Positions 1 through 64,000 of a stretch of 64,000 nucleotides of DNA are shown piece by piece. Origin of the DNA: Allorhodopirellula solitaria. Its GTDB lineage: Bacteria > Planctomycetota > Planctomycetia > Pirellulales > Pirellulaceae. Numbering within the stretch: the stretch's first letter is position 1; each line of letters begins with the position of its first letter. The notes under the pieces were generated by a model, which did no database searches, was not told the origin of the DNA, and saw only the letters and a program-made list of their open reading frames with translations. The position numbers were made by a program, and so were the translations under genes. Location: NCBI RefSeq assembly GCF_007859855.1, contig NZ_SJPK01000018.1:1-64000 (forward strand), read 5' to 3'.

Positions 1-907
1 TCGCCCAGATGTCGCTCGGCGTGTTGCTGATGTCCGTGATCTCGTTGACTTCGTTCGCAGTGCGCGTCTGATTGAAATCCCAAGTCCCGTCACCGTTCTT
101 ATCCTGCCGGAACTCTTTCCAATTACCTGTCGGGTCGAGCGTCCAGCACTGAGCGGCGTCGAGCGAAGTGAGCGCGGTGTGCGTGCCATTGAGCTGGCCA
201 CGTTGAGCGGACTGCAGGCGGTTGAGTCCGTCGTATTGATACAGCCAATCGTGTTCCCGGTTGGGATCCGACGGGTTCTCTCGCCAAGTGCGGTTACTGG
301 CCCGATCATAGCCATATTCGATCCGGGATAGGTCGGTGCCTGCCGAGACATCTCGCCAGCGGACATCCTTTACCCGACCAAAGCGATCTAGACCGCTGTA
401 GATGTCGCCAGTGTCGGGGTCGGTCGACAGGGTTGGCGAGACCAGGGTGTAACGGAGATCGGCCTGGGTGCTGTCCTGTTGGACGAAGGTGCCAAAACCC
501 AAGTATTCGTAGGCGGCTAAGACGGTGGAATCATCATCGATCAGGCTGGACACCTGGTTCAGTTTATCGGTGATCGAGCCGCTGCTGCCGTAGTCGAGCG
601 TGACTTCTCGCCCGTTGGGATAGAGCGTGGCGGTGGGACGCAGCACGTTCCCGCTGCCATCGGTGTACGACCGTCCCACGCTGGGTGTCGAGGCGGGGTT
701 GACCGCGCCGCTGTGCGACTGGAACGTTTTCGTCACTTGTCCGAACCCATCGAACTGCCGGGTGATTTGATTCTCGATCGATCCGCTACCGACCGATGCA
801 TTATTATAACAGGTCACCGCCGAGACATTCCCGCGAACATCGTAGGTTTGCTCCACCCGGCGGATCGCTCCGTCGCCTGCACTTCGTACGCGACGCCCGC
901 TCGCGGC
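1..907 (-). pseudogene. RHS core fragment (5'-truncated, runs off the left edge)
   Basis: Read on the minus strand this stretch is one open frame of RHS/YD-repeat type. It lines up with the core of the long RHS gene downstream (about 3050-3900): both have an RRxE-xYDVR segment followed by a YTDGS-N segment. No start codon is present; the frame meets an in-frame TGA at 908-910, and similarity to the other RHS gene fades near there. The 3' half lies outside the window, so its tail is unknown. It is either an orphan RHS cassette (core piece plus own tail) or the remains of a full gene. The first 127 bases are identical to 11825-11951. Confidence 0.75.
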
Positions 908-1024
908 TCACTGGATCAAGGATGGAACCAACCGGCGGTCGACTTGCAACCTGAAACGCAGGCCTGACCCCCGGCGCAGCCGTTCCCTCGCACTCCAGTG
1001 CAGTGCGTGGAAATCCACCTAATC

Positions 1025-1074
1025 GGTACCGGACACCTTAATCTTTTTCGGTACCGGACACCTTAATCTTTTTC
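1025..1074. repeat. 25-bp perfect tandem duplication
   Basis: A 25-base unit beginning GGTACCGGACACC occurs twice head to tail (1025-1049 and 1050-1074). Read on the minus strand with its left flank it encodes KIKVSGTD-stop. The lipoprotein gene ending at 1215 closes with almost the same codons (KIKMPVTD-stop), so this may be the duplicated 3' end of a related gene. The rest of 908-1214 shows only the transposase tail described next. Confidence 0.8.
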
Positions 1075-1202
1075 GCCGCAATCGCATCAACCCGCGAGTC
1101 ATCAAACGCAGAATGTCCAAATGGAACAAATGCCGCCCCGAACACCGCAAGCAACCACCGTTGACGAAACTCTTTGAGGATACAGTAGTTATGCTTCGTT
1201 GA
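1074..1202 (+). pseudogene. Remnant C-terminal tail of a transposase (IS4-like)
   Basis: An open stretch of 42 codons ends in TGA at 1200-1202. It contains the basic segment NPRVIKRRMSKWNKCR, which resembles the Lys/Arg-rich C-terminus (NPRVVKRKMS...) of IS4-type DDE transposases. Nothing upstream continues the frame, because the 25-bp tandem repeat begins immediately before it. I read it as a scar left by a lost insertion sequence inside the RHS locus. Family assignment rests on this short motif only. Confidence 0.5.
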
Positions 1203-1214
1203 ACGGTATTGGGT

Positions 1215-1607
1215 CTAATCGGTGACGGGCATCTTAATCTTCGCGATGATCTCTTTTCCTAGCTTTGCGTTGCCACCCAGATACCTGTAACCATCGAAAG
1301 AAAACTCAATTTCATCGCCCACGAACTTAAAGTCGACGACTGCCGAATTGCCCGCTGCAAATACCTTCAACGAGTACTCTGGATCTGATGTGAAACCGAT
1401 GCCCAGTTCTTGATACGGCACAAAAGCGTCAATAACATCAGTTATTTTGTCGTACGGATATCCACTGAATTCTTCGCCCGTCGAAACATCCACAATCACA
1501 GCGTCCTGAACACGCGTGTGTTGGAGAACCTCCACACGAGAGCGTTCTTGATGACAACTCGGAATCAACGCAAGAACCAAGATCGCAAAACAATATCGCC
1601 AGGACAT
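1215..1607 (-). CDS. Small putative lipoprotein, candidate immunity partner of the RHS tail
   Basis: About 130 residues beginning MSWRYCFAILVLALIPSCHQ: a short basic N-terminus, a hydrophobic segment, then a lipobox-like IPSC, so export and lipidation are likely. A GTG at 1626-1628 would add seven residues; the ATG at 1605-1607 gives the better signal peptide. The rest is soluble and matches no family I recognise. It follows the stop of the long RHS gene by only a few bases to a few tens of bases, on the same strand. In polymorphic toxin loci the gene directly after the toxin tail usually encodes its immunity protein. That role is inference from position. Confidence 0.6.
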   Translation of the reverse strand: MSWRYCFAILVLALIPSCHQERSRVEVLQHTRVQDAVIVDVSTGEEFSGYPYDKITDVIDAFVPYQELGIGFTSDPEYSLKVFAAGNSAVVDFKFVGDEIEFSFDGYRYLGGNAKLGKEIIAKIKMPVTD

Positions 1608-1634
1608 TGATTTAAACGTGTATATCACTTTGAT

Positions 1635-4600
1635 TCACTCACCGCAGCAGGGGAAGTCAAAAGACTCTTTGAATGACTCGGAGTGCTCTCCAAAAATATT
1701 GAACGCAGCGGCACCAAATCGCTCAGTTAGAGGGTTTCTCTCATAGCACCTCTTGCGACAGTTAAACCACTTTATCGTATTCCGTTTGTGCCCGCGATCG
1801 CAATCGTCTAAGCACTTCTGATATTTGATTGGATCGTGTTCGTGGTACTCACCTCCAATGTCGAACGGGTTTGCAAAGCGGTCTCGATATTGAACATTGA
1901 CCTTGCAACTTAGCGTCAACTGCTTGGTTGACTTTCCGTCTGAACAGCAGCTTCGCTGGACCGTGCAACTCCAACTGGCATCGGCCGCTCCAGTATTCAA
2001 AATATACTTGTCTTGAAAAAACGCCCAAATGCTTCCCTTTGGAACATTGAGGCCAAATCCTTTCATCCGCGTATTTCCATGGACTTGCACTGAGCTATTG
2101 CAAGCTCCCACGCTGTCAAAAGCGGACTTCCTCGCCATACCGCGCAGAGCTCCCATCGCATTAGATGAGCCCGCGATAAACACCGACATATCTTCCGCAT
2201 CAACGCTGTACGGCCTGCCCCCACCAAAATAGTAATGCCAAGCAAACTTTGGGAAATCCCAAAGATCAGAAACTCCCATCTCGCCACTTGGCAGAGCACC
2301 CGAAACAAGTCCGCCTGGATCAACTCGATTTGACGGTTGATTCTGCACATATACGTACTGGGAAGGACCGTCCATGTACCCGATTGGATCTCTGGAGCTA
2401 AACCTGCCTAGTTGAGCGTCGTACCAGCGGTTGCGGAAGTAGTACAACCCTGCATCCGGTGTCCACTCGCGACTGGTATACGTGTAGTGGACGCCGTAGG
2501 TGCTAACCGCTCGCGGCGCGAAGTTGGCCTCGAAGACGCCTAGGTTACCGTACGGGTCGTACTCGTAGCGTTCTTGCACGCTACCCGAATCACTCACTAT
2601 CGCAGTCGTGTTCCAGTTCGCGTCAGCTAAATAAAACATTCGCTCGCCCAAGATCCCGCCCGAGGGCGAGATGTCGCGATCGCGGAGCACGAGGTCGTCG
2701 ATGTAACGCATCCCCCAAACGTATTGGCGGCGTGGAGTGTTCGAGGTGTCGACGTGTTCCTCGACACACTGCCAGGCGTCGGTGAAGTAGTAGTCTCGGG
2801 TACGTGCCAGTATTCCTGAAGCGTACTCCTTCGCGACGATTCGGAAATTACGACCGTCGAATTGATTCTCTAAGAGGACGTTGGAGGTGTCGTTGTCGAC
2901 GAGCCGGGTCATGCGGTTCCAAGCATCGTACGTCGCGGTCATGCTGGCACCTGGCCCCAGGTCGGGACGGGGCTGAACGAGCGAGTTGCCATTGGGGTCG
3001 TAGGTGGGCGTCGCCCACGCGGCACCGGTCGTGTTGGCGATGCCTGTGATCTCGTTGACGGCATTGGCGGTGCGAGTTTGAACCAAGTCCGCGGTGCCGT
3101 CGGCGTTGTCGTCTTGTTGGAACTCTTTCCAATTGCCCGTCGGATCCAGTGACCAGCACTGGCTGAACTGATCGTTGATCAGCGCAGTATGCTCCGAGTT
3201 CAAATGGCCGCGTTCTGCCGATGACAGGCGATGCAGTCCATCGTAAGCGTACAGCCAGTCGTGTTCCCGGTTGGGGTCCGATGGGTTTTCTCTCCAGGTG
3301 CGGTTACTCGCCCGGTCATAGCCATACTCGATCCGCGATAGGTCCGTTCCTGCCGAGACGTCGCGCCAGCGAACGTCCTTCACCCGTCCAAAGCGATCCA
3401 GGCCGCTGTAGATATCGCCGGTGTCTGGGTCGGTCGACAGGGTTGGCGAGATGAGCGTGTAGCGGAGGTCGGGTTGAGGACTGGTTTGTTGGACGAACGT
3501 GGAGAGACCCATGTATTCGTACTCAGCCAACACGATGGAATCATCGTCGATCAAGCTGGACACTTGGTTAAACTTGTCGGTGATGGAACCTGTCGTACCG
3601 TAGTTGCGCGTGATGGTTCGTCCGTTGGGGTACGTGATCGATGTGGGGCGAATCGTGTTGGCACTGCCATCAGTATAGTTCATTTTGACGCTGGGCGTCG
3701 CGGAAGGGTGGACCGTGTCATGATGTGCCTGGCCGGAATCGATCGACTGACTGAAATCGTTGAATTCAAAGGTGACTTCATTGACGACGCTACCGCTGCC
3801 GACTGCGGCATTATCAAAAGACGTGATTCGCACGGTGTTACTGCGGACGTCATATGCCCGTTCGATCCGTCGCACGCTACCATCGACGCCCGCGCCGAGC
3901 GTGGTCACGCGGTCTTGGGTGGGACGGCCCAGTGCGTCTCGTTCGAATTGCCGGACGGTGCCATTTTGATCGGTGAGCGATGTTTTCTCCGACTGCCGGT
4001 TGTAGGTGTGCGTGATTCGGTCCGCAGGGCCCGCTGAATCAGGATAAATCTCTTGGCTCAGTAGGTGGCTCGTGGCGATCGCCGATGTCGCCAGAGTTGT
4101 GCCGTGGATGTACTGCGTAACTTGGTCTCCGGTTTCCGCGTTGACTGCGGTGATCGTCTCTGTATTTCCATCGGGGGTGTAGGTCGTGAGGACCGTTTGA
4201 TTGACATCGTTCGATGGCGCGCAGGATGTGCTGCTCGATGGCGTGCCGGGGGAGGCGACGTAGTTGTTAATCAACTCCACGTCACGTCCCGCATCGTCTT
4301 GATTTACTCGCATGACTTTGCCGGCGGGGTCGGTAGTGTCTCGCAAATCCCCGGCAGGGCTGAACGCTTGCCGCGACACTAGCACGGTATCGCTCGATGC
4401 GGGAATGGTGGCCGAACGTATGAACCCAGCACCGCCGGCGGTGCCGTATGCCGCGCCTGCGATCGTTCGACCGATGGGGTCCGGGTACGTTGCGGTGTAC
4501 ATGACGCGGGCATTGGGCGTGAGCGAAGGCGAACCGAGTGCACCGGCCTGGCTGGCCGGAGCGTTGTGGTATCGATCTCGCTGGGTCGTTTGAATCACGT

Positions 4601-5533
4601 TGCCCGCGTCATCCTGGGCCGTTTCCACTTGTTGCAAGACCACATCGCCGGCCACGGTGAACACATCCGCGTAACTCGAATCATCGCCGAAACCGGTGTA
4701 CGTCGCTGTGTTCCACCCCAAGCCATTGAAAGTTCGCTTGGTGAAGGCTTCGCCACCGCCCGCGGGGAGCGTCTTGACTTGGTTGCCGACCGCGTCGAAC
4801 CAAGTGTTATCGGTTAGGCTGTTGCCAACCGTGCCGGTGCTGGGGTCGACCGCATAGCGAATCGACTGATACGCGCGGCGACGGTTATCAAACCGAGTCT
4901 CGCGGCGAGAGATCAGATTGCCGGACGCGGAGGTGTCGTAGCCATCAACGCGAATGACTTGGTTGAGGTTGTCATACGTGCGCCGCGTGAAGCGATCCAG
5001 CTCTCCATTGATGTCCGTTTGTCGATTCCGCCAGTCGTAGACGAAGTCGGTGGCGCGCGTGTTCAGCGCATCGACGAAGTCGACCGAGCGGGTGAGATTG
5101 CCATCGCCACCGTCGTCGCCTCCATCATAGATCAAGGATTGAACTGGAACCATGTTATTGCCCATCGCACCGCCGCCGGTGGGGTCGCTATCGGTCGCGC
5201 CGTTGTCGTTGGTGCCGATGAACATACCGGTGGTTTGGCCACGCGCGTCAAATGTCGTCAGCGTGATCGTCCCTCCCGGCGAGACGCTGCGATTGCGCCG
5301 CCGCATCAAGTCATAGCCGTAGGTCGTTTGATCGTAATTATCGCCGCTCAGCCCTGGGCCCGTGGCGGGGATGCTGTGGTAGACACGAACGGACGACAGC
5401 AGGCAGCAATCGGTGTATTGTTGAGTCGTCAGGCGTGTGTAGGACGACTGCGAGAACGTGTCGCTGGGCTGGAGTTTTCCAGACGTCGTGGGACGGATCG
5501 CTTGAATCTGCTCGGTGACGTTGCCGCGTGAAC
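1635..5533 (-). CDS. RHS repeat protein with private C-terminal tail; 5' end lost to an insertion sequence
   Basis: A long array of RHS/YD repeats (many YDxxGN/YDGLNR-type units) leads to the conserved RHS core end: YYFRNRWYDAQLGRFSSRDPIGY, then NRVDPGGL. A 223-residue tail follows, with no resemblance to the core; it is Cys-rich (12 Cys) and contains RFANPFDIGGEYHEHDP. In RHS proteins the core forms a shell and the part after DPxG is the variable effector. I do not recognise the tail's activity. The apparent TTG start at 5309 is not the true start: the same frame reads back in RHS-like sequence (TTYGYD, LQPSDTFSQSSYTRL) to 5533, where insertion-sequence DNA with a stop begins. The N-terminal secretion part is therefore missing and expression is doubtful. 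Confidence 0.85.
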
Positions 5534-5590
5534 GCTAGAAAAGGGCCACCCATAAAGTAGGAGCTAGAAAAGGGCCACCCATAAAGTAGG
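5534..5590. repeat. Tandem 28-bp repeat at the left end of the IS1182-type element
   Basis: A 28-base unit starting GCTAGAAAAGGGCCACCC occurs at 5534-5561 and again at 5563-5590, one base apart. The RHS reading frame stops exactly where the first copy starts. The unit is probably the element's outer end, duplicated. No inverted copy is visible to the right of the transposase gene, so the other end appears lost. Confidence 0.75.
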
Positions 5591-5686
5591 CAGCATCCAT
5601 GGACACGCGTGACAAAAGTCGATCATTGGTTTCGGTGACTTTGGGCTTGGTCTCGGTCGATTTTGCGTTAGGATTTCGGCTGTTCT

Positions 5687-7366
5687 TTGGCCCGGAGTCC
5701 TATCGTGCGATATCAACAAGACCCTTCGCAAACGGAGCTGTTCGACTTTTACGAGCAGATTCTTTCCCCCGTCGGTTACCGTAGACTGCTCAACGGTTGG
5801 CAGCATCTCTTTCGCACAGCCATCCTCCGACTGATGCCTGTGGGACGCTTAGCCGAGCGTTTTGATCCCGCCATCGGGCGACCTACCAAGGAACTCTACT
5901 CAGTCGCCGCCTTGCTCTTTGTGATGGAATTCCGTGATTGGACCCACCAAGAAGCGGCCGACGCTTACATGTTCAACGTGGACGTTCAGTACGCATTGAA
6001 CCTTCGACCGGAGAACCAGAGCCTGTGTCGTCGCACCATCGAGCGTTACATTGAGCTCTTTCGAGAAGATGAATTGGCAGCGGACATCATGAACGATGTT
6101 ACCGCCGAATTGGTCAAACTGCTTGAACTGGACGTCTCCAAGCAGCGACTCGATTCGACACACATCGAATCAAACATGGCCAAATTCGGACGCATCAGAT
6201 TGATGGTCACCGCGATCAAACGTTTCTTGACTCAAATCAAACGGCACGATGAAGGAAGCTATAACGCCCTGCCGCGAAGCGTTCGAGATCGCTACGAAGC
6301 CGGTGCAAACGCCTTGTTCGGCTGGAAGAAACTTGAGGATGACGAGATCGACACCCTTCGTCAGAGCGTGGCCGAGGACTTGCTGTACTTGGTCGAGCGT
6401 TACCGACGCAACCGGAAGCATCATCAACGATCGACCTACCTAGCGATGGCCAAAATCCTGGAGCAGCAGTGCGAGATCACTGACGGAACAGTCGAGCTGA
6501 AGAAGAATACCGGCGGAGACGTGATCTGCAACTCCTCTGATGTCGATGCGACCTTTGACGGACACAAGGGCAGCGGCTACCAGGTTCAGTTGAGTGAGAC
6601 CTACAGCAGCGAAAATTGCGTTCAGTTGATCGTCGCCGCACATGTCGAAACGGCCTGCACCCACGACAGCCACGCCATCGGCTGGCTCCTGGATCACTAT
6701 CAATCGCAAGGCGGATCGATGCCACAGACGCTGCTTGCCGATACGGCCTATGGCAGTGACGACAACTTCCAGAAGTGTGCCAACGGAGCAAGTTGGACCA
6801 GTCCGCTGAAACCGGATCATGAAGCGACCTCTGCTCCCGTGGTCAAGCTTGTCAGTCCCACCAGCGGAAAGGTCAGCGAAGCGGAAACCCTATCACCGAA
6901 TGCTTCGAAACCACTGACGACTCTGGACTTCCCCTATGATGCGTCGGTGAATCGCTTCACGCATTGCCCCGCTGGCAAGGAACTCCATCGAGCCCACTAC
7001 CGTAAGATGCATGACCAACATCACTTGCTGATGCTCAGCGATGATTGCCGCAGTTGTCCGTTGCGGTCGCGTTGTCCGATGCAAGGCGACCCGATGCTTT
7101 ATGACATGCGGATTGATGGGAAAGACTTGCGTTTGGCCCAGCGGCGTCAGGCCGAGGAGACCGATACGTTTCGCCGGGAGTACCGCAAACGAGGCGGCAT
7201 TGAGGCGACCAACAGCATCCTGAAACGCGTGACGGGCCTGAGTCGCCTGCGGGTTCGCGGTCGGCCCGCAATGACAACGAGTACCCTGCTGAAAGTCGCC
7301 GGTTGGAATGTCCTTCAGGCTACCCGCGGGCACCGATCGCGGCAAAAATCGCTCTCCGCAGCTTAG
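5687..7366 (+). CDS. IS1182-type DDE transposase
   Basis: 559 residues, full length for IS1182-type transposases. The start is TTG at 5687. The N-terminal DUF772-like part (about residues 40-140) holds GRPTKELYSVAALLFVMEFR. The DDE-type core follows: LDSTHIES with Asp156, LLADTAYG with a second Asp, and GGIEATNSILKR with the Glu near residue 505. A Cys cluster (CRSCPLRSRC) sits before the last motif, as is usual in this family. The frame is intact, so the enzyme may still be made and act on other copies. Confidence 0.9.
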   Translation: MARSPIVRYQQDPSQTELFDFYEQILSPVGYRRLLNGWQHLFRTAILRLMPVGRLAERFDPAIGRPTKELYSVAALLFVMEFRDWTHQEAADAYMFNVDVQYALNLRPENQSLCRRTIERYIELFREDELAADIMNDVTAELVKLLELDVSKQRLDSTHIESNMAKFGRIRLMVTAIKRFLTQIKRHDEGSYNALPRSVRDRYEAGANALFGWKKLEDDEIDTLRQSVAEDLLYLVERYRRNRKHHQRSTYLAMAKILEQQCEITDGTVELKKNTGGDVICNSSDVDATFDGHKGSGYQVQLSETYSSENCVQLIVAAHVETACTHDSHAIGWLLDHYQSQGGSMPQTLLADTAYGSDDNFQKCANGASWTSPLKPDHEATSAPVVKLVSPTSGKVSEAETLSPNASKPLTTLDFPYDASVNRFTHCPAGKELHRAHYRKMHDQHHLLMLSDDCRSCPLRSRCPMQGDPMLYDMRIDGKDLRLAQRRQAEETDTFRREYRKRGGIEATNSILKRVTGLSRLRVRGRPAMTTSTLLKVAGWNVLQATRGHRSRQKSLSAA

Positions 7367-7367
7367 G

Positions 7368-7460
7368 TGTTACCGACCTCGCTCTGATCGCATTTGACGG
7401 TCTTTTTCTGCCGAATTGTTGTCGTAGTCACGGACTGTTCTTACACCGGTAATTCGGTAG
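7368..7460. repeat. Left end of the transposon: terminal repeat plus two internal sites
   Basis: The terminal 11-mer TGTTACCGACC at 7368-7378 is followed by CTGCCGAATTGTTG at 7408-7421 and, inverted, TAATTCGGTAG at 7450-7460. The shared core CCGAATT also occurs four times at the right end. Repeated, unevenly spaced sites of this kind are transposase-binding sites in Tn7-like elements; that role here is inferred. The remaining bases to 7657 hold no gene I can support. Confidence 0.65.
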
Positions 7461-7657
7461 GCAGCAGCCCGCCGCCTGCAGACCAGAGCCTCGCCCCCCG
7501 CGTCTCTCGCAACCCGCCCCCTTCAACTAAATCGTACCCCGCCTCTCCCCCGCCCCCAGACTTGCTTTTCAGGCAGTCGGTTCGCGTTCGTTCGAATCCG
7601 TGATTCGACCGACTATCCTGCTGGACTTTTCCTCTCCAAGTTCAGGAGCCAGCGCCC

Positions 7658-8221
7658 GTGCGAGCCAGAATCTTCCGCTCTCAAACAGAGCGTGACGAGT
7701 TCCTGCTGAACCTCAAACTCACCCAGTGCCCCCACTGCAAGAAAGTCGGCACACTTAATCGTCATGGGGCCTTGCGCGGATACGACGAGAACAACGTCCG
7801 CCACAAATCCATTCGGGCACGAAGGGTCTTCTGTAGCAACCGAAATCAAGCCGCCGGATGTGGACGCACCTTCAGCGCGTGGATCGCTGACAAGGTCAAA
7901 CGGCTCTTTCTTAGTGCCGAGCAACTCTGGACATTTCTCAACGAAGCTGCCGCGAACGGCAACAAACGCAAAGCATTCAAAAAGCTCAATAGCAGCATGA
8001 GCGATTCGGCACCCTATCGAATTTGGAAACGATTGCAGAATGCACAGTCCTCCATTCGGACCACGCTGTCGACCATGTGCCCGCCGTCAAAAATCGATGG
8101 CTCACAGCCCAGCAACACGCCCGCTGAGAGCACACTCGCTCATCTGATCAAAGCCTTCACTGGCCACGGGCTCAATCCCATCGCCGCCTTCCAGCTCACG
8201 CTGCAGGCCTTCTTCATCTGA
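7658..8221 (+). CDS. Zinc-ribbon protein of the transposon (unknown family)
   Basis: 187 residues, GTG start, first gene of the element. The N-terminal third is a probable zinc ribbon: Cys24-x2-Cys27 (CPHC), then Cys59 and Cys68 in FCSNRNQAAGCGRTFSAW, the pattern of Zn-ribbons found at the front of several transposases. The rest is helical and basic. By position it could be a DNA-binding or target-selecting subunit comparable to TniQ, but I see no TniQ signature, so the role is inference. It is separated from the DDE transposase gene by about 260 bases with no gene. Confidence 0.6.
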   Translation: MRARIFRSQTERDEFLLNLKLTQCPHCKKVGTLNRHGALRGYDENNVRHKSIRARRVFCSNRNQAAGCGRTFSAWIADKVKRLFLSAEQLWTFLNEAAANGNKRKAFKKLNSSMSDSAPYRIWKRLQNAQSSIRTTLSTMCPPSKIDGSQPSNTPAESTLAHLIKAFTGHGLNPIAAFQLTLQAFFI

Positions 8222-8481
8222 CCCGCCGCGAGCCGCACCTAGGCAAGCCGATCTGGCCCGTGATCGCACGGCAACTTGTCGATCCTGGCCAGCATCATCT
8301 GCCTCGGGTGGTCGATTTGCCATCGTGCCTCACGCTTGGAAATTCTTTCTTTCTGCTCGACAACACAACCCGACGATAGATCCACCGCCGACCGCGCTTA
8401 GACTCGCCAGCGAATCGAATTCATGAATCGATTTCACTTCAGTCAACAGTCACTCGTCAATCAAACCCAGCGGAGCGGTCC

Positions 8482-9708
8482 ATGAAACGACCATCGGTCT
8501 ACGTCAAAATGAAAGTCCTCGGAGCGATTGAGGTCGCCGCCGGAAGAACACGTCACGAGAGAATCCACAGCGTCGCCGCCATGACGTTTCTCGATGAGCA
8601 GGGAGACCAACATCAGTTCACCTGGCGGACCATCCAAACCTGGTACTACCGTTACAAGAACCACGGTGTCACCGGCATGGACGCCTCGCCGCGAGCCGAC
8701 AAAGGACGGACACGCAAGGTCACACCCGAAGAGGTTCTCGAAGCGATCAACACCGCGCTGCCGCACTTTGTTTCTGCGAAAACGGGGCACAAGAGGACGC
8801 CCACCAAGTCAGCCGTCTATCGGTTCTGCATTGAAAAGGGACTCCTGCACGCCAGCCAGATCGCTCTGACCACGTTCTGCCGGTTCGTCCGCGAGTACGA
8901 ATTACTCAAGGACGATCCAGGCGAAAACCGACGCCGGCTCGCCTTCAGCATGCAGTACGCCAATCAACTTTGGCAGGCGGACACGATGTTCGGACCGCAC
9001 ATCGGTGGCCGGCAAGCCAAGCTGATCGCGCTGATCGATGACGCCAGTCGTGTGATCTGTCATGGTGAGTTCTTCTTCGAGGAGAACACCGATTCGATGA
9101 TCAAGGCTCTTCGCTCGGCCTTCTACAAACGAGGCTTGCCCGAACAGTTATACGTCGACAACGGTTCGATCTATTGCAGCCAAGAGATCACGCTGATTGC
9201 GGCGCGCGTGGGCTGCATCCTTCGTCACACGGCGGTGCGAGATGCGGCGGCGAAAGGGAAAGTCGAGCGATTCTTTCGCCGCGTGCGTGATCAATTTCTG
9301 ATCCGCAAACTCGACCTCACTTCGATCGAGGCACTCAACAAACAGTTCACGCACTGGGTCGAACATGACTACAACGCCACCGTGCACACCACCCTCGGGA
9401 TGAAGCCGATCGATCGCTTCGGTGTGGACCTTTCTCGGATCCGGTTTCTCTCACCGTCGGAGGATACTGACGAGCTGTTCTACGCCGAGGCGATGCGCAG
9501 TGTCAAAAAGGACAACACGTTCAGCTTCCAAGGCGAGCGTTACGAAACTCCGATCGACTTGCGTGGCAAGAAGGTCACGCTGCGGCATGAGCGACATCAC
9601 AAAGGCGCAGTCGTCGTCTACGAAAACGATCGACGCATCGGCAAGGCGAGACTGCTCGATGCCGTCGCCAACGGCATGAAACGCAGAACATCAGCCGAAG
9701 AGCGTTAG
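8482..9708 (+). CDS. DDE (rve-type) transposase of the transposon
   Basis: 408 residues. The ATG at 8482 has a purine-rich GGAGCGG just upstream. An N-terminal helix-turn-helix region (about 1-140) precedes a retroviral-integrase-like core: Asp167 (LWQADTMFG), Asp226 (LYVDNGSIY) and Glu262 (AAAKGKVERFF), with the D-35-E spacing typical of this superfamily. A C-terminal beta-rich segment (about 330-400) resembles the Mu-type C-terminal domain seen in TniA and IS481-like enzymes. The next gene is an AAA ATPase, as in Tn5053 (tniA-tniB), Tn7 (tnsB-tnsC) and IS21 (istA-istB). Confidence 0.9.
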   Translation: MKRPSVYVKMKVLGAIEVAAGRTRHERIHSVAAMTFLDEQGDQHQFTWRTIQTWYYRYKNHGVTGMDASPRADKGRTRKVTPEEVLEAINTALPHFVSAKTGHKRTPTKSAVYRFCIEKGLLHASQIALTTFCRFVREYELLKDDPGENRRRLAFSMQYANQLWQADTMFGPHIGGRQAKLIALIDDASRVICHGEFFFEENTDSMIKALRSAFYKRGLPEQLYVDNGSIYCSQEITLIAARVGCILRHTAVRDAAAKGKVERFFRRVRDQFLIRKLDLTSIEALNKQFTHWVEHDYNATVHTTLGMKPIDRFGVDLSRIRFLSPSEDTDELFYAEAMRSVKKDNTFSFQGERYETPIDLRGKKVTLRHERHHKGAVVVYENDRRIGKARLLDAVANGMKRRTSAEER

Positions 9709-9761
9709 CTCACGGTTCTCTCATCTTCTTCATCCTTCCTCCTTCACCACTCAAACTTCCC

Positions 9762-10565
9762 ATGATCCGTTCTTACTTCGGCTTGTCCGAAAACCCCTTC
9801 GCGCTACGCGACATCCAACTTCTACAACATCAGCAGGAAATCTATGACACGCTGCGAGTCCACTGCCAACAAGGCGGTCTGTGTCTGGTCGTCGGCAGAC
9901 CCGGCACCGGCAAATCCGTCATCAAAGAATCACTCAAAAAACTTCCCGAGAAAGAGTACTTGGTCGCCACGGTCGCACGGACGCTGCACACTTACACCAA
10001 CACGGTAAAAATCCTCTGCGAAGCGTTTCGGATTGAGTTTGAAAGCTCGGCGTTCAAGTGCGAACGCAAGCTGATCCAGCAAGCCTTCAGCCTGAATCGC
10101 AGTGGCAAGATGCTTGTCACGGTGATCGACGATGCCCATCTGATGGCGATGGAGAACCTTCGTCGATTGCGACTGCTGCTGGAAGATTTCCCGAAGAATC
10201 ACAACCTGATTCTGGTGGGCCAGCCGGAGTTGCTCGCCGATCTGGACTTGGCGGTCAACTTAGATCTGAAAAGCCGGGTGACATATTCGGTCATCACCAA
10301 GCGGTTGCACGACGATGTGATGCGCGCGTTCATCGAGCGTGAACTCGATTCGATCGGCCTCGCACATAGCACATTCACCTCCGGGGCAACCGAGTTGATT
10401 ATCCGCAGTGCCGATGGGGTCTTGCGCAAGTGCCGCAACCTGTGCCTAGCGTCGATGCTCGAAGCGGTCCGCGCGACAGCTGGCACGACGATCGACATCG
10501 ACTTGGTCAATCGCGTGTTACTTCAGCCGCACTGGCAAAACGAAGTCGACCTGACGGATTTTTAA
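9762..10565 (+). CDS. ExeA/TniB-like AAA+ ATPase of the transposon
   Basis: 267 residues. The N-terminus MIRSYFGLSENPFALRD is the hallmark opening of the ExeA/GspA ATPase group. Walker A is GRPGTGKS (45-52), Walker B is VTVIDDAHLM (Asp123-Asp124), and a sensor-like LILVGQPEL follows near residue 148. In transposons such ATPases (TniB, TnsC, IstB) bind target DNA and activate the DDE transposase. It starts 53 bases after the transposase stop and shares its strand, so it is probably co-expressed. A secretion role is unlikely in this setting. Confidence 0.85.
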   Translation: MIRSYFGLSENPFALRDIQLLQHQQEIYDTLRVHCQQGGLCLVVGRPGTGKSVIKESLKKLPEKEYLVATVARTLHTYTNTVKILCEAFRIEFESSAFKCERKLIQQAFSLNRSGKMLVTVIDDAHLMAMENLRRLRLLLEDFPKNHNLILVGQPELLADLDLAVNLDLKSRVTYSVITKRLHDDVMRAFIERELDSIGLAHSTFTSGATELIIRSADGVLRKCRNLCLASMLEAVRATAGTTIDIDLVNRVLLQPHWQNEVDLTDF

Positions 10566-10619
10566 GCCTCAAAAGATGCTCTTGTTACAAACCCCTACTT
10601 CTAACTCCAAACTCCTGTT

Positions 10620-10940
10620 ATGAAAATCACCAAGGAAATACTCCGCGCGATTCGCAACGATCTACCGATGAAACTGACGATCGTTCGGCTCGGCCAGCAC
10701 GGTCCGATTGCGAAACAAAGCGATGGCTACTTCCGCTTTGCATGCCCATCGTGCAAAGAACTTCGAGCGACGGTGAACCCGAAGAACAATCTCGCCCATT
10801 GTTTTAGCTGCGGCGAGAATTTTAATAACATCGACCTGATGATGGTGCAGGGTCACGACTTCTTGCCGGCGGTCGACATCCTGAGCAACTGGCTAGTGCA
10901 ATACCAACGGGACCTCAGCCAGAGGAAGTCCTCAGCCTAA
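10620..10940 (+). CDS. CHC2-type (DnaG-like) zinc-finger protein of the transposon
   Basis: 106 residues. It carries Cys42-x2-Cys45 (ACPSC) and His60-Cys61-x2-Cys64 (AHCFSCGENFNNIDLM), closely resembling the zinc finger at the N-terminus of bacterial DnaG primase and phage primases. The primase catalytic (Toprim) domain is absent and the protein ends soon after the finger. It starts 54 bases after the ATPase gene and is followed by a terminator inside the element, so it belongs to the transposon. In primases the finger recognises single-stranded template; a role in joint repair or target choice would be speculation. Confidence 0.8.
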   Translation: MKITKEILRAIRNDLPMKLTIVRLGQHGPIAKQSDGYFRFACPSCKELRATVNPKNNLAHCFSCGENFNNIDLMMVQGHDFLPAVDILSNWLVQYQRDLSQRKSSA

Positions 10941-10982
10941 TCGATCAAGCCGATCCGATCTCTACAGACAACCTCGATCAGT

Positions 10983-11015
10983 GCGACCGCTTTGCCGAAG
11001 CGATCGCGCTTTTTT
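10983..11015 (+). terminator. Intrinsic terminator after the transposon genes
   Basis: A 10-bp stem with one mismatch (GCGACCGCTT against AAGCGATCGC) and a 5-base loop is followed after two bases by six T. It lies 43 bases after the CHC2 gene, on the same strand, and would close the four-gene unit inside the element. Confidence 0.65.
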
Positions 11016-11113
11016 CATGCGCTGAGCGCACACGAATCCGAGCACAACAGGGTCGAGCCACGACTCGGTCGCTCCCATCGCAAAACCCACAAACGGGCTC
11101 TCCAAAATACTCA

Positions 11114-11199
11114 GCAATTCGGCAAAACGACCAATTCGGGCCTCAAATCCATACAGTCATAATTTGGCAGAAAGTGCGACCGCAATTCGGTCGGTAACA
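11114..11199. repeat. Right end of the transposon: four sites plus terminal repeat
   Basis: Copies of (C)AATTCGG lie at 11115-11122, 11132-11139, 11160-11167 (AATTTGG variant) and 11184-11190, the last running into the terminal GGTCGGTAACA at 11189-11199. The spacing of 17, 28 and 24 bases between copies and the larger number than on the left (four against two) recall the asymmetric ends of Tn7. Confidence 0.65.
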
Positions 11200-11951
11200 G
11201 GGTCTCTGGAGCTAAACCTACCCAGTTGCGCGTCGTACCAGCGGTTCCTGAAGTAGTACAGCCCGGCATCCGGCGTCCACTCGCGGCTAGTATAAGTGTA
11301 GTGAACCCCATAGGTGCTAACAGCCCGTGGCGTGAAGTTGGCCTCGAAGATGCTCAGGTTGCCGTAGGGGCCGTATTCGTAGCGTTCTTGCACACTACCC
11401 GAATCGCTCACTACCGCCGTCGTGTTCCAGTTCGCATCGGCCAGGTAGTACAGTCGCTCACTCAAGAGTCCTCCCGACGGCGAGATGTCCCGGTCTCGGA
11501 GTACGAGATCGTCGATGTACCGCATGCCCCACACGTAGTGGCGCCGTGGTGTATTGGAGGTGTCGACGCGTTCCTCCACACACTGCCAGGCGTCGGTGAA
11601 GTAGTAGTCACGCGTCCGAGCGAGCGTTCCCGACGTGTACTCCTTGGCAACCACGCGGAAGTTGCGGCCGTCATACTGATTTTCGAGGAGCACGTTCGAA
11701 GTTGCGTCATCGACCAGCTTCGTCATCCGGTTCCAGGCGTCGAACGTCGCTGTCATCGTCGCGTCGGTGCCCAGGTCCGGACGCGGGTTCGTTGTCGTGT
11801 TACCGTTCCTGTCGTAAACGGGGGTCGCCCAGATGTCGCTCGGCGTGTTGCTGATGTCCGTGATCTCGTTGACTTCGTTCGCAGTGCGCGTCTGATTGAA
11901 ATCCCAAGTCCCGTCACCGTTCTTATCCTGCCGGAACTCTTTCCAATTACC
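11200..11951 (-). pseudogene. RHS core fragment truncated at both ends
   Basis: The minus-strand frame encodes the last part of an RHS core (MTATFDAWNRMTKLVD ... YYFRNRWYDAQLGRFSSRDP), close to the same part of the long RHS gene. It stops being RHS right after the SRDP codons, where the transposon end begins; the frame then runs about 14 codons through transposon DNA (VTDRIAVALSAKL). On its 5' side RHS similarity ends abruptly at 11951. Thus the toxin tail and most of the core are missing. Its last 127 bases equal the window's first 127, so it is a near-twin of the gene cut by the left window edge. Confidence 0.8.
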
Positions 11952-11962
11952 GAATCATCGAC

Positions 11963-12021
11963 GGCATCCTTGCTTGTGTTGAGATTTTTGTGAAGAAAAA
12001 CCACGATGCAACAAGGATGCC
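11963..12021. repeat. 10-bp inverted repeat next to the RHS breakpoint
   Basis: GGCATCCTTG (11963-11972) and CAAGGATGCC (12012-12021) form a perfect inverted repeat around 39 bases. It begins only 11 bases beyond the point where RHS similarity stops, so it could be the worn end of a lost element or a hairpin. It lacks a T-run. The rest of 11952-12324 holds the dispersed repeat described next and no gene. Confidence 0.5.
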
Positions 12022-12078
12022 GTTCTTCGCTAGCTCAAAATTGTTTCACGCCAGATTCGCCCTAAGTCCACGCCATTC

Positions 12079-12203
12079 GAGCTCGGCTCCGTTTCTCCCG
12101 GCAGTGCCAGTCTAACATTGATAATCACATCCCACAAATAAATCCTTGGATACGGGAGCCATGCCTTGAAAACCTCGGGCGCACGCTTCCGTCGGATGAG
12201 CCA
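12079..12203 (-). repeat. 125-bp dispersed intergenic repeat, copy 1
   Basis: Reading on the minus strand from 12203 (TGGCTCATCCGACGGAAGCG) to 12079 (GGAGCCGAGCTC), the sequence matches 51027-51151 over 125 bases with about six differences and no gap. It lies between the RHS wreckage and hemW and shows no coding frame. A shorter, more diverged relative is at 51272-51345. Confidence 0.85.
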
Positions 12204-12324
12204 CCTTTCTTGACCGAAACCCTAGCATCTGCCTATCCGTTGGCGGCTTCGGGTCAGGCGTTCCCGTCTGGCAGCCATCACCGACCTCCTTGACATCTGA
12301 TTTGGTACGGACGAACCTGCGATC

Positions 12325-13587
12325 ATGGAAAAAACGAGTGATTTCGACCCTTCTTTAGCCGCTGATCCGCCCGGCGGTTGGCCGGTACCGAAGTCGCTGT
12401 ATCTGCATGTCCCCTTTTGCCGGCATCGCTGTGGGTACTGCAATTTCAGCGTGTTGGCTGGTCGAGATGATCTGCAAGATCGATTTTTGGACGCCGTCGA
12501 GAGAGAGCTTTCGGAGCTCCAGGGGCGGCGTGGAGAACTGGGGGAAGATCGTGGGGAGGCTCGCGACGGGCGGAGCCGTCGGTCGACAATGACAATGACC
12601 ATGGCGCCGATTGAGCTCGATACGCTGTACTTGGGCGGCGGGACGCCGACTCAACTGACGCCGCCCCGCCTGCGGCGGCTCTTTCACATTCTGTCCGAGC
12701 GAGTGTCGCTCGCCGAGGACGCCGAGTTCACCTGTGAAGCCAATCCGGAGGACTTGACGACGGAGACGCTCACAGGGCTCGTCGAGGGCGGAGTGAATCG
12801 GCTTAGCCTGGGCGTCCAGTCCTTTGACGATGCCAAACTCGAGACACTGCAGCGGAGCCACAGTGGGGAGGAAGCGGTTACCGCGATCCGGCGTGCCGGC
12901 GAGTCCATCGGAAATATCTCGATCGATTTGATCTTCGCCGCCCCCGGCGAGACCTCCCCGGCCTGGCAACGGGACCTCGATACCGCCTGCGAACTTCCTA
13001 TCGAGCACATCTCGACGTATTCATTGACCTATGAAAAGGGAACCGAGTTCTGGTCTCGGCGACGGCAAGGGACGCTGCAACCGGTCAGCGAGGATACCGA
13101 CATCGAGATGTATCACGCCTCCCGGCAGACACTCACTGCGGCGGGTTTTCAACAGTATGAGATCAGTAGTTTTGCCAAGCAGGGAGCCCGCAGTCGCCAC
13201 AACTCTGTGTATTGGAACGGCCACGGTTGGTACGCCGTCGGACCGTCAGCAGCCCGGTTTGTTGATGGATGGCGTGACGTGAATCATCGCAGCCCGACGA
13301 CATATCTCAAACAGGTGCTCGCGCAGGGATCGGCGGTTGCCGAGCGTGAACGCATTGAGCTGGACCAACATGCCCGTGAAATTGCTGCCTTTGGAATCCG
13401 CCAGATCGACGGTATCGATCTCCAGGAAATTAACCGGCGGGTGGGATACGACTTCGCGGCCACGATCGATGAGGTTGTCGATCGATTTGTGAAAACCGAT
13501 ACCCTAATTCGCTGTGGGCACCACATTCGATTGACCGAACAGGGGCTGTTATTCGCCGATATGGTGGAGTCGCAAATACTGGACTGA
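12325..13587 (+). CDS. hemW: Radical SAM heme chaperone HemW
   Basis: 420 residues. The N-terminal [18 protein letters not shown] carries the radical-SAM cluster motif CxxxCxxC (Cys32, Cys36, Cys39). A glycine-rich LGGGTPTQL follows, then EANPEDLT and [11 protein letters not shown], all characteristic of the HemW/HemN-like family. The HemN-specific N-terminal extension is missing, so this is more likely HemW (heme binding and insertion) than a true oxygen-independent coproporphyrinogen oxidase. A variable, charged segment (about residues 68-95) lies between strands. The gene stands alone, with metG following about 100 bases later on the same strand. Confidence 0.88.
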
Positions 13588-13688
13588 ATTGCCCGTCCTG
13601 GTCGATTCCCGGCGACTTTGCAAGAATGCCTGTTGCCGTTTTCTCCATCCTCCCGTTTGCCTTGTTTGTTGAGACTGCGTTACTGCTC

Positions 13689-15734
13689 ATGTCGCGTCGC
13701 CTACTCGTTACCGCTGCGTTACCCTACGCCAATGGCCCCATTCATATCGGGCATCTCGTCGAGTATTTGCAAACCGATATCTGGGTGCGTTTTCAGAAGC
13801 TGCGCGGACATCGCTGTTTGTATATCTGTGCTGACGACACCCATGGCACGGCGATCATGATCCGGGCCCGAAAAGAGGGACGCAGCGAACTCGACCTGAT
13901 TGCAGAGATGAGCGAATCGCACCAGCGAGATTTTGCTGGGTTTGGGATCGAGTTTGATCACTACGGCAGCACCCATAGTGATGAAAACCAAGCGATCTGT
14001 GGCGAATTCTGGCAGGCGCTGCGGTCGCAAGACCTGGTCGTCGAGAGAATCGTTCAGCAGCTCTTCGATCCCGAAGCGGAAACCTTTCTCGCTGACCGGT
14101 TCGTCCGTGGCACCTGCCCCAAATGTGGCCGGACCGACCAGGCGGGTGACAACTGCACCTGCGGCCACACCTACGCCCCCACGGACCTGATCGATCCCAT
14201 CAGCACGCTCAGCGGCGCCACGCCCGTCCTCAAAGAGGCACCGCACCTGTTCGTGCAATTGGAAAAACTCCATGGCTTCCTCCAGGAATGGGTGGCGACG
14301 TCGGGTGCGCTGCAGAGCGAGACCGCCAACTACCTCCAGGGGCATTTTCTTGCCGAGGAGTTGCGGGATTGGGACGTCAGTCGCCCGGCACCCTACTTCG
14401 GCTTTGAAATCCCCGATTCACCCGGCAATTACTGGTACGTTTGGTTTGATGCACCGATCGGATACATCGCCAGCACCCAGCAGTGGTGCCAACGAAACGG
14501 TGAACAACTCGCTGATTGGTGGAAGAGCGATGATTGCGAAGTGCACCACTTCATCGGCAAAGACATCACCTATTTCCATACCCTGTTTTGGCCAGGGATG
14601 CTCAAGACGGCTGGCTATTCGCTGCCGACCAAGGTCCATATCCATGGTTTCCTGAACGTCAACGGCACGAAAATGTCCAAGCGTGATGGCACGCTGGTCA
14701 AAGCGGAAACGTTCTTGAAGCACGTCGATCCCAAGGCGCTGCGTTATTTCTATGCGTCGAAACTTTCGTCTCGTGTGGAAGACTTGGATCTCTCGATCTC
14801 GGAATTTGTCGACAAAGTGAATTCGGATTTGGTCGGCAAGGTCGTCAATCTCGCCAGCCGAGTGGGCAAATTCGCCCATCGAACGGGACTCTCCGATTCG
14901 TATCCGGAGGATGGTGGATTGTTCGCCAAAGCGGCGGCGCAGGGCGAGGCGATCGCCGAAGCCTACGAGCAGTGCGAGTACGCCCGGGCAATGCGGCTGA
15001 TCATGGAATTGGCCGACGCGGCGAATCCCTTTGTTGAACACGCACGCCCTTGGGAAATGAACAAAGACGAAAGCCGGCAGGATGAACTGCGGGATGTTTG
15101 CACGGTGGCCCTGAACCTATTTCGCCAGCTCGCCGTCTATCTCGCCCCTGTCCTGCCGTCGCTGGCCGATTCCTGTGGGGAACTGCTCGGCGACAAACTC
15201 GTTTCTTGGGACCAAAGCCAAACGCCGCTGGTCGGTTCCAGCGTCGGTAAATTCACTCGCATGATGGACCGAGTCCAAATTGAGGATCTAGAAAAGATGA
15301 TCGAAGAAAGCAAAGTAGAAGCGGCAGCAGATGCCGAGGCCACCGGTTTAGCGACACCGACCTTCCAGGACAGCGACCAACCGCTCAAGGATGAACCACT
15401 GGCCGACGAGATCACGATTGATGACTTCATGAAAGTCGATTTGCGAGTGGCGCGAGTGATCACTGCGGAACAGGTTCCCGAAGCAAACAAATTGCTCAAA
15501 CTCACCCTCGGGCTCGGTGGCGATGAAACCCGCCAGGTCTTCGCAGGGATCAAAGCCGCCTACGATCCGGACCAACTCGTCGGCCGCATGGTCGTGATGG
15601 TCGCCAACCTCAAACCACGCAAAATGCGTTTTGGCATGAGCGAGGGCATGGTCGCTGCATCCGGCCCAGGAGGCGCTGACGTGTTTATCTTGAGTGTCGA
15701 CGAAGGAGCTTTGCCCGGGCAACGGGTTCACTAA
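13689..15734 (+). CDS. metG: Methionyl-tRNA synthetase
   Basis: 681 residues from ATG 13689; the open frame extends 63 bases further up but family similarity begins at [16 protein letters not shown]. The class I signatures are PIHIGH (17-22) and KMSKRDGT. A zinc knuckle ([17 protein letters not shown]) matches the MetG connective-peptide insertion. The C-terminal 110 residues ([13 protein letters not shown] ... SEGMVAASG) form the EMAP/Trbp111-like tRNA-binding domain, joined by an acidic linker (about 520-570). Cytoplasmic; charges tRNA-Met. Length and all motifs are normal. Confidence 0.95.
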
Positions 15735-15776
15735 GCATCGTTCTTAACCCAATGAGCCCGCTGGGCGCCAACTCAC

Positions 15777-16523
15777 GTGACCACGACTCCCCACCACATC
15801 GCGATCGTCCACAGCGACTTTGATCCTGGCAGCGTCACTGACACAGTCCGCAGCCATGTCGAATGCTTGTGTTCCGCCAACCACCAGGACGCCGACACGA
15901 TCGGCAAGGTTGTGTTGCTCTCGGGCAACCGCGTGGCTGGCCTCAATCATGCCACGTTTGACGGTACCGAGACGATCCAAATCGGTGGTCTCGATGACGA
16001 TCGGCCAGTCGAGCCTTTACCGCCCGAATCGACCGGCGGACTCAAAGGATTTCGCCGGGCCGCGTCTGGTCACGCCTCGCTGACGGGCCGCAATCTCTTC
16101 GAGCGAGTTGACGGGGCACTGCGCCGAGCGGGGATGCAGCCGGGTAACTGCGTGGTCCATTGGCACAATGCGAGTCTTGGCAGGAATGCCGCCATCCCCT
16201 TTGCCGTCGCCCATCTCGCCAACGCAGGATGGTGTTTGCTGCTGCAGATCCACGATCTCGAGGCAGATCAAAAGCCCGAGAACATCCGTCATCTACTCAA
16301 GCAAACCGGAGCCACGCGGGCGGCGACGCTCGATGCGATCCGATATCCCGTTCATGAGAATATTGCCTACGCTCATTCAATTGCCACCGGTAAGGAACCG
16401 CCCGAGCAATACGCTATGATGACCTCATGGCTGGCATCGATCCCCAGCATCGAGCGTTTTCCGCCCGGCGATCGGGCCGAACGCGAAGCGGCAGTGGACG
16501 ACGTTTTGCGTGCTACCATCTGA
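15777..16523 (+). CDS. Glycosyltransferase-like N-terminal domain, possibly truncated
   Basis: 248 residues from GTG 15777, 42 bases after metG. The opening HIAIVHSDFDPGSVTDTVRSHVE and the later VVHWHNASLGRNAAIPFAVAHLANAGWCLLLQIHDLEAD resemble the N-terminal Rossmann half of GT-B glycosyltransferases (the HWHN...HDL region). The C-terminal nucleotide-sugar half expected in that fold is absent; after about residue 190 the sequence turns nondescript and stops. It could be a degraded gene or a stand-alone domain. The family call is tentative. Confidence 0.5.
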   Translation: MTTTPHHIAIVHSDFDPGSVTDTVRSHVECLCSANHQDADTIGKVVLLSGNRVAGLNHATFDGTETIQIGGLDDDRPVEPLPPESTGGLKGFRRAASGHASLTGRNLFERVDGALRRAGMQPGNCVVHWHNASLGRNAAIPFAVAHLANAGWCLLLQIHDLEADQKPENIRHLLKQTGATRAATLDAIRYPVHENIAYAHSIATGKEPPEQYAMMTSWLASIPSIERFPPGDRAEREAAVDDVLRATI

Positions 16524-16555
16524 ATCAAGCCTCCCTTCCCCAATCGAGACCAATC

Positions 16556-17593
16556 ATGAAAGCGCTCTTGCTGACCGAATACCAAAAGATGCAGCACACC
16601 GATGTGGATGAACCGGTCGTCGGTGATGACGACGTTCTGATTCAGGTCGAAGCTTGCGGAATCTGCGGCAGTGACATCCATGGCTACGACGGCAGTACCG
16701 GCCGCCGCATCCCGCCGCTGGTCATGGGGCACGAGGCCGCCGGGACGGTCGTCGAGTGTGGCGCCAACGTGACGGATCTCGAGACCGGGGCGCGGGTGAC
16801 GTTCGATTCGATGGTCTCCTGCGGACAATGCCACTTCTGCCGTGACGGGCATCAAAACCTCTGCGACAACCGCATGGTGCTCGGGGTTTCCTGTGGTGAG
16901 TATCGGCGGCACGGCGCGTTCGCCCAGCGGATCTCGGTCCCTCGCCGGATCGTCTATGAGCTGCCTGAGTCGCTGCCATTTGAACACGCGGCGCTCGTGG
17001 AAGCGGTCAGTGTTGCCGTCCATGCGGTCGCCGTGACACCGATTCGTCTCGGCGACACAGTCGTCGTCGTTGGTGCCGGCATGATCGGACTGCTAACCTT
17101 GCAAGCCGCACGCGCTGCGGGGGCGACTCGCATCATCGCGGTCGATTTGAACGACAAGCGACTCGAGACGGCCCGCCAACTCGGTGCCACGGACATTCTT
17201 CGTGGCGACCAAGTCGATGTGCCCGCGGCGGTCCGCGATTTGACGAGCGGACGCGGAGCCGATGTGGCCTTCGAAGTCGTCGGGGCAACCCCGACGATCC
17301 AAACCGCGATCGAGTCAGTGCGCAAAGGCGGTTCGGTGACTCTCGTCGGCAACGTGGCGCCCACCATTGAACTGCCACTGCAATCGGTCGTCACACGAGA
17401 GATTCGCCTGCAAGGCACCTGCGGGTGCAACGGCGAGTACCCGCAGTGCATCGACCTGATGAACCGGGGCGTGATCAATGTGGAGCCCTTGATCACAGCC
17501 AAAATTTCACTCGCCGACGGTCCCAAATGGTTCGAACGTCTCTACGCCGGTGATCCCGAACAGATGAAAGTCGTGATCTGCCCGAACGGGTGA
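16556..17593 (+). CDS. Zinc-dependent medium-chain alcohol/polyol dehydrogenase
   Basis: 345 residues from ATG 16556 (an in-frame upstream extension would overlap the previous gene). Catalytic zinc ligands are Cys37 (CGICGSD), His59-Glu60 (MGHEAAG); the structural zinc cluster is Cys89, Cys92, Cys95 and Cys103. The NAD(P)-binding motif is VVVGAGMIGLL. Overall it resembles sorbitol, galactitol-1-phosphate or threonine dehydrogenases of the MDR superfamily. The substrate cannot be told from sequence. It follows the glycosyltransferase-like gene by 32 bases and converges with the next gene. Confidence 0.85.
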   Translation: MKALLLTEYQKMQHTDVDEPVVGDDDVLIQVEACGICGSDIHGYDGSTGRRIPPLVMGHEAAGTVVECGANVTDLETGARVTFDSMVSCGQCHFCRDGHQNLCDNRMVLGVSCGEYRRHGAFAQRISVPRRIVYELPESLPFEHAALVEAVSVAVHAVAVTPIRLGDTVVVVGAGMIGLLTLQAARAAGATRIIAVDLNDKRLETARQLGATDILRGDQVDVPAAVRDLTSGRGADVAFEVVGATPTIQTAIESVRKGGSVTLVGNVAPTIELPLQSVVTREIRLQGTCGCNGEYPQCIDLMNRGVINVEPLITAKISLADGPKWFERLYAGDPEQMKVVICPNG

Positions 17594-17638
17594 ACACAGA
17601 GCTGACCTCGATGACGAAATGCGGCGCAGATGGTCCTA

Positions 17639-18463
17639 TCAAAAACGCGGGGCGGGTCGTCGTTCGACAGTGACCTCCATGCGAAGCAATTCAACCGGGG
17701 CCCCGAACTGCGTGTAGATAGCGACATCCGCTGCATCACGACCATATGCGATTGCCACGCGCCCTCCCTGTAGGTCGCTCTGCGTTGGATCAAAGGTAAA
17801 CCACCTTCCTCCCAGATAGGCCTCAAACCACGCATGCAGATCCATTGGTTCTAGATTCTCGAGATAACCGACGACCATCCGAGCGGGAATTGAAAGCGCC
17901 CGACAACAGGCAATGCCTAGATGAGCCATGTCTCGGCAGACAGCGTGCGTCTGTTCGTTGACCTCGCCAGCACTGATGATCTGCTGGCCGGATCCTGGCG
18001 TGTATCGCTTTGTCCGGCGAATGTAGTCGACGATTGCCGCACATTGATCGTACCCAGGCGCCCAACCGGATCCAATGGACGACGCCATTTCGGTGAAGCG
18101 ATCGGATTCGCAAAATCGACTGGGCAGCAAGAATGGTATCGTCTCGTCAGGCAAATGCTGCACCTCAACAAAGGGAGCGCCCGGAGCAGTATCGGAAGCT
18201 TCAGCAGATTCCACATCCACGGACGTGTGGACGGAGAATCGCCCAGCTGGTGCCACCAACCGCTGGCAAAGATTGCCAAACGGGTCGGTGAACTCAACCG
18301 CCGATACACTCGGCGAGAGAACGTACTGTTCGCGTCCAACCCACTGCTGCCATCCGCTGCGCGGTCGCAGCATGAACAAGAACGGAGTGGCAACCGGAAT
18401 CTGAAAGTCAAGCGAACAGCTTGTGTGCATCCACATGAAAAGGCTCTTGCTGTCAGAAGACAT
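17639..18463 (-). CDS. Transglutaminase-like cysteine protease-fold protein
   Basis: 274 residues if started at 18463; an ATG at 18428-18430 ([12 protein letters not shown]...) gives the usual family start. The N-terminal half is the beta-rich region commonly found before bacterial transglutaminase-like domains. The catalytic triad is visible: Cys176 ([17 protein letters not shown]), His210 (LHAWFEAYL) and Asp225 (FDPTQ). No signal peptide, so cytoplasmic. Such proteins are often near circularly-permuted ATP-grasp genes, but none is seen here. The gene stands alone and the bases to 18726 hold no convincing gene. Confidence 0.85.
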
Positions 18464-18726
18464 TACTGGAAATTAACATCGCCGAAGACAGCGAATTCAT
18501 TCTCGCTCTGACAAATCGGGGCAACACGTTCCTTATTGCTCGACCTGAACCGGAACTCTCGGCTGCTTCGCAATCATACTCGACTCACGCATTGTAATTG
18601 CATTTGTTCGTGGTCGATAATGGATCCAACCCTTGGTACGGCGATTTGAGTTGAAGCACGATGTCATCCGTGGAATTTCGTCTGCGGTCACGGGGAACGG
18701 AGAGAGGGCCTCCCATTGATCCAATT

Positions 18727-19230
18727 CTATGAGCCGTGCTTCGCGTGCACGGCATCGTCATTTGACCGTCGTGGTACACCAGAGTCTAGCCAGCCCAAGA
18801 CTAGGTCGCAGGCGTGAAGCAATGGGTACCACGGCTTGGATCTCCTTTCCTCGAAGATGCGTTCGATCCGCCGGGAGAACTCCAACGGTACCGGATGTTC
18901 AAACCACGTACCCTCGCGTTCGGGAGTTTCGTACAGCGGGTTCTTTCCGGCGTTTAGTACAATACAAGCGACATGCGAGTAGTGATCCGAGGTTGCTTTC
19001 GCATAAGCGAGAGCGTCCAGTTCTGACTCGAACGGAATTGCTGATATCGCGTGCGGTTTGCGAATTTGCAGATGGGGGCGAAGACGGTTTAACAAGATGC
19101 CAGTGGATGCATCAATGTGAACAACCGAGAAGCACGGGGCTCGGTACCGTGCAGTCTGCTCACGCCTGCTGAACGATCGCCGGTCGGCACCCGCTGAGTG
19201 CTGGGAGGCTGGGTTCATGCCGCGAGCCAT
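18727..19230 (-). CDS. Hypothetical protein, second gene of a DinB-like pair
   Basis: 167 residues with no family I recognise. The middle part (SVVHIDASTGILLNRLRP ... SELDALAYAKATSDH ... WFEHPVP) has the composition and periodicity of a folded protein; both ends look loose. Its ATG lies six bases after the stop of the preceding gene, and that gene's last bases supply a GGAG ribosome-binding site, so the two are likely co-translated. No signal peptide or membrane segment. Confidence 0.5.
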   Translation of the reverse strand: MARGMNPASQHSAGADRRSFSRREQTARYRAPCFSVVHIDASTGILLNRLRPHLQIRKPHAISAIPFESELDALAYAKATSDHYSHVACIVLNAGKNPLYETPEREGTWFEHPVPLEFSRRIERIFEERRSKPWYPLLHACDLVLGWLDSGVPRRSNDDAVHAKHGS

Positions 19231-19236
19231 GTTTCG

Positions 19237-20352
19237 TCACTCCTCCGGCCAGCCCGCTAGCTCAAACTTCTTGATCGTGTTGGCGGTGTGTTCTTGGTAG
19301 TGTCTGTCCATCTGTACCAGCAACGCTCTCAGTGATGGCCAGCGGCTTCCCGGGGCTTTCTCGTCGGCTTTCATGCCATCGAGGAGGTAGGCGAACCGGC
19401 GACAAAATTCACTGACCCGTTGCATCTGCCGGGCTTCCTCGGCTCCGTCCCATTGCGGGTGGGCGAACTCGTAGTCCGCCGGCATCTGCTTGGGATTCAA
19501 GTTCATCACTGGGATTTCTGCATCGAACGCATGATAAATCTGCGAGAAGAACTGCAGCTGCCGCCCCATCATGTGCTCCACATTCCAGCGTGGAGTGTGG
19601 GTGCCGTTGGCGGGTTGAAAGTTCAGCTGTGCTGCCGAGAGTTCGGCGAATACCTTCTGGGAATCGCTGCAGGCGCCTTCCATGTTGTCAAACAAAGTTG
19701 TGAGGTCTGCGGGCATCTCCCACGGCGTGTGACTCAGCAGGATCGTCTTGGTCGCTTCTTCATCACGATCGGCCGCAGAGACCGCGAGCGTGTTGTGATC
19801 GAGCACTTCACTGCTGTTCTGTTGCGACTGAGCGATCATCAACGGGACGACGTAGCGTGGGTGCAAGAACTGCTGAGTCGACGCGGTTGGCTCGCTGGTC
19901 AGCTGGGCGGCGGAAGCATCGGTGATCACCAGCACGTCCACTTTCATCTCGCCGGGTACCTCGGATGCTTGCCATTGACGGGTCGCGATGATCACGCAGA
20001 CACCATCGACATTGATTTGCAAAGCGTTCTTGTCAATCGATTGGACGAACAGCGCGTTCGGGTCGTCGGCGTCGTAATCGCTTGCAGCGATCCATTCAGG
20101 TGCGGCTTGGTTGGGCGGCCGCGAAAGTATGTGATCGGTCGCATCGGTGATCTTGACCACGCGATCAGCCTCCGCCGAGAGGTCGGCGTCTGGCGTCCCG
20201 CCGGAGCTGACGATCACGTGCAACCCCCACTGTGTTTCGATGGAGACGATCCCGTCGTCCCAGGCTCGCACGGCAAGTGGGTCACCCTCGGCGGCGGATG
20301 CCTGACCGAGGAATAAGAAAATGATCAGAGGGCAGAGAAGAAGCCGGTTCAT
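19237..20352 (-). CDS. Secreted protein with C-terminal DinB-like domain
   Basis: 371 residues. A clear signal peptide (MNRLLLCPLIIFLFLGQASA, cleavage after ASA) marks it as exported. Residues about 25-200 form an uncharacterised domain. The C-terminal 150 residues (ELSAAQLNFQPANGTHTPRWNVEHMMG ... MDRHYQEHTANTIKKFE) match the DinB four-helix bundle, with His residues (EHM, DRHYQEH) in the positions used for metal binding. DinB proteins are usually cytoplasmic thiol transferases or damage-induced proteins, so an exported one with an added domain is unusual. Known in planctomycetes only as a hypothetical, as far as I can tell. Confidence 0.7.
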   Translation of the reverse strand: MNRLLLCPLIIFLFLGQASAAEGDPLAVRAWDDGIVSIETQWGLHVIVSSGGTPDADLSAEADRVVKITDATDHILSRPPNQAAPEWIAASDYDADDPNALFVQSIDKNALQINVDGVCVIIATRQWQASEVPGEMKVDVLVITDASAAQLTSEPTASTQQFLHPRYVVPLMIAQSQQNSSEVLDHNTLAVSAADRDEEATKTILLSHTPWEMPADLTTLFDNMEGACSDSQKVFAELSAAQLNFQPANGTHTPRWNVEHMMGRQLQFFSQIYHAFDAEIPVMNLNPKQMPADYEFAHPQWDGAEEARQMQRVSEFCRRFAYLLDGMKADEKAPGSRWPSLRALLVQMDRHYQEHTANTIKKFELAGWPEE

Positions 20353-20504
20353 GGACGAGGCCTGGGTTCGCGGTGGAAGCTTTGTTGATGGATCAGCGAT
20401 TCATTCTATCGGAAATGTCGCGTCTCCTGGCTCGCAGTCCAGCTGCACTTATCGTTGATGCATCCTGCGTTAGCAACGCACGATCAATCTCTGTCGTAGT
20501 GGAC

Positions 20505-20541
20505 GAGGCGACGAGTCCAAAGCCGCAGGACTCGTCGCCTC
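20505..20541. repeat. 14-bp perfect hairpin in a repeat-rich gap
   Basis: GAGGCGACGAGTCC and GGACTCGTCGCCTC pair perfectly around nine bases. A second hairpin (CTCCCGTGT ... ACACGGGGGAG, about 20632-20657) lies nearer the desaturase gene. The gap 20353-20715 has no gene. Its CGATCAAT...GGACGAGGCGACGAG layout recurs in looser form at about 40265-40320, so it is a dispersed family. Neither hairpin has a proper T-run. Confidence 0.6.
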
Positions 20542-20715
20542 CTGGTCATTACCCACAAAACCGGATCCCCTGTCAGCTTGTCTGATAGGGGAACGCGTGT
20601 CGATGGCGAGGTTTTCTAAATTCAAAACGTCGCCTCCCGTGTGACAAGCACACGGGGGAGCCAACTGGTGGGTAATCAACAGCTCGTCGCCCCGTCCACC
20701 ACGAGATTTGCTGCT

Positions 20716-21801
20716 CTAGGGCGTCAACGTCTTGCCCGGCACACTGACTGCCTTGGGACGCTGTACGTTTTTGGCCAATCCGCACATCTCAAACAAGCGG
20801 ATCACGCCCCAGGACATGTCGAACTCGTACCAGCGGTGGCCGTGACGGGCGGCGCGGGGGGCGGCATGGTGATTATTGTGCCAGCCTTCTCCATGGCTGA
20901 TCAATGCGACCAACCAGTTGTTGGTGCTGTGGTCGCGGGTTTCGTAGTTGCGGTATCCAAAGACATGGCCGAGAGAATTAACCGACCAGGTACCGTGCAA
21001 AACAAAGACGGTGCGAACAGCGACCGCCCATACGGCCCAGCTCAAGTAGTAGCGTCCTGCCTCAGACCAATCCCCGCCGCTGACGATCAGCCCGAGCAGT
21101 CCACCGATCAGCGAGATGATGACCGCATGAGCGAGAAAGACGAAGAACCAGCCATCCTTGCGTTCGAGTTTCAGGTAGAAGGGGTCACGCAAGAGATCGC
21201 GAACATAGCGTTCATAGTGGCTCGTCCGATCGAGGTCGCGATGCCGGCAGACGACCCAGCCCATGTGCCCCCATAGGAAACTGGCGAGCGGCGAGTGAGG
21301 GTCGGGCTGGTGATCGGAATGCTGGTGATGCATGCGATGGATTGCCACCCACCGCGCGGGGCTGTCTTGCATATTGCACATCCCGCACACCGCCAGGGAA
21401 TGTTCGAGCCACCTGGGGCAGGTGAACCCGCGATGGGTCAGCAGGCGATGATAGCCGATCGTGATCCCCATCATGCCGAAGAGGAAGTGTCCCGCGATAC
21501 CTGCGATCAATCCCGACCAGGTAAACAGATAGCTGGCGAAGGGGGGCACGAAGGCGAGCAGGGCCACGACGTGCACGACCGTCAGCACGATCAAATACTT
21601 CCACATGATCTGCAGCGGCTCAGTCGCCTCGGGCCGCGGTAGCCGCTGGGGATCGTGACCGGAGAGCTTATCGTCTTGATAGAGCAGTTCGTCGCCCATC
21701 GGGTCGTACTGGGCAGCGGCCTGGTCGCCTGGAGAGCTACCGGACGGCGTCGATTTTGCAATCGGCCGGGAGTCGGGTGGCGTCAGTTCGGAGGTCGGCA
21801 T
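20716..21801 (-). CDS. Membrane fatty acid desaturase (acyl-CoA delta-9 type)
   Basis: 361 residues. All three histidine boxes of the membrane desaturase family are present: HRLLTH, HRMHHQHSD and HNNHHA. Hydrophobic pairs flank them (YLIVLTVVHVVALLAFV, LFTWSGLIAGIAGHFLFG, AVIISLIGGLLGLIVSG). The layout fits stearoyl-CoA/acyl-lipid delta-9 desaturases, which insert a double bond with a di-iron centre in the membrane. The first 65 residues are hydrophilic and Pro/Ser-rich, an extension not needed for activity. Transcribed alone. Confidence 0.9.
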   Translation of the reverse strand: MPTSELTPPDSRPIAKSTPSGSSPGDQAAAQYDPMGDELLYQDDKLSGHDPQRLPRPEATEPLQIMWKYLIVLTVVHVVALLAFVPPFASYLFTWSGLIAGIAGHFLFGMMGITIGYHRLLTHRGFTCPRWLEHSLAVCGMCNMQDSPARWVAIHRMHHQHSDHQPDPHSPLASFLWGHMGWVVCRHRDLDRTSHYERYVRDLLRDPFYLKLERKDGWFFVFLAHAVIISLIGGLLGLIVSGGDWSEAGRYYLSWAVWAVAVRTVFVLHGTWSVNSLGHVFGYRNYETRDHSTNNWLVALISHGEGWHNNHHAAPRAARHGHRWYEFDMSWGVIRLFEMCGLAKNVQRPKAVSVPGKTLTP

Positions 21802-21977
21802 CGGCAGCGTCTCAAACTCGAGTGGACGAGAAATAATAGCGGGTTGAAGAAATAGCGGCTTTCACCGCGTTTCTTGCCATCCCAATCTAGTCATCGGCAG
21901 CGACGAGGTCGAATCGAATTCAATTTTCCAATGCGCGGAATATCCGCACAGTAGCCAATCGAGGGGGTTTCGAGTGC

Positions 21978-23600
21978 TCAGCTCATCCAGGTCGGCAGTT
22001 CGCCTGCAGCGGGCAGCTCGATCAGCTTCGTCTGCTGGATCGCGTCGATTTCCATCAATTCGTTGACCACGGCATTGGGGACGTCGCCGTCGACGCTGAG
22101 CACGCCGATCGCTTGGCCGCCGGGTGCATCGCCTTCACGGCCCACTGCCATCTGGGCGATATTGACGCCATTTTTGCCGAATACGGTACCGACACTGCCA
22201 ATGATGCCGGGCACGTCTTTGTGGGCGAAGACGAACAACCGCCCGTCGAGGAAGGACTCGAGACGGTATCCGTCGAGCAGGATCAGCCGCGGCATCCCGT
22301 GGCCGAGCACAGCGGCCCCGGCACTGACCGATTTCCCACCGCCGGATACTTCCGCAATGATGCTGCTGGTGAAGGCGCTCTGGTCGCTGTTGTGTTCGAT
22401 ACTCAGTTCGATGCCACGTTCTTTCGAGAGCATTTCTGAATTGATCACGTTGACATCTTCGACCACCCGTTCGAGCAGTCCGGCACAGAAGGCGTTGGTC
22501 AGCACGCGGGTATCTTTGCCTGCGACATCACCGCGATATCGCAATCGGATTTGGTCGATACCGCCGCCATGCCACTGGTGGATCAGCAGGCCGAGTCGGT
22601 GAGCGATGTTGAGATAGCTGCGCAGTTCGCTGAGCGTTTTCGGATCCAGCGACGCGACATTGACGCTGTGCCGGATCTCGCCAGTTTGCAGGTAGTTGAT
22701 CAGCAGGTGGATGCCTTCGACGGCGACTTGGGTCTGGGCTTCCTCGGTGCTGGCGCCGAGGTGTGGCGTGCAGCAAGTGCCTGGCATTTGGAACAGCGGG
22801 CTGTCTGTGCAGGGCTCGTTTTCGTAAACGTCCAAGGCCACGCCACCGAGCTTGCCGCTCTCGAGTCCCGTCACGAGGGCGGCTTCGTCGTAGATGCCTC
22901 CGCGAGCGACGTTGACCACCCGCAGCCCCGGTTTGACTTTGTCGAGTTGTGCCATGCCGATCAACCCCTTGGTCTCCGGCGTCAGGGGCGTGTGGACGGT
23001 CAGGTAATCGATCTTTGGCAGCATCTCGTCGACGGTCTCGACCCGTTTCACTTTCAGTGATTCGGCTTGATCGTCGGTGAGGAAGGGATCGAAGGCGACG
23101 ACGTTCATGTCAAATGCTTGGGCGCGGGCAGCAACTTCGCGGCCGATGCGCCCCATGCCGACGACGCCGAGAGTTTTCCCTGCGAGTTGGTTGCCCATGT
23201 AGGCTTTGCGGTCCCAGCGGCCTTCGGCCAAGCTTTGATGGGCAGGCGCGATGTTGCGGCTCAGGGCGAGCATCATCGCGAAGGTGTGTTCGGCGGTCGA
23301 AACCGTGTTCCCCGCGGGCGTGTTCATGACGACGATCCCACGACGCGTCGCAGCGGCTTTGTCGATATTATCGGTCCCCACCCCCGCTCGCACCAAGGCT
23401 CGCATCCGCGTGTTGCCTTCGAGCGATTCCGGCGTGATCTTCACGCCGCTGCGCAGGATCGCTCCATCGAACTCGTTGAGAGCTTGCCGTAGCTCTTCGC
23501 CTTTGAGTTTGGTGCGGACCTCGTATTCGACACCCGGAGCGGCTGCGAGTAGGTCAAGTCCTTCTTGGGCGATGTCGTCGAGAACTAAGATGCGATGCAT
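21978..23600 (-). CDS. serA: D-3-phosphoglycerate dehydrogenase
   Basis: 540 residues from the ATG at 23598-23600 (MHRILVLDDIAQEGLDLL); the longer open frame adds a low-quality N-terminus. NAD-binding motif GVVGMGRIGREVA, followed by the catalytic Arg/Glu/His segments of 2-hydroxyacid dehydrogenases (VNVARGGIYDE, HLGASTEEAQ). After about residue 320 come the intervening domain and a C-terminal ACT domain (LFVFAHKDVPGIIGSVGTVF), the long SerA type. First step of serine synthesis. It lies 150 bases downstream of serC on the same strand, so the two likely form an operon. Confidence 0.95.
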   Translation of the reverse strand: MHRILVLDDIAQEGLDLLAAAPGVEYEVRTKLKGEELRQALNEFDGAILRSGVKITPESLEGNTRMRALVRAGVGTDNIDKAAATRRGIVVMNTPAGNTVSTAEHTFAMMLALSRNIAPAHQSLAEGRWDRKAYMGNQLAGKTLGVVGMGRIGREVAARAQAFDMNVVAFDPFLTDDQAESLKVKRVETVDEMLPKIDYLTVHTPLTPETKGLIGMAQLDKVKPGLRVVNVARGGIYDEAALVTGLESGKLGGVALDVYENEPCTDSPLFQMPGTCCTPHLGASTEEAQTQVAVEGIHLLINYLQTGEIRHSVNVASLDPKTLSELRSYLNIAHRLGLLIHQWHGGGIDQIRLRYRGDVAGKDTRVLTNAFCAGLLERVVEDVNVINSEMLSKERGIELSIEHNSDQSAFTSSIIAEVSGGGKSVSAGAAVLGHGMPRLILLDGYRLESFLDGRLFVFAHKDVPGIIGSVGTVFGKNGVNIAQMAVGREGDAPGGQAIGVLSVDGDVPNAVVNELMEIDAIQQTKLIELPAAGELPTWMS

Positions 23601-23750
23601 GGCAATTGCGTGGGGAAGTTTGGGAGGTTGAGAGTAGAGGAGGGATGGAGCCGCACCGCCTGGCGAAGCGGGTTCGCGAAACGCGCCGGTGCCCGGGAAC
23701 ACTCCGCTCATGGTTTCCATGGGCAGCCCGGACACGATCGATGGACGCTT

Positions 23751-24869
23751 CTAGCCGTTGGCGGCTGCGAAATCGGTCATGAATTGACCCAGCGTCTCGA
23801 CGCCTTCACGCGGCATCGCGTTGTAGATGCTCGCCCGGATGCCACCGACGCTGCGGTGTCCCTTGAGAGCTGCCAGGCGATGAGTCGCCGCCTCGGCAAT
23901 GAACTTCGCTGTCAAATCATCCGAAGGTAGATTGAATGTAACATTCATCAACGAGCGACAATCCTGTTGAGCATGGCCCCGATAGAACCCGTTGCTGCCA
24001 TCGATGATCTTGTAGAGCGAATCAGATTTCTCGCGGTTGATCTTCTCCATCGCTTCGAGGCCACCGATTTCATCGCGCAGCCAGCGAGCGACTTTGCCCA
24101 AGACGTAAATGGCGAATGTCGGAGGCGTGTTCCACTCGGAATCGTTGTCGTGGTGGTTTTTGTAATAGAGATAACCGGGCGTGTTGGGATCAGCGCGCTC
24201 GAGGAGATCCTTTCGCATCACCACCATGGTCACGCCCGCCGGGCCGGCGTTCTTCTGCGCACAGGCGTAGAGCAGTCCATAGCGGTCGACGGGCACGGGG
24301 CGACAGAGTAAATCGCTCGACGCGTCGCTGACCAAGGGAACCGAATCTGGGCAATCCGGTTCGCTGGGGTACTGAACCCCTTGAATCGTCTCGTTGCTGC
24401 AGTAATACAAATACGCGGCATCGTCGCTCACCGTGTAATCCGAGGCGGTGGGCAAGCGATCGTAGTTGGTCTCCTTCGCGTCGTAGATGGCGACGGCATC
24501 GCCTTCCTTTTTGGCTTCAGCGATGGCTTTTTTGCCCCAGGATCCCGTCAGCAGGTACTCGGCTCGCTTGCCGCTGCCGCGGAGCAAATTGGCGGCGATC
24601 GCCGAGAACTGCAGGGTCGCTCCGCCCTGCATGAACATCACGCTGTAGTCCTCGCTGATACCCAGCAGGCTCCGCAGGGTGTCCTGAGCGTCATGCAAAA
24701 TGTCAACAAACAGCTTGTCGCGGTGGCTAATTTCCAGCAACGAGGCACCCGCTCCCGGCAAACACAGCATCTCGTCTTGCACCTCGCGGAGCACCGATTC
24801 GGGCAACGCAGCCGGTCCGGCAGAGAAGTTGAATACGCGGTTGGTGGCGGAGGAAGCCGAAGCGGTCAT
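23751..24869 (-). CDS. serC: Phosphoserine aminotransferase
   Basis: 372 residues, normal length. The N-terminus RVFNFSAGPAALPESVL is the SerC hallmark. MFMQGGATLQFSAIA and the PLP-lysine region (YACAQKNAGPAGVTMVV) fit class V aminotransferases. The C-terminal HRSVGGIRASIYNAMP holds the phosphate-binding Arg segment. Second step of serine synthesis, using the product of the downstream serA gene. Confidence 0.95.
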   Translation of the reverse strand: MTASASSATNRVFNFSAGPAALPESVLREVQDEMLCLPGAGASLLEISHRDKLFVDILHDAQDTLRSLLGISEDYSVMFMQGGATLQFSAIAANLLRGSGKRAEYLLTGSWGKKAIAEAKKEGDAVAIYDAKETNYDRLPTASDYTVSDDAAYLYYCSNETIQGVQYPSEPDCPDSVPLVSDASSDLLCRPVPVDRYGLLYACAQKNAGPAGVTMVVMRKDLLERADPNTPGYLYYKNHHDNDSEWNTPPTFAIYVLGKVARWLRDEIGGLEAMEKINREKSDSLYKIIDGSNGFYRGHAQQDCRSLMNVTFNLPSDDLTAKFIAEAATHRLAALKGHRSVGGIRASIYNAMPREGVETLGQFMTDFAAANG

Positions 24870-24972
24870 GCGAAGAACTCTTTATGGAAAGAGTGATGGG
24901 GGAAGGGGGAAAGCGTCCGGTCGGGCTGGATTCTATGCTTCGTACCCATTTCGTGAAAGGCAACACATCTTT

Positions 24973-25863
24973 CTACGCAAACTTTCGATTCCAACCGCCG
25001 TTGACGTTGACCGTCTGGCCAGTGACGAATCCCGCTTCGGGCCGGCTCAGGTAGGCGACCGCAGCAGCCACGTCGCTGGGCCGGCCCCAGCGGCCCATCA
25101 ATGCTTGGGTCGTCGCACGCTCGTTCCAGTACTCGCTCGTTGACTCACCCCAGGCGGTCTGGATCCAGCCCGGAGCAACAGTGTTGACCCGTACCCGCGG
25201 CGCGAGCGTTTGGGCGAGACTTGCGGCGAAGGCCATCACGGCGGCTTTGACCGGACCAAACATCATTCCGGCGTCGCCCTCCATCCCCTCGGCGGCCTGG
25301 TCCCAGCCGATGAAGACCATCGAGGGCGTGGCAGCTGCCCCCTCGCCAGCGTTCTCGCTGTGCTCCTTTTCTCCTCGCTCCTTCTCGTCTTGCTTTTGCT
25401 CGCCGGGTTCTGGCTCGCCGGGTTCTGGTTCGCCGTGTTCTGGCCGATCTTGCTCGGCCATTGCCGGGCCGACGATCCGCGAGACCGCGGCGGTGCCACA
25501 CAGATCCACATCGAGCAGCCAGCGCAGCTTCTCGTGAAACGACCAAGCGGCGGGCTCGCCGGTCAAAACGTCGGCGCCGGCGTTGTTCACCCAAGTATCG
25601 ATCGGCCCCATTTGATCGAGAGCGTTCTGAGCGAACTTTTCAGCTGTGGGAATCTTGCTCAAATCGGCAGCCATGATCTGGCAATCCACGCCCATGCCTC
25701 GGACTTCGTTGGCAGTGGCCTCGGCGCCGGCGCGGTTGCAGCGATAGTGGATCAGCATCCGTGTTGGTGTCGGCCTCGGGCGAGCGACAGTGTCCGCGGC
25801 CAAACGGATCGCTATCGCGCGACCGATCCCGCTACTTGCGCCCGTAACGACGATGCCTGCCAT
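24973..25863 (-). CDS. SDR-family protein with atypical active site
   Basis: 296 residues from the ATG at 25861-25863. The Rossmann start (IVVTGASSGIGRAIAIRLA), the NNAGA motif and the end (GFVTGQTVNVNGGWNRKFA) are typical of FabG-like SDRs. The usual YxxxK is replaced by FGPVK, so the catalytic Tyr is Phe, and the usual Ser position reads in FIGWDQAAEG. A 45-residue Glu/Pro/Gly/Lys-rich insertion (about 139-183) sits just before that strand. Both features make ordinary oxidoreductase activity doubtful. It lies 46 bases downstream of the sigma-54 regulator gene, on the same strand. Confidence 0.8.
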   Translation of the reverse strand: MAGIVVTGASSGIGRAIAIRLAADTVARPRPTPTRMLIHYRCNRAGAEATANEVRGMGVDCQIMAADLSKIPTAEKFAQNALDQMGPIDTWVNNAGADVLTGEPAAWSFHEKLRWLLDVDLCGTAAVSRIVGPAMAEQDRPEHGEPEPGEPEPGEQKQDEKERGEKEHSENAGEGAAATPSMVFIGWDQAAEGMEGDAGMMFGPVKAAVMAFAASLAQTLAPRVRVNTVAPGWIQTAWGESTSEYWNERATTQALMGRWGRPSDVAAAVAYLSRPEAGFVTGQTVNVNGGWNRKFA

Positions 25864-25909
25864 GAGATCGATTTGCCTGGAAAGAGGTCGCGGGTGGGTG
25901 CGGCCGCCA

Positions 25910-27382
25910 TCATAACGCGTATTGCAATCGAGGGTCATCCAGGCCGAGTCGTTTCATCTTCTTGTAGAGCGTGGTGCGATTGATCTCAAGTTCATCGGCG
26001 GTGGCCGCCCGGTTCCAAGCATGGCGGCGGAGCGATTGAAGAATGATTTCGCGTTCGGGAAACTCCAGTGCCTCGCGGAGGCTCCGCCCGCTGGTCGAAT
26101 CTGCGGTGGCACCCCACCGGGACGCGCCCGGCTCACTCGTCACCGCGGCCCGCGGAGACGCCAGCTCGCGGTCCTGGCGATTGGGGGTCCCAAAAGCATT
26201 CGGGTTCCCCAATACTTCCGGGGCGAGATCTCCGATACCGAGTACACGCTCACTGCTCAGCAAGACGGCTCGCTCGACGACGTTTTCGAGCTGGCGGACA
26301 TTGCCGGGCCAGTGATAGGACTGCAGTGCAGCCAAGGCTTCTCGATCGAATCCCTCGACATCACGGGACGCCGTCAGGGCCGCCTCGCGTACGAAGTGTT
26401 CGACGAGCAAAGGGATGTCGCTACGCCGTTCTCGCAGCGGCGGCAAGGCGATCCGAATCACATTGATCCGGTAGTACAAATCTTGCCGGAAGGTCCCGTT
26501 GGCGACACTGCTCTCGAGATCCTGATTGGTTGCCAAAATCACACGCGTGTCACTTTGACGTGTTTCCATCCCACCGAGTGGCTCGAACTGGAATTCCTGC
26601 AACACCCGCAGCAGTTTGACCTGCATGGCGGGCGTGGATGTCCCGATCTCGTCGAGGAATAAGGTGCCGCGATCGGCCAATTCGAATTTGCCGATTCGAT
26701 CCGTCGCCGCGCCGGTGTAGGCACCCGCCACATGGCCAAACAATTCGCTCTCGAGCAAGGTGTCCGGTAACGCCCCGCAGGCCACCTCGACGAAGGGGCC
26801 CGCCCGCCGCGAGCTGCGGTGATGGATCGCGCGGGCGATCATGCTCTTGCCCGTGCCGTTCTCGCCTGTGATCAAGATCGAAGCCTGCGTATCGGCAACG
26901 CTGTCGATCACATCGAAAATTTTCGTCATCCGGTAGTCATGGCTGAGAATATTCTCGAGCCCACTGCGGCGGTCGAGTTGCTTGCGCAGCGACTCGTTCT
27001 TCTGTTCGACTTGACGATGGTTGATCGCCCGATCGATTGCCAGCAGCAACTCGTCATCGGCCACCGGCTTGGTCAATAGGTCAAACGCACCGGCGCGAAC
27101 GGCTTCCACGGCCGTGTGCGGACCGGCGTAGCCTGTCATGACCAGAATGGCGGTCGAGGGATGCTGCTTCGCGGTAAAGCGGATCAGATCAAAACCATCC
27201 TCGTCAGCGATTCGCAGGTCCGTGATGACCACATCGAATGACTCCTCGCTGAGCCGCTGGCGGGCTTGACGGAGATCCGCCGCGATCTCCACCGAAAATG
27301 TCTTCCCTGCCAACCAATCACAAAGCGATTGCGCCAGATGGGCATCGTCATCAACAAGCAGAATTCGGGTGGTTTGGTTCAT
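25910..27382 (-). CDS. Sigma-54-dependent response regulator (NtrC family)
   Basis: 490 residues from the ATG at 27380-27382. The receiver domain (about 5-120) has the acidic pair at 11-13, phospho-acceptor Asp55 (VVITDLRIAD) and Lys in LTKPV. The AAA+ domain (about 145-385) carries Walker A GENGTGKS, the sigma-54 contact loop GAYTGA (Tyr variant of GAFTGA), and LFLDEIG. A Fis-type helix-turn-helix closes the protein (RAATADELEINRTTLYKKMKRLGL). No sensor kinase is adjacent. A sigma-54-type promoter at 37605-37622 shows that such promoters exist in this genome, but nothing links the two directly. Confidence 0.93.
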   Translation of the reverse strand: MNQTTRILLVDDDAHLAQSLCDWLAGKTFSVEIAADLRQARQRLSEESFDVVITDLRIADEDGFDLIRFTAKQHPSTAILVMTGYAGPHTAVEAVRAGAFDLLTKPVADDELLLAIDRAINHRQVEQKNESLRKQLDRRSGLENILSHDYRMTKIFDVIDSVADTQASILITGENGTGKSMIARAIHHRSSRRAGPFVEVACGALPDTLLESELFGHVAGAYTGAATDRIGKFELADRGTLFLDEIGTSTPAMQVKLLRVLQEFQFEPLGGMETRQSDTRVILATNQDLESSVANGTFRQDLYYRINVIRIALPPLRERRSDIPLLVEHFVREAALTASRDVEGFDREALAALQSYHWPGNVRQLENVVERAVLLSSERVLGIGDLAPEVLGNPNAFGTPNRQDRELASPRAAVTSEPGASRWGATADSTSGRSLREALEFPEREIILQSLRRHAWNRAATADELEINRTTLYKKMKRLGLDDPRLQYAL

Positions 27383-27451
27383 GGACGGTTTCCGGAGCAA
27401 CGTGAGCGAGTGCGTCTACTCAATTACTTAGGTCAGAAAACCGGCAAAGTC

Positions 27452-27503
27452 AAAAAAGAAGGTGCCCGGCGCGGCTGCGAATCACGAAAGCAGCACCGGG
27501 CAC
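27452..27503 (-). terminator. Terminator after the first DUF1559 gene
   Basis: On the minus strand GTGCCCGG (27503-27496) and CCGGGCAC (27469-27462) form an 8-bp stem around a 26-base loop, followed after four bases by six T (27457-27452). It starts nine bases after the stop of the DUF1559 gene. Confidence 0.6.
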
Positions 27504-27511
27504 AGACTCCC

Positions 27512-28624
27512 TTAAGGAAGGGAAGCGGTTTCGGCGCCGCGAATCGTGCCGAGAGCACCCCACAGCCCATAAGGGCTCTTCGTGCCCGGCGCGGTGAAAG
27601 CACCGCCATTGGCAATCGGGGTTTGCGTCAGGTCGCCGGTATCGATGGAGTCGGTGATAAACCGGACGGCACCATCACCCATCAACACATGGGCACCGCC
27701 CTGGTGGTAGCTCGTCACGGACGCCAATCCGTCGTTTGCATCCGTGCTGCGGAGGCATGAGGGTGCGTTGGGTGACAGAACCGTCATGATGGCCGTCGAG
27801 TGCCAGTGGCCGTCGGCCCAGCGGCGGCCACGCTGCCAGATCCCGCCGGTCGCGTACTGTGACGGCGAATCGGGATTGATGTGGTCACCCGTTTTGCACT
27901 CAGACGGCCGCGGTGGCCACCATTCGCTACCGTTGAGGTGGTAGACATAGCTGTTCGTCCCACGTGCGAAGTCTTGGACGCACATCTCACCCATCGCGAC
28001 CGTGTTGGCGGTCCCATCTAGGATGTCACGGAATCGGGTGGCTTTCTCGCGGGCGAATAGGCCGCGATGATGGCCGGTGACGCCAGTGTGGTGGGCGCGA
28101 TCGCCGGGCTCGGGCGAGCGACCGGCGCCGCGAACCGTGTCGCCATAGCAATTGGCGTAGTTCAATTGCCCGGCACCGTTGAGTACCGCCGGATCACTGG
28201 GGCATCGATATGTCGCCACCTGGGTCATCCATGGCAAATAGGACGGTGAATCCGTCCCCGGGTTCTGTCCGAATGGAGCAAAATCAGTGGTTCCTTGACG
28301 AGAAGGATTGCTCATCTGATCCCACAAGGCTTGTTGTTCGATAAACGGCAGGATCCCGACGGCATTCAAGTTGATGCGATAGCCGTTCGGAGTTGATCCG
28401 TCCCAAGTACTCGCAAAGGTCTGAAACGCGGAATGGTAGTTATGCATCCCCAGACCGAGTTGTTTGAAGTTATTGCTGCATTGCATCCGCCGCGCCGCTT
28501 CGCGGGCAGCCTGGACCGCCGGCAGCAACAACCCAACTAAAACACCAATGATGGCAATCACCACTAGAAGCTCAACCAGAGTAAAGCCCATGTGACGACG
28601 AGGCATTCTTTCGACTTCATTCAT
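27512..28624 (-). CDS. DUF1559 prepilin-like protein
   Basis: 370 residues (ATG 28604-28606 would give 364). The N-terminus MGFTLVELLVVIAIIGVLVGLLLPAVQAAREAARR is a type IV prepilin signal (cleavage before FTLVE, Glu at +5) followed by the planctomycete-specific NNFKQLGLGMHNYHS motif of DUF1559. The C-terminal part has the usual HVLMGDGAVRFI segment. These proteins are massively duplicated in planctomycetes; their function is not established, though a surface or pseudopilus role is likely from the N-terminus. A tiny lipoprotein gene lies just upstream, as at the second DUF1559 locus in this window. Confidence 0.9.
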   Translation of the reverse strand: MNEVERMPRRHMGFTLVELLVVIAIIGVLVGLLLPAVQAAREAARRMQCSNNFKQLGLGMHNYHSAFQTFASTWDGSTPNGYRINLNAVGILPFIEQQALWDQMSNPSRQGTTDFAPFGQNPGTDSPSYLPWMTQVATYRCPSDPAVLNGAGQLNYANCYGDTVRGAGRSPEPGDRAHHTGVTGHHRGLFAREKATRFRDILDGTANTVAMGEMCVQDFARGTNSYVYHLNGSEWWPPRPSECKTGDHINPDSPSQYATGGIWQRGRRWADGHWHSTAIMTVLSPNAPSCLRSTDANDGLASVTSYHQGGAHVLMGDGAVRFITDSIDTGDLTQTPIANGGAFTAPGTKSPYGLWGALGTIRGAETASLP

Positions 28625-28669
28625 AACTTTTCCTAAATGAAACGCACATAATTCGAACGAACTTAAAAA

Positions 28670-28858
28670 TCATTTGGGTTGTGATGGGTCGGCATCCATC
28701 ATGGCTTCCATCGCCTCAGGATCGTTAACACTGGCATCGACGTTCGGATCAACAGCAACCTCGCCGTTGAGAACCTTGGTCCCCGACTCGGCGCCACAGC
28801 CGATAACAACCGTCGTCGGAACGAGAACAACAACCAACATCATGAATTTGTGGAGCAT
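28670..28858 (-). CDS. Tiny lipoprotein upstream of a DUF1559 gene
   Basis: 62 residues from ATG 28856-28858 (MLHKFMMLVVVLVPTTVVIGC); the open frame reaches 28894. Hydrophobic signal, lipobox VIGC, then a short acidic tail (DPNVDASVNDPEAMEAMMDADPSQPK) with no fold evident. It precedes the DUF1559 gene by 45 bases on the same strand. The pair at 46931-47122/45692-46837 has the same arrangement, so the two products probably act together at the cell surface. Confidence 0.7.
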   Translation of the reverse strand: MLHKFMMLVVVLVPTTVVIGCGAESGTKVLNGEVAVDPNVDASVNDPEAMEAMMDADPSQPK

Positions 28859-29068
28859 AAGCCTGCAGCAGTTAATAGAAGACCAGGATGACAAGCCAAC
28901 GGGAAACGGAGCCCGCTAGCAATCGAAGGTTAAGGGGGTTGCTTGGCCCCTGTTTGGGCGATATTACTGCGGCCGATTGTCGCTGTCAACTAACTGACTC
29001 CATCCCGAAATCGATTGGGGGTCGCCGGTCGAGCGGAGAGGGAGCCTCGATGCTCACCAAGCCGGAGA

Positions 29069-29551
29069 CTAATAGAATGAGTACTCGATCGTGGATTCGA
29101 AGGCGGCTGGGTAATGCTCGATCCGCAGAGGCAATGGTTCATCGGTCGGCCACCAAACCGCCACGACATCGAAGCGACAGGCGGTGCCGACCAGTTTCTT
29201 TCGTTTGAGATACCGCAGCGCCGCCCGGCTGATTCTTGCTTGCTTGTTTTCATCGACGCGATCGGCAGGATGGCCGGGGCGACGAGTCGCGAGTGTTTTG
29301 ACTTCCACGAAGACGATGATCCGCTGGCGCAAGTCCATGGCAATCAAGTCGATTTCGCCCGCTCGATCGGATTCGCTTTCGGCGATCACTCGCAGTCCCT
29401 TGCGGCGCAGCTCGATCGCGGCGACCTGCTCGCCCCGCTTGCCGAGTTTTTCCCTAGCGTCAAAAGTCCCGTACCGCCAGCCAACATACCGCTGGGTAAG
29501 CCTCGCCGGCGACAGCAGCGAGAGCAGTCGCCCGAGCCGGGAGCCTCTCAT
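29069..29551 (-). CDS. yraN: UPF0102 (YraN) family nuclease-like protein
   Basis: 160 residues from the ATG at 29549-29551. The UPF0102 signature is clear: LGKRGEQVAAIELRRKGLRVIAES, RAGEIDLIAMD and VFVEVKT, with the Asp and Glu-x-Lys of a restriction-endonuclease-like fold. The first 30 residues are an extra basic N-terminus. The ATG overlaps the TGA of the previous gene (ATGA), so translation is coupled. Family members are thought to act in DNA processing; the exact role is unknown. Confidence 0.88.
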   Translation of the reverse strand: MRGSRLGRLLSLLSPARLTQRYVGWRYGTFDAREKLGKRGEQVAAIELRRKGLRVIAESESDRAGEIDLIAMDLRQRIIVFVEVKTLATRRPGHPADRVDENKQARISRAALRYLKRKKLVGTACRFDVVAVWWPTDEPLPLRIEHYPAAFESTIEYSFY

Positions 29552-31986
29552 TGCTGTAGCGCGTAGAGGATCACGCCTGCGACAATCTTGGCGGCATCCG
29601 CCGTCGCATATCCCGGACATTGAATCGAGTTCTGACTCTCGAGGGCGCAGCTCAAATCGAGCGGCGAGAAGAATACCGTGTCGACCCCGTTGACCTGCAT
29701 CGCTTCCATCAGCGGTGCTCCCGATCGCCGCGCCACTTCAACCGACTTGCCCGCTCCCGATGTTTCGTTGGGAGTCCGGATTTCCACATTCGTCAAGTCA
29801 AAGCCACCGAAGCGGGTGGTCCAGGCGGGATGGTCACTCGGCATCGGTTCCAGCTTCGCATCGGATGCAATCGCGGCGAGCTCACGGCGCAGCGAAGTCG
29901 CGAAGGCTTCATTCCCACAGATCGGTGTCGCGAGCAGGATTCCTTCCCGGTCAATGTAGTTCTTCAATGCCCGGCGAGATTCCGCATCCAACTCAAACTC
30001 GGTCTGGCCGGTCAGGTAGAGCACGCCCACGCGGGCCAAGGACTGATCCGTCAGCGCAATCGGCTTGTCCACGGCGATGACTTCGACAGCGATTTTCTCG
30101 CGAATGATGGTGGCCGCGTGCGGCAACGCTCGATTGACCTGTTCTTCTCCTGCTCCAACGGCTCCCGCGGCAATCGGGATCGCTCCGCGGGTGGGGATGG
30201 GTGCGTCCTCGGCCAAGATTGACATGGAATTGTCGAGTTTATCCTTGAGCTCCCTGCCTGTCGCATAGGCGAGAATGTTCTCGCCGAGGGTCACACCGGC
30301 GACCACGCCCGCATGGACACCCGGTGGCAGGTCAGCGCCCCGCAGCAGCGGTCCGCCTCGCGACCAGCGGCACGCCAGTGACCTCGGCGAATAGAACACC
30401 GGTGTCCGACAACAGGCACCCACGCCAAACATCCAGTAATCGTCAGCGATGTTGGCCGGATCGGCTGGGGCTTCGGCAAACCACACCGGATGCGATGGAG
30501 GCAGTCGCTCGAGCTTCGCCTGCGGATACCACTGGCTGCACAGAGAACTCACGCTTTGCTCAAACGCTGCCGCATCCCCACAGCCATCGCCCGCCAACGC
30601 GTCAAACAGGATCGTACCGCCTTGGTCGAGATACGCTTTGAGGTGATCACGTAAACCAGCATCGAAATCAAGCGATTGGTTGCCGGCGATCACGAGCACG
30701 GGCGACTTCAAGAGGTCCGCAGCGGTCGCGTGTTCGGCGGCGGTGGTTTGCCAGGTCAATTCACGCGACCAATCCCGTTCGACGTGCCGAACCAACGAAT
30801 GCAAGGATCCTGAAAGGGGCATCGACGAGGATGCATCCGCCCCGCTGCCCCGCCCAAACGCAGCGTTGGCAGGGTCCGGATCTACGCCAGTACGGAGGGA
30901 GGGATGATCCAGGCGCGAGATCACGACTTGGCGTTTCCCCTTGGCCAAGAACAGCAGCGCAAAAGATGTCGCCACATCCCGGTTGGATTCCACCACACCG
31001 CCACCTTTCCAAAAGCCTTGGAATTGGTCCTGCAGGCCGACCAGCCGCTCGGCACCTTCACGGTACCAATCTCGATTGCCGATCAAGCGGCGGCCAGACA
31101 AGCGACCGATCCGCTCGACCGCGTAGAGGTAGTAGTAATAACTCAACATCTCACCACCCGGATTCGCATTGATGGTGAATATTTTGCTGAGGTATTCCAA
31201 ACCGCGGTCGACGGCCTCGTCGCTGGGATCACCTCCGCAGCAATTCAATTGTCCCGCGGCGGTGTCTTCGAGATCGTTCAGGCTGCTGCCGCAGATAATC
31301 AGAGATCCGATTCCCGCGCAGGTCATGGATCCGCTCGGCCGCGGTCCGCTGCCATAGGACCAACCGCCACCGGGCAACTGGACGCGGCGCCAGTACGCGG
31401 CGGATGCATTGAAAACATCCGGTGAAACCTCCACGCCTCGCTCGGCGGCCGCCCCGAGGGCCAACACGGCGAACTGAGAATTCGACGGGTCCCCGTAACC
31501 ACGAACTTTCGTGTAGCCCCAGGCACCCGCGTTCCGAGCTCCCTCGGGTTTCTGCAACTCGCTCAGCCACTGCACATTGCGGCGGATCCGCGGCACGTCT
31601 TCGAGGGCGCCGACGGCGCAAAAAACGAGCGTCTGGAGCGAAACGGAATAGGTGTCTGCGGGCGGGAAGGTGCGTAGGTACTCGATCGCACGAATGAAAT
31701 CGGGATCCTCTCGCGAAACACCTGCGTTGATCCAAGCCAGCGTGCAGAGGGCTGTCAGGCCGCAGTTGTAGCCGCTGTATTCCTGCCAGCCGCCACGCTG
31801 CGTTTGAGTTTTCCGTAGATAGTCGATCCCCCGATCAATCGATCGCTGCACCGTGATCGCGTCGATGTCGGCGCGAGCCGATACGGGGGCCGATAGGAAC
31901 GCAATCAGCGTGAGGGTCCAAACGAGTGGCAGTGCCAAGCGATTCGGGCCCCAGTAAGAGAAGCGTTGGACTGAGCTGTTTTTCAT
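29548..31986 (-). CDS. Exported DUF4159 protein with prenyltransferase-like repeats
   Basis: 812 residues from the ATG at 31984-31986, chosen because it starts a signal peptide (WTLTLIAFLSAPVSARA); the open frame runs 255 residues further up but only as the antisense of the moxR gene. Residues about 45-380 are squalene-cyclase/prenyltransferase-like alpha-alpha repeats (IDYLRKTQTQRGGWQEY, YNCGLTALCTLAWI). The rest has two DUF4159-type segments (VLVIAGNQSLDFD... and VLYLTGQTEFELDAESRRALKNYI). DUF4159 genes recur beside moxR genes in planctomycetes; here moxR is divergent, 97 bases away. Its 3' end is coupled to yraN. Confidence 0.85.
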   Translation of the reverse strand: MKNSSVQRFSYWGPNRLALPLVWTLTLIAFLSAPVSARADIDAITVQRSIDRGIDYLRKTQTQRGGWQEYSGYNCGLTALCTLAWINAGVSREDPDFIRAIEYLRTFPPADTYSVSLQTLVFCAVGALEDVPRIRRNVQWLSELQKPEGARNAGAWGYTKVRGYGDPSNSQFAVLALGAAAERGVEVSPDVFNASAAYWRRVQLPGGGWSYGSGPRPSGSMTCAGIGSLIICGSSLNDLEDTAAGQLNCCGGDPSDEAVDRGLEYLSKIFTINANPGGEMLSYYYYLYAVERIGRLSGRRLIGNRDWYREGAERLVGLQDQFQGFWKGGGVVESNRDVATSFALLFLAKGKRQVVISRLDHPSLRTGVDPDPANAAFGRGSGADASSSMPLSGSLHSLVRHVERDWSRELTWQTTAAEHATAADLLKSPVLVIAGNQSLDFDAGLRDHLKAYLDQGGTILFDALAGDGCGDAAAFEQSVSSLCSQWYPQAKLERLPPSHPVWFAEAPADPANIADDYWMFGVGACCRTPVFYSPRSLACRWSRGGPLLRGADLPPGVHAGVVAGVTLGENILAYATGRELKDKLDNSMSILAEDAPIPTRGAIPIAAGAVGAGEEQVNRALPHAATIIREKIAVEVIAVDKPIALTDQSLARVGVLYLTGQTEFELDAESRRALKNYIDREGILLATPICGNEAFATSLRRELAAIASDAKLEPMPSDHPAWTTRFGGFDLTNVEIRTPNETSGAGKSVEVARRSGAPLMEAMQVNGVDTVFFSPLDLSCALESQNSIQCPGYATADAAKIVAGVILYALQQ

Positions 31987-32083
31987 CGCACACCGATTTT
32001 GACTTTCCTTGACAACGCCTAGACTGATATCGTTGAGTTGAACCTGTACTTCCCTGCCGTCCCGTCCACGCGCCGAGTTCTCG

Positions 32084-33280
32084 ATGACCGATCCGTCTTC
32101 GCCCACCCCACCGCCCGTGGTCAAACCATCCGGTACGGCACAGCAACCGGGTACGGCACAGCAGCCAGGTACGGCACAGCAACCGGGTAATCCGCCAGTC
32201 TCCCCGAAAACGCCCGAGGCTGCAAATCCAACCGCCGCCTCCGCCGCCGGGAACAAGCCACGCAATCTCGCCGATGTGCTGCGTGAATTTGCCGAATACC
32301 AACAGAAAATGCGCGATGAGCTCGGCAAAGTCATCGTGGGGCAGACCGAGACGATCGAACAGTTGCTCGCTGCGATCTTCACCCGCGGGCACTGCCTCCT
32401 CGAAGGTGTCCCCGGCCTCGCCAAAACGCTGATGGTCAGTACCCTCGCCGATATCCTTGATGTCAACTTCAAACGCGTCCAGTTCACCCCCGACCTGATG
32501 CCATCGGACATCACCGGGACGCAGGTGTTGGAGGAAACCGAAACGGGCCGGCGGAGTTTTCGCTTTGTCGAAGGCCCCATCTTCACCAACATTCTGCTCG
32601 CTGACGAAATCAACCGCACACCCCCCAAGACGCAGGCCGCCCTACTCGAAGCGATGCAGGAACGGCAGGTTTCCGTGGGCCGGGAAACACATACCTTGCC
32701 CGATCCCTTCTTCACCATCGCGACGCAGAACCCCGTCGAGCAGGAAGGCACCTACCCGTTGCCTGAGGCTCAGTTGGACCGGTTCATGTTCAATATCAAA
32801 ATCGACTATCCGACCGCCGATGAAGAAGAACGCATCCTGACGGCGACCACGCGGGGCGAGTCGCCGACGGTCAACAAAGTCCTGTCGGCGCGGGCGATCC
32901 TGACCTGCCAGAAACTCGTCGCCAGCATCGCGGCGGGCCCGCTCGTGATCCGCTACGCCTCACGGTTGGTGCGGGCCACGCGGCCGAGCGATTTGTCGGC
33001 GCCGGAATATGTCCGCGAACTCGTCGATTGGGGAGCCGGCCCGCGGGCTGGCCAAAACCTGATCGCCGGCGCCAAAGCGATCGCAGCCATGAACGGCCGA
33101 TTCAATGTCGAACCCGGCGATATCCACCGCGTCGCCCTGCCCGTGCTCCGCCACCGGATTGCCACCAACTTCCAAGCCCAAGCTGAAGGGATGGATACCG
33201 ACGCGATCATCCGACGGCTGCTCGAGGACGTCGAGATCCCCGAACCACCCAAAATGGCCAAGGAAACACCCCGCAAGTAA
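32084..33280 (+). CDS. MoxR-family AAA+ ATPase
   Basis: 398 residues. Walker A GVPGLAKT, Walker [22 protein letters not shown], and the family's [21 protein letters not shown]. An N-terminal Pro/Gln/Ala tail of about 60 residues contains three copies of GTAQQP, encoded by a threefold 18-base DNA repeat (about 32131-32185). MoxR ATPases act as chaperones for VWA-domain partners; the divergent DUF4159 gene may be a functional neighbour. A second MoxR gene is at 57348. Confidence 0.92.
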
Positions 33281-33348
33281 TCCCTGCTCCCCTGTGTTGC
33301 TCGAAGCTCAAGTCACGACAACGCCCCAACGGGGCAGTCCTATGACAG

Positions 33349-33367
33349 CCCCAGGCAACGCCTGGGG
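33349..33367. repeat. Short hairpin in the gap before hisA
   Basis: CCCCAGG-CAACG-CCTGGGG is a perfect 7-bp hairpin, preceded by GCCCC-AAC-GGGGC (33323-33335). It could slow transcription after moxR but lacks a T-run; similar stem-loops are scattered repeats in related planctomycete genomes. The remaining bases of 33281-33567 show nothing else. Confidence 0.5.
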
Positions 33368-33567
33368 AATCCTTTCAATAAATCCGAATGAAAATCGTCA
33401 CAAACTCCATCGATAGCCGGTGGATGCACGGGGGCGTCGACTCGTTTCGACAACGCCAATCGCTGGGTGATGACGGGGACCGGCATCCGCGGCTATATTC
33501 TGTCGTCGCTTAGGGGCCTCATCCCCGCTCCCCTCTCCTTCATCCACCACACAATCGGTTTAGCCGC

Positions 33568-34293
33568 ATGGAAATTTGGCCCGCGATCGACCTACGTCAT
33601 GGCAAACCCGTGCGGCTACGCCAGGGTGACTACGAGCAACAGACCACCTTTGGTGACGATCCCGTGGAGTTTGCTCAGAAGTGGCAAGCCGCTGGAGCAA
33701 AATGTCTGCACTTGGTGGACCTCGACGCTGCTCGGGGCGACGATCCGGCGCCCAACCGGGCCGCTGTGCGACGCATCGTCGAGGCCACAGGATTGCCCTG
33801 TCAAATGGGTGGCGGCGTCCGCGATCAAGAAACCATCGAAGCCTTGATCGAAGCGGGGGTCGCTCGCTTGGTCGTCGGCTCGCGGGCGCTCAAGGACCCC
33901 AACTGGTTCACGCAAATGTGCGACGCTTTCCCGGGGAAACTCGCGGCGGGAATTGACGCCCGCAACGGATTGGTGGCCACCCAGGGTTGGCTGGAGACGA
34001 GCGAAGTCACCGCGATCGAACTGGCGAAGACACTTCGCGAGCAGACCGCCAACATCGCCGCAATCATCTACACCGACATCGCCAAAGACGGCATGATGCA
34101 AGGACCGAATTTTGAAGGGCTGGCCGAGATGGCAGCCGCGACGGATATCCCCCTCGTCGCCAGTGGCGGAGTGACGACCTACGAGGACGTGCAAAAGCTC
34201 GTGGAGATGAAGATGCCCGCCGCCATCATCGGCCGCTCCCTCTATGACGGCGTGATGGATCTGCAACGCGTCCTTGAGATTGCCCAGCCCTAA
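33568..34293 (+). CDS. hisA: Phosphoribosylformimino-5-aminoimidazole carboxamide ribotide isomerase
   Basis: 241 residues, typical length. MEIWPAIDLRHGKPVRLRQGDY holds the catalytic Asp8; AGIDARNG carries the second catalytic Asp region; IYTDIAKDGMMQGPN and VASGGVTTYEDV are the phosphate-binding loops of the (beta-alpha)8 barrel. Fourth step of histidine synthesis. No other his gene is adjacent. Confidence 0.95.
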   Translation: MEIWPAIDLRHGKPVRLRQGDYEQQTTFGDDPVEFAQKWQAAGAKCLHLVDLDAARGDDPAPNRAAVRRIVEATGLPCQMGGGVRDQETIEALIEAGVARLVVGSRALKDPNWFTQMCDAFPGKLAAGIDARNGLVATQGWLETSEVTAIELAKTLREQTANIAAIIYTDIAKDGMMQGPNFEGLAEMAAATDIPLVASGGVTTYEDVQKLVEMKMPAAIIGRSLYDGVMDLQRVLEIAQP

Positions 34294-34364
34294 CCGACGG
34301 CTATACTCTGAAACCCCCGCCGGGATACTTTTGGGCAACCGACAGAGCTCGCGTTGCCTGCCGA

Positions 34365-35177
34365 TCACACGGCCACGGGAGCTTTGATGTGTGGATGAGG
34401 GTGGTAATCGATCAGCTCGAAATCTTCGAACTGGAAGTCCGCCATCGACTGGACATCGCGAACGATTTTCAGCTGAGGTCGCGGGCGCGGGGTGCGGGAG
34501 AGCTGCTCTTTGGCCTGTTCCAGGTGATTCGAATACAGATGCACGTCGCCGAAGGTATGCACGAACTCGCCGGGCTGCAGCCCCGTGACGTGCGCCATCA
34601 TCGTGGTCAACAAAGCGTAGCTGGCGATATTGAAGGGAACGCCGAGAAACAAGTCTGCGCTGCGTTGGTAGAGTTGGCACGAGAGTCGGCCGTCGGCTAC
34701 GTAGAACTGGAATAGCAGGTGGCAGGGAGGCAACGCCATCCGCGGCACGTCCGCGACGTTCCATGCCGAGACGATCAAACGCCGCGACTGAGGGTTGGTG
34801 CGAATCTCGTTCTCCACCCAAGCGATCTGGTCGATCGACGAGGCACCATCGTTATTGGAATCCGGGCCGACTGGCCAGCTCCGCCATTGGTGCCCATAGA
34901 CGGGGCCGAGCTCTCCATCGGCATCTGCCCATTCATCCCAGATCGAAACACCATGTTCTCGGAGCCAGCCGACGTTGGTCTCTCCGCGTAGAAACCACAA
35001 CAGCTCATAGAGAATCGAGCGGACGTGCAGCTTCTTGGTCGTCAGCAGCGGAAAGCCGTCGGCTAAATCAAATCGGATCTGGCGGCCGAACAGGCTACGC
35101 GTTCCGACTCCCGTGCGATCGCCGCGATCGCCGCCCTGATGGAGGACTTCGTCGAGGAGATTTAAGTAGCCTTGCAT
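34365..35177 (-). CDS. thyA: Thymidylate synthase
   Basis: 270 residues from ATG 35175-35177 ([16 protein letters not shown]); the open frame starts higher but the family begins here. The Arg segment [13 protein letters not shown], the folate/substrate region ([22 protein letters not shown]), the catalytic Cys in [13 protein letters not shown], and the C-terminal [11 protein letters not shown] are all present. Makes dTMP from dUMP with methylene-tetrahydrofolate. No dfrA gene is adjacent. Confidence 0.95.
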
Positions 35178-35394
35178 GAGTGATTCACAGTAGAGGAAGA
35201 TTTCGTTAAGTGCCCTCATTCCGGGCGGTTGATGCCGAGCGGAACAGCATCGCATTGGCAAATCAAACGCCGCGTTTCGCCATCCCTGATTGCCGTAGTG
35301 GCTTCATCATGTCGCTGCTCGTCTGGTAACTGAACCGGGGCGAACGGCGGTTAGTCTAGCTTAGATCGACGGCTAGGAACTCGACTGCCCGGCC

Positions 35395-36042
35395 CTAGCG
35401 CTCCCGCAGCGCCGCGACGACGTCAGCGGGCTCGGCCCGTTGCCGATAGTCAACGTTCACGAAACGCCAAGTCACCACGCCATCGCGGTTCAGCACGAAC
35501 GTCGCCGGAATGGGCAGTACGCTTGCGTTTCCGCCATTGATGTCCGCCAAGTCAAGTTTTCGATCATTCCGCATGTGATCGAGAATCGTATCGGGAACGT
35601 TCCAGGCAACTCCATACGCCGACGCGACGCGCGCGTCTTGGTCCGAGAGCACGGGAAACGCCAGTTCCTGCTGCTGGGCCTGCGACAGCGATTGATCGGG
35701 TACGGCGGGACTGATTGCGACCAGTTCTGCATCCAAGGCATGGATCTCGGGCAATCGCTGCTGCATCGCTCGCAGTTGTAGATTGCAGTAGGGACACCAG
35801 CTGCCGCGATAGAACGTCACCACCAGCGGCCCTTGAGCCAGTAGCTTCGACAGCGAGACAATCTCGCCTTGAGGGTTCGGCAGCTCGAAGTCAGGAGCTT
35901 TCTCACCGACCTCGATCGCCTTCGCAGCTGCTTGGAGGGCCTCTGTCGAAGACAGCAGTTCATCGACCCGGTTTGCGAACCCTGGATTGTTCTTGCGGGT
36001 GTTGGCAAACTTTTCTTCCGTCTGTTCTCGAAGCGTGGTCAT
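35395..36042 (-). CDS. Peroxiredoxin-like AhpC/TSA protein
   Basis: 215 residues, cytoplasmic. The thioredoxin fold begins at VGEKAPDFELPNPQGEIVSLSKLL. The active site is VVTFYRGSWCPYCNLQLRAM, with peroxidatic Cys in a CxxC context, as in the AhpC/TSA-like group with a helical N-terminal extension (about residues 1-50 here). FVLNRDGVVTWRFVNVDYRQRAEP is the usual C-terminal strand. Probably a thiol peroxidase; the exact class is unclear. Confidence 0.88.
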   Translation of the reverse strand: MTTLREQTEEKFANTRKNNPGFANRVDELLSSTEALQAAAKAIEVGEKAPDFELPNPQGEIVSLSKLLAQGPLVVTFYRGSWCPYCNLQLRAMQQRLPEIHALDAELVAISPAVPDQSLSQAQQQELAFPVLSDQDARVASAYGVAWNVPDTILDHMRNDRKLDLADINGGNASVLPIPATFVLNRDGVVTWRFVNVDYRQRAEPADVVAALRER

Positions 36043-36212
36043 CGATATCTCTCTGAGGGCAAGGTTTCAAGTTTGCTGAGGGCTCCAACCGAGTAGATGC
36101 GGCACCGCCGTCGGGATTATTGTCGCAGCCAATCACATTGAGCAACCGTTCTACCGATAGCCGCTCGGAGACATGATGAACGGAGAACACCGGTGCAGAA
36201 AATTCAGGCACG

Positions 36213-36245
36213 AAAAAACCCCGCAGAACGCTTGGTTCTGCGGGG
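36213..36245 (-). terminator. Strong intrinsic terminator after tRNA-Glu
   Basis: On the minus strand an 11-bp perfect stem (CCCCGCAGAAC / GTTCTGCGGGG) with a 5-base loop is followed at once by six T (36218-36213). It lies about 28 bases after the tRNA 3' end. Confidence 0.85.
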
Positions 36246-36273
36246 TTGATGTCGTTGGGTGGTGAAACCCAGA

Positions 36274-36346
36274 TGATCCCTACGGGACTCGAACCCGTGT
36301 TGCCGCCGTGAAAGGGCAGTGTCCTAGACCGCTAGACGAAGGGACC
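36274..36346 (-). tRNA. tRNA-Glu (anticodon TTC)
   Basis: A 73-base cloverleaf on the minus strand: acceptor GGTCCCT/AGGGATC with discriminator A, D-arm TCGTCTAGCGGTCTAGGA, anticodon arm CTGCC-CTTTCAC-GGCGG (anticodon TTC), and T-arm ACGGG-TTCGAGT-CCCGT. The 3' CCA is not encoded. It is flanked by a sigma-70 type promoter and a strong terminator, so it is a stand-alone transcription unit. Confidence 0.95.
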
Positions 36347-36409
36347 TGGTTTTGGAATTTCTTCCTGGCATTTTTGCCGTGATCAAGGCGTTGCTGCCGT
36401 GATGGGCGT

Positions 36410-36438
36410 GTTTTACAAAGAGACGCTAGAGGCGTCAA
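36410..36438 (-). promoter_or_regulatory. Sigma-70-type promoter of tRNA-Glu
   Basis: On the minus strand TTGACG (36438-36433), 17 bases, then TAAAAC (36415-36410). The -10 box lies 63 bases before the tRNA 5' end. No other gene reads in this direction in between. Confidence 0.6.
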
Positions 36439-36637
36439 GGGTTCCCGGGGCAGACATCGCGAAAAACGCAAGAAGTCCCTCGAGAGTAGGTGAAATCGCA
36501 AGCCGAGTGCGTCCAGACCGCTTGTTCGGCGGCAATGATTGTGGACGGCTGAGCCTGGAGATCATGCCCGGAGCTGAACGCGACCCGAAGTCGATCTCGA
36601 CTCTGAGCTGAACGGACCCGGACGATGGACTCGCGGA

Positions 36638-36832
36638 TTAGCCTTCGATGGAGCTGTCGGTCGCTTCGTTAGAACGCTGGATCGCTTCATAGACTTCGTG
36701 GCGATGAACCGGCACTTCGCGCGGAGCTTCCACCCCAAGGCGTACCTTGTCGCCGCGAATCTCAACAACAACGATTTTGATGTCGTTGTTGATGATGATG
36801 CTTTCGTTCTTCTTTCTTGACAAAACCAACAT
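36638..36832 (-). CDS. csrA: Carbon storage regulator CsrA (RNA-binding)
   Basis: 64 residues. [51 protein letters not shown] is the complete CsrA fold with the RNA-contact residues at both ends (LxLxRK, and the VHRxE helix). An AAAGGA ribosome-binding site lies upstream of the ATG. A homodimer that binds GGA motifs in mRNA leaders. A palindrome at 36933-36955 lies in the region shared with the divergent gene. Confidence 0.95.
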
Positions 36833-36932
36833 GGACTAATTCCTTTACAATGGCCACAGTATCTCTCAAAAACGACCTTCCAAGTTTTCGGTAGGAAGGA
36901 CAGGCCGTAGGGTTCTTAACCGTGGACGGGGA

Positions 36933-36955
36933 TCCTAGAGCACTTTACTCTAGGA
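36933..36955. other. 8-bp palindrome between csrA and the divergent gene
   Basis: TCCTAGAG and CTCTAGGA are perfect inverted arms around seven bases. It lies 100 bases upstream of csrA and 85 bases upstream of the divergent gene at 37041, a position suited to an operator; there is no T-run in the csrA direction and A5 only on the other side. Function is unproven. Confidence 0.4.
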
Positions 36956-37040
36956 CAAAAACGGACGCGGTCAAGGAATTCTGGGTTGACAAACCCGCAA
37001 AAATCTCTTTTCCATCCAATATACGCTCAGTTGTGGTGAA

Positions 37041-37418
37041 ATGTCTGCCTATTTTTCATTTCAGGCCTATGTTTATCTCGCCCAAGGGCAACCCTTGGGC
37101 CGTTCCCTCGAACAGATTGCCCAGGCCATGAGCTCTCTCTCTGGGCTGTTTTTTGAATGGGATGGGTCGCTCACCTGGGCGAACCAGGCCGCCGGATGGC
37201 AGGTCGACGCGACAATTTTCGATAATGGTCAGGAGGTTCAGTACATCGATTTGCACGGCCGGGCGAACTCACGAGAGGGATGCTTGGTGCTCAACGAGCG
37301 TCTCAGCGAGCTTTTTGCAGCCTGGGGCGACCCCTCCGAACTCAGACTCCTGCGCCTGCCAGAGCGGCGTTGGCAAAATTTACATCAGTTTGCAAAAGAG
37401 TCGCTTGGCTCCAACTAA
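37041..37418 (+). CDS. Hypothetical protein, divergent from csrA
   Basis: 125 residues, ATG start with only a weak ribosome-binding site. No recognised family. The sequence looks like a compact alpha/beta protein: SLEQIAQAMSSLSGLFFEWDGSLTW, then a strand-rich middle (VDATIFDNGQEVQYIDLHG) and a helical end. No signal peptide, no membrane segment. The following bases to 37707 contain the sigma-54-type promoter and no other gene. Confidence 0.6.
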   Translation: MSAYFSFQAYVYLAQGQPLGRSLEQIAQAMSSLSGLFFEWDGSLTWANQAAGWQVDATIFDNGQEVQYIDLHGRANSREGCLVLNERLSELFAAWGDPSELRLLRLPERRWQNLHQFAKESLGSN

Positions 37419-37604
37419 CAGGCTGGTGACCCAGAACCCCATGAAATTCTCAGCCAGCTGCTCTGCGACGCTCCGATAACACGCCAAACACAGCGTTAAC
37501 CATCGTATTTCCCCGTCTCAGTCGACTGGCTCGTCGTGTCGGTGGGAAAGCCGAGGGGCGGTTTTCGCTGGAAATAGCTTTTTTTCAAGCGGGTTGGTTC
37601 GGTT

Positions 37605-37622
37605 TTGGCACGGGTTCTGCAT
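37605..37622 (+). promoter_or_regulatory. Sigma-54-type (-24/-12) promoter
   Basis: TTGGCACGGGTTCTGCAT has the GG at 37607-37608 and the GC at 37619-37620, separated by exactly ten bases as sigma-54 requires, and the full TGGCAC -24 box. Only one base of the TTGCA -12 box differs (C for the first T). It lies about 87 bases before the ATG of the small gene at 37708. An NtrC-type activator is encoded at 25910-27382. Confidence 0.55.
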
Positions 37623-37707
37623 AACCCTCGATTCATCATCAAAAACGGAATCGCAGGCAACGTCGTCTGCAACCGACAGAAACCCACCTAATTCAGGATG
37701 AATCACC

Positions 37708-37935
37708 ATGATGACTGCAACAGTTTCCCCCTCGACTGCCGCCGACCCATTTGTCTCGCCCGTCGCTGAAGTGGCTCAAAATGAGACGCAGTTGACGGAT
37801 TTGGAGATTCTTCGCCGGGTGCGGAGCATCCGCAGCACCTGGTCGGTTGCCGAGCGAATGGAACGTCGCGAAGTCGCTGGCAAGCGATTCGCTCGTCTGA
37901 TGGACGCCCTGTCTTTGGACCAGCACGCTGCGTAA
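37708..37935 (+). CDS. Small hypothetical protein behind a sigma-54-type promoter
   Basis: 75 residues (ATGATG; the second ATG at 37711 is also possible), with AGGATGA as ribosome-binding site. The N-terminal 25 residues are loose; the rest is a basic helical segment (TDLEILRRVRSIRSTWSVAERMERREVAGKRFARLMDAL). Cytoplasmic, no recognised family. The gene ends 91 bases before the lipoprotein gene at 38027, and a shared transcript is possible. Confidence 0.6.
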   Translation: MMTATVSPSTAADPFVSPVAEVAQNETQLTDLEILRRVRSIRSTWSVAERMERREVAGKRFARLMDALSLDQHAA

Positions 37936-38026
37936 CTCGGGGGCGATCGCACGCACCTGAGGGTTTCCCTGTCCCCGCTAATCCGTTTAGACTGCGGTTT
38001 TCGCTTCTGGGGGAGGGACCTAACGC

Positions 38027-39808
38027 GTGCTTAACTATCAGTTCCCACGTGTCGCAGCCAGTTGTTGGCGGACACAGATTTTTCGAGGATGGATTCTCAG
38101 CCTTGGGCTGGTCACTGTCGGAGTGACCGGTTGCGGGTCGACGACGACCTCGTCACCAGAGGAAGCGTCCCCAGAAGAGAGTTCCCGAGCCAATCCAGGG
38201 GCAAGTCACCCCGGGTCCGCCAGCGGTCCTGCCGCGAGTCACCAGCTCGTTGATGAACAGAACAGTAGCAGCAGTGACTCACTGCCCTCTCCCGCCATGG
38301 CGAATCCGCCTGCGGCAAGCAGCTCGTCTGGTGAGCTGGCCTCTTCGAGTGCCTCCGCAACCGACTCGGTGCAGCGGCCCGATTCCGCCGAGCCGATTGA
38401 GCAGCTGCCCTCGCCCACCGCGCTCATCCCACGCTTGGAACTCAAGAGCGGTTGGTCGCCGAGCCAGTTGGAAGATTTTTTGGGCGATGCTGACGCCGAG
38501 ATGGGCGGATTGATCAACAGTAGATCGGGGGCGATGGACCCCCAGGCGCTACGGACGGAAGTGGAACGAATTGTCACGCTAAAACGCGTTGCGGCTGAAC
38601 GCTTGAGCGAGCATCCCGATGCGACTGAGCGCGAGCAGGCCAATGGGCATCGGGGCGTGCTGCAGTCGCTCTCGCACCTGGCGTCGATGGGCGACGTAAA
38701 GGCTGCCACAGAGCTGCAAGCGGTCGCCGAGGAGTCACGTCATTCGTCAAATCCAGCTTTGCGGGCGGACAGCCAGTTGGTGCTCATTGGATTGGCCATT
38801 GAATCACTGCGGCACGGCAAGGCCGACGCCGCGCAGCGGATACTCAGTCTCCTCGACGAACTGCTTGACACCGACGAGCAGGTCGACGTCGCCACGTTGA
38901 TGGTGCTCGGCCAAGCCAAGGACGCGTTGTTGCAGTACGAATACCAGGACGAGGCGGAGCAGGTTCGCGATTTGATCCTCGAGCGGTTTAGCGGTGCGCA
39001 GGACGCTGAGGTGGCCCGGATGGCAGCCTTGATCGCCGCATCGGGATTTTCGCAGGCCGACACGGCACTGGAGCGACTCGATCAGCTCCGGCAACAATGG
39101 GTTACTGCGGCACCCGAGGCGAGTGACCCAGAGGGAGATCAAGACGCCGCTGAGCGCGTCACCGCGGCAGCGTGGCGGGCTGCCGTCGACGAGGTGCTAA
39201 CAACACCCGCCGATGTACTGACCGTCGAGTTTCTGTGCGGCGCGAGTTTGGAAGCGGAAGCGGTCGGTCGCGAGGATATCGCCGCAGCGACCTATGAAGT
39301 CCTCCAGAAGGATTTTTCACAGCGTCAGGATGCTCTGGGGCAGGTTGCCCGCACGGCCCTGCGAGCGCGTGAGAATCGCGAGGCGGTGATTGGCCAAGAC
39401 TTTGATCCAGATTTGCCATCGGTCGACGGTCGCCCACTGAAGATGGAAGATTATCGTGGGAAGGTCGTTTTGATGCCGTTCTGGTCGAGCGCCTTCCCCA
39501 CTTCGCTGGCGGTGCTTCCTAATCTGCAAGAGATCCAAGCGGCCAATCCCGACAGTGTGGCAGTCGTGGGTATGAATTTAGATGTCGCGGGTACGGATGT
39601 CGCGGGATTCCTGCAGCGTGAGAATCTATCGCTGCCTAGTTTTCGCAGCGAGTCCGATCCAGGTGCCGACATCGTTAACGAGGTCGCCTACCGCTTTGGC
39701 GCCGTGACACTGCTATTTGTCGCCGTGATCGACGCCGAGGGACAAGTCGTTCACCTCGATTTTTCCGGCGAAGATTTGACGTCCGAGGTCCAAAAGAGAA
39801 TTCGTTGA
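38027..39808 (+). CDS. Lipoprotein with degenerate thioredoxin-like (TlpA) C-terminus
   Basis: 593 residues from GTG 38027. Signal and lipobox: ILSLGLVTVGVTGC. Then a long Ser/Pro/Ala-rich linker (about 38-130), a mainly helical middle (about 140-450), and a TlpA/AhpC-like C-terminal domain (FDPDLPSVDGRPLKMEDYRGKVVLMPFW). In TlpA the motif after the Trp is CxxC; here it is WSSAFPTS, with no Cys. So the domain probably binds rather than reduces disulfides. Anchored to a membrane by its lipid. The role is unknown. Confidence 0.8.
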   Translation: MLNYQFPRVAASCWRTQIFRGWILSLGLVTVGVTGCGSTTTSSPEEASPEESSRANPGASHPGSASGPAASHQLVDEQNSSSSDSLPSPAMANPPAASSSSGELASSSASATDSVQRPDSAEPIEQLPSPTALIPRLELKSGWSPSQLEDFLGDADAEMGGLINSRSGAMDPQALRTEVERIVTLKRVAAERLSEHPDATEREQANGHRGVLQSLSHLASMGDVKAATELQAVAEESRHSSNPALRADSQLVLIGLAIESLRHGKADAAQRILSLLDELLDTDEQVDVATLMVLGQAKDALLQYEYQDEAEQVRDLILERFSGAQDAEVARMAALIAASGFSQADTALERLDQLRQQWVTAAPEASDPEGDQDAAERVTAAAWRAAVDEVLTTPADVLTVEFLCGASLEAEAVGREDIAAATYEVLQKDFSQRQDALGQVARTALRARENREAVIGQDFDPDLPSVDGRPLKMEDYRGKVVLMPFWSSAFPTSLAVLPNLQEIQAANPDSVAVVGMNLDVAGTDVAGFLQRENLSLPSFRSESDPGADIVNEVAYRFGAVTLLFVAVIDAEGQVVHLDFSGEDLTSEVQKRIR

Positions 39809-39836
39809 ACTAAAATCGAACGAATCAGAGGACCCG

Positions 39837-40127
39837 GTGAGCGGTTCTCAATCCTCTCTCCCTCCTCGGCACGCCATGTCGGCAACAACAGTCATGCAGT
39901 TCATCGAACTTACTGGCAAAACCTTGCTGGATATTGTTAACGAAGGTGAAATCGACATGCGTCAACTCCATGACGCAGGGGTCAATGGTGATTCCATTTT
40001 GCGGATCAACAAGTTTGGCGAGATTGAACTAAGGCAGTCCCACGAGTGGGTCATGGTCGGTGGTTTGATCGGCAATTTCGACGAGCGACTCCGCAAAATC
40101 ACGCAGTTGGATTGGCTGTCGTCCTGA
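39837..40127 (+). CDS. Small hypothetical protein after the lipoprotein gene
   Basis: 96 residues from GTG 39837, chosen because AGAGGA lies five bases upstream; the ATG at 39876 has no such site but begins the folded part (MSATTVMQFIELTGKTLLDIVNEGEIDMRQLHDAGV). The C-terminal half carries ILRINKFGEIELRQSHEWVMVGGL, which suggests a small alpha/beta domain. It follows the lipoprotein gene by 28 bases on the same strand, so co-expression is likely. No family recognised. Confidence 0.6.
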   Translation: MSGSQSSLPPRHAMSATTVMQFIELTGKTLLDIVNEGEIDMRQLHDAGVNGDSILRINKFGEIELRQSHEWVMVGGLIGNFDERLRKITQLDWLSS

Positions 40128-40264
40128 GCTCAGCGGCGAATCCTGCCTCTTTGAGACTGCGAGCGGTCCTGGTAACCCGACGCGTGAGCGAGGCGACAAG
40201 CCCCGTCTTCCAAGGCCCCGTCTCCCAAGACACCGTCGCCTCCTGTCGATTGCCCGTAAGCATC

Positions 40265-40530
40265 GCGTGATCAATAAGTGGCGAATTTTGCGAGATCTTT
40301 TCTGTGGCGGACGAGACGACGAGCTGTAGAGCTCCCACGAGTTTTCCTACGCCGAAGGCGTTGAAGAAAATAGCCGGTGGTTTGAGCGTAAGCGAACACC
40401 ACCGGATAGGCCAACGAATCACAGTAGGTGACGCTGCGCTGACCTACGGCTAATGTCTGTAATCCCTGACGGGATACTTCTGGGGATCCAACAGTTCGTC
40501 GCTTCGTCCAACACGACACTTATTACTCCC
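40265..40530. repeat. Cluster of dispersed-type stem-loops in a 718-bp gap
   Basis: The stretch contains CGGTGG-N16-CCACCG (about 40375-40402), CAGTAGGT...ACCTACGG (about 40423-40448), and a GCGGACGAGACGACGAG block like that at 20501-20516. No coding frame is convincing. The layout resembles REP-like or MITE-derived filler. The gap continues to the hexamer repeat and the terminator of the YTV gene. Confidence 0.5.
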
Positions 40531-40600
40531 GCGTTCCTAAATATCCCGAGAGGGATTGCAAAGAATTGCGGTAGGCCAGCGCAGCGCAACTTCTCTCTCG

Positions 40601-40654
<54 letters not shown>

Positions 40655-40761
40655 CGATCGCTGGCTCGCATAGGCTGGGTCCGAATTGCCTGGGCGGCAT
40701 TGCGGTCTATTTTCGAGTACGGCTACCGGCGGCGCAGTCCTGTTGCTAGAGGCGCAATAAA

Positions 40762-40794
40762 AAAACCGCGTGAGCGGATGGCTCACGCGGTTTT
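40762..40794 (-). terminator. Terminator of the YTV-repeat gene
   Basis: On the minus strand a 14-bp stem (AAAACCGCGTGAGC / GCTCACGCGGTTTT) with a 5-base loop runs into a T-run at 40765-40758. It begins about 52 bases after the stop of the YTV gene. Confidence 0.8.
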
Positions 40795-40845
40795 CGTAGA
40801 ATCAACTTGCCGTCTCTTCAACAGTCGGAGGCGGGGCTAGTGAAA

Positions 40846-42837
40846 CTAGCTGCCACAGTTGGTGCAACCAGCACCGGCTTGCATGACGGGTGTCGCATGC
40901 ACGGGGCTAGCTTGCACGGCGGTCGAGCCACAGCCACATCCAGCTGCAGGAGCAGCCGAGTTGTAGACAGGAACTTGAACAGTCGTTGGAACCTGCTTGC
41001 AGACGCGGACCTGAACTTCCTTGGTCGACTGCACAGGAACGCAGACGGTGTAGGTTTCAGGAACTTCTTCGGTGACGGTGTCATAGACAGTCACGTTGTA
41101 GTTGCGAGTGCGGGTTTCTGGCACGCAGACGGTGTAAGAAACTTCGCGTTCGCGTTGTTCCGTTTCCATCCGGGTGCGGTTGACCGTACGGGTCCGTTCC
41201 TCGGTCTTCATGGTCGTTTGGGGGACCATGCGAGTGCGAGTTTCGGTACGGGTGCGGGTCACAGGAACCGTGCGAGTGCGGGTTTCGGTGCGGCACTTGG
41301 TGACTTGATATTCACGAGTGCGTTGCTCTTGACGGGTCTTTTGAACCGATACCGTACGGGTACGTTGCTCGGTCTTCATGGTCGTCACAGGAACTTCGCG
41401 GGTGCGAGTTTCCATGCGAGTGCGTTGCACGGGGACTTCGCGAGTCCGCTGTTCGGTCGTGTACGTCGTGACTTGGTAGTCACGGGTACGCGTTTCTTGA
41501 CGGCAGCGGGTCACGGGGACGGTGCGGGTACGGGTTTCCGTACGGCAGCGAGTCACGTTAACCGTGCGCTCACGGGATTCGCTACGCGTGCGGGTAACTG
41601 GGACCATGCGGGTCTTGGTTTCGCAGTTGTAGGAAGTCGTGGTGTAGGTGTAAGGGACCTTCTCAGTCGTGCGTTGGTAGGTGGTCGTTGGGACCTGTTC
41701 GCAGACGACGTTGGGAACGTACACGCGACGATAGCTAACCGCTGGAGCACATCCAGCACCGGCTGCGGAGCTACCGCAACCACAGCTGCTTTGGCATCCG
41801 CCACAGCCACCGCATGGGTCGCCGCAGGCGTTTGAGCTGCTGCTGCCACAACCGCAACCGGTTGCTGCAGGAGCGGCGGGAACTGCTTGGCACTCGTAAC
41901 CACCCAGGTCGCGCTGAACCGTTCGCATCGTGGTCACGGGGACGCACTTGCTAACGGTGCGGTAGGCCGTTTGAGTTTGCTGAACAGGAACACGCACGGT
42001 GTAAGTCTGCTCAACTTGCTCGGTGTAAGGGACCATCACGTTGTACGTTTGGGTCACTTGCTCGGTGTAAGGAACCGTCACGTTGTAGGACTGTTCCACT
42101 TGCTCGGTGTAAGGGACGTTGACCGTGTACTCTTGGGTACGGGTCTCAGTCTGAGGAACACGAACGGTGTACGTTTGTGTTTGGGTTTCGGTGTAGGGAA
42201 CGCAGACTTGGTATTCTTGCGTTTGCGTGGTCGTCACAGGAACCTGAACGCTGTAGGTCTGCTCGATTTGCTCGGTGTAGGGCACGCAGACCGTGTAGTC
42301 TTGAGTCTTGGTCTCGGTGTAAGGCACGTTGACCTGGTAGGACTGTTCGACCTGTTCGGTGTACGGCACGCTGACCTGATAGGACTGTTCGACTTCCGTG
42401 GTCACGGGAACTGAAACTGTGTACGTTTGTTCTTCCGTGTAGGGCACAGAGACTTGAACGTCGTAGGTTTCCGTACGAGTCTTCGTTTGAGGCACGTTGA
42501 CGGTGTATTCTTGCGAACGAGTTTCCACGCGTGCAACTTGCTTGGTCACGTTTCGCGTGCGGGTTTTGGTTTGCCGCTCGTAAGTGGTCGTTGGAACCAT
42601 ACGGGTTTCGGTGACGTATTGTGAACGCATGACAGTTTGCGTTTCGTATGACACGGTCGTGCCACAGCCCGCACCACTGCCGTCGGCACAGCCGCCGCAT
42701 CCAGCCGTTGAGCTTTGCGAAGCGCAACCATTTCCACTGGCGCAACCGCCACAACTTCCGCATCCTGCGTGGACCGAGGCAGCGAACAACATCGCTGCGG
42801 TGGCCCCCATAAACATCCTCAATACACTAGACTTCAT
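40846..42837 (-). CDS. YTV-repeat, Cys-rich cell-wall-type protein
   Basis: 663 residues from ATG 42835-42837, which starts a signal peptide (MKSSVLRMFMGATAAMLFAASVHAG); the longer frame adds 29 unlikely residues. Three parts: Cys/Gly-rich blocks at the N-terminus, middle (about 330-375) and C-terminus; a first repeat region of VPYTEQVEQSY(T/Q/N)V units about 20-25 residues long; and a second region of RTRxVPVT/ETRTRTV units. The pattern matches the YTV-domain proteins reported from the SDS-resistant protein wall of Rhodopirellula baltica. Many Cys would allow disulfide cross-linking. A single copy followed by a strong terminator; expected to be abundant. Confidence 0.85.
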   Translation of the reverse strand: MKSSVLRMFMGATAAMLFAASVHAGCGSCGGCASGNGCASQSSTAGCGGCADGSGAGCGTTVSYETQTVMRSQYVTETRMVPTTTYERQTKTRTRNVTKQVARVETRSQEYTVNVPQTKTRTETYDVQVSVPYTEEQTYTVSVPVTTEVEQSYQVSVPYTEQVEQSYQVNVPYTETKTQDYTVCVPYTEQIEQTYSVQVPVTTTQTQEYQVCVPYTETQTQTYTVRVPQTETRTQEYTVNVPYTEQVEQSYNVTVPYTEQVTQTYNVMVPYTEQVEQTYTVRVPVQQTQTAYRTVSKCVPVTTMRTVQRDLGGYECQAVPAAPAATGCGCGSSSSNACGDPCGGCGGCQSSCGCGSSAAGAGCAPAVSYRRVYVPNVVCEQVPTTTYQRTTEKVPYTYTTTSYNCETKTRMVPVTRTRSESRERTVNVTRCRTETRTRTVPVTRCRQETRTRDYQVTTYTTEQRTREVPVQRTRMETRTREVPVTTMKTEQRTRTVSVQKTRQEQRTREYQVTKCRTETRTRTVPVTRTRTETRTRMVPQTTMKTEERTRTVNRTRMETEQREREVSYTVCVPETRTRNYNVTVYDTVTEEVPETYTVCVPVQSTKEVQVRVCKQVPTTVQVPVYNSAAPAAGCGCGSTAVQASPVHATPVMQAGAGCTNCGS

Positions 42838-42962
42838 TGATAACCCTCTCGAAATGCTCACGAACTGTGAGGCAACAGAAGAAACACGGGCAAGCTTTAA
42901 CGGCTGCGTAGTTTGGGCGGACATCGCCCTGCAGCTATCAAAGGTAGATGCTGGGTATCCTA

Positions 42963-42968
42963 TGTCAA
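42963..42968 (-). promoter_or_regulatory. Possible -35 box upstream of the YTV gene
   Basis: A perfect TTGACA on the minus strand lies 126 bases before the YTV ATG; a -10 is weak (TACCTT after 16 bases). The rest of 42838-43398 has no gene, only GC-rich sequence before the regulator gene. Confidence 0.3.
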
Positions 42969-43398
42969 CAATGCGATCCTAGTTCCACGGCAAGTTTCAC
43001 GGATTTTTCTCACGACGGGTCGTTGCCAAAAAACGCGATAATTTCATTTTTTTTGCCATCTGTCTGGTACGCTGCTCGCCGCCGCGGGAATTTCTACCGC
43101 TCCGGGTCGGTTTTGCCGGCGCCCTCCGGCTAGCCCTGCCTGGGTTCCTTCACAGGCTTGCTCGGTGAATGATCGCCCCCTTGGTGACGCGGCGATTTTT
43201 CTGAGACGCGCTAGCGGGGAGCTGATGGCGGCCAAGCGGGGGTTCCCAGGGTCTCTCGGAGTTGAAAAGGAAGCTCGTTCTGCAAACATTTGGGCACATC
43301 CGCCGTGGCGTTTTCGTTTATAGTTTTCTGTGTGGCGTTGTCGAACGTGTTTGGGTGCGACGCGATGAAGGGCTTGCAGAGGTGGGAGTAATCAGGCT

Positions 43399-45177
43399 GT
43401 GTCAAGAATGATTTGGGTAGGCGACGGAGGACTGCCGCCCGAGGCGATTGCCGCTGGCGCCGCCGATCGATCCGGTGACATCGAATGGGTGCACGCGGAA
43501 TCGATCGTCGAAGCGTTTCCGTTGCTCGAAGAGGAGTCGGTCTCAGGGATCTGGCTCGGGCGATCGAGTTTGCCGCAGGTCTCGGAGATTCGCGGAATCA
43601 CGCAGAGCGGTTTGATGCTGCGCGATATGCCCGAGGGTGTCGCACTGCTCGACTCTGACCTGCGGGTCATCTGGGCGAACCGGCAGCTCCTGCAGTGGGC
43701 AGAACGAGAGGAGGGCACTCCATTGGGGATGACGTTCTTCGAGCTGCTTCACAACCCGGAGATCATGGGCCCCGATTTCTGTCCGTTTCATACGTCCCTG
43801 GCGACGGGTGACCAGAGCCATTCGACATTACACAGTTCTCGCAACCAATATTTCAAGATCCACGCCGCCCCGATCCATTCCGCAGCGGCACCGCGGCACT
43901 TGATCGTCACGATCAGTGACATCACCGAGGAGATCCTGCAGGAGCAAAAGCTCGCTGCGATCCATCAAGCCGGACGCGAGCTCGCTGATCTCCGCCCCAA
44001 CGAAATCTTCATGATGGAGGTCGACGAGCGGATCGACCTGCTCAAAGACAACATTCAGCACTATTTGCGTGATTTGTTGAACTTCGACGTGATTGAAATT
44101 CGCGTCCTTGAGCAGTCCACCGGCGACTTGTTGCCGCTTTTGAGCGTGGGCATCGACGAAGAGGCCTCCGATCGCAAACTGCTCGCGAGAATGCACGAGA
44201 ACGGGATCACGGGATATGTCGCCGCCAGTGGTGTGCCCTATATCTGTCACGACGTGCTCAATGATCCCCTGTTCATTCCTGGTGTGGCGAATACGCGCAG
44301 TTCGTTGACCGTTCCATTGATTCTGCACGATCAAGTGCTCGGGACGATCAATGTCGAGAGCCCCGACGTGGCGACGTTCACCGACAGCGACCTGCAGTTT
44401 CTAGAGATTTTCGCTCGCGATATCGCCTTCGCTCTCAATACGCTCGAATTGCTCGTGGCCCAGAAGGCCAACACCGCTCAACAGAGTTGCGACGCGATCC
44501 ACAGCGCCGTCGCGATGCCCGTTGACGCGATCCTCAATGATGCCGTGCATGTGATGGAGGGCTACATCGGGCACAGCAGCGAGGTGATGGATCGACTCGG
44601 CCGGATCCTTCAGAACTCACGTGATATCAAACGCACCATCCAACAGATCGGGCAGAAGATGACACCCCTCGAGGCGGTTGCTGCCGATGAGAAATCGGAA
44701 CTGCATGCGGTGCTCCGCGGAAAACGCGTGCTCGTTGTCGATGAAGACGAGCAAGTTCGCGAGGATGCCCACCGGTTGCTCGAACGCTATGGATGTGTCG
44801 TGGAAACGGCACATGCCGGCGACGAGGCGCTGCTGATGGTGCGGCGCAGCGGTGGCCAAAACTTTTATGATGCAATCATTAGTGACATTCGGTTGTCCGA
44901 GTACAGCGGCTATCAGTTGATGTTGCGTCTGGGCAAGTTCATGGATCACGTCCCGATGATCCTGATGACTGGATTTGGCTACGATCCAGGCCATTCGATC
45001 GTTAAGGCGAAACAGAATGGGTTGCATCCCAAAGCGGTTCTGTACAAACCGTTTCGCTTGGACCAGTTGATCGACGTGCTGAAAACAGTTCTCGAGGCGA
45101 CCCCCCGGTCGCCAGACGCGGACGAAAAGAACGACGGTGCGGAGTCCGCGTCCACCCCGAGCGGGGCTCAGCCCTAG
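43399..45177 (+). CDS. PAS-GAF-receiver signalling protein without kinase domain
   Basis: 592 residues, GTG start with GGGAG ten bases upstream. Order: an unassigned 75-residue front; a PAS domain (about 78-180, DMPEGVALLDSDLRVIWANRQLL); a GAF domain (about 215-355, LGTINVESPDVATFTDSDLQFLEIFARDIAFAL); a helical linker; and a receiver domain (about 440-565) with Asp-Glu pair VVDEDE, phospho-acceptor Asp in AIISDIRLSEYSG, and Lys in LYKPF. No histidine kinase ATP-binding domain is present. It must be phosphorylated by another kinase or act by protein contact. The next gene follows 23 bases later. Confidence 0.85.
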   Translation: MSRMIWVGDGGLPPEAIAAGAADRSGDIEWVHAESIVEAFPLLEEESVSGIWLGRSSLPQVSEIRGITQSGLMLRDMPEGVALLDSDLRVIWANRQLLQWAEREEGTPLGMTFFELLHNPEIMGPDFCPFHTSLATGDQSHSTLHSSRNQYFKIHAAPIHSAAAPRHLIVTISDITEEILQEQKLAAIHQAGRELADLRPNEIFMMEVDERIDLLKDNIQHYLRDLLNFDVIEIRVLEQSTGDLLPLLSVGIDEEASDRKLLARMHENGITGYVAASGVPYICHDVLNDPLFIPGVANTRSSLTVPLILHDQVLGTINVESPDVATFTDSDLQFLEIFARDIAFALNTLELLVAQKANTAQQSCDAIHSAVAMPVDAILNDAVHVMEGYIGHSSEVMDRLGRILQNSRDIKRTIQQIGQKMTPLEAVAADEKSELHAVLRGKRVLVVDEDEQVREDAHRLLERYGCVVETAHAGDEALLMVRRSGGQNFYDAIISDIRLSEYSGYQLMLRLGKFMDHVPMILMTGFGYDPGHSIVKAKQNGLHPKAVLYKPFRLDQLIDVLKTVLEATPRSPDADEKNDGAESASTPSGAQP

Positions 45178-45200
45178 GGATAACGGAGGGTCGGCCGATC

Positions 45201-45596
45201 ATGCCCGAATTCAGTGACATTGAATTGCTCGCTTTTTTGGACGAGCAGCTGGGGTCGGAAGACTCCGCGCGGATCGAAGAGGCGATCCGTGAGTATCCCG
45301 AGTTGCACCAACGCCTGGTCAGGCTCCGTGGCCAAAACGTTGCTGGGCTGCATACCATTGGCGCGATCTGGCGCCGCGAGCATCTGAGCTGTCCTGACCG
45401 CGGGCTGCTCAGGCGATATCTCTTGAACGAGCTAGTGGGTGAGCACCGCGATTACATTCGATTTCATCTGGAGGAGATCGGTTGCCGGGTTTGCAACGCC
45501 AATTACGACGACTTGAGCCAAGCGATCTCCCAAGAACAGGATGCACGAACGCGGCGTCGCCGGATGTTCCAAACCAGTGCGGGGCATTTGAAATGA
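45201..45596 (+). CDS. Small partner protein of the PAS-GAF-REC regulator
   Basis: 131 residues. The front (SDIELLAFLDEQLGSEDSARIEEAIREYPELHQRL) looks like an anti-sigma-factor-type helical domain; a Cys pair (GCRVCNANYDDL) and a His ahead of it (RFHLEEIGC) may bind zinc, as in zf-HC2 proteins, though the HxxxCxxC spacing is imperfect. No membrane segment. Only 23 bases separate it from the regulator gene, so it is probably its partner. No sigma factor gene is adjacent. Confidence 0.6.
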   Translation: MPEFSDIELLAFLDEQLGSEDSARIEEAIREYPELHQRLVRLRGQNVAGLHTIGAIWRREHLSCPDRGLLRRYLLNELVGEHRDYIRFHLEEIGCRVCNANYDDLSQAISQEQDARTRRRRMFQTSAGHLK

Positions 45597-45609
45597 GGAC
45601 GCAGGGATG

Positions 45610-45643
45610 AAAAACGGCAGGCCTCCCAAGCGGGAGCCTGCCG
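45610..45643 (-). terminator. Terminator after the second DUF1559 gene
   Basis: On the minus strand CGGCAGGC...GCCTGCCG (45643-45636 with 45622-45615), extended by TCCC/GGGA inside, is followed by five T (45614-45610). It lies about 50 bases after the stop of the DUF1559 gene. Confidence 0.75.
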
Positions 45644-45691
45644 TAGCGATTCTCACCCATTTGGGCGAGTGAGTTGAGAACTCGCGATCGA

Positions 45692-46837
45692 TTAAGGAAG
45701 CGATTCGACTTCCCGGCCATTCTTGGAGCCTAGGGCCCCCCATAATCCATAAGTGCTGGGAAGCCCATTACCTGGGCTGGGGCCACTCTGGTTGCCAGCT
45801 TCAATCGATTCGGTAATGAACCGCACCGCACCATCTGCCATCAGCACGTGACAGCCACCTTGGTGACGGCTGCCTGCGGAGTACAGCCCATCGTTATTGT
45901 CGCTGCCACCACCAATGCAGCTCTCTTTGTTGGGCGGTTTGATGCAATTGACACTGGTGTAGAACGGTAGGCCCATTGCCCACTGCCGGCCTCGACGCCA
46001 ATCCCCGTTAATGTCCGACCCCAAGGTTGCTGCGGCAGTATAGAACTGCGGGCGAGTCGGATCGATGATGTCGGGGCCTGCACAACCTGGGGTCATGGGG
46101 TTTTGGTCGACAGCGCCTGCGTTCATGACAGGCTGGGCTTTGATTTCTCGCATGCCTCCGTCGGTCACGATCTCAGCACACATGATCGTGTTGGAGGTGC
46201 CGTCAAGGATGTCGCGGAAGCCAGTCACGCGGCGAGTGTTGAAAACGCCTCGCATGAATGAATTGGCCGCTGCTGTATCGGCGTCCGAGCCGTCGGGATT
46301 CACGCCGCCATTATTGGTCCATGGCTTGGCATCACCCACGCACGCGGCGAAGTTGGTCAGGCCAAATTCGCCAGCGGACGGAACCGAGGGATCACTGGGG
46401 CAGCGGTATCCGCCTACCGTCGTCTTCCACGGCGTGTAGTTATTGTCCCACGGGACCGGGCCCATGGCAGGGAATGTTGCAATCGAACCATCCGAGTTGG
46501 TTTGTTGAGATGGGTTGGAAATTTGCTGCCACAGCGCCTGCTGCTCGATAAAGGGCAGCATGCCGATGAGAAAGCTTAAATGATTTCCGTTGGATGAGAC
46601 GATTCCGGTCCCGTTGTAAGATCCGCCGCACTGTTTGGGCAACTGGTTGTACGCAGCATGATAGTTGTGCAGCGCCAGTCCGACTTGTTTGAAGTTATTG
46701 CTGCAACTCATTCGTCGGGCTGCTTCGCGGGCCGCTTGGACCGCCGGTAGCAAGAGCCCGACCAGCACGCCGATGATGGCAATCACCACCAGCAATTCGA
46801 CCAGAGTGAAACCCTGGCGTGTTTTTCGATAGGCCAT
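45692..46837 (-). CDS. DUF1559 prepilin-like protein (second copy)
   Basis: 381 residues. Prepilin-type N-terminus (GFTLVELLVVIAIIGVLVG) followed by SCSNNFKQVGLALHNYHAAYNQLP, the DUF1559 hallmark. The C-terminal segment CHVLMADGAVRFITESIEAG matches the first copy at 27512-28624, but the middle differs considerably. Like that copy it has a tiny lipoprotein gene upstream on the same strand and an intrinsic terminator after it. Confidence 0.9.
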   Translation of the reverse strand: MAYRKTRQGFTLVELLVVIAIIGVLVGLLLPAVQAAREAARRMSCSNNFKQVGLALHNYHAAYNQLPKQCGGSYNGTGIVSSNGNHLSFLIGMLPFIEQQALWQQISNPSQQTNSDGSIATFPAMGPVPWDNNYTPWKTTVGGYRCPSDPSVPSAGEFGLTNFAACVGDAKPWTNNGGVNPDGSDADTAAANSFMRGVFNTRRVTGFRDILDGTSNTIMCAEIVTDGGMREIKAQPVMNAGAVDQNPMTPGCAGPDIIDPTRPQFYTAAATLGSDINGDWRRGRQWAMGLPFYTSVNCIKPPNKESCIGGGSDNNDGLYSAGSRHQGGCHVLMADGAVRFITESIEAGNQSGPSPGNGLPSTYGLWGALGSKNGREVESLP

Positions 46838-46930
46838 GAAAGACCACCTCTTATACTTGTTTGAAATGGGGGAACTGCGAGACGATCGACGCGATCGCCC
46901 GCCAGCGTGAAAATAGAAGGTCGCGACAGA

Positions 46931-47122
46931 CTAGCCCGACGGCTTGCTCGCCTTGCCGCCATAGTGAGCCGCTTTCTCTTTCGCGACTTCGGGCGAATCA
47001 GGTTCTGCCGGAGGAGCCACGACGTTTTCGCTCGATGAGCTGCAACCGGGAGTGGTAGCGGCGAAGCAGCTCAAACCGGCTAGCAGCAGCAATGTGATGG
47101 CGGTGTGCTTGTGGATGTTCAT
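46931..47122 (-). CDS. Tiny lipoprotein upstream of the second DUF1559 gene
   Basis: 63 residues: MNIHKHTAITLLLLAGLSC..., lipobox TPGC, then a Ser-rich and charged tail (SSSSENVVAPPAEPDSPEVAKEKAAHYGGKA). It starts 93 bases before the DUF1559 gene. Its sequence differs from the lipoprotein at 28670-28858, but size, signal and place are the same. Confidence 0.7.
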   Translation of the reverse strand: MNIHKHTAITLLLLAGLSCFAATTPGCSSSSENVVAPPAEPDSPEVAKEKAAHYGGKASKPSG

Positions 47123-47596
47123 AGCGTCAATCTTGAAAGGGATTGGGGGAAGTTATGCGGCCATCCTGTAAGCTCTGAGCAAATAGGTGGCATAGGGTGT
47201 CTCAGGAAAAGCGGGCATTATTATCAGTGGCATGGATCACGCAATGTCTATCCTCTTATTCAGGCCGACTCTACGTAAGTTTCGTCACGTCGCCGTCAAA
47301 CACCACATTGCAGAAAAGAGGCCGCACATATTGCCAGATGGCTTTCATTGACGCGTTGTCTTCCCCAGGGTAGCTGTTAGGGTGTGGTTCTTTGCACGAT
47401 CGGGATTGTTGCGCTTGCCTCTGTTTGCTTTGCGCGGCGATGCACTGACCCAAGCGCGTCCCATTGGTTAGGATTGTTGGTTGCCAGCAGCGAGGCTGCC
47501 TCGCTGGAGGGGGCAAGATCGCGCAGCGAGTTCGGTCCAACAGCTGTGACGGTGGTTGGCTCGCTCGTCTATCACTCTGGGAGAGGATTTCGTCTA

Positions 47597-48862
47597 TTGT
47601 CTGCTTCGCCTCGGGGAACTCCCAAGCACCGCGTGCGTCGTTGGATCGCTGCCGGTCTCGGGGTGGTGGTCGTTTGCCTAGCGATCTTTTGGGGTGTCTC
47701 GAAATACCAGCTCCATCAGTTTGAGAGCGCAGCTCGAGCGGCTCGCCAACGAGGTGATTGGGGACGGGTCGCGGTGGCGAGTCGTCTGTGGTTGGAACGT
47801 GAGCCCACGGATCCGTTGGCGTTGACTTACTCCGGGGAAGCCGCTCAGGCGCGGGGTGCGTTTGGCCAAGCCGCAGAGTTTTTTGAACGATTGCCGAGCG
47901 ATGACCCTCGCTCTGCCGAGGGGATGTGTCAGCTCGCAAGGTTGTACCGGCTCCCGCTCAATGAACCGGAGTTGGCTGCTGCAACACTGCGTCATGTGAT
48001 CAAGCTCGATCCCTCGGTACGGCAAGCGAGTGTCGATTTGTTGCGGTATTATGCGGTGACTCTGCAGAGCGACTTGGCTCACGAGTTAGCGCGTCAGGTG
48101 GTGCTCTCGGGTGAGGAGCCACTGGTTGCATATGTCTATTTGATGGATCTCGAAGCGGTTGTCCTCGCCAGCGGTGCTGACGACAATGCGCATTGGCTCG
48201 AGCAGCATCCCGATAGCGAGCGATACGACGTGGCCCGGACCGTTCACTTGGCCCGAGCTGTCAGTGATGGCATTGCCAAGCAAGGGTTCGTGGCCGCAGA
48301 GCAGCGACAGGAGCAACTCGAGCACCAAGAGGATTTGCTGCAACAGGGGCTGGCGAAGTATCCTGGCAATCGCGAGTTGTTGATCGCGAGCATGAAGCTT
48401 TACTCGGGCCGTGGCGATCGCGATCAGGTCGCAAGGCTGCTCGCCGAGGTGCCCACCTCCGCTGCAAGGGATAGCCGGGTCTGGCGGTATAAGGGATGGT
48501 TGCATCGGGCCGACGACGAGTTCCAGCAAGCCGAGGCCGCCTATCGCACGGCGATCGAGAAGAACCCCTACGATTGGAAGAGCCGCACGCAGCTCGGTGA
48601 GGTCTTGCGGCTACAGAGCGATATGCCAGCGGCAGAGAAACAGCTGCAAATTGCGGACGTCGGACACGAACTGGAAACCACCCTGATGAACATGGATAGC
48701 GCCGCAGTCTTGCCGATACCGGTTCTGGAATCCATGCGGTTCAACGCCGAACAGGTCGGTGACGGGCCGGTTGCCGAACAGCTCGAGCGGCGGATCGCAG
48801 TATTGAACGCAGCCCAAGCTGCAGAACCCGAGGCAGCTCGCATGACGGGAGGGGGCCGATGA
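47597..48862 (+). CDS. Membrane-anchored TPR protein
   Basis: 421 residues from TTG 47597, chosen because a strong GGGAGAGGA site lies about ten bases upstream and a membrane anchor follows (WIAAGLGVVVVCLAIFWGVS, about 19-38); the open frame runs higher with no such signals. The rest is made of TPR-type helix pairs: PLALTYSGEAAQARGAFGQAAEFFERLP, EPELAAATLRHVIKLDPS, DDEFQQAEAAYRTAIEKNPYDW. Its last bases overlap the ATG of the CRTAC1 gene (ATGA), so the two are co-translated. Pairs of TPR and CRTAC1 genes are common in planctomycetes. Confidence 0.8.
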   Translation: MSASPRGTPKHRVRRWIAAGLGVVVVCLAIFWGVSKYQLHQFESAARAARQRGDWGRVAVASRLWLEREPTDPLALTYSGEAAQARGAFGQAAEFFERLPSDDPRSAEGMCQLARLYRLPLNEPELAAATLRHVIKLDPSVRQASVDLLRYYAVTLQSDLAHELARQVVLSGEEPLVAYVYLMDLEAVVLASGADDNAHWLEQHPDSERYDVARTVHLARAVSDGIAKQGFVAAEQRQEQLEHQEDLLQQGLAKYPGNRELLIASMKLYSGRGDRDQVARLLAEVPTSAARDSRVWRYKGWLHRADDEFQQAEAAYRTAIEKNPYDWKSRTQLGEVLRLQSDMPAAEKQLQIADVGHELETTLMNMDSAAVLPIPVLESMRFNAEQVGDGPVAEQLERRIAVLNAAQAAEPEAARMTGGGR

Positions 48863-50769
48863 GACCTACGAGAGAACCCGTTGGTAATGGTTGGGCTGTC
48901 GGGCGGCTGTCGGGTAGTGAACGCGCCGGAATCTCGCCGGCCGCCGCCCGGCCCCGGCCAGGTCGTTGCGATTGCGTTGCGATGTTGGTGGCGGCGATGA
49001 TGGGAGCGTGCCTGGCTGCGCCGGGTTGCGGAGAACGCAGCGGCGTTACAGGCATCGACAATCCGCAGGAACGCTCGGCAGCCGAGGGCGATCACCCGGG
49101 CGGCGATAAATTGTTCGGTGCCGATATCCAGGCCGAGCCAGCAGCCAGCCGGTTGCCAGGCGATCGCGTTGTCTCCTCGACCACTGGCGAGAATCGGCTG
49201 CACTTTGTCGACGTGGCGCAGTCGTCGGGGATGGATTTCGTCTATCGCAACGGTGAACAGGGCGAATCCTTGATGGTCGAGTCGACGGGCGGCGGCGTCG
49301 GTGTCCTGGACTACGACAATGACGGCCGGCCCGATCTGTTTTTTAATCAGGGCGGCGATCCGCAGCGGCCGCAGGCTGGCGATGCACCGGTGGCCTTGTT
49401 TCGGAATTCGCCCGCTGGGCGGTGGGTCGATGTCGCGTCTTTGGCTGGGTTGGCCGACAACGGTTATGGCCAAGGTGTCGCCACCGGCGACTTCAATGCC
49501 GATGGCTTTGACGACGTCTATCTCACTTTCGTCGGTGGAAATATCCTGCTGCAAAATCAGGGTGACGGCACGTTTGTCGATGTCACACCGGCGACGGGAA
49601 CCGCCGGTGCAACGACAGGTTCACGTTGGAGTAGTTCGGCTGCGTTTGCCGATTTGTCGGGTGACGGATTGCTTGATCTGTTCGTTTGTAACTACACCAA
49701 CTACGACCCGCTGCATCCGGTTCTGTGCAGGAACAGCAAAGGTGAAAACCGAATTTGTCATCCGCGTGAAATGGACGCGCTGCCCAATGAGTGCTTCATC
49801 AACCAGGGAGACGGCACCTTTGTCGAACGGGCCAGCGAGTTGGGGTTGGTCGGTCCCGGCAGTAAATCGCTAGGAGTTGCCGTTGCCGATTTTGACGTCG
49901 ACGGCGACCCCGATGTCTATGTGGCCAACGACACGACCGCCAATTTTTTGTTCCTCAATGATGGCCATGGTTCGTTTCAAGAGCGGGCCTTGTTACGCGG
50001 CTGCGCCGTCAGTGGCGATGGGTTGTTCCAGGCCAGTATGGGGTTGGCGATCGGTGATTATGACCGCAATGGCTTCCCCGACATCTATTCGACTCATTAC
50101 TACGACGAGTCCAACACGCTCTACCGCAACCTCGGCCCGAAAGGGTTTCAGGATGTGACGGCGCGCACCGGGCTGCATGTGCCGGTGCTGCACGTGCTCG
50201 CCTTTGGTACCGAAATGCAGGATTTCGATCTCGATGGCTATCAGGATTTATTTGTGACCAATGGGCACGTGGAAAACTATGCCAAAAATCCGATCCATGC
50301 GATGCCGCCGCAATTGTTCGCCTTCGACGGAACGCATTGGATCGAACGCAGCGAGTCGGCGGGCGAGTTTTTCGGCCGTGAGTATGTTGGCCGCGGCGCC
50401 GTTTCGCTAGATTTCGACGATGATGGTGATCTCGACCTGGCAGTCGTGCACCAGAATTCCCCGGCGGCGCTACTGCGGAACGATTCCCAGCGAGGCCACT
50501 TCCTTAAGCTGCGTTTGATCGGCCGCGAATCACCTCGGGGGGGTACCGGAGCGAGGGTGGTTGTGACCGCCGGTGACCTCGTGCTGCACCAGCAACGCTA
50601 TGGCGGCGGCAGCTTCGCATCGACCCGGCAATCTGTCTTGGTCTTCGGCTTGGCAGGGCATCAGGGACCCTGCGACGTGGAAGTGCATTGGCCAAGCGGG
50701 AAGATTTCGACGCTGAGCCAGGTGGACGTGGATGAGCAAGTCGACGTCGTCGAGCCCTCGGCCAGTTAA
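48859..50769 (+). CDS. CRTAC1-type lipoprotein with FG-GAP repeats and ASPIC/UnbV domain
   Basis: 636 residues. An N-terminal region with hydrophobic stretch and lipobox-like APGC (about residue 57) suggests export as a lipoprotein. At least seven Asp-rich calcium-loop FG-GAP/VCBS repeats follow, such as DYDNDGRPDLFFNQGG, DFNADGFDDVYLTF, DLSGDGLLDLFVC, DFDVDGDPDVYVAND and DFDDDGDLDLAVVHQ, forming a probable beta-propeller. The end (GTGARVVVTAGD ... VEVHWPSGKI) is the ASPIC/UnbV domain. The function of such proteins in planctomycetes is unknown. ATGA overlap with the TPR gene. Confidence 0.9.
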   Translation: MRPTREPVGNGWAVGRLSGSERAGISPAAARPRPGRCDCVAMLVAAMMGACLAAPGCGERSGVTGIDNPQERSAAEGDHPGGDKLFGADIQAEPAASRLPGDRVVSSTTGENRLHFVDVAQSSGMDFVYRNGEQGESLMVESTGGGVGVLDYDNDGRPDLFFNQGGDPQRPQAGDAPVALFRNSPAGRWVDVASLAGLADNGYGQGVATGDFNADGFDDVYLTFVGGNILLQNQGDGTFVDVTPATGTAGATTGSRWSSSAAFADLSGDGLLDLFVCNYTNYDPLHPVLCRNSKGENRICHPREMDALPNECFINQGDGTFVERASELGLVGPGSKSLGVAVADFDVDGDPDVYVANDTTANFLFLNDGHGSFQERALLRGCAVSGDGLFQASMGLAIGDYDRNGFPDIYSTHYYDESNTLYRNLGPKGFQDVTARTGLHVPVLHVLAFGTEMQDFDLDGYQDLFVTNGHVENYAKNPIHAMPPQLFAFDGTHWIERSESAGEFFGREYVGRGAVSLDFDDDGDLDLAVVHQNSPAALLRNDSQRGHFLKLRLIGRESPRGGTGARVVVTAGDLVLHQQRYGGGSFASTRQSVLVFGLAGHQGPCDVEVHWPSGKISTLSQVDVDEQVDVVEPSAS

Positions 50770-51026
50770 GCAGGTGTGCGCAAATTGTTCGGCGCTTGAG
50801 CCTGCGGGCGATAGTCGAATCGCCGCTCAGTGTGGTCCCGTTTGACGACGCTTGGGACCTGTGTCGAAACGATGCGCGGTGCGAACGATGAGTTCACGGA
50901 TCCGATTGTAAATAATCGTGCGCACATCGATCTCTTTTCGAACCATCGAAGGGCTCTTGCAGCGAGGGTGCTCCATTTGCACGCGTATCTTGCGACGTCC
51001 GAGGAGAACGTCGAACGTCAAAACTT

Positions 51027-51151
51027 TGGCTCATCCGACGGGAGCGTGGGCCCGAGGTTTTCAAGGCATGGCTCCCGTATCGAAGGATTTAATTGTGGGA
51101 TGTGATTATCAATGTTAGACTGGCACTGTCTGGAGAAACGGAGCCGAGCTC
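51027..51151 (+). repeat. 125-bp dispersed intergenic repeat, copy 2
   Basis: From TGGCTCATCCGACGGGAGCG to GGAGCCGAGCTC it matches the reverse complement of 12079-12203 over 125 bases with about six differences. The surrounding gap 50770-51364 otherwise contains only the diverged copy at 51272-51345. A 64-codon minus-strand frame at 50827-51021 has no support. Confidence 0.85.
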
Positions 51152-51271
51152 TGCAGAGGTGCTGGCTTGGCAAGGGATATCTCGGTCGCCAGCGTTTCCC
51201 TGCAAAAGCGGTACGCCAATGGTGTTGTCGGTCCCTGGCGAGCGTTTGTTCGTCAGGGACGCATTTTTGAA

Positions 51272-51345
51272 CGATCATTGGATACGAGAGCCATGTCTCA
51301 AAAAACCTCCCGCTGTGCTCTGCGCACGCTTCCGTCGGATGAACC
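51272..51345 (-). repeat. Diverged third copy of the dispersed repeat, inverted
   Basis: On the minus strand GGTTCATCCGACGGAAGCG, then AGGTTTT...ACATGGCTCTCGTATCCAA, follows the order of the first half of the 125-bp repeat, with an altered stretch between. It faces copy 2 across about 120 bases, so the two form a loose inverted pair. Confidence 0.55.
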
Positions 51346-51364
51346 AAAACGTTGCCACAACTGC

Positions 51365-52261
51365 TTAGCGTTGTTGGGAGAACAGCCAGTCGTAGGTTTC
51401 CTCGTCAGCATAGGTTTGTGTCCAGCTGTCGTGGCCGACGCCGGCGTGTTCGGTGTACCGAATTTCGCCGGGGTGTCCGCCGTTGACCAAGGCCGCGATC
51501 ATGGATCGGCTACGAGCGACCGGCACGGCCCGATCCGCATCGCCGTGGACCGCCCAGATGCTGACGGGATCATAGCGATCGACCCAGCTCGGGTCGCCGC
51601 CGCCACAGATCGCGATCATGGCAGCAAACCCGCTGGTCGTGGCTTGGTCGAGATCGGAGGGCGCTCCAGAGGTTGGGCGATTGGCCATGGTGCGATACTC
51701 GGCTGCTGCGTACCAGCTTCCATACCCGCCCATCGAGAGGCCGGTCACATACAGTCGTGACGGATCGACTTGGCCGCCCGCGATGGTTTCGTCCAATAGC
51801 TGGAAGACGAGTTTCATCGTTGGTGAGGGAGTCGACATGAAGGTTCCCTCGCCATCGGATTGCGACCAATCCGCATCGACCCACTTTCGGTCGCGCGGGC
51901 ACTGCGGGGCGATAAGGATGGCGGGATAGCGCGTCCCGCGCCCCTCTTTCAAGAACTCGGTCACGCCGTGCTTCAGTTGAGCGGAATTGTCGCTGCCACG
52001 CTCACCGGCGCCATGTAGGAATAAAACGAGCGGTAGTTTCGCGTCCTCGCCAGCCGAATCGGGGGTGTAGATGCGGTATTCCAGTTCACCGCCACCGGGA
52101 CTGGTAAAGGTTTTCTTCTCAAACAAGGTTTCGACTTGGTTGGCCTGCGTTGCACTGCCCTCATCGCCGCCGGCGTCTTGTCCATTAGATCGTTGCCAGG
52201 GCATGCAGGTCACGGTCGCGATCAGGGCAGAGAAAACAAATGAGCGATTCAGGGTCATCAT
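51365..52261 (-). CDS. Secreted alpha/beta hydrolase (dienelactone hydrolase/esterase-like)
   Basis: 298 residues from the ATG at 52259-52261 (a second ATG follows), which begins a signal peptide (LNRSFVFSALIATVTC). The core has the oxyanion segment LPLVLFLHGAGERGSD, nucleophile Ser in VTGLSMGGYGSW, acid Asp in VHGDADRAVPV and His in AGVGHDSW. It belongs to the phospholipase/carboxylesterase-like proteins common in planctomycetes. Likely periplasmic, substrate unknown. No neighbour suggests a pathway. Confidence 0.85.
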   Translation of the reverse strand: MMTLNRSFVFSALIATVTCMPWQRSNGQDAGGDEGSATQANQVETLFEKKTFTSPGGGELEYRIYTPDSAGEDAKLPLVLFLHGAGERGSDNSAQLKHGVTEFLKEGRGTRYPAILIAPQCPRDRKWVDADWSQSDGEGTFMSTPSPTMKLVFQLLDETIAGGQVDPSRLYVTGLSMGGYGSWYAAAEYRTMANRPTSGAPSDLDQATTSGFAAMIAICGGGDPSWVDRYDPVSIWAVHGDADRAVPVARSRSMIAALVNGGHPGEIRYTEHAGVGHDSWTQTYADEETYDWLFSQQR

Positions 52262-52543
52262 GGTCAGCAGCAGGGGTGGGAGTGGCGAACGAGATCGTGC
52301 GTTGAGCACACGGCACATGATAGCTGCGACGCATCGCCCGAGGGCGTTCGTTTGCGAGTTCTGTGTAGAGATCGCACCGCCAGTAATGGATCTGCCTGAA
52401 ACCTGTCAGTTCCCCACAGGTTCGCTGGCTCGTGCGCCAGCCTCACGGCAAAGCGGCGCTTTCGAATGACAAGCTATCCGGGGCTCTGTCGTTCTCGGGA
52501 AGCTGACGAGGCTCTTGGGAAGCAGACGAACTCTGCCCCGTTT

Positions 52544-53446
52544 TCAGACCACTGCCGAACCGATGCCAAATTTCAGCAGTGTCTCTTGCAGCACACTGCG
52601 CTCGGACTCGTCGAGGGCGACCATGGGCAGGCGAAGTTCGCCGGTATCGCGGCCGAGCATCTCCATCGCGGCTTTCACGGGGATGGGGTTGGTCGAGAGT
52701 CCCAGCATGGTGTTGCAGAAGGCGTATAGCCGATGGTGGAGTTCTGCGGCGGTGGTGTAATCGCCTGCCGCGGCGGCGCGGACCATCTCGAGCATGACGC
52801 TTGGGACGACGTTGCCGGCCACCGAGATCACGCCTTCGGCGCCCACGCTCATCATCGGCAGGGTCAACGAATCGTCGCCCGAGAGCACCGTCAAGTCCGT
52901 CGAGCCGAGAATCGCCGAGCACTGGTCGAGCGAACCGGTCGCTTCCTTGACCATCGTGATGCCGGGCAGATCAGCGAGTCGTTGGATCGTCTCGACTTCG
53001 ATGTTTTTGCCGGTTCGGCCAGGGATATTGTAAACGCAGACTGGCACATCGACCTCTTCGGCGATGGCGCGGAAGTGTTGGTACATGCCTTCTTGGGTCG
53101 GCTTGTTGTAATAGGGGGCGACCTGCAAAACCGCGTCGGCCCCCTCTGCAGCGGCGCGCCGGGAGAGGCGGAGGGCTTCGGCTGTATTATTGCTGCCGGC
53201 ACCCGCCATCACTTTCACTCGGCCTGCGACGCAGGCGATCGTCTCAGCGATCACGCGTTCGTGCTCCTCGTGAGAGAGTGTCGGTGACTCGCCCGTCGTG
53301 CCAGCGGGCACGATGCAGTTGGTGCCGGCGTCGATTTGAAACTCGATTTGCTCGCGCAGACGCGCCACATCGAGTTGGTCATCGCGAAACGGGGTAATGA
53401 TGGCGACGGCCAATCCAGCGAATTGACTCCCTTTTCGTTGACTCAT
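52544..53446 (-). CDS. dapA: 4-hydroxy-tetrahydrodipicolinate synthase
   Basis: 300 residues from ATG 53444-53446 ([20 protein letters not shown]); longer open frame rejected. Schiff-base Lys in [11 protein letters not shown], Tyr in YNIPGRTG, and the [14 protein letters not shown] and [16 protein letters not shown] segments of DapA are all present. First committed step of lysine/diaminopimelate synthesis. It is divergent from rpsL, whose promoter lies between them. Confidence 0.95.
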
Positions 53447-53568
53447 ATGCGGTGGACCTCGGTGGGTGGTGTGAAAATTTGCGGCCGACAGTGTAACCGT
53501 TGGTGGGTAGGTTTCACGAGGGCAAAAGGAATCTGCAGTGACTGAAAAATCTCTGTCGCGGTTCGGAC

Positions 53569-53596
53569 TTGACAAATCTGTGTCACACGCGATACT
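53569..53596 (+). promoter_or_regulatory. Promoter of the rpsL-rpsG transcript
   Basis: A perfect -35 TTGACA at 53569-53574, 16 bases, then GATACT at 53591-53596 (4/6 matches to TATAAT). It lies 100 bases before the rpsL ATG, in the divergent gap with dapA. Confidence 0.5.
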
Positions 53597-53696
53597 TCGC
53601 CCCTTGCCGTATGGAATTGTTCTCGCAGCAAAACCATTGCCCGTGTCACCCTTTCGTTGTCGATCGCTCCGGCGATCTTACGTTTCGACTGCATCT

Positions 53697-54062
53697 ATGC
53701 CCACAATCAACCAGCTCGTCCGCAAGAATCGCAAGCTCAAGAAGAGCCAGAGTAAGTCACCGGTTCTCGAAAAATGCCCGCAAAAACAGGGTGTTTGCCT
53801 GCAAGTCCGGACCATGACCCCGAAAAAGCCGAACTCGGCCCTGCGAAAAATCACTCGGGTGCGACTGAGCAACGGCAAAGAAGTCACGGTTTACATCCCC
53901 GGCGAAGGCCACAACCTGCAGGAGCACTCGATCGTGCTCGTTCGCGGCGGACGTGTCCGCGATTTGCCCGGTGTGCGTTACCAAGTCGTTCGCGGATCTC
54001 GCGATGCCCTCGGCGTCGACGGCCGGAAGCAGTCACGCAGCCGCTACGGTGCGAAGAAATAG
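53697..54062 (+). CDS. rpsL: 30S ribosomal protein S12
   Basis: 121 residues from ATG 53697; the upstream extension of the frame is not S12. The start [23 protein letters not shown] and [55 protein letters not shown] are canonical, with the streptomycin-related Lys in TPKKPNS and KK end. The Asp in DLPGV that is methylthiolated in some bacteria is present. First gene of the str-type group. Confidence 0.97.
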
Positions 54063-54146
54063 TTTTTCGCTCCGTTGGTCCGCAGTTTCCGAATTGCACC
54101 GAATACTCCCCCACCCCAAACACTCTTTTTCAACCGACGTACTTTC

Positions 54147-54620
54147 ATGGGACGAATCACCTCCAGTCGCTCGCAGCTCAAAGGCGACCCACGGCACCAG
54201 TCGCTGCTGGCGAGCAAGTTCATCAATTGCCTGATGCTCGACGGCAAAAAGACGACCGCCCAGCGAGTTTTCTACGATGCACTCGAGGAAATTGGCAAGC
54301 GGCACGAAGGCGAAGAGACACCTTTCGAAGTCTTTGAAATCGCTCTGGAAAACATCAAGCCCTACATCGAAGTGCGTAGCAAGCGAGTCGGTGGTGCCAG
54401 CTACCAGGTGCCGATGCAGGTCAACAAGGCTCGCCAACAGAGCCTCGCGATCCGCTGGATCCTGATGGCTGTCCGTGACAAGAAGGGACGCCCCATGCAC
54501 CTGAAGCTCGCCGATGAGTTCTTGGCTGGGTTCAAGAAAGAAGGCGCCGCCTACACCCGTCGTGAAAACACGCACCGCATGGCCGACGCTAACAAGGCGT
54601 TTGCTCACTTTGCGTGGTAA
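54147..54620 (+). CDS. rpsG: 30S ribosomal protein S7
   Basis: 157 residues from ATG 54147, 84 bases after rps[35 protein letters not shown] and [17 protein letters not shown] are the S7 hallmarks; the C-terminal [20 protein letters not shown] is typical. Binds the head of 16S rRNA. A 400-base gap with inverted ends separates it from fusA. Confidence 0.97.
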
Positions 54621-54640
54621 GCGATTGGCTACTAGCCATT

Positions 54641-54993
54641 AGCGTCTAGCTGCAAGCTTTTTGATTCGGGGCGAAAGCCTCCCCAAAACACTTCAAGCGC
54701 TGGTGATCCCTGGTTGGGGGTCAGCAGCGTTTTTGCATATCGGCTGTCGGTTGAATTCATTTCACGGGATCGCCACGAAGACACTCACCCGAGACGCACG
54801 CGGGCAATGACGTGAAAGCTTCGCGCAGCCTCGTCGGATTCCTCGCATCGACGGTCCGCTTTCGCCATGTCACTCTGATCTCAGGATGATTGGCACGCAT
54901 CGTTAGGGCACCCATTGCCCGCTGCCGAACCGCATTTTATTGTTTGGCCATTCCTCTTTCCCTAAATCGCTCACAGCTAGTAGCTAGACGCTA
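54641..54993. repeat. Gap between rpsG and fusA bounded by 12-bp inverted repeats
   Basis: TAGCGTCTAGCT (54641-54652) and AGCTAGACGCTA (54982-54993) are perfect inverted copies about 330 bases apart. The interval has no coding frame and a long string of unremarkable sequence. It could be a MITE or another small insertion splitting the usual rpsG-fusA spacing. No target duplication was recognised. Confidence 0.5.
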
Positions 54994-55031
54994 GTAGCTC
55001 ACCGCGAGCCGCTAACCGCTCTTTGCTATCC

Positions 55032-57125
55032 ATGGCCGCCGACATATCCAAGCTGCGAAATATTGGCATCATTGCTCACATCGATGCGGGCAAAACCACT
55101 GTCACCGAGCGGATGCTCTATCTCAGTGGGGAGAAGCACCGGGTCGGCCGTGTCGACCATGGAACCACCGATACCGATGACGATCCGGAGGAACAGGAAC
55201 GCGGGATCACCATCTTCAGCGCCTGTGTGAAGTACAAGTGGGGCGATTACAACATCAACCTGCTCGACACCCCTGGCCACGTCGACTTCACCGCTGAGGT
55301 CGAACGCTGCCTGCGTGTTCTCGATGGGGCTGTCGTCGTATTCTCCGCTCGCGAGGGTGTCGAGGCTCAGAGCGAGACGGTGTGGCGGCAAGCGGATCGC
55401 TACGAGGTCCCTCGTATCGTCTTCATCAACAAAATGGATCGTGAGGGAGCGAGTTTCGACGACGTCTTCGGTGACATTGGCCCTCGTTTGGGCGGACGCC
55501 CCGTGGCTGTCGAAATTCCTGTCGGGCAAGGCCCGACCCACGTCGCCGACCCATTTCGTGGAGTAATCGATCTCGTCGATATGAAGCTGGTGCAGTTCGA
55601 TCCGGAGACCGAGGGCAAAACGGTCACGGAAGTCGACCTGCCCAGCGAGCTGCGCGACGATGCCATGCTCTGGCGTGAGCAATTGATGGAGGTCGTCTAC
55701 GAACTCAGCGAAGAGGCCATGACGTTGGCCATGGAGGAAAAGGAGGTGCCCCGAGAGGTTGTGCTCGCGGCGCTCCGCAAGGGATGTATCGAGCGGAAGA
55801 TTCAGCCGGTGTTTTGTGGTTCGGCGTTACATGGGATCGGTGTCCAGCCGCTGATGACGGGCGTCGGCAATTTCCTGCCCAGCCCGCTCGATCGCCCACC
55901 GGTCGAGGGCATCACACCGGGCAAGGAAGATAAACCGCAGACGCGGAAGCCTGATATCAAGGAACCGTTCTGCGGGCTGGTCTTTAAAATCCTGCCCGCC
56001 AAAACCGGCGATAATTATTGGATTCGTATCTACAGCGGCACGCTCGAGCAGAATTCACGTGTTTTTTGTCCGAACCGAGACAAGAAAGAAAACGTGGCAC
56101 AGATCTGGCAGATCCATGCGACGAAAAAGGAACGCGATGGCCAGAGCGACTCGGTCGGCGCCGGCGATATCTGCTGCGTCATCGGACCGCGGTTCGCCAT
56201 CACTGGTGATACCGTTTGTGAAACCAAGGCTCCAGTTCAACTCCCGACGATCCAGTTCGCCGAAGCGGTGTTGTCGATGGCGATCGAACCCGAGAGCACA
56301 GCCGACCGCAAGAAGCTCGAAGAAACGCTCGACATGCTACGGCGGCAAGACCCCACCTTCCGCGCGGTCGAAAACGAGGAGCTCGGACAGACCATCATCA
56401 GTGGGATGGGAGAATTGCACCTCGAAGTCATCCAGCACCGCTTGACCCGCGATTTCAATCTGAACGTCAAGTTCTACAAGCCGCGGGTCAACTACCGAGA
56501 GACAATCAGTGGTCAGGCGGACGTGACGGGCCAGTGCAACCGGGTCGTCGGCGCCAACACGATGTTCGCCCGGTTGAAGACCCGCGTGCTGCCTGCCGAG
56601 AACCCGTCGGCGCCGGTTGTCGTGTTTGATCGTCTGCCGCCGGATTGTGGGCTCCCCAACGCAGTGCGAACTGCCGCGATCGAAGAAATCCGCGAGCGGG
56701 CCGGTGGTGGGGGCGTGATCGCCGGCTTCCCGCTTTCAGGAGTGCGATTCGAAGTCTACGAGGCGGAGATGCAGGAAGAGGGCAGTGACGAGGTCGCCTT
56801 CCGAATTGCCGCCGGTGACGCTTTCGAATCCGGCATCCAAGCAGCTGGGCCTGTCCTGCTCGAACCCGTGATGCGTGTCGAGGTCACCACACCGGATGAC
56901 TACATGGGTGAGATCGTGGGGGACCTCCAGCAGCGGCGGGCCATAATCGCTTCAACGGAGACACGCGGCGCCATGACCGTCATCGTCGCCCACGCGCCTT
57001 TGAAAGAAATGTTCGGATACAGCAGCGCCATTCGCAGTCTCAGCCAAGGACGCGCGGGCAGCAGCATGGAACCCCATGGGTACCAGCCTGCACCGCAGGA
57101 AGACGCTCAAAGCTTCCAGTTCTGA
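55032..57125 (+). CDS. fusA: Elongation factor G
   Basis: 697 residues from ATG 55032 (an upstream TTG gives three more). GTP-binding motifs: AHIDAGKTT (G1), RGITI (G2), DTPGHVDF (G3), NKMD (G4). Domains II-V follow in order, with the EF-G signature SGMGELHLEVI and LSQGRAGSSMEPHGYQPAP at the end. Upstream of G2 the sequence is TDTDDDPEEQERGITI, not the usual MDWMEQEQERG; this recalls EF-G paralogs (such as spdEFG types known in planctomycetes). By position, after rpsL-rpsG, it is likely the main translocase. No tuf gene follows. Confidence 0.92.
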   Translation: MAADISKLRNIGIIAHIDAGKTTVTERMLYLSGEKHRVGRVDHGTTDTDDDPEEQERGITIFSACVKYKWGDYNINLLDTPGHVDFTAEVERCLRVLDGAVVVFSAREGVEAQSETVWRQADRYEVPRIVFINKMDREGASFDDVFGDIGPRLGGRPVAVEIPVGQGPTHVADPFRGVIDLVDMKLVQFDPETEGKTVTEVDLPSELRDDAMLWREQLMEVVYELSEEAMTLAMEEKEVPREVVLAALRKGCIERKIQPVFCGSALHGIGVQPLMTGVGNFLPSPLDRPPVEGITPGKEDKPQTRKPDIKEPFCGLVFKILPAKTGDNYWIRIYSGTLEQNSRVFCPNRDKKENVAQIWQIHATKKERDGQSDSVGAGDICCVIGPRFAITGDTVCETKAPVQLPTIQFAEAVLSMAIEPESTADRKKLEETLDMLRRQDPTFRAVENEELGQTIISGMGELHLEVIQHRLTRDFNLNVKFYKPRVNYRETISGQADVTGQCNRVVGANTMFARLKTRVLPAENPSAPVVVFDRLPPDCGLPNAVRTAAIEEIRERAGGGGVIAGFPLSGVRFEVYEAEMQEEGSDEVAFRIAAGDAFESGIQAAGPVLLEPVMRVEVTTPDDYMGEIVGDLQQRRAIIASTETRGAMTVIVAHAPLKEMFGYSSAIRSLSQGRAGSSMEPHGYQPAPQEDAQSFQF

Positions 57126-57347
57126 ATTCTCGCCATCGTTGCGAGCGGGCGCCAATTCTCCGGACGCGCTGCGGTCGAGGGCGTTGATCCGTCCTCTTTG
57201 TTAGCTCAGGCGCAGGCGACATTCTAGAAAACTCTCGGCGGCAACGCTCACTGCCGCCTCGCCAACGGCTATGATGGGCAGGCTGGTATCGTTTTGCCAA
57301 TGGATTTCTAACGAGATCCAATCCTGTTCCCATCCGGAGATTTCACG

Positions 57348-58382
57348 ATGTCGCAGACGGCTGTGCCCGAGAACCAAGTCGCCCCGGCAGCGACGCTCAG
57401 TGACGACGACGTCCAAGCGGTCGATCGGTTGGGCAAGATTCACAACCGCCTCCGGGATGAGCTCGCACGGGTGATCGTGGGTCAGCGTGATACGATCGAT
57501 CTATTGTTGGTTTGTTTGTTTGCCCGGCGGCATGCGTTGCTGATGGGCGTGCCGGGGTTGGCCAAGACACTCTTGGTCAGCAAGCTGGCCGAGACGATGT
57601 CGCTTCAGTTCAGCCGCATCCAGTTCACGCCCGATTTGATGCCGATGGACATCACCGGCACGGATATCTTGCAGGACAACGGTCAGGGGCGGCGCGAGTT
57701 CGAGTTTGCCCATGGCCCCGTGTTCGCCAACATCATTTTGGCGGATGAGATCAATCGTGCACCGCCTAAAACGCAAGCGGCGATGTTGGAGGCGATGCAG
57801 GAACAGCGCATCACGGTCGTCGGCAAAGGCTTCGACCTGCCATCGCCGTTCATGGTCCTGGCGACACAGAACCCTGTTGAGCAGGAGGGCACGTATCCCT
57901 TGCCCGAAGCACAGCTCGATCGATTCATGGCATTGATCGAACTGGATTATCCGTCGGAGGCCGAAGAGATCGCCATCGCCCGGTCGACAACGGGATCGGG
58001 GCTACCATCGCTCGAGCAGCTGATGACCGCTGAGGACATCCTCGCTCACCAAGAGCTCGTCCGGCGGATCCCCGTGCCCGACCACATCTACACGCAGGCT
58101 GCTCAATTGGTTCGCAAGACACGACCGGGAGGCGGCACGGCGCCGGAGTGGTTGCTGCCACTGGTCTCGTGGGGGGCGGGGCCACGAGCGGTCCAGGATC
58201 TCATATTGGGTGCCAAGGCGCGGGCGGCTTTGGAGGGTTCGTACATGGTGCGCAGCGAGGATGTTCGCTATGTGGCGCTGCCGGTGTTGACGCACCGGTT
58301 GATCACGACGTTCGCGGCCCAGGCCGAAGGGTTGTCGGCCAGCGATATCGTCAAACGCTTGTTGAGCGAAGAAGCCCAATAG
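57348..58382 (+). CDS. MoxR-family AAA+ ATPase (second copy)
   Basis: 344 residues; CCGGAGA ribosome-binding site eight bases before the ATG. Walker A GVPGLAKT, Walker B ILADEINRAPPKTQAAMLEAM, and [22 protein letters not shown]. Unlike the copy at 32084 it lacks the Pro/Gln tail. It starts an operon of five genes (moxR, DUF58, two VWA-type membrane proteins, membrane protein), the arrangement known from Bat/aerotolerance and other MoxR-VWA systems. Confidence 0.93.
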   Translation: MSQTAVPENQVAPAATLSDDDVQAVDRLGKIHNRLRDELARVIVGQRDTIDLLLVCLFARRHALLMGVPGLAKTLLVSKLAETMSLQFSRIQFTPDLMPMDITGTDILQDNGQGRREFEFAHGPVFANIILADEINRAPPKTQAAMLEAMQEQRITVVGKGFDLPSPFMVLATQNPVEQEGTYPLPEAQLDRFMALIELDYPSEAEEIAIARSTTGSGLPSLEQLMTAEDILAHQELVRRIPVPDHIYTQAAQLVRKTRPGGGTAPEWLLPLVSWGAGPRAVQDLILGAKARAALEGSYMVRSEDVRYVALPVLTHRLITTFAAQAEGLSASDIVKRLLSEEAQ

Positions 58383-58383
58383 T

Positions 58384-59328
58384 ATGTGGAACCAACAGCA
58401 GCCGCGTGACTTTCTCGATCCTGCTGTGTTGGCAGCGCTCGGAGGGATGCCGTTGATGGCTCGTCGCCCGATGCGAGGGTCGGTGTCAGGGATGCACACC
58501 AGTCCAACGCGTGGTTCGAGCGTGGAGTTCGCCCAGTATCGCAAGTACGTGCCGGGCGACGATCTGCGCCGTCTCGATTGGCGGGCCCACGGGCGTAGCG
58601 ATCGCTACTACGTCAAGGAGTTCGAGGCCGATACGAATTTGCGCTGTTGTCTCGTCGTCGACACAAGTGGATCGATGGAGTTTGGCACGGTTGCGGAAAA
58701 GGCGAGCGATGCGGTGACGAAGAAGACGCTCACCAAACTGCAGTATGCACGGCGGTTGGCGGCCACGATCGGCTATCTCGCGGTCGGACAAGGCGACGCG
58801 GTGGGCCTTTCCTGCGTGGCCGGAGGGATCGTCAAGCATTTGCCAGCACTGCGGAATCCATCGCACTTGCGGGCCATCTTCGATATTCTCGAGGAGATTC
58901 GTGGTCAGGGTGAGACGCACCTCGTCGAAGTCTTGCACGAGCTCGCCGAAACGACGCGGCAGGGAGCGATGATCATTGTCATGTCGGACTTCTTCGTCGA
59001 CCCCGATTTGCTGCGGGGTTGTTTCGAGCATATTCGATTCCGCAAACATGACCTATCGCTGTTTCACCTGCTCGATCCGATGGAGCTGAGTTTTTCATTT
59101 GGGCGGCCGACGCGATTTTTGGACATGGAGGGGGGAACCGCGATCTTTGCCGAACCGAGCGAGATCGCCGACCGCTATCATCAAGCTTTGCAGCAGTACC
59201 TCGAGAACATGCAGGAGATCGTCACGCAGACCGGGGTGGACTACCACCGGGTGAGCATGGATGAATCCTATCAAGATGTTTTGACGCGGTTCCTGACCCG
59301 GCGTGCGACAGCGAGGAAGGTGCGATGA
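58384..59328 (+). CDS. DUF58 protein with VWA-like fold
   Basis: 314 residues, starting one base after the moxR stop. The DUF58 signature is YVPGDDLRRLDWRAHGRSDRYYVKEFE, followed by a VWA-like metal-ion site (CLVVDTSGSMEFG). The remainder (IIVMSDFFVDPDLLRG) continues the fold. No membrane segment. Works with the MoxR ATPase; substrate unknown. Its last bases overlap the next ATG. Confidence 0.92.
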   Translation: MWNQQQPRDFLDPAVLAALGGMPLMARRPMRGSVSGMHTSPTRGSSVEFAQYRKYVPGDDLRRLDWRAHGRSDRYYVKEFEADTNLRCCLVVDTSGSMEFGTVAEKASDAVTKKTLTKLQYARRLAATIGYLAVGQGDAVGLSCVAGGIVKHLPALRNPSHLRAIFDILEEIRGQGETHLVEVLHELAETTRQGAMIIVMSDFFVDPDLLRGCFEHIRFRKHDLSLFHLLDPMELSFSFGRPTRFLDMEGGTAIFAEPSEIADRYHQALQQYLENMQEIVTQTGVDYHRVSMDESYQDVLTRFLTRRATARKVR

Positions 59329-61433
59329 GTTTTCTGCAGCCCTGGATGCTGGTGGCTCTGCCGTTGGCATTGATCCCGATCATCATCCATTTGATCAACC
59401 AACGTCGGTTTCAATCGACGCAGTGGGCCGCGATGATGTTTCTGTTATCGGCCAATCGAATGAATCGCGGTTATGCGAAGATTCGCCAATGGTTGATTCT
59501 GGCGCTGCGAGCACTCGTGATCGCAGCGTTGGTGTTTGCCATCGGTCGGCCGATCGCCAGTGGATTGTTGGGTGGTTCGGTCGCAGGATCGATCACGGGT
59601 CGCGGTCCTGCCAATACGATCGTGCTGTTGGATCGATCGCCATCGATGCAGGCCAGTAGCGATGGGACATCACGGACCAAGCTGGAGACCGGTGTTGCGG
59701 AGATCGCCGAGACCTTGCAAACAATCGGCACGCAGCGGTTGGTGTTGATTGAGAGCAATGCGGTGACGCCTCGTGAAGTCGCCTCACCGGCGGATCTACT
59801 GGAACTGCCCGAGGCGGGGCCGTCCGATGCGTCGGCGGACATCCCGGCGATGATGCTAGCTGCGTTGGACCATATCAATGCCAACCAACTCGGCCAGACC
59901 GAGATTTGGATCTGTTCAGACCTGCGCAGTCACGACTGGCGGGGGGATGACGGGCGTTGGTCATCGCTGCAGGATGCGTTTGCGGAATTTGGCCGGCGTG
60001 TCCGGTTTCGGTTGCTCGCCTTTGCGAAGCCCGCGATTGCGGGCAGCACCGTGACGGACAATCGATCGGTGCGCATGGACGACGCTCACCTCGAGAAATC
60101 GGACGATGACGCCGAATCGGAAGTGCTGATCTCGCTCAAAATCACTGCGGATGAGGAAGACGCTGAGGTCGCCGCGCAGAGCGTTCCCGTGACGCTCGAT
60201 CTCGATCAATCGCGGAGTGTGGTCGACGTGGGTATGCGCGGCGGCGTGGGCCAGATCAGCGGGCATCGCGTGCCTCTCTCACGCGAGCAAACACAGGGTT
60301 ACGGATCGGTAGCGATCCCAGCGGATTTCAATGCGGCGGACAATCGATACTACTTCACCTTCGATACACCGCCGCCCCAGCGGACGGTTGTGGTCAGCGA
60401 CAACGAAGAGATCGGCCGCGTGTTGAAATTGGCCGCTGAGATTACGCCGGACGAGAATTTGCAGAGTGTGGCGGAAGTGGTTTCACCGCGCGACTTGGCC
60501 GGGATCTCTTGGGAAGACGTTTCTTTAGTACTGTGGCAGGCTGCATTGCCGAGTGGGCCAGACTCAGGCGGGCCAGACTCGAGTGGACCAGACTCGGGGG
60601 GCGATGCAGCGGCGATGTTGCAATCGTTCGTCGATCGCGGTGGCCGGGTGATCTTCTTTCCGCCCGAATCGAGCGGTGAGCTGGCGGCGTCGGCGGAACT
60701 CTTTGGGATGCAGTGGCAACAGTGGGAGGACGTCGAAGGCGAGCACGCGGTGAGTTCCTGGCGCGGTGATGCCGATCTGCTCGCGGCGACGATGGCGGGC
60801 AGTGGGTTACCGGTTGGAACGCTGCGGGTGAACCGCTCGGTAGGGATTGAGGGAGAGGCGACGGCGTTGGCGAAATTGGCCGATGGGTCGCCGCTATTGT
60901 CGCGAGTGCCCACTCCCCAGGGCGGCGTTTATTTTTGCAGTACCACACCGCTGGCCAAGGATTCCTCGTTGGCGGCCGATGGTGTCGTGTTGTACGTCAT
61001 GATTCAGCGTGCCTTGGCCGCTGGGGCCTTGTCCTTGGGCAACACGTCCCAGGTCGATGCGGGTGCTGTTCCCGCGTCCGAAGCGGAGCGATGGCAGCGG
61101 TTGGCAGGTCGCGACTCGGCATTGTCGAGTGAAAACGCTTTCGTCGCCGGCGTTTTTCGCGATCGCGATAGCGGTCGGTTGATAGCGATCAATCGCAGTG
61201 CCGACGAAGATGCGATATCGACGCTCGGTGATGAGCAAGTCGAGGCTTTGTTTGGCGACTTGCCTTTCGTGCGCGTCGATCGGACGGCGGGCCGATCCAA
61301 CTCGCTCGTCGAAGAGGTCTGGCGAGCGTTCTTGATCCTGATGCTGGTCGCGATGATTGGTGAGGCGTGTTTATGTTTGCCGCGATTGCGTCCGGCTGAC
61401 GATTCGGCTGTGCGTGAGGGGGTCTCGGCATGA
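59325..61433 (+). CDS. BatA-type membrane protein with VWA-like domain
   Basis: 702 residues; ATGA overlap with the DUF58 gene. The N-terminus (SFLQPWMLVALPLALIPIIIHLINQRRFQ) and IRQWLILALRALVIAALVFAIGRP are the two helices of the BatA/aerotolerance N-terminal domain. A VWA-like segment follows (TIVLLDRSPSMQASSDG, Asp-x-Ser-x-Ser). Near residue 415 is a short run of three GPDS(G/S) units from a 15-base DNA repeat. A last hydrophobic helix (AFLILMLVAMIGEACLCL) closes the protein. Confidence 0.88.
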   Translation: MSFLQPWMLVALPLALIPIIIHLINQRRFQSTQWAAMMFLLSANRMNRGYAKIRQWLILALRALVIAALVFAIGRPIASGLLGGSVAGSITGRGPANTIVLLDRSPSMQASSDGTSRTKLETGVAEIAETLQTIGTQRLVLIESNAVTPREVASPADLLELPEAGPSDASADIPAMMLAALDHINANQLGQTEIWICSDLRSHDWRGDDGRWSSLQDAFAEFGRRVRFRLLAFAKPAIAGSTVTDNRSVRMDDAHLEKSDDDAESEVLISLKITADEEDAEVAAQSVPVTLDLDQSRSVVDVGMRGGVGQISGHRVPLSREQTQGYGSVAIPADFNAADNRYYFTFDTPPPQRTVVVSDNEEIGRVLKLAAEITPDENLQSVAEVVSPRDLAGISWEDVSLVLWQAALPSGPDSGGPDSSGPDSGGDAAAMLQSFVDRGGRVIFFPPESSGELAASAELFGMQWQQWEDVEGEHAVSSWRGDADLLAATMAGSGLPVGTLRVNRSVGIEGEATALAKLADGSPLLSRVPTPQGGVYFCSTTPLAKDSSLAADGVVLYVMIQRALAAGALSLGNTSQVDAGAVPASEAERWQRLAGRDSALSSENAFVAGVFRDRDSGRLIAINRSADEDAISTLGDEQVEALFGDLPFVRVDRTAGRSNSLVEEVWRAFLILMLVAMIGEACLCLPRLRPADDSAVREGVSA

Positions 61434-63706
61434 TCCAAACCAACTCGATTTCATTTGCATGGACACCTGCCACCGCGACGATTGCCGTGTTCGCCGTAGT
61501 GGCGACGGCGGTGTTGGGGTTCATTGCTTGCCGGCGCAGTCGTTGGCGAGGTGCGACGGTGGCACTCGAAGGCCTGCGGTTAACGATGGTTTCGATCGCA
61601 GCCTTACTATTGGGAGGCCCTGAGTGGGTCGAGCAGTATCGTCCCGACGAGAAGCCCGTCGTGGCGGTGTTGTGGGATGAATCGGCGAGCATGCAGACAC
61701 GCGATGCGTCGCTCAATGCGGAATCTCGCGGCGATGCGATCGCGCCGCTGACCGAGGCGAGCACGTGGCGGTCCCTGCAGGATCGCGCCGACGTGGTGAT
61801 TGAGCCATTTGCCGAGACTCAAGCAGCGTCAGGTTCGGCCGTCAAAGTCAACACCATCTCCAGTGCAGAGGATGGTGCCGCCAGCGGCGGTGACGTGGGG
61901 GACGGCCAAACCGGCGACGATGAGGCGGGGACGGACTTGGCCAGCCCGTTGATCGATGCGGCCAAAAAACACGACAACCTGCTCGGCGTGGTATTGGCAT
62001 CGGACGGTGATTGGAACCAGGGTTCGGCACCGGTCCAAGCCGCGACCCGGTTGCGGTCGCTGGGGATTCCGGTCTTTGCCTTCCCGGTTGGCAGCGACAC
62101 GCGTTTGCCCGATGTGGAACTACTCAGTTTTGACGTGCCGACGTTTGCCATCGCGGGGAAGCGCGTGCGCATCCCGTTTTCAATCGAAAGTTCGCTGCCG
62201 CGCGATCATCAGGCGACCGTGACGATGAAAACCAACGAGGGCGAGACGATCGAGAAGGATGTGCGTGTCCAGGCGATGGGCCGGACCAATAGTTCGATCG
62301 ATTGGCAGCCCGAGTCACTCGGTGAGACCTCCCTGACGCTTCAGGTATCGCCGACGACGGGCGAAGTTCGCGATGACAACAATGAGTTGACCGCACCGAT
62401 TTCGATTCGTGAAGAGAAACTTCGCGTGCTCGTGGTCGAATCGGTGCCCCGCTGGGAGTACCGCTATCTGCGCAACGCGCTGTCGCGGGATCCTGGGGTG
62501 GATGTTTCGTGTTTGTTGTTCCATCCTGGCTTGGACAAGCACGGGGGCGGGAACGCCGACTACATTAGTGAGTTCCCGGCCACGAAAGCGGAGCTGTCGG
62601 AGTACGACGTGGTGTTCATCGGTGACGTTGGCATCGACGATGGACAGCTGACGATCGAACAATGTGAGTGGCTGCGGGGGCTGGTCGGGCAACAGGCCAG
62701 TGGGATTGTGTTCATGCCGGGTTGGCAGGGGCGTGAATTCAGTTTGCTCGACACTCCACTCGGTGAACTGATTCCCGTCGTGATGGACGATGCTCAGCCG
62801 CGTGGATGGGGATCGCGCACGGCGCAGCACTTTGAGTTGACCGAACTCGGCCGGCGAAGTTTGTTGACCAAGCTTGCTGACACCGCTGACGAGAACCTTG
62901 AGGTGTGGGGGAATCTGCCCGGTTTCCAGTGGTACGCGCCCGTCGTGCGAGCCAAACCGGGGACCGAGACGCTGTGTGTGCACCAGGAAACGAGCAACCA
63001 ATTTGGGCGGCTGCCCCTGCTCGTGACACGCACCTTCGGTGGCGGCAAGGTGCTGTTCATGGGTACCGATGGGGCCTGGCGGTGGCGAAAGGGCGTCGAG
63101 GACCTCTATCACTACCGGTTCTGGGGCCAGGTTGTCCGCTGGATGGCGTATCGCCGCAGCATGACGTCGGGCGAGAACATGTATTTGTATCAATCACCCG
63201 AGCGGCCGCGGGTGCGGCAAACCGTGACGGTCAACGCCAACGTGATGGAATCCAATGGGGAACCGCTCAGCAAGGGCGACGTGACCCTGAGGATTGTCTC
63301 GCCAGCGGGCCAGATCGAAACGATTTCGATGGGATCGGTTGGCGAGGAGTGGGGGGCATTTTCCGGCCGGTTCACGCCGCAGGAGCACGGTATGCATGAG
63401 TTGACGCTGTTTTGCAAAGAGACCGGCGACACGTTGCAGACCAAACTGCTGATCCAGGGCACGTCGCGCGAACAGATCGGCAAACCGGCTCGACCGGAGG
63501 TTTTGGAAGAGATCGCCCGTGTCACGCGAGGGCAAATTTTGACCGTTGACCGGGTCGAGGACGTGGTACAATGGCTCGCTGCGATGCCCGATCCTCCGCC
63601 CTCGGTGCGGCGCGTCGCGTTGTGGAGTCATCCGGTTGTGGTCGGATTATTCGTCGCCCTATTGGCGCTATTTTGGATCGCACGCAAGGGAGTTGGATTG
63701 ATATGA
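61430..63706 (+). CDS. Large membrane protein with VWA-like and class I GATase-like parts
   Basis: 758 residues; ATGA overlap with the previous gene. Two N-terminal helices (ATIAVFAVVATAVLGFIAC; LRLTMVSIAALLLGG) precede a VWA-like site (AVLWDESASMQTRD). The centre carries a class I glutamine amidotransferase-like fold (VLVVESVPRWEYRYLRNALSRDPGVDVSCLLF) commonly found in planctomycete proteins of this operon type. A C-terminal helix (VVVGLFVALLALFWIAR) ends it. The C-terminal region (about 630-700) is beta-rich. Probably exposed outside the membrane. Confidence 0.88.
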   Translation: MIQTNSISFAWTPATATIAVFAVVATAVLGFIACRRSRWRGATVALEGLRLTMVSIAALLLGGPEWVEQYRPDEKPVVAVLWDESASMQTRDASLNAESRGDAIAPLTEASTWRSLQDRADVVIEPFAETQAASGSAVKVNTISSAEDGAASGGDVGDGQTGDDEAGTDLASPLIDAAKKHDNLLGVVLASDGDWNQGSAPVQAATRLRSLGIPVFAFPVGSDTRLPDVELLSFDVPTFAIAGKRVRIPFSIESSLPRDHQATVTMKTNEGETIEKDVRVQAMGRTNSSIDWQPESLGETSLTLQVSPTTGEVRDDNNELTAPISIREEKLRVLVVESVPRWEYRYLRNALSRDPGVDVSCLLFHPGLDKHGGGNADYISEFPATKAELSEYDVVFIGDVGIDDGQLTIEQCEWLRGLVGQQASGIVFMPGWQGREFSLLDTPLGELIPVVMDDAQPRGWGSRTAQHFELTELGRRSLLTKLADTADENLEVWGNLPGFQWYAPVVRAKPGTETLCVHQETSNQFGRLPLLVTRTFGGGKVLFMGTDGAWRWRKGVEDLYHYRFWGQVVRWMAYRRSMTSGENMYLYQSPERPRVRQTVTVNANVMESNGEPLSKGDVTLRIVSPAGQIETISMGSVGEEWGAFSGRFTPQEHGMHELTLFCKETGDTLQTKLLIQGTSREQIGKPARPEVLEEIARVTRGQILTVDRVEDVVQWLAAMPDPPPSVRRVALWSHPVVVGLFVALLALFWIARKGVGLI

Positions 63707-64000
63707 GTGATGTCACGAATTCGTCCGTGGACCCGAAACCGGCGACTTCGCCGCCGCCGAGCCTATCATCGCCGCACCACGGTTCGCTGCGAGTCCCCGA
63801 TTCGCTGCAGCAGCAATTGCTCGCCTACCGCAGTCATGTGTGGCGGATCAAGCTGGTCGAAGCGGTTGCGATCGCGGTCTTTGGGATCGCTGCGGCGTTC
63901 TTAGTTGTCTACGGATGGGACCGCTTGGCCGACACGCCTCGAGCGATCCGGACGGGGCTGCTCATCGCGGCGGTGGCGTTGATGGCGATCGTGCCTTGGT
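63703..64000 (+). CDS. Membrane protein, last gene of the MoxR operon, cut by the window edge
   Basis: The ATG at 63703 overlaps the stop of the previous gene (ATGA). The first 99 codons give a Pro/Ser-rich lead (PKPATSPPPSLSSPHHGS) and then two hydrophobic helices (LVEAVAIAVFGIAAAFLVVYG; IRTGLLIAAVALMAIVPW). The rest is outside the window, so the family cannot be named. The tight coupling places it in the same unit. Confidence 0.75.
   Translation, partial: MSDVTNSSVDPKPATSPPPSLSSPHHGSLRVPDSLQQQLLAYRSHVWRIKLVEAVAIAVFGIAAAFLVVYGWDRLADTPRAIRTGLLIAAVALMAIVPW

Follow-up and report, generated by a model that had tools for sequence, protein, structure and literature searches.

Positions 7368 to 11199 of the window (the whole stretch of DNA analysed, 64,000 nucleotides of Allorhodopirellula solitaria) hold a transposon of four genes, all on the + strand: a zinc-ribbon and probable helix-turn-helix protein of 187 amino acids (7658..8221), a DDE transposase of 408 amino acids with rve and Mu-transpos_C domains and the triad D167, D226 and E262 (8482..9708), an ExeA/TniB-like AAA+ ATPase of 267 amino acids (9762..10565) and a predicted stand-alone DnaG-type (CHC2) primase zinc-binding domain of 106 amino acids with cysteines C42, C45, C61 and C64 (10620..10940). 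The element is bounded by imperfect inverted ends with the tip TGTTACCGACC at 7368 and 11199. The left end (7368..7490, inner limit approximate, + strand) has a tip similar to that of other window-type elements, and the right end (11031..11199, inner limit approximate, - strand), with the tip TGTTACCGACCGAATT on the - strand, carries repeated CGAATTG/GCCAAATT-type subterminal motifs. Open reading frames, Pfam matches and inverted ends agree with an earlier note on this DNA, which had described a compact DDE/ATPase transposon here. Identical gene order and end tips were found again in other genomes, which rules out a chance arrangement.

The left neighbour of the element is an IS1182-like transposase gene (5687-7366); to the right lies the C-terminal end of an RHS/YD-repeat core (11200..11756, - strand, within the open reading frame 11157-11756) that is broken at an SRDP motif. 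An uninterrupted counterpart of this RHS stretch, lacking the element, is present at 2386-2606 of the window and elsewhere. Left and right flanks differ in the window copy: the six nucleotides CTTAGG on the left (7362..7367, no strand assigned) are probably half of a 6-bp target duplication with the other half at C19:40078-40083, and are identical to the right flank of another copy on that contig (C19:40077), indicating that the window copy brings together flanks from two separate insertions, as a result of recombination or of an assembly error. Matched across two contigs of its own genome, the window lineage has duplications of 6 and 7 bp; none was found in the six single-contig window-type elements tested (L057, L058, L063, L066, L069 and L070). 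Site-specific insertion at the end of the RHS core was considered, the right junction being at the SRDP motif, but was rejected, as the left junction stems from another insertion; an RHS gene lies about 0.7-2.3 kb away in L057, L058, L070 and L071, and none at most other window-type loci. One-ended transposition or cassettes, considered for end-only fragments and identical 127-bp fragments in the same genome, were also rejected: C19 has N gaps, apparent chimeric joins and several pieces of about 127 bp, and these fragments are therefore treated, short of proof, as mainly assembly artefacts.

The Kuenenia genome contains 12 near-identical copies of 3,790 bp, CHC2 included, and in Desulfoferrobacter all nine copies examined (4,321 bp) are flanked by a target duplication, which is 6 bp long in six of them, 7 bp in two and 5 bp in one. 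These relatives show that the unit, including CHC2, moves as one. Of the Kuenenia copies, four have a duplication of 6-7 bp and eight have none; a reciprocal flank swap between copies L039 and L041 makes recombination or mis-joining a sufficient reason for missing duplications, those of the single-contig window-type elements included. No target duplication was found in the Kuenenia-type elements L079, L081 and L101 or in L116 and L130, which belong to a type with a divergent transposase described below. The split HTH/DDE gene is not a general Kuenenia-type trait: it is restricted to Kuenenia and the near-identical L096, and 11 other elements have one frame.

Several known systems share part of this equipment. 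The DDE core and Mu-transpos_C (Pfam rve 9.8e-14 and Mu-transpos_C 2.1e-5 for the window transposase) are common to IS481 and other rve transposases (IS21, Tn5053/Tn7-type). The best NCBIfam model is indeed IS481 (NF033577), but its score of 148.7 bits is under the cut-off of 224, and the window element has an ExeA-like ATPase, a zinc-ribbon gene and CHC2 in addition. Tn7/Tn5053-type transposons also combine a DDE transposase with Mu-transpos_C and an AAA ATPase; however, neither TniQ/TnsD nor TnsA has a Pfam match at E<=1 in the four window proteins. The target duplication of these transposons is 5 bp, in contrast to 5-7 bp (mostly 6 bp) in Desulfoferrobacter and 6-7 bp, where present, in Kuenenia. 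The pairing of a transposase with an AAA+ ATPase is shared with IS21 (IstA/IstB) too, but the window ATPase, with a Walker A motif from residue 45 and a Walker B motif from residue 121, belongs to AAA_22 (Pfam, 1.4e-14; also phrog_296, DNA transposition protein, 1.8e-8) and does not match the IstB model PF01695 at E<=1.

The zinc-ribbon protein has no Pfam match above cut-off and no TniQ match at E<=1; the earlier note, too, had seen no TniQ signature in it. Its structural model (pLDDT 76) gave no PDB match with a Z score of 5 or more and TniQ was not among the matches listed. In profile-profile comparison it is a remote relative of the Kuenenia-type protein (probability 81, E 1.2e-5), of which one member, L101, exceeds the cut-off for DUF6431.

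By sequence and predicted fold, the fourth protein is an entire primase zinc-binding domain of the DnaG type, standing alone. The AlphaFold model (pLDDT 94.5) matches the DnaG zinc domain 1d0q with Z 9.4 (rmsd 3.1, 90 residues aligned), the Aquifex primase 2au3 with Z 8.7 and T4 primase with Z 5.1, and Foldseek matches it to a DnaG-type zinc domain with E 4.5e-4. With PF01807, the window protein scores 3.8e-5 and 23.8 bits, where the curated cut-off is 24.9, and a sequence profile of 50 CHC2 members retrieved 1d0q at E 1.7e-5. The match to the DnaG domain in sequence and fold extends over nearly the whole length; in contrast to DnaG, the protein stands alone, with neither polymerase nor helicase-binding domain, and has four cysteines. 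The zinc ligands of DnaG are C-H-C-C. A TOPRIM/RNA-polymerase domain is absent, since the 106-amino-acid frame stops after the zinc domain; thus, the description of a CHC2 finger without primase domain was correct. The gene is under purifying selection, with a dN/dS of 0.08 when the window copy is compared with two sister copies, similar to the transposase, ATPase and zinc-ribbon genes (0.09-0.16). When the window copy is set against L057, the ATPase is more conserved than CHC2 (89% versus 75%). Four element groups were compared in this respect: CHC2 ranks first in two, the ATPase in the divergent-DDE type and IstB in the IS21-like type.

Of 141 CHC2 loci, we examined the best 80. At 72 of these, recombinase or ATPase genes were recognised, and they fall into five architectures: two groups with ExeA and DDE genes, one with a divergent probable DDE transposase and an AAA ATPase, one with IS21-like IstAB and one with tyrosine recombinases. 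CHC2 is therefore not confined to the DDE/ATPase pair of this element; whether it always flanks that pair was a test put forward in the earlier note. The note would have taken regular occurrence of homologous pairs without the CHC2 and zinc-ribbon genes as a refutation, and this applies in part: in distant DDE/ATPase relatives no CHC2 was detectable. This makes CHC2 an exchangeable accessory rather than a family hallmark and indicates that the basic reaction can do without it. Within each element type the position of CHC2 is fixed, in elements of about 3.4-5.1 kb. The CHC2 proteins representing the divergent-DDE and tyrosine types are 67% identical, and the CHC2 tree needs eight changes of element type. 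Four elements carry CHC2 between inverted ends that are themselves flanked by a 6-bp direct repeat: L113 (divergent-DDE), L157 (IS21-like) and the two tyrosine-trio elements L110 and L112, which have the repeat GGGACG in common.

Eight of the 80 loci have no recognised partner (L070, L072, L073, L077, L088, L092, L093 and L125), and in five of these the CHC2 match is partial. L072 is a relic next to RHS pieces, L092 a truncated element that keeps its zinc-ribbon gene, and L077 has a tyrosine recombinase 3 kb away on the opposite strand, which was left out of the partner count; inspection of L125 gave no explanation for its partnerless state.

Profiles built from separate member sets show that the transposases of the window type and the Kuenenia type are related (E 7.4e-23), as are their ATPases (E 2.7e-18). 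The zinc-ribbon genes of the divergent-DDE type are likewise related to those of the tyrosine type (probability 95, E 2.6e-8). Against the window type, the match probabilities were not significant: 1.9 for the divergent transposase, 2.1 for IstA, 1.2 for the divergent ATPase and 42 for IstB. In all seven members of the divergent transposase, Pfam found no rve at E<=1, and PDB gave no useful match; it is called a probable DDE enzyme because six of the seven members match phrog_310 transposase (best E 7e-7), as does the window transposase, and because D160, D229 and E273 are invariant. The IS21-like architecture has IstB at 5.6e-48 in L120 and repeated GATAAATTGATAC-like ends in L091, L095 and L157. 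The tyrosine architecture includes three adjacent tyrosine recombinases, as in RIT elements, which have been described as RitA, RitB and RitC; in contrast to these, the CHC2 elements also encode CHC2, and most of them a zinc-ribbon protein as well. The word "zinc" is absent from one RIT paper (PMC3414803) and "zinc finger" from another (PMC10214605). No description of the element was found in the literature searched, in keeping with the earlier note's impression of a little-described system.

Taken together, we regard it as nearly certain that CHC2 is part of a mobile unit in close relatives, has a primase-finger fold, is under purifying selection and is shared across recombinase classes. As CHC2 is kept with unlike catalytic enzymes, it should serve a step common to them, and host replication is one such step. 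From this we infer, tentatively and at rather less than even odds, roles for the single proteins and the steps of a mechanism as the best explanation of the whole: a transposon with an accessory CHC2 that would couple transposition to host DNA synthesis. The rve-group transposase would move the element, the dedicated AAA+ ATPase would act as regulator or target selector, and the zinc-ribbon protein may bind DNA at the ends, the target or a promoter. CHC2, a primase zinc-binding domain detached from its primase and probably exchanged as an accessory between DDE and tyrosine-recombinase transposons, would provide the link to replication or priming. The modelled fold makes it plausible that CHC2 contacts single-stranded DNA or replication forks, as the earlier note had proposed; most likely, CHC2 would bind single-stranded DNA, or engage host primase in trans, during copying or repair of the element. 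Alternatively, a zinc ribbon with such a fold might have RNA or a protein as its ligand, or act in transcriptional regulation. It is possible, but somewhat doubtful, that CHC2, in many cases together with a zinc-ribbon protein, serves mechanistically unlike recombinases (several kinds of DDE transposase, and tyrosine recombinases) as a portable module, one that recruits or mimics host primase so that element DNA replicates during movement.

Other explanations take CHC2 away from DNA synthesis. Together with the zinc-ribbon gene, it could control the transcription or copy number of the element: it is small, binds zinc by its predicted fold and is encoded in one co-directed gene row with the transposase, every one of these unlike transposons requires regulation, and two types also encode weak matches to KorB/ParB or partitioning proteins; a ParB annotation was seen as well. 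We consider this rather unlikely, as the sequence and fold match covers almost the entire primase zinc domain, unlike the HTH of a typical repressor, and as a regulator would have different promoters to recognise in each type, yet CHC2 is best conserved in half of the groups compared. Cargo is the least probable reading: a gene for host takeover or anti-defence that merely travels along in many transposons would shift between element types, as CHC2 does, and would be missing from some relatives, as it is, but its set place in each type and the scant room in such short elements speak against it. Moreover, single-sequence and alignment searches confirmed no CHC2 relative in viral contigs, nor did phage records yield one, and PADLOC gave weak, partial matches only.

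By analogy with TnsE of Tn7, which selects targets at replication forks, CHC2 might direct insertion to forks. The primase zinc domain works at the lagging-strand template, which would suit such steering, and presence with several recombinases fits a portable target selector. We still consider this unlikely. The orientation of insertion relative to local GC skew was negative for nine of the 12 Kuenenia copies, not all of them independent, and positive for six of ten Desulfoferrobacter copies, with skews near zero and two copies on the same flank samples; strand preference is thus not demonstrated, and as the GC-skew signals were weak, the test is not decisive. Fork targeting deduced from the insertion strand was accordingly rejected; nor did sampling the Kuenenia chromosome at 20 evenly spaced stretches of 20 kb reveal a clean ori-ter axis. 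In the tyrosine-trio elements, the shared GGGACG repeat argues for targets chosen by sequence.

To our knowledge, how copy-moving transposons get their intermediates replicated is largely open. A small protein with primase-zinc-finger fold that is common to DDE and tyrosine-recombinase elements offers a concrete handle on this replication: one gene in multi-copy elements, and one domain for assays of binding to DnaG, DnaB, SSB and single-stranded DNA. Its presence in elements moved by quite different enzymes hints at a shared link between the jumping and the copying of DNA; if the coupling proposed here is true, CHC2 would be a replication-coupling factor common to several transposon classes.

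The four genes of the element run in one direction at window positions 7658-10940. They are bracketed by imperfect inverted ends whose tip, TGTTACCGACC, lies at 7368 and 11199. The second ORF codes for a DDE transposase (Pfam rve 9.8e-14 and Mu-transpos_C 2.1e-5; triad D167-D226-E262), the third for an ATPase with Walker motifs (AAA_22, 1.4e-14), and the fourth, CHC2 (106 aa, 10620-10940 on the plus strand), matches the primase zinc-ribbon model PF01807 with a score slightly under the cut-off. The first ORF has no family above the cut-off in Pfam or NCBIfam; its zinc-ribbon profile matches the first protein of the Kuenenia-type elements with probability 81 (E 1.2e-5; the two sets have no common members). 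In one Kuenenia-type member (L101) this first protein is DUF6431; among the literature matches listed, one paper, concerned with Ruminococcus gnavus, mentions this family.

CHC2 is a primase zinc domain that has been set free from the primase. When the AlphaFold model of the window CHC2 (mean pLDDT 94.5) is compared by VIA-align, the top match is 1d0q, the zinc domain of Bacillus stearothermophilus DnaG in isolated form (Z 9.4, rmsd 3.1, 90 aligned), followed by the Aquifex primase 2au3 (Z 8.7) and then the T4 primase (Z 5.1). The sequence profile likewise has 1d0q as its best match in a set of 177,635 distinct chain sequences (E 1.7e-5). Across 50 aligned CHC2 proteins, 15 columns are invariant, and four of these are cysteines. 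The gene is kept by selection, as are the remaining genes of the element: dN/dS of CHC2 is 0.08 when the window is compared with two sister copies and 0.13 and 0.15 in two more distant pairs, close to the values for the transposase (0.12), the ATPase (0.09) and the zinc-ribbon gene (0.16).

The element moves as a whole unit. A CHC2 search across 392 phylum genomes returned seven with a match, own genome included; among them is Kuenenia, with one contig of 4,406,153 bp and 12 element copies of 3,790 bp, each containing all four genes. Duplications of 6-7 bp flank four of the 12, and in the other eight the two flanks of a copy do not match each other. Desulfoferrobacter suflitae has 10 full CHC2 copies and one partial; the nine compared are all 4,321 bp long, with duplications of 6 bp (six copies), 7 bp (two) or 5 bp (one). 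L104 was left out, since its ATPase gene is split in two and the preceding genes were uncalled.

The own genome (6.8 Mb, 62 contigs) has one full copy and several partial ones, and the pieces beside the N gaps of contig C19 look like assembly breaks. At the window copy the left flank ends in CTTAGG and the right flank begins with GGGTCT, so it has no target duplication of its own. CTTAGG is also the start of the right flank at C19:40077; at C3:127, the left flank shares 7 bp with the right flank at C19:24641; these are the sole matches of at least 4 bp among the five left and 11 right flanks in the fetched stretches. Flanks are also swapped, by 6 bp each, in the closed Kuenenia genome: the left flank of copy L039 equals the right flank of L041 (and of L040), and the left flank of L041 the right flank of L039. 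We infer that swapped flanks arose by recombination between copies or by mis-joining in the draft assembly.

Several features of individual copies and their surroundings were recorded alongside. The 12 Kuenenia copies are about 99.8-99.9% identical; in their reference, L039 4412-8201, the HTH and DDE parts of the transposase are out of frame with each other (+1, element positions about 1500-1540), while they share one frame in 11 other Kuenenia-type elements, and either programmed frameshifting or reliance of these copies on another source could account for the split. About 930 bp without an evident intact gene precede the zinc-ribbon gene of the Desulfoferrobacter copy L097 (2052-2976) and fall inside the 4,321 bp common to the nine copies. 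The zinc-ribbon protein of L096, on a Bacteroidales MAG contig, shows no difference from the Kuenenia protein in the aligned part (either transfer or binning contamination), and a 3,544-bp contig of a Methanophagales record (L133) has a Kuenenia-type element (either an archaeal host or contamination). RHS/YD-repeat genes lie near window-type elements (window 11200, L057, L058, L070, L071, L072, L074 and L179, one of them a CHC2-less relative), every time on the minus strand relative to the element (L072 judged by eye only). A 741-bp derivative at L070 1113-1853, with both ends and a CHC2 segment only, resembles a deletion form that could be movable in trans. Left of an IS1182-like gene, a 24-base motif (GAAAAGGGCCACCC...) is present in two direct copies at window 5538-5590, perhaps a duplicated IS end.

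CHC2 is common to unlike transposons. Genome contigs were scanned for CHC2 relatives, and neighbour genes were assigned by profiles that had each been grown from a single seed. Some window-type and Kuenenia-type calls come from the ATPase alone. The best 80 of 141 loci comprise 15 of window type, 27 of Kuenenia type (a single Desulfoferrobacter genome accounts for 10), 12 that pair a divergent transposase with an AAA ATPase, 10 IS21-like (some with IstB only), eight of tyrosine-recombinase type (seven have three such genes; L132 stops after the first) and eight without recognised partner. Single representatives were checked: the IS21-like L120 matches IstB at 5.6e-48 and, for IstA, the IS21 transposase model at 4e-30, under the cut-off of that model; the tyrosine-type L090 matches phage integrase (1.8e-27) and the ATPase of the divergent L111 AAA_22 (1.3e-7). 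The divergent transposase has no rve match in Pfam; judged by a phrog_310 match in six of seven members and by its invariant D160, D229 and E273, it is probably a DDE enzyme. CHC2 is enclosed by inverted ends, themselves flanked by a 6-bp direct repeat, at L113 (divergent), at L157 (IS21-like, on plasmid pHRM2a, whose record annotates the gene as 'CHC2 zinc finger domain-containing protein') and at L110 and L112 (tyrosine trio); no flanking direct repeat was seen at L116 and L130. The repeat of both L110 and L112 is GGGACG, as a site-specific recombinase would leave. For tyrosine-recombinase elements known as SEs, copy-out movement with double-stranded circular intermediates has been proposed (PMC10214605).

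With one representative per type, CHC2 identity is 40-67% across all ten type pairs, and 67% between the divergent-DDE and the tyrosine type. In a tree of the 50 proteins the window type forms one clade (100/100), the five type labels need eight changes (minimum possible four), and L126 and L130 pair a Kuenenia-type with a divergent-DDE element (100/99); good support is limited to eight of the 47 inner branches, which leaves the number of exchanges uncertain. L130 also carries a Kuenenia-type zinc-ribbon gene. When separate sets are compared, one family unites the zinc-ribbon genes found in divergent-DDE, IS21-like and tyrosine elements (probability 100 and 95). Of the best 80 of 141 CHC2 loci, 48 have a called zinc-ribbon gene, as do, among 39 picked elements, 5/6 window-type, 10/10 Kuenenia-type, 10/10 divergent, 2/6 IS21-like and 7/7 tyrosine-type ones; the pairing with CHC2 is thus usual, not general.

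For DDE/ATPase elements CHC2 is optional. A search with the Kuenenia transposase, scoring at most five candidates per genome, had hits at E<=1e-12 in 16 of the 392 phylum genomes: own, Kuenenia, G320 (with CHC2), G153 (a truncated relic) and 12 others, whose transposases are 24-35% identical to that of Kuenenia. Eleven of these 12 also match the window transposase, at 23-32%. No CHC2 was detected at any of the 12 loci (profile E<=1e-2; tblastn 1e-3), seven of which extend more than 700 bases beyond the ATPase, the rest having too short a contig, an interrupted ATPase or none found. The DDE/ATPase core therefore either predates CHC2 or has lost it, which speaks in part against the earlier note, whose refuting case was homologous DDE/ATPase pairs that regularly lack the CHC2 and zinc-ribbon genes. 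The CHC2-bearing window-type elements L057, L063 and L066 match the window transposase at 58-91%, in pieces. In one CHC2-less relative, L180 (4684-9101), tyrosine recombinase genes lie between two pieces of the ATPase gene, and no CHC2 gene was found with them.

Among the open-access papers listed, none describes a CHC2-bearing transposon, as judged from titles, abstracts and selected passages. Transposases of the rve/DDE group cut and join the ends and AAA+ partners aid target choice. The zinc domain of DnaG binds the template in single-stranded form and can work in trans, on the polymerase domain of a second DnaG molecule. Copying is widespread in DDE elements. Targeting of forks by CHC2 found no support in insertion-strand tests of the Kuenenia and Desulfoferrobacter copies. 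As the primase zinc domain is kept with both DDE and tyrosine recombinases, it should serve a step outside catalysis, and this dual company, together with copy-out in SEs and copying among DDE elements, leads us to favour, tentatively, a role in replication or priming: CHC2 may act in such a step, outside catalysis proper.
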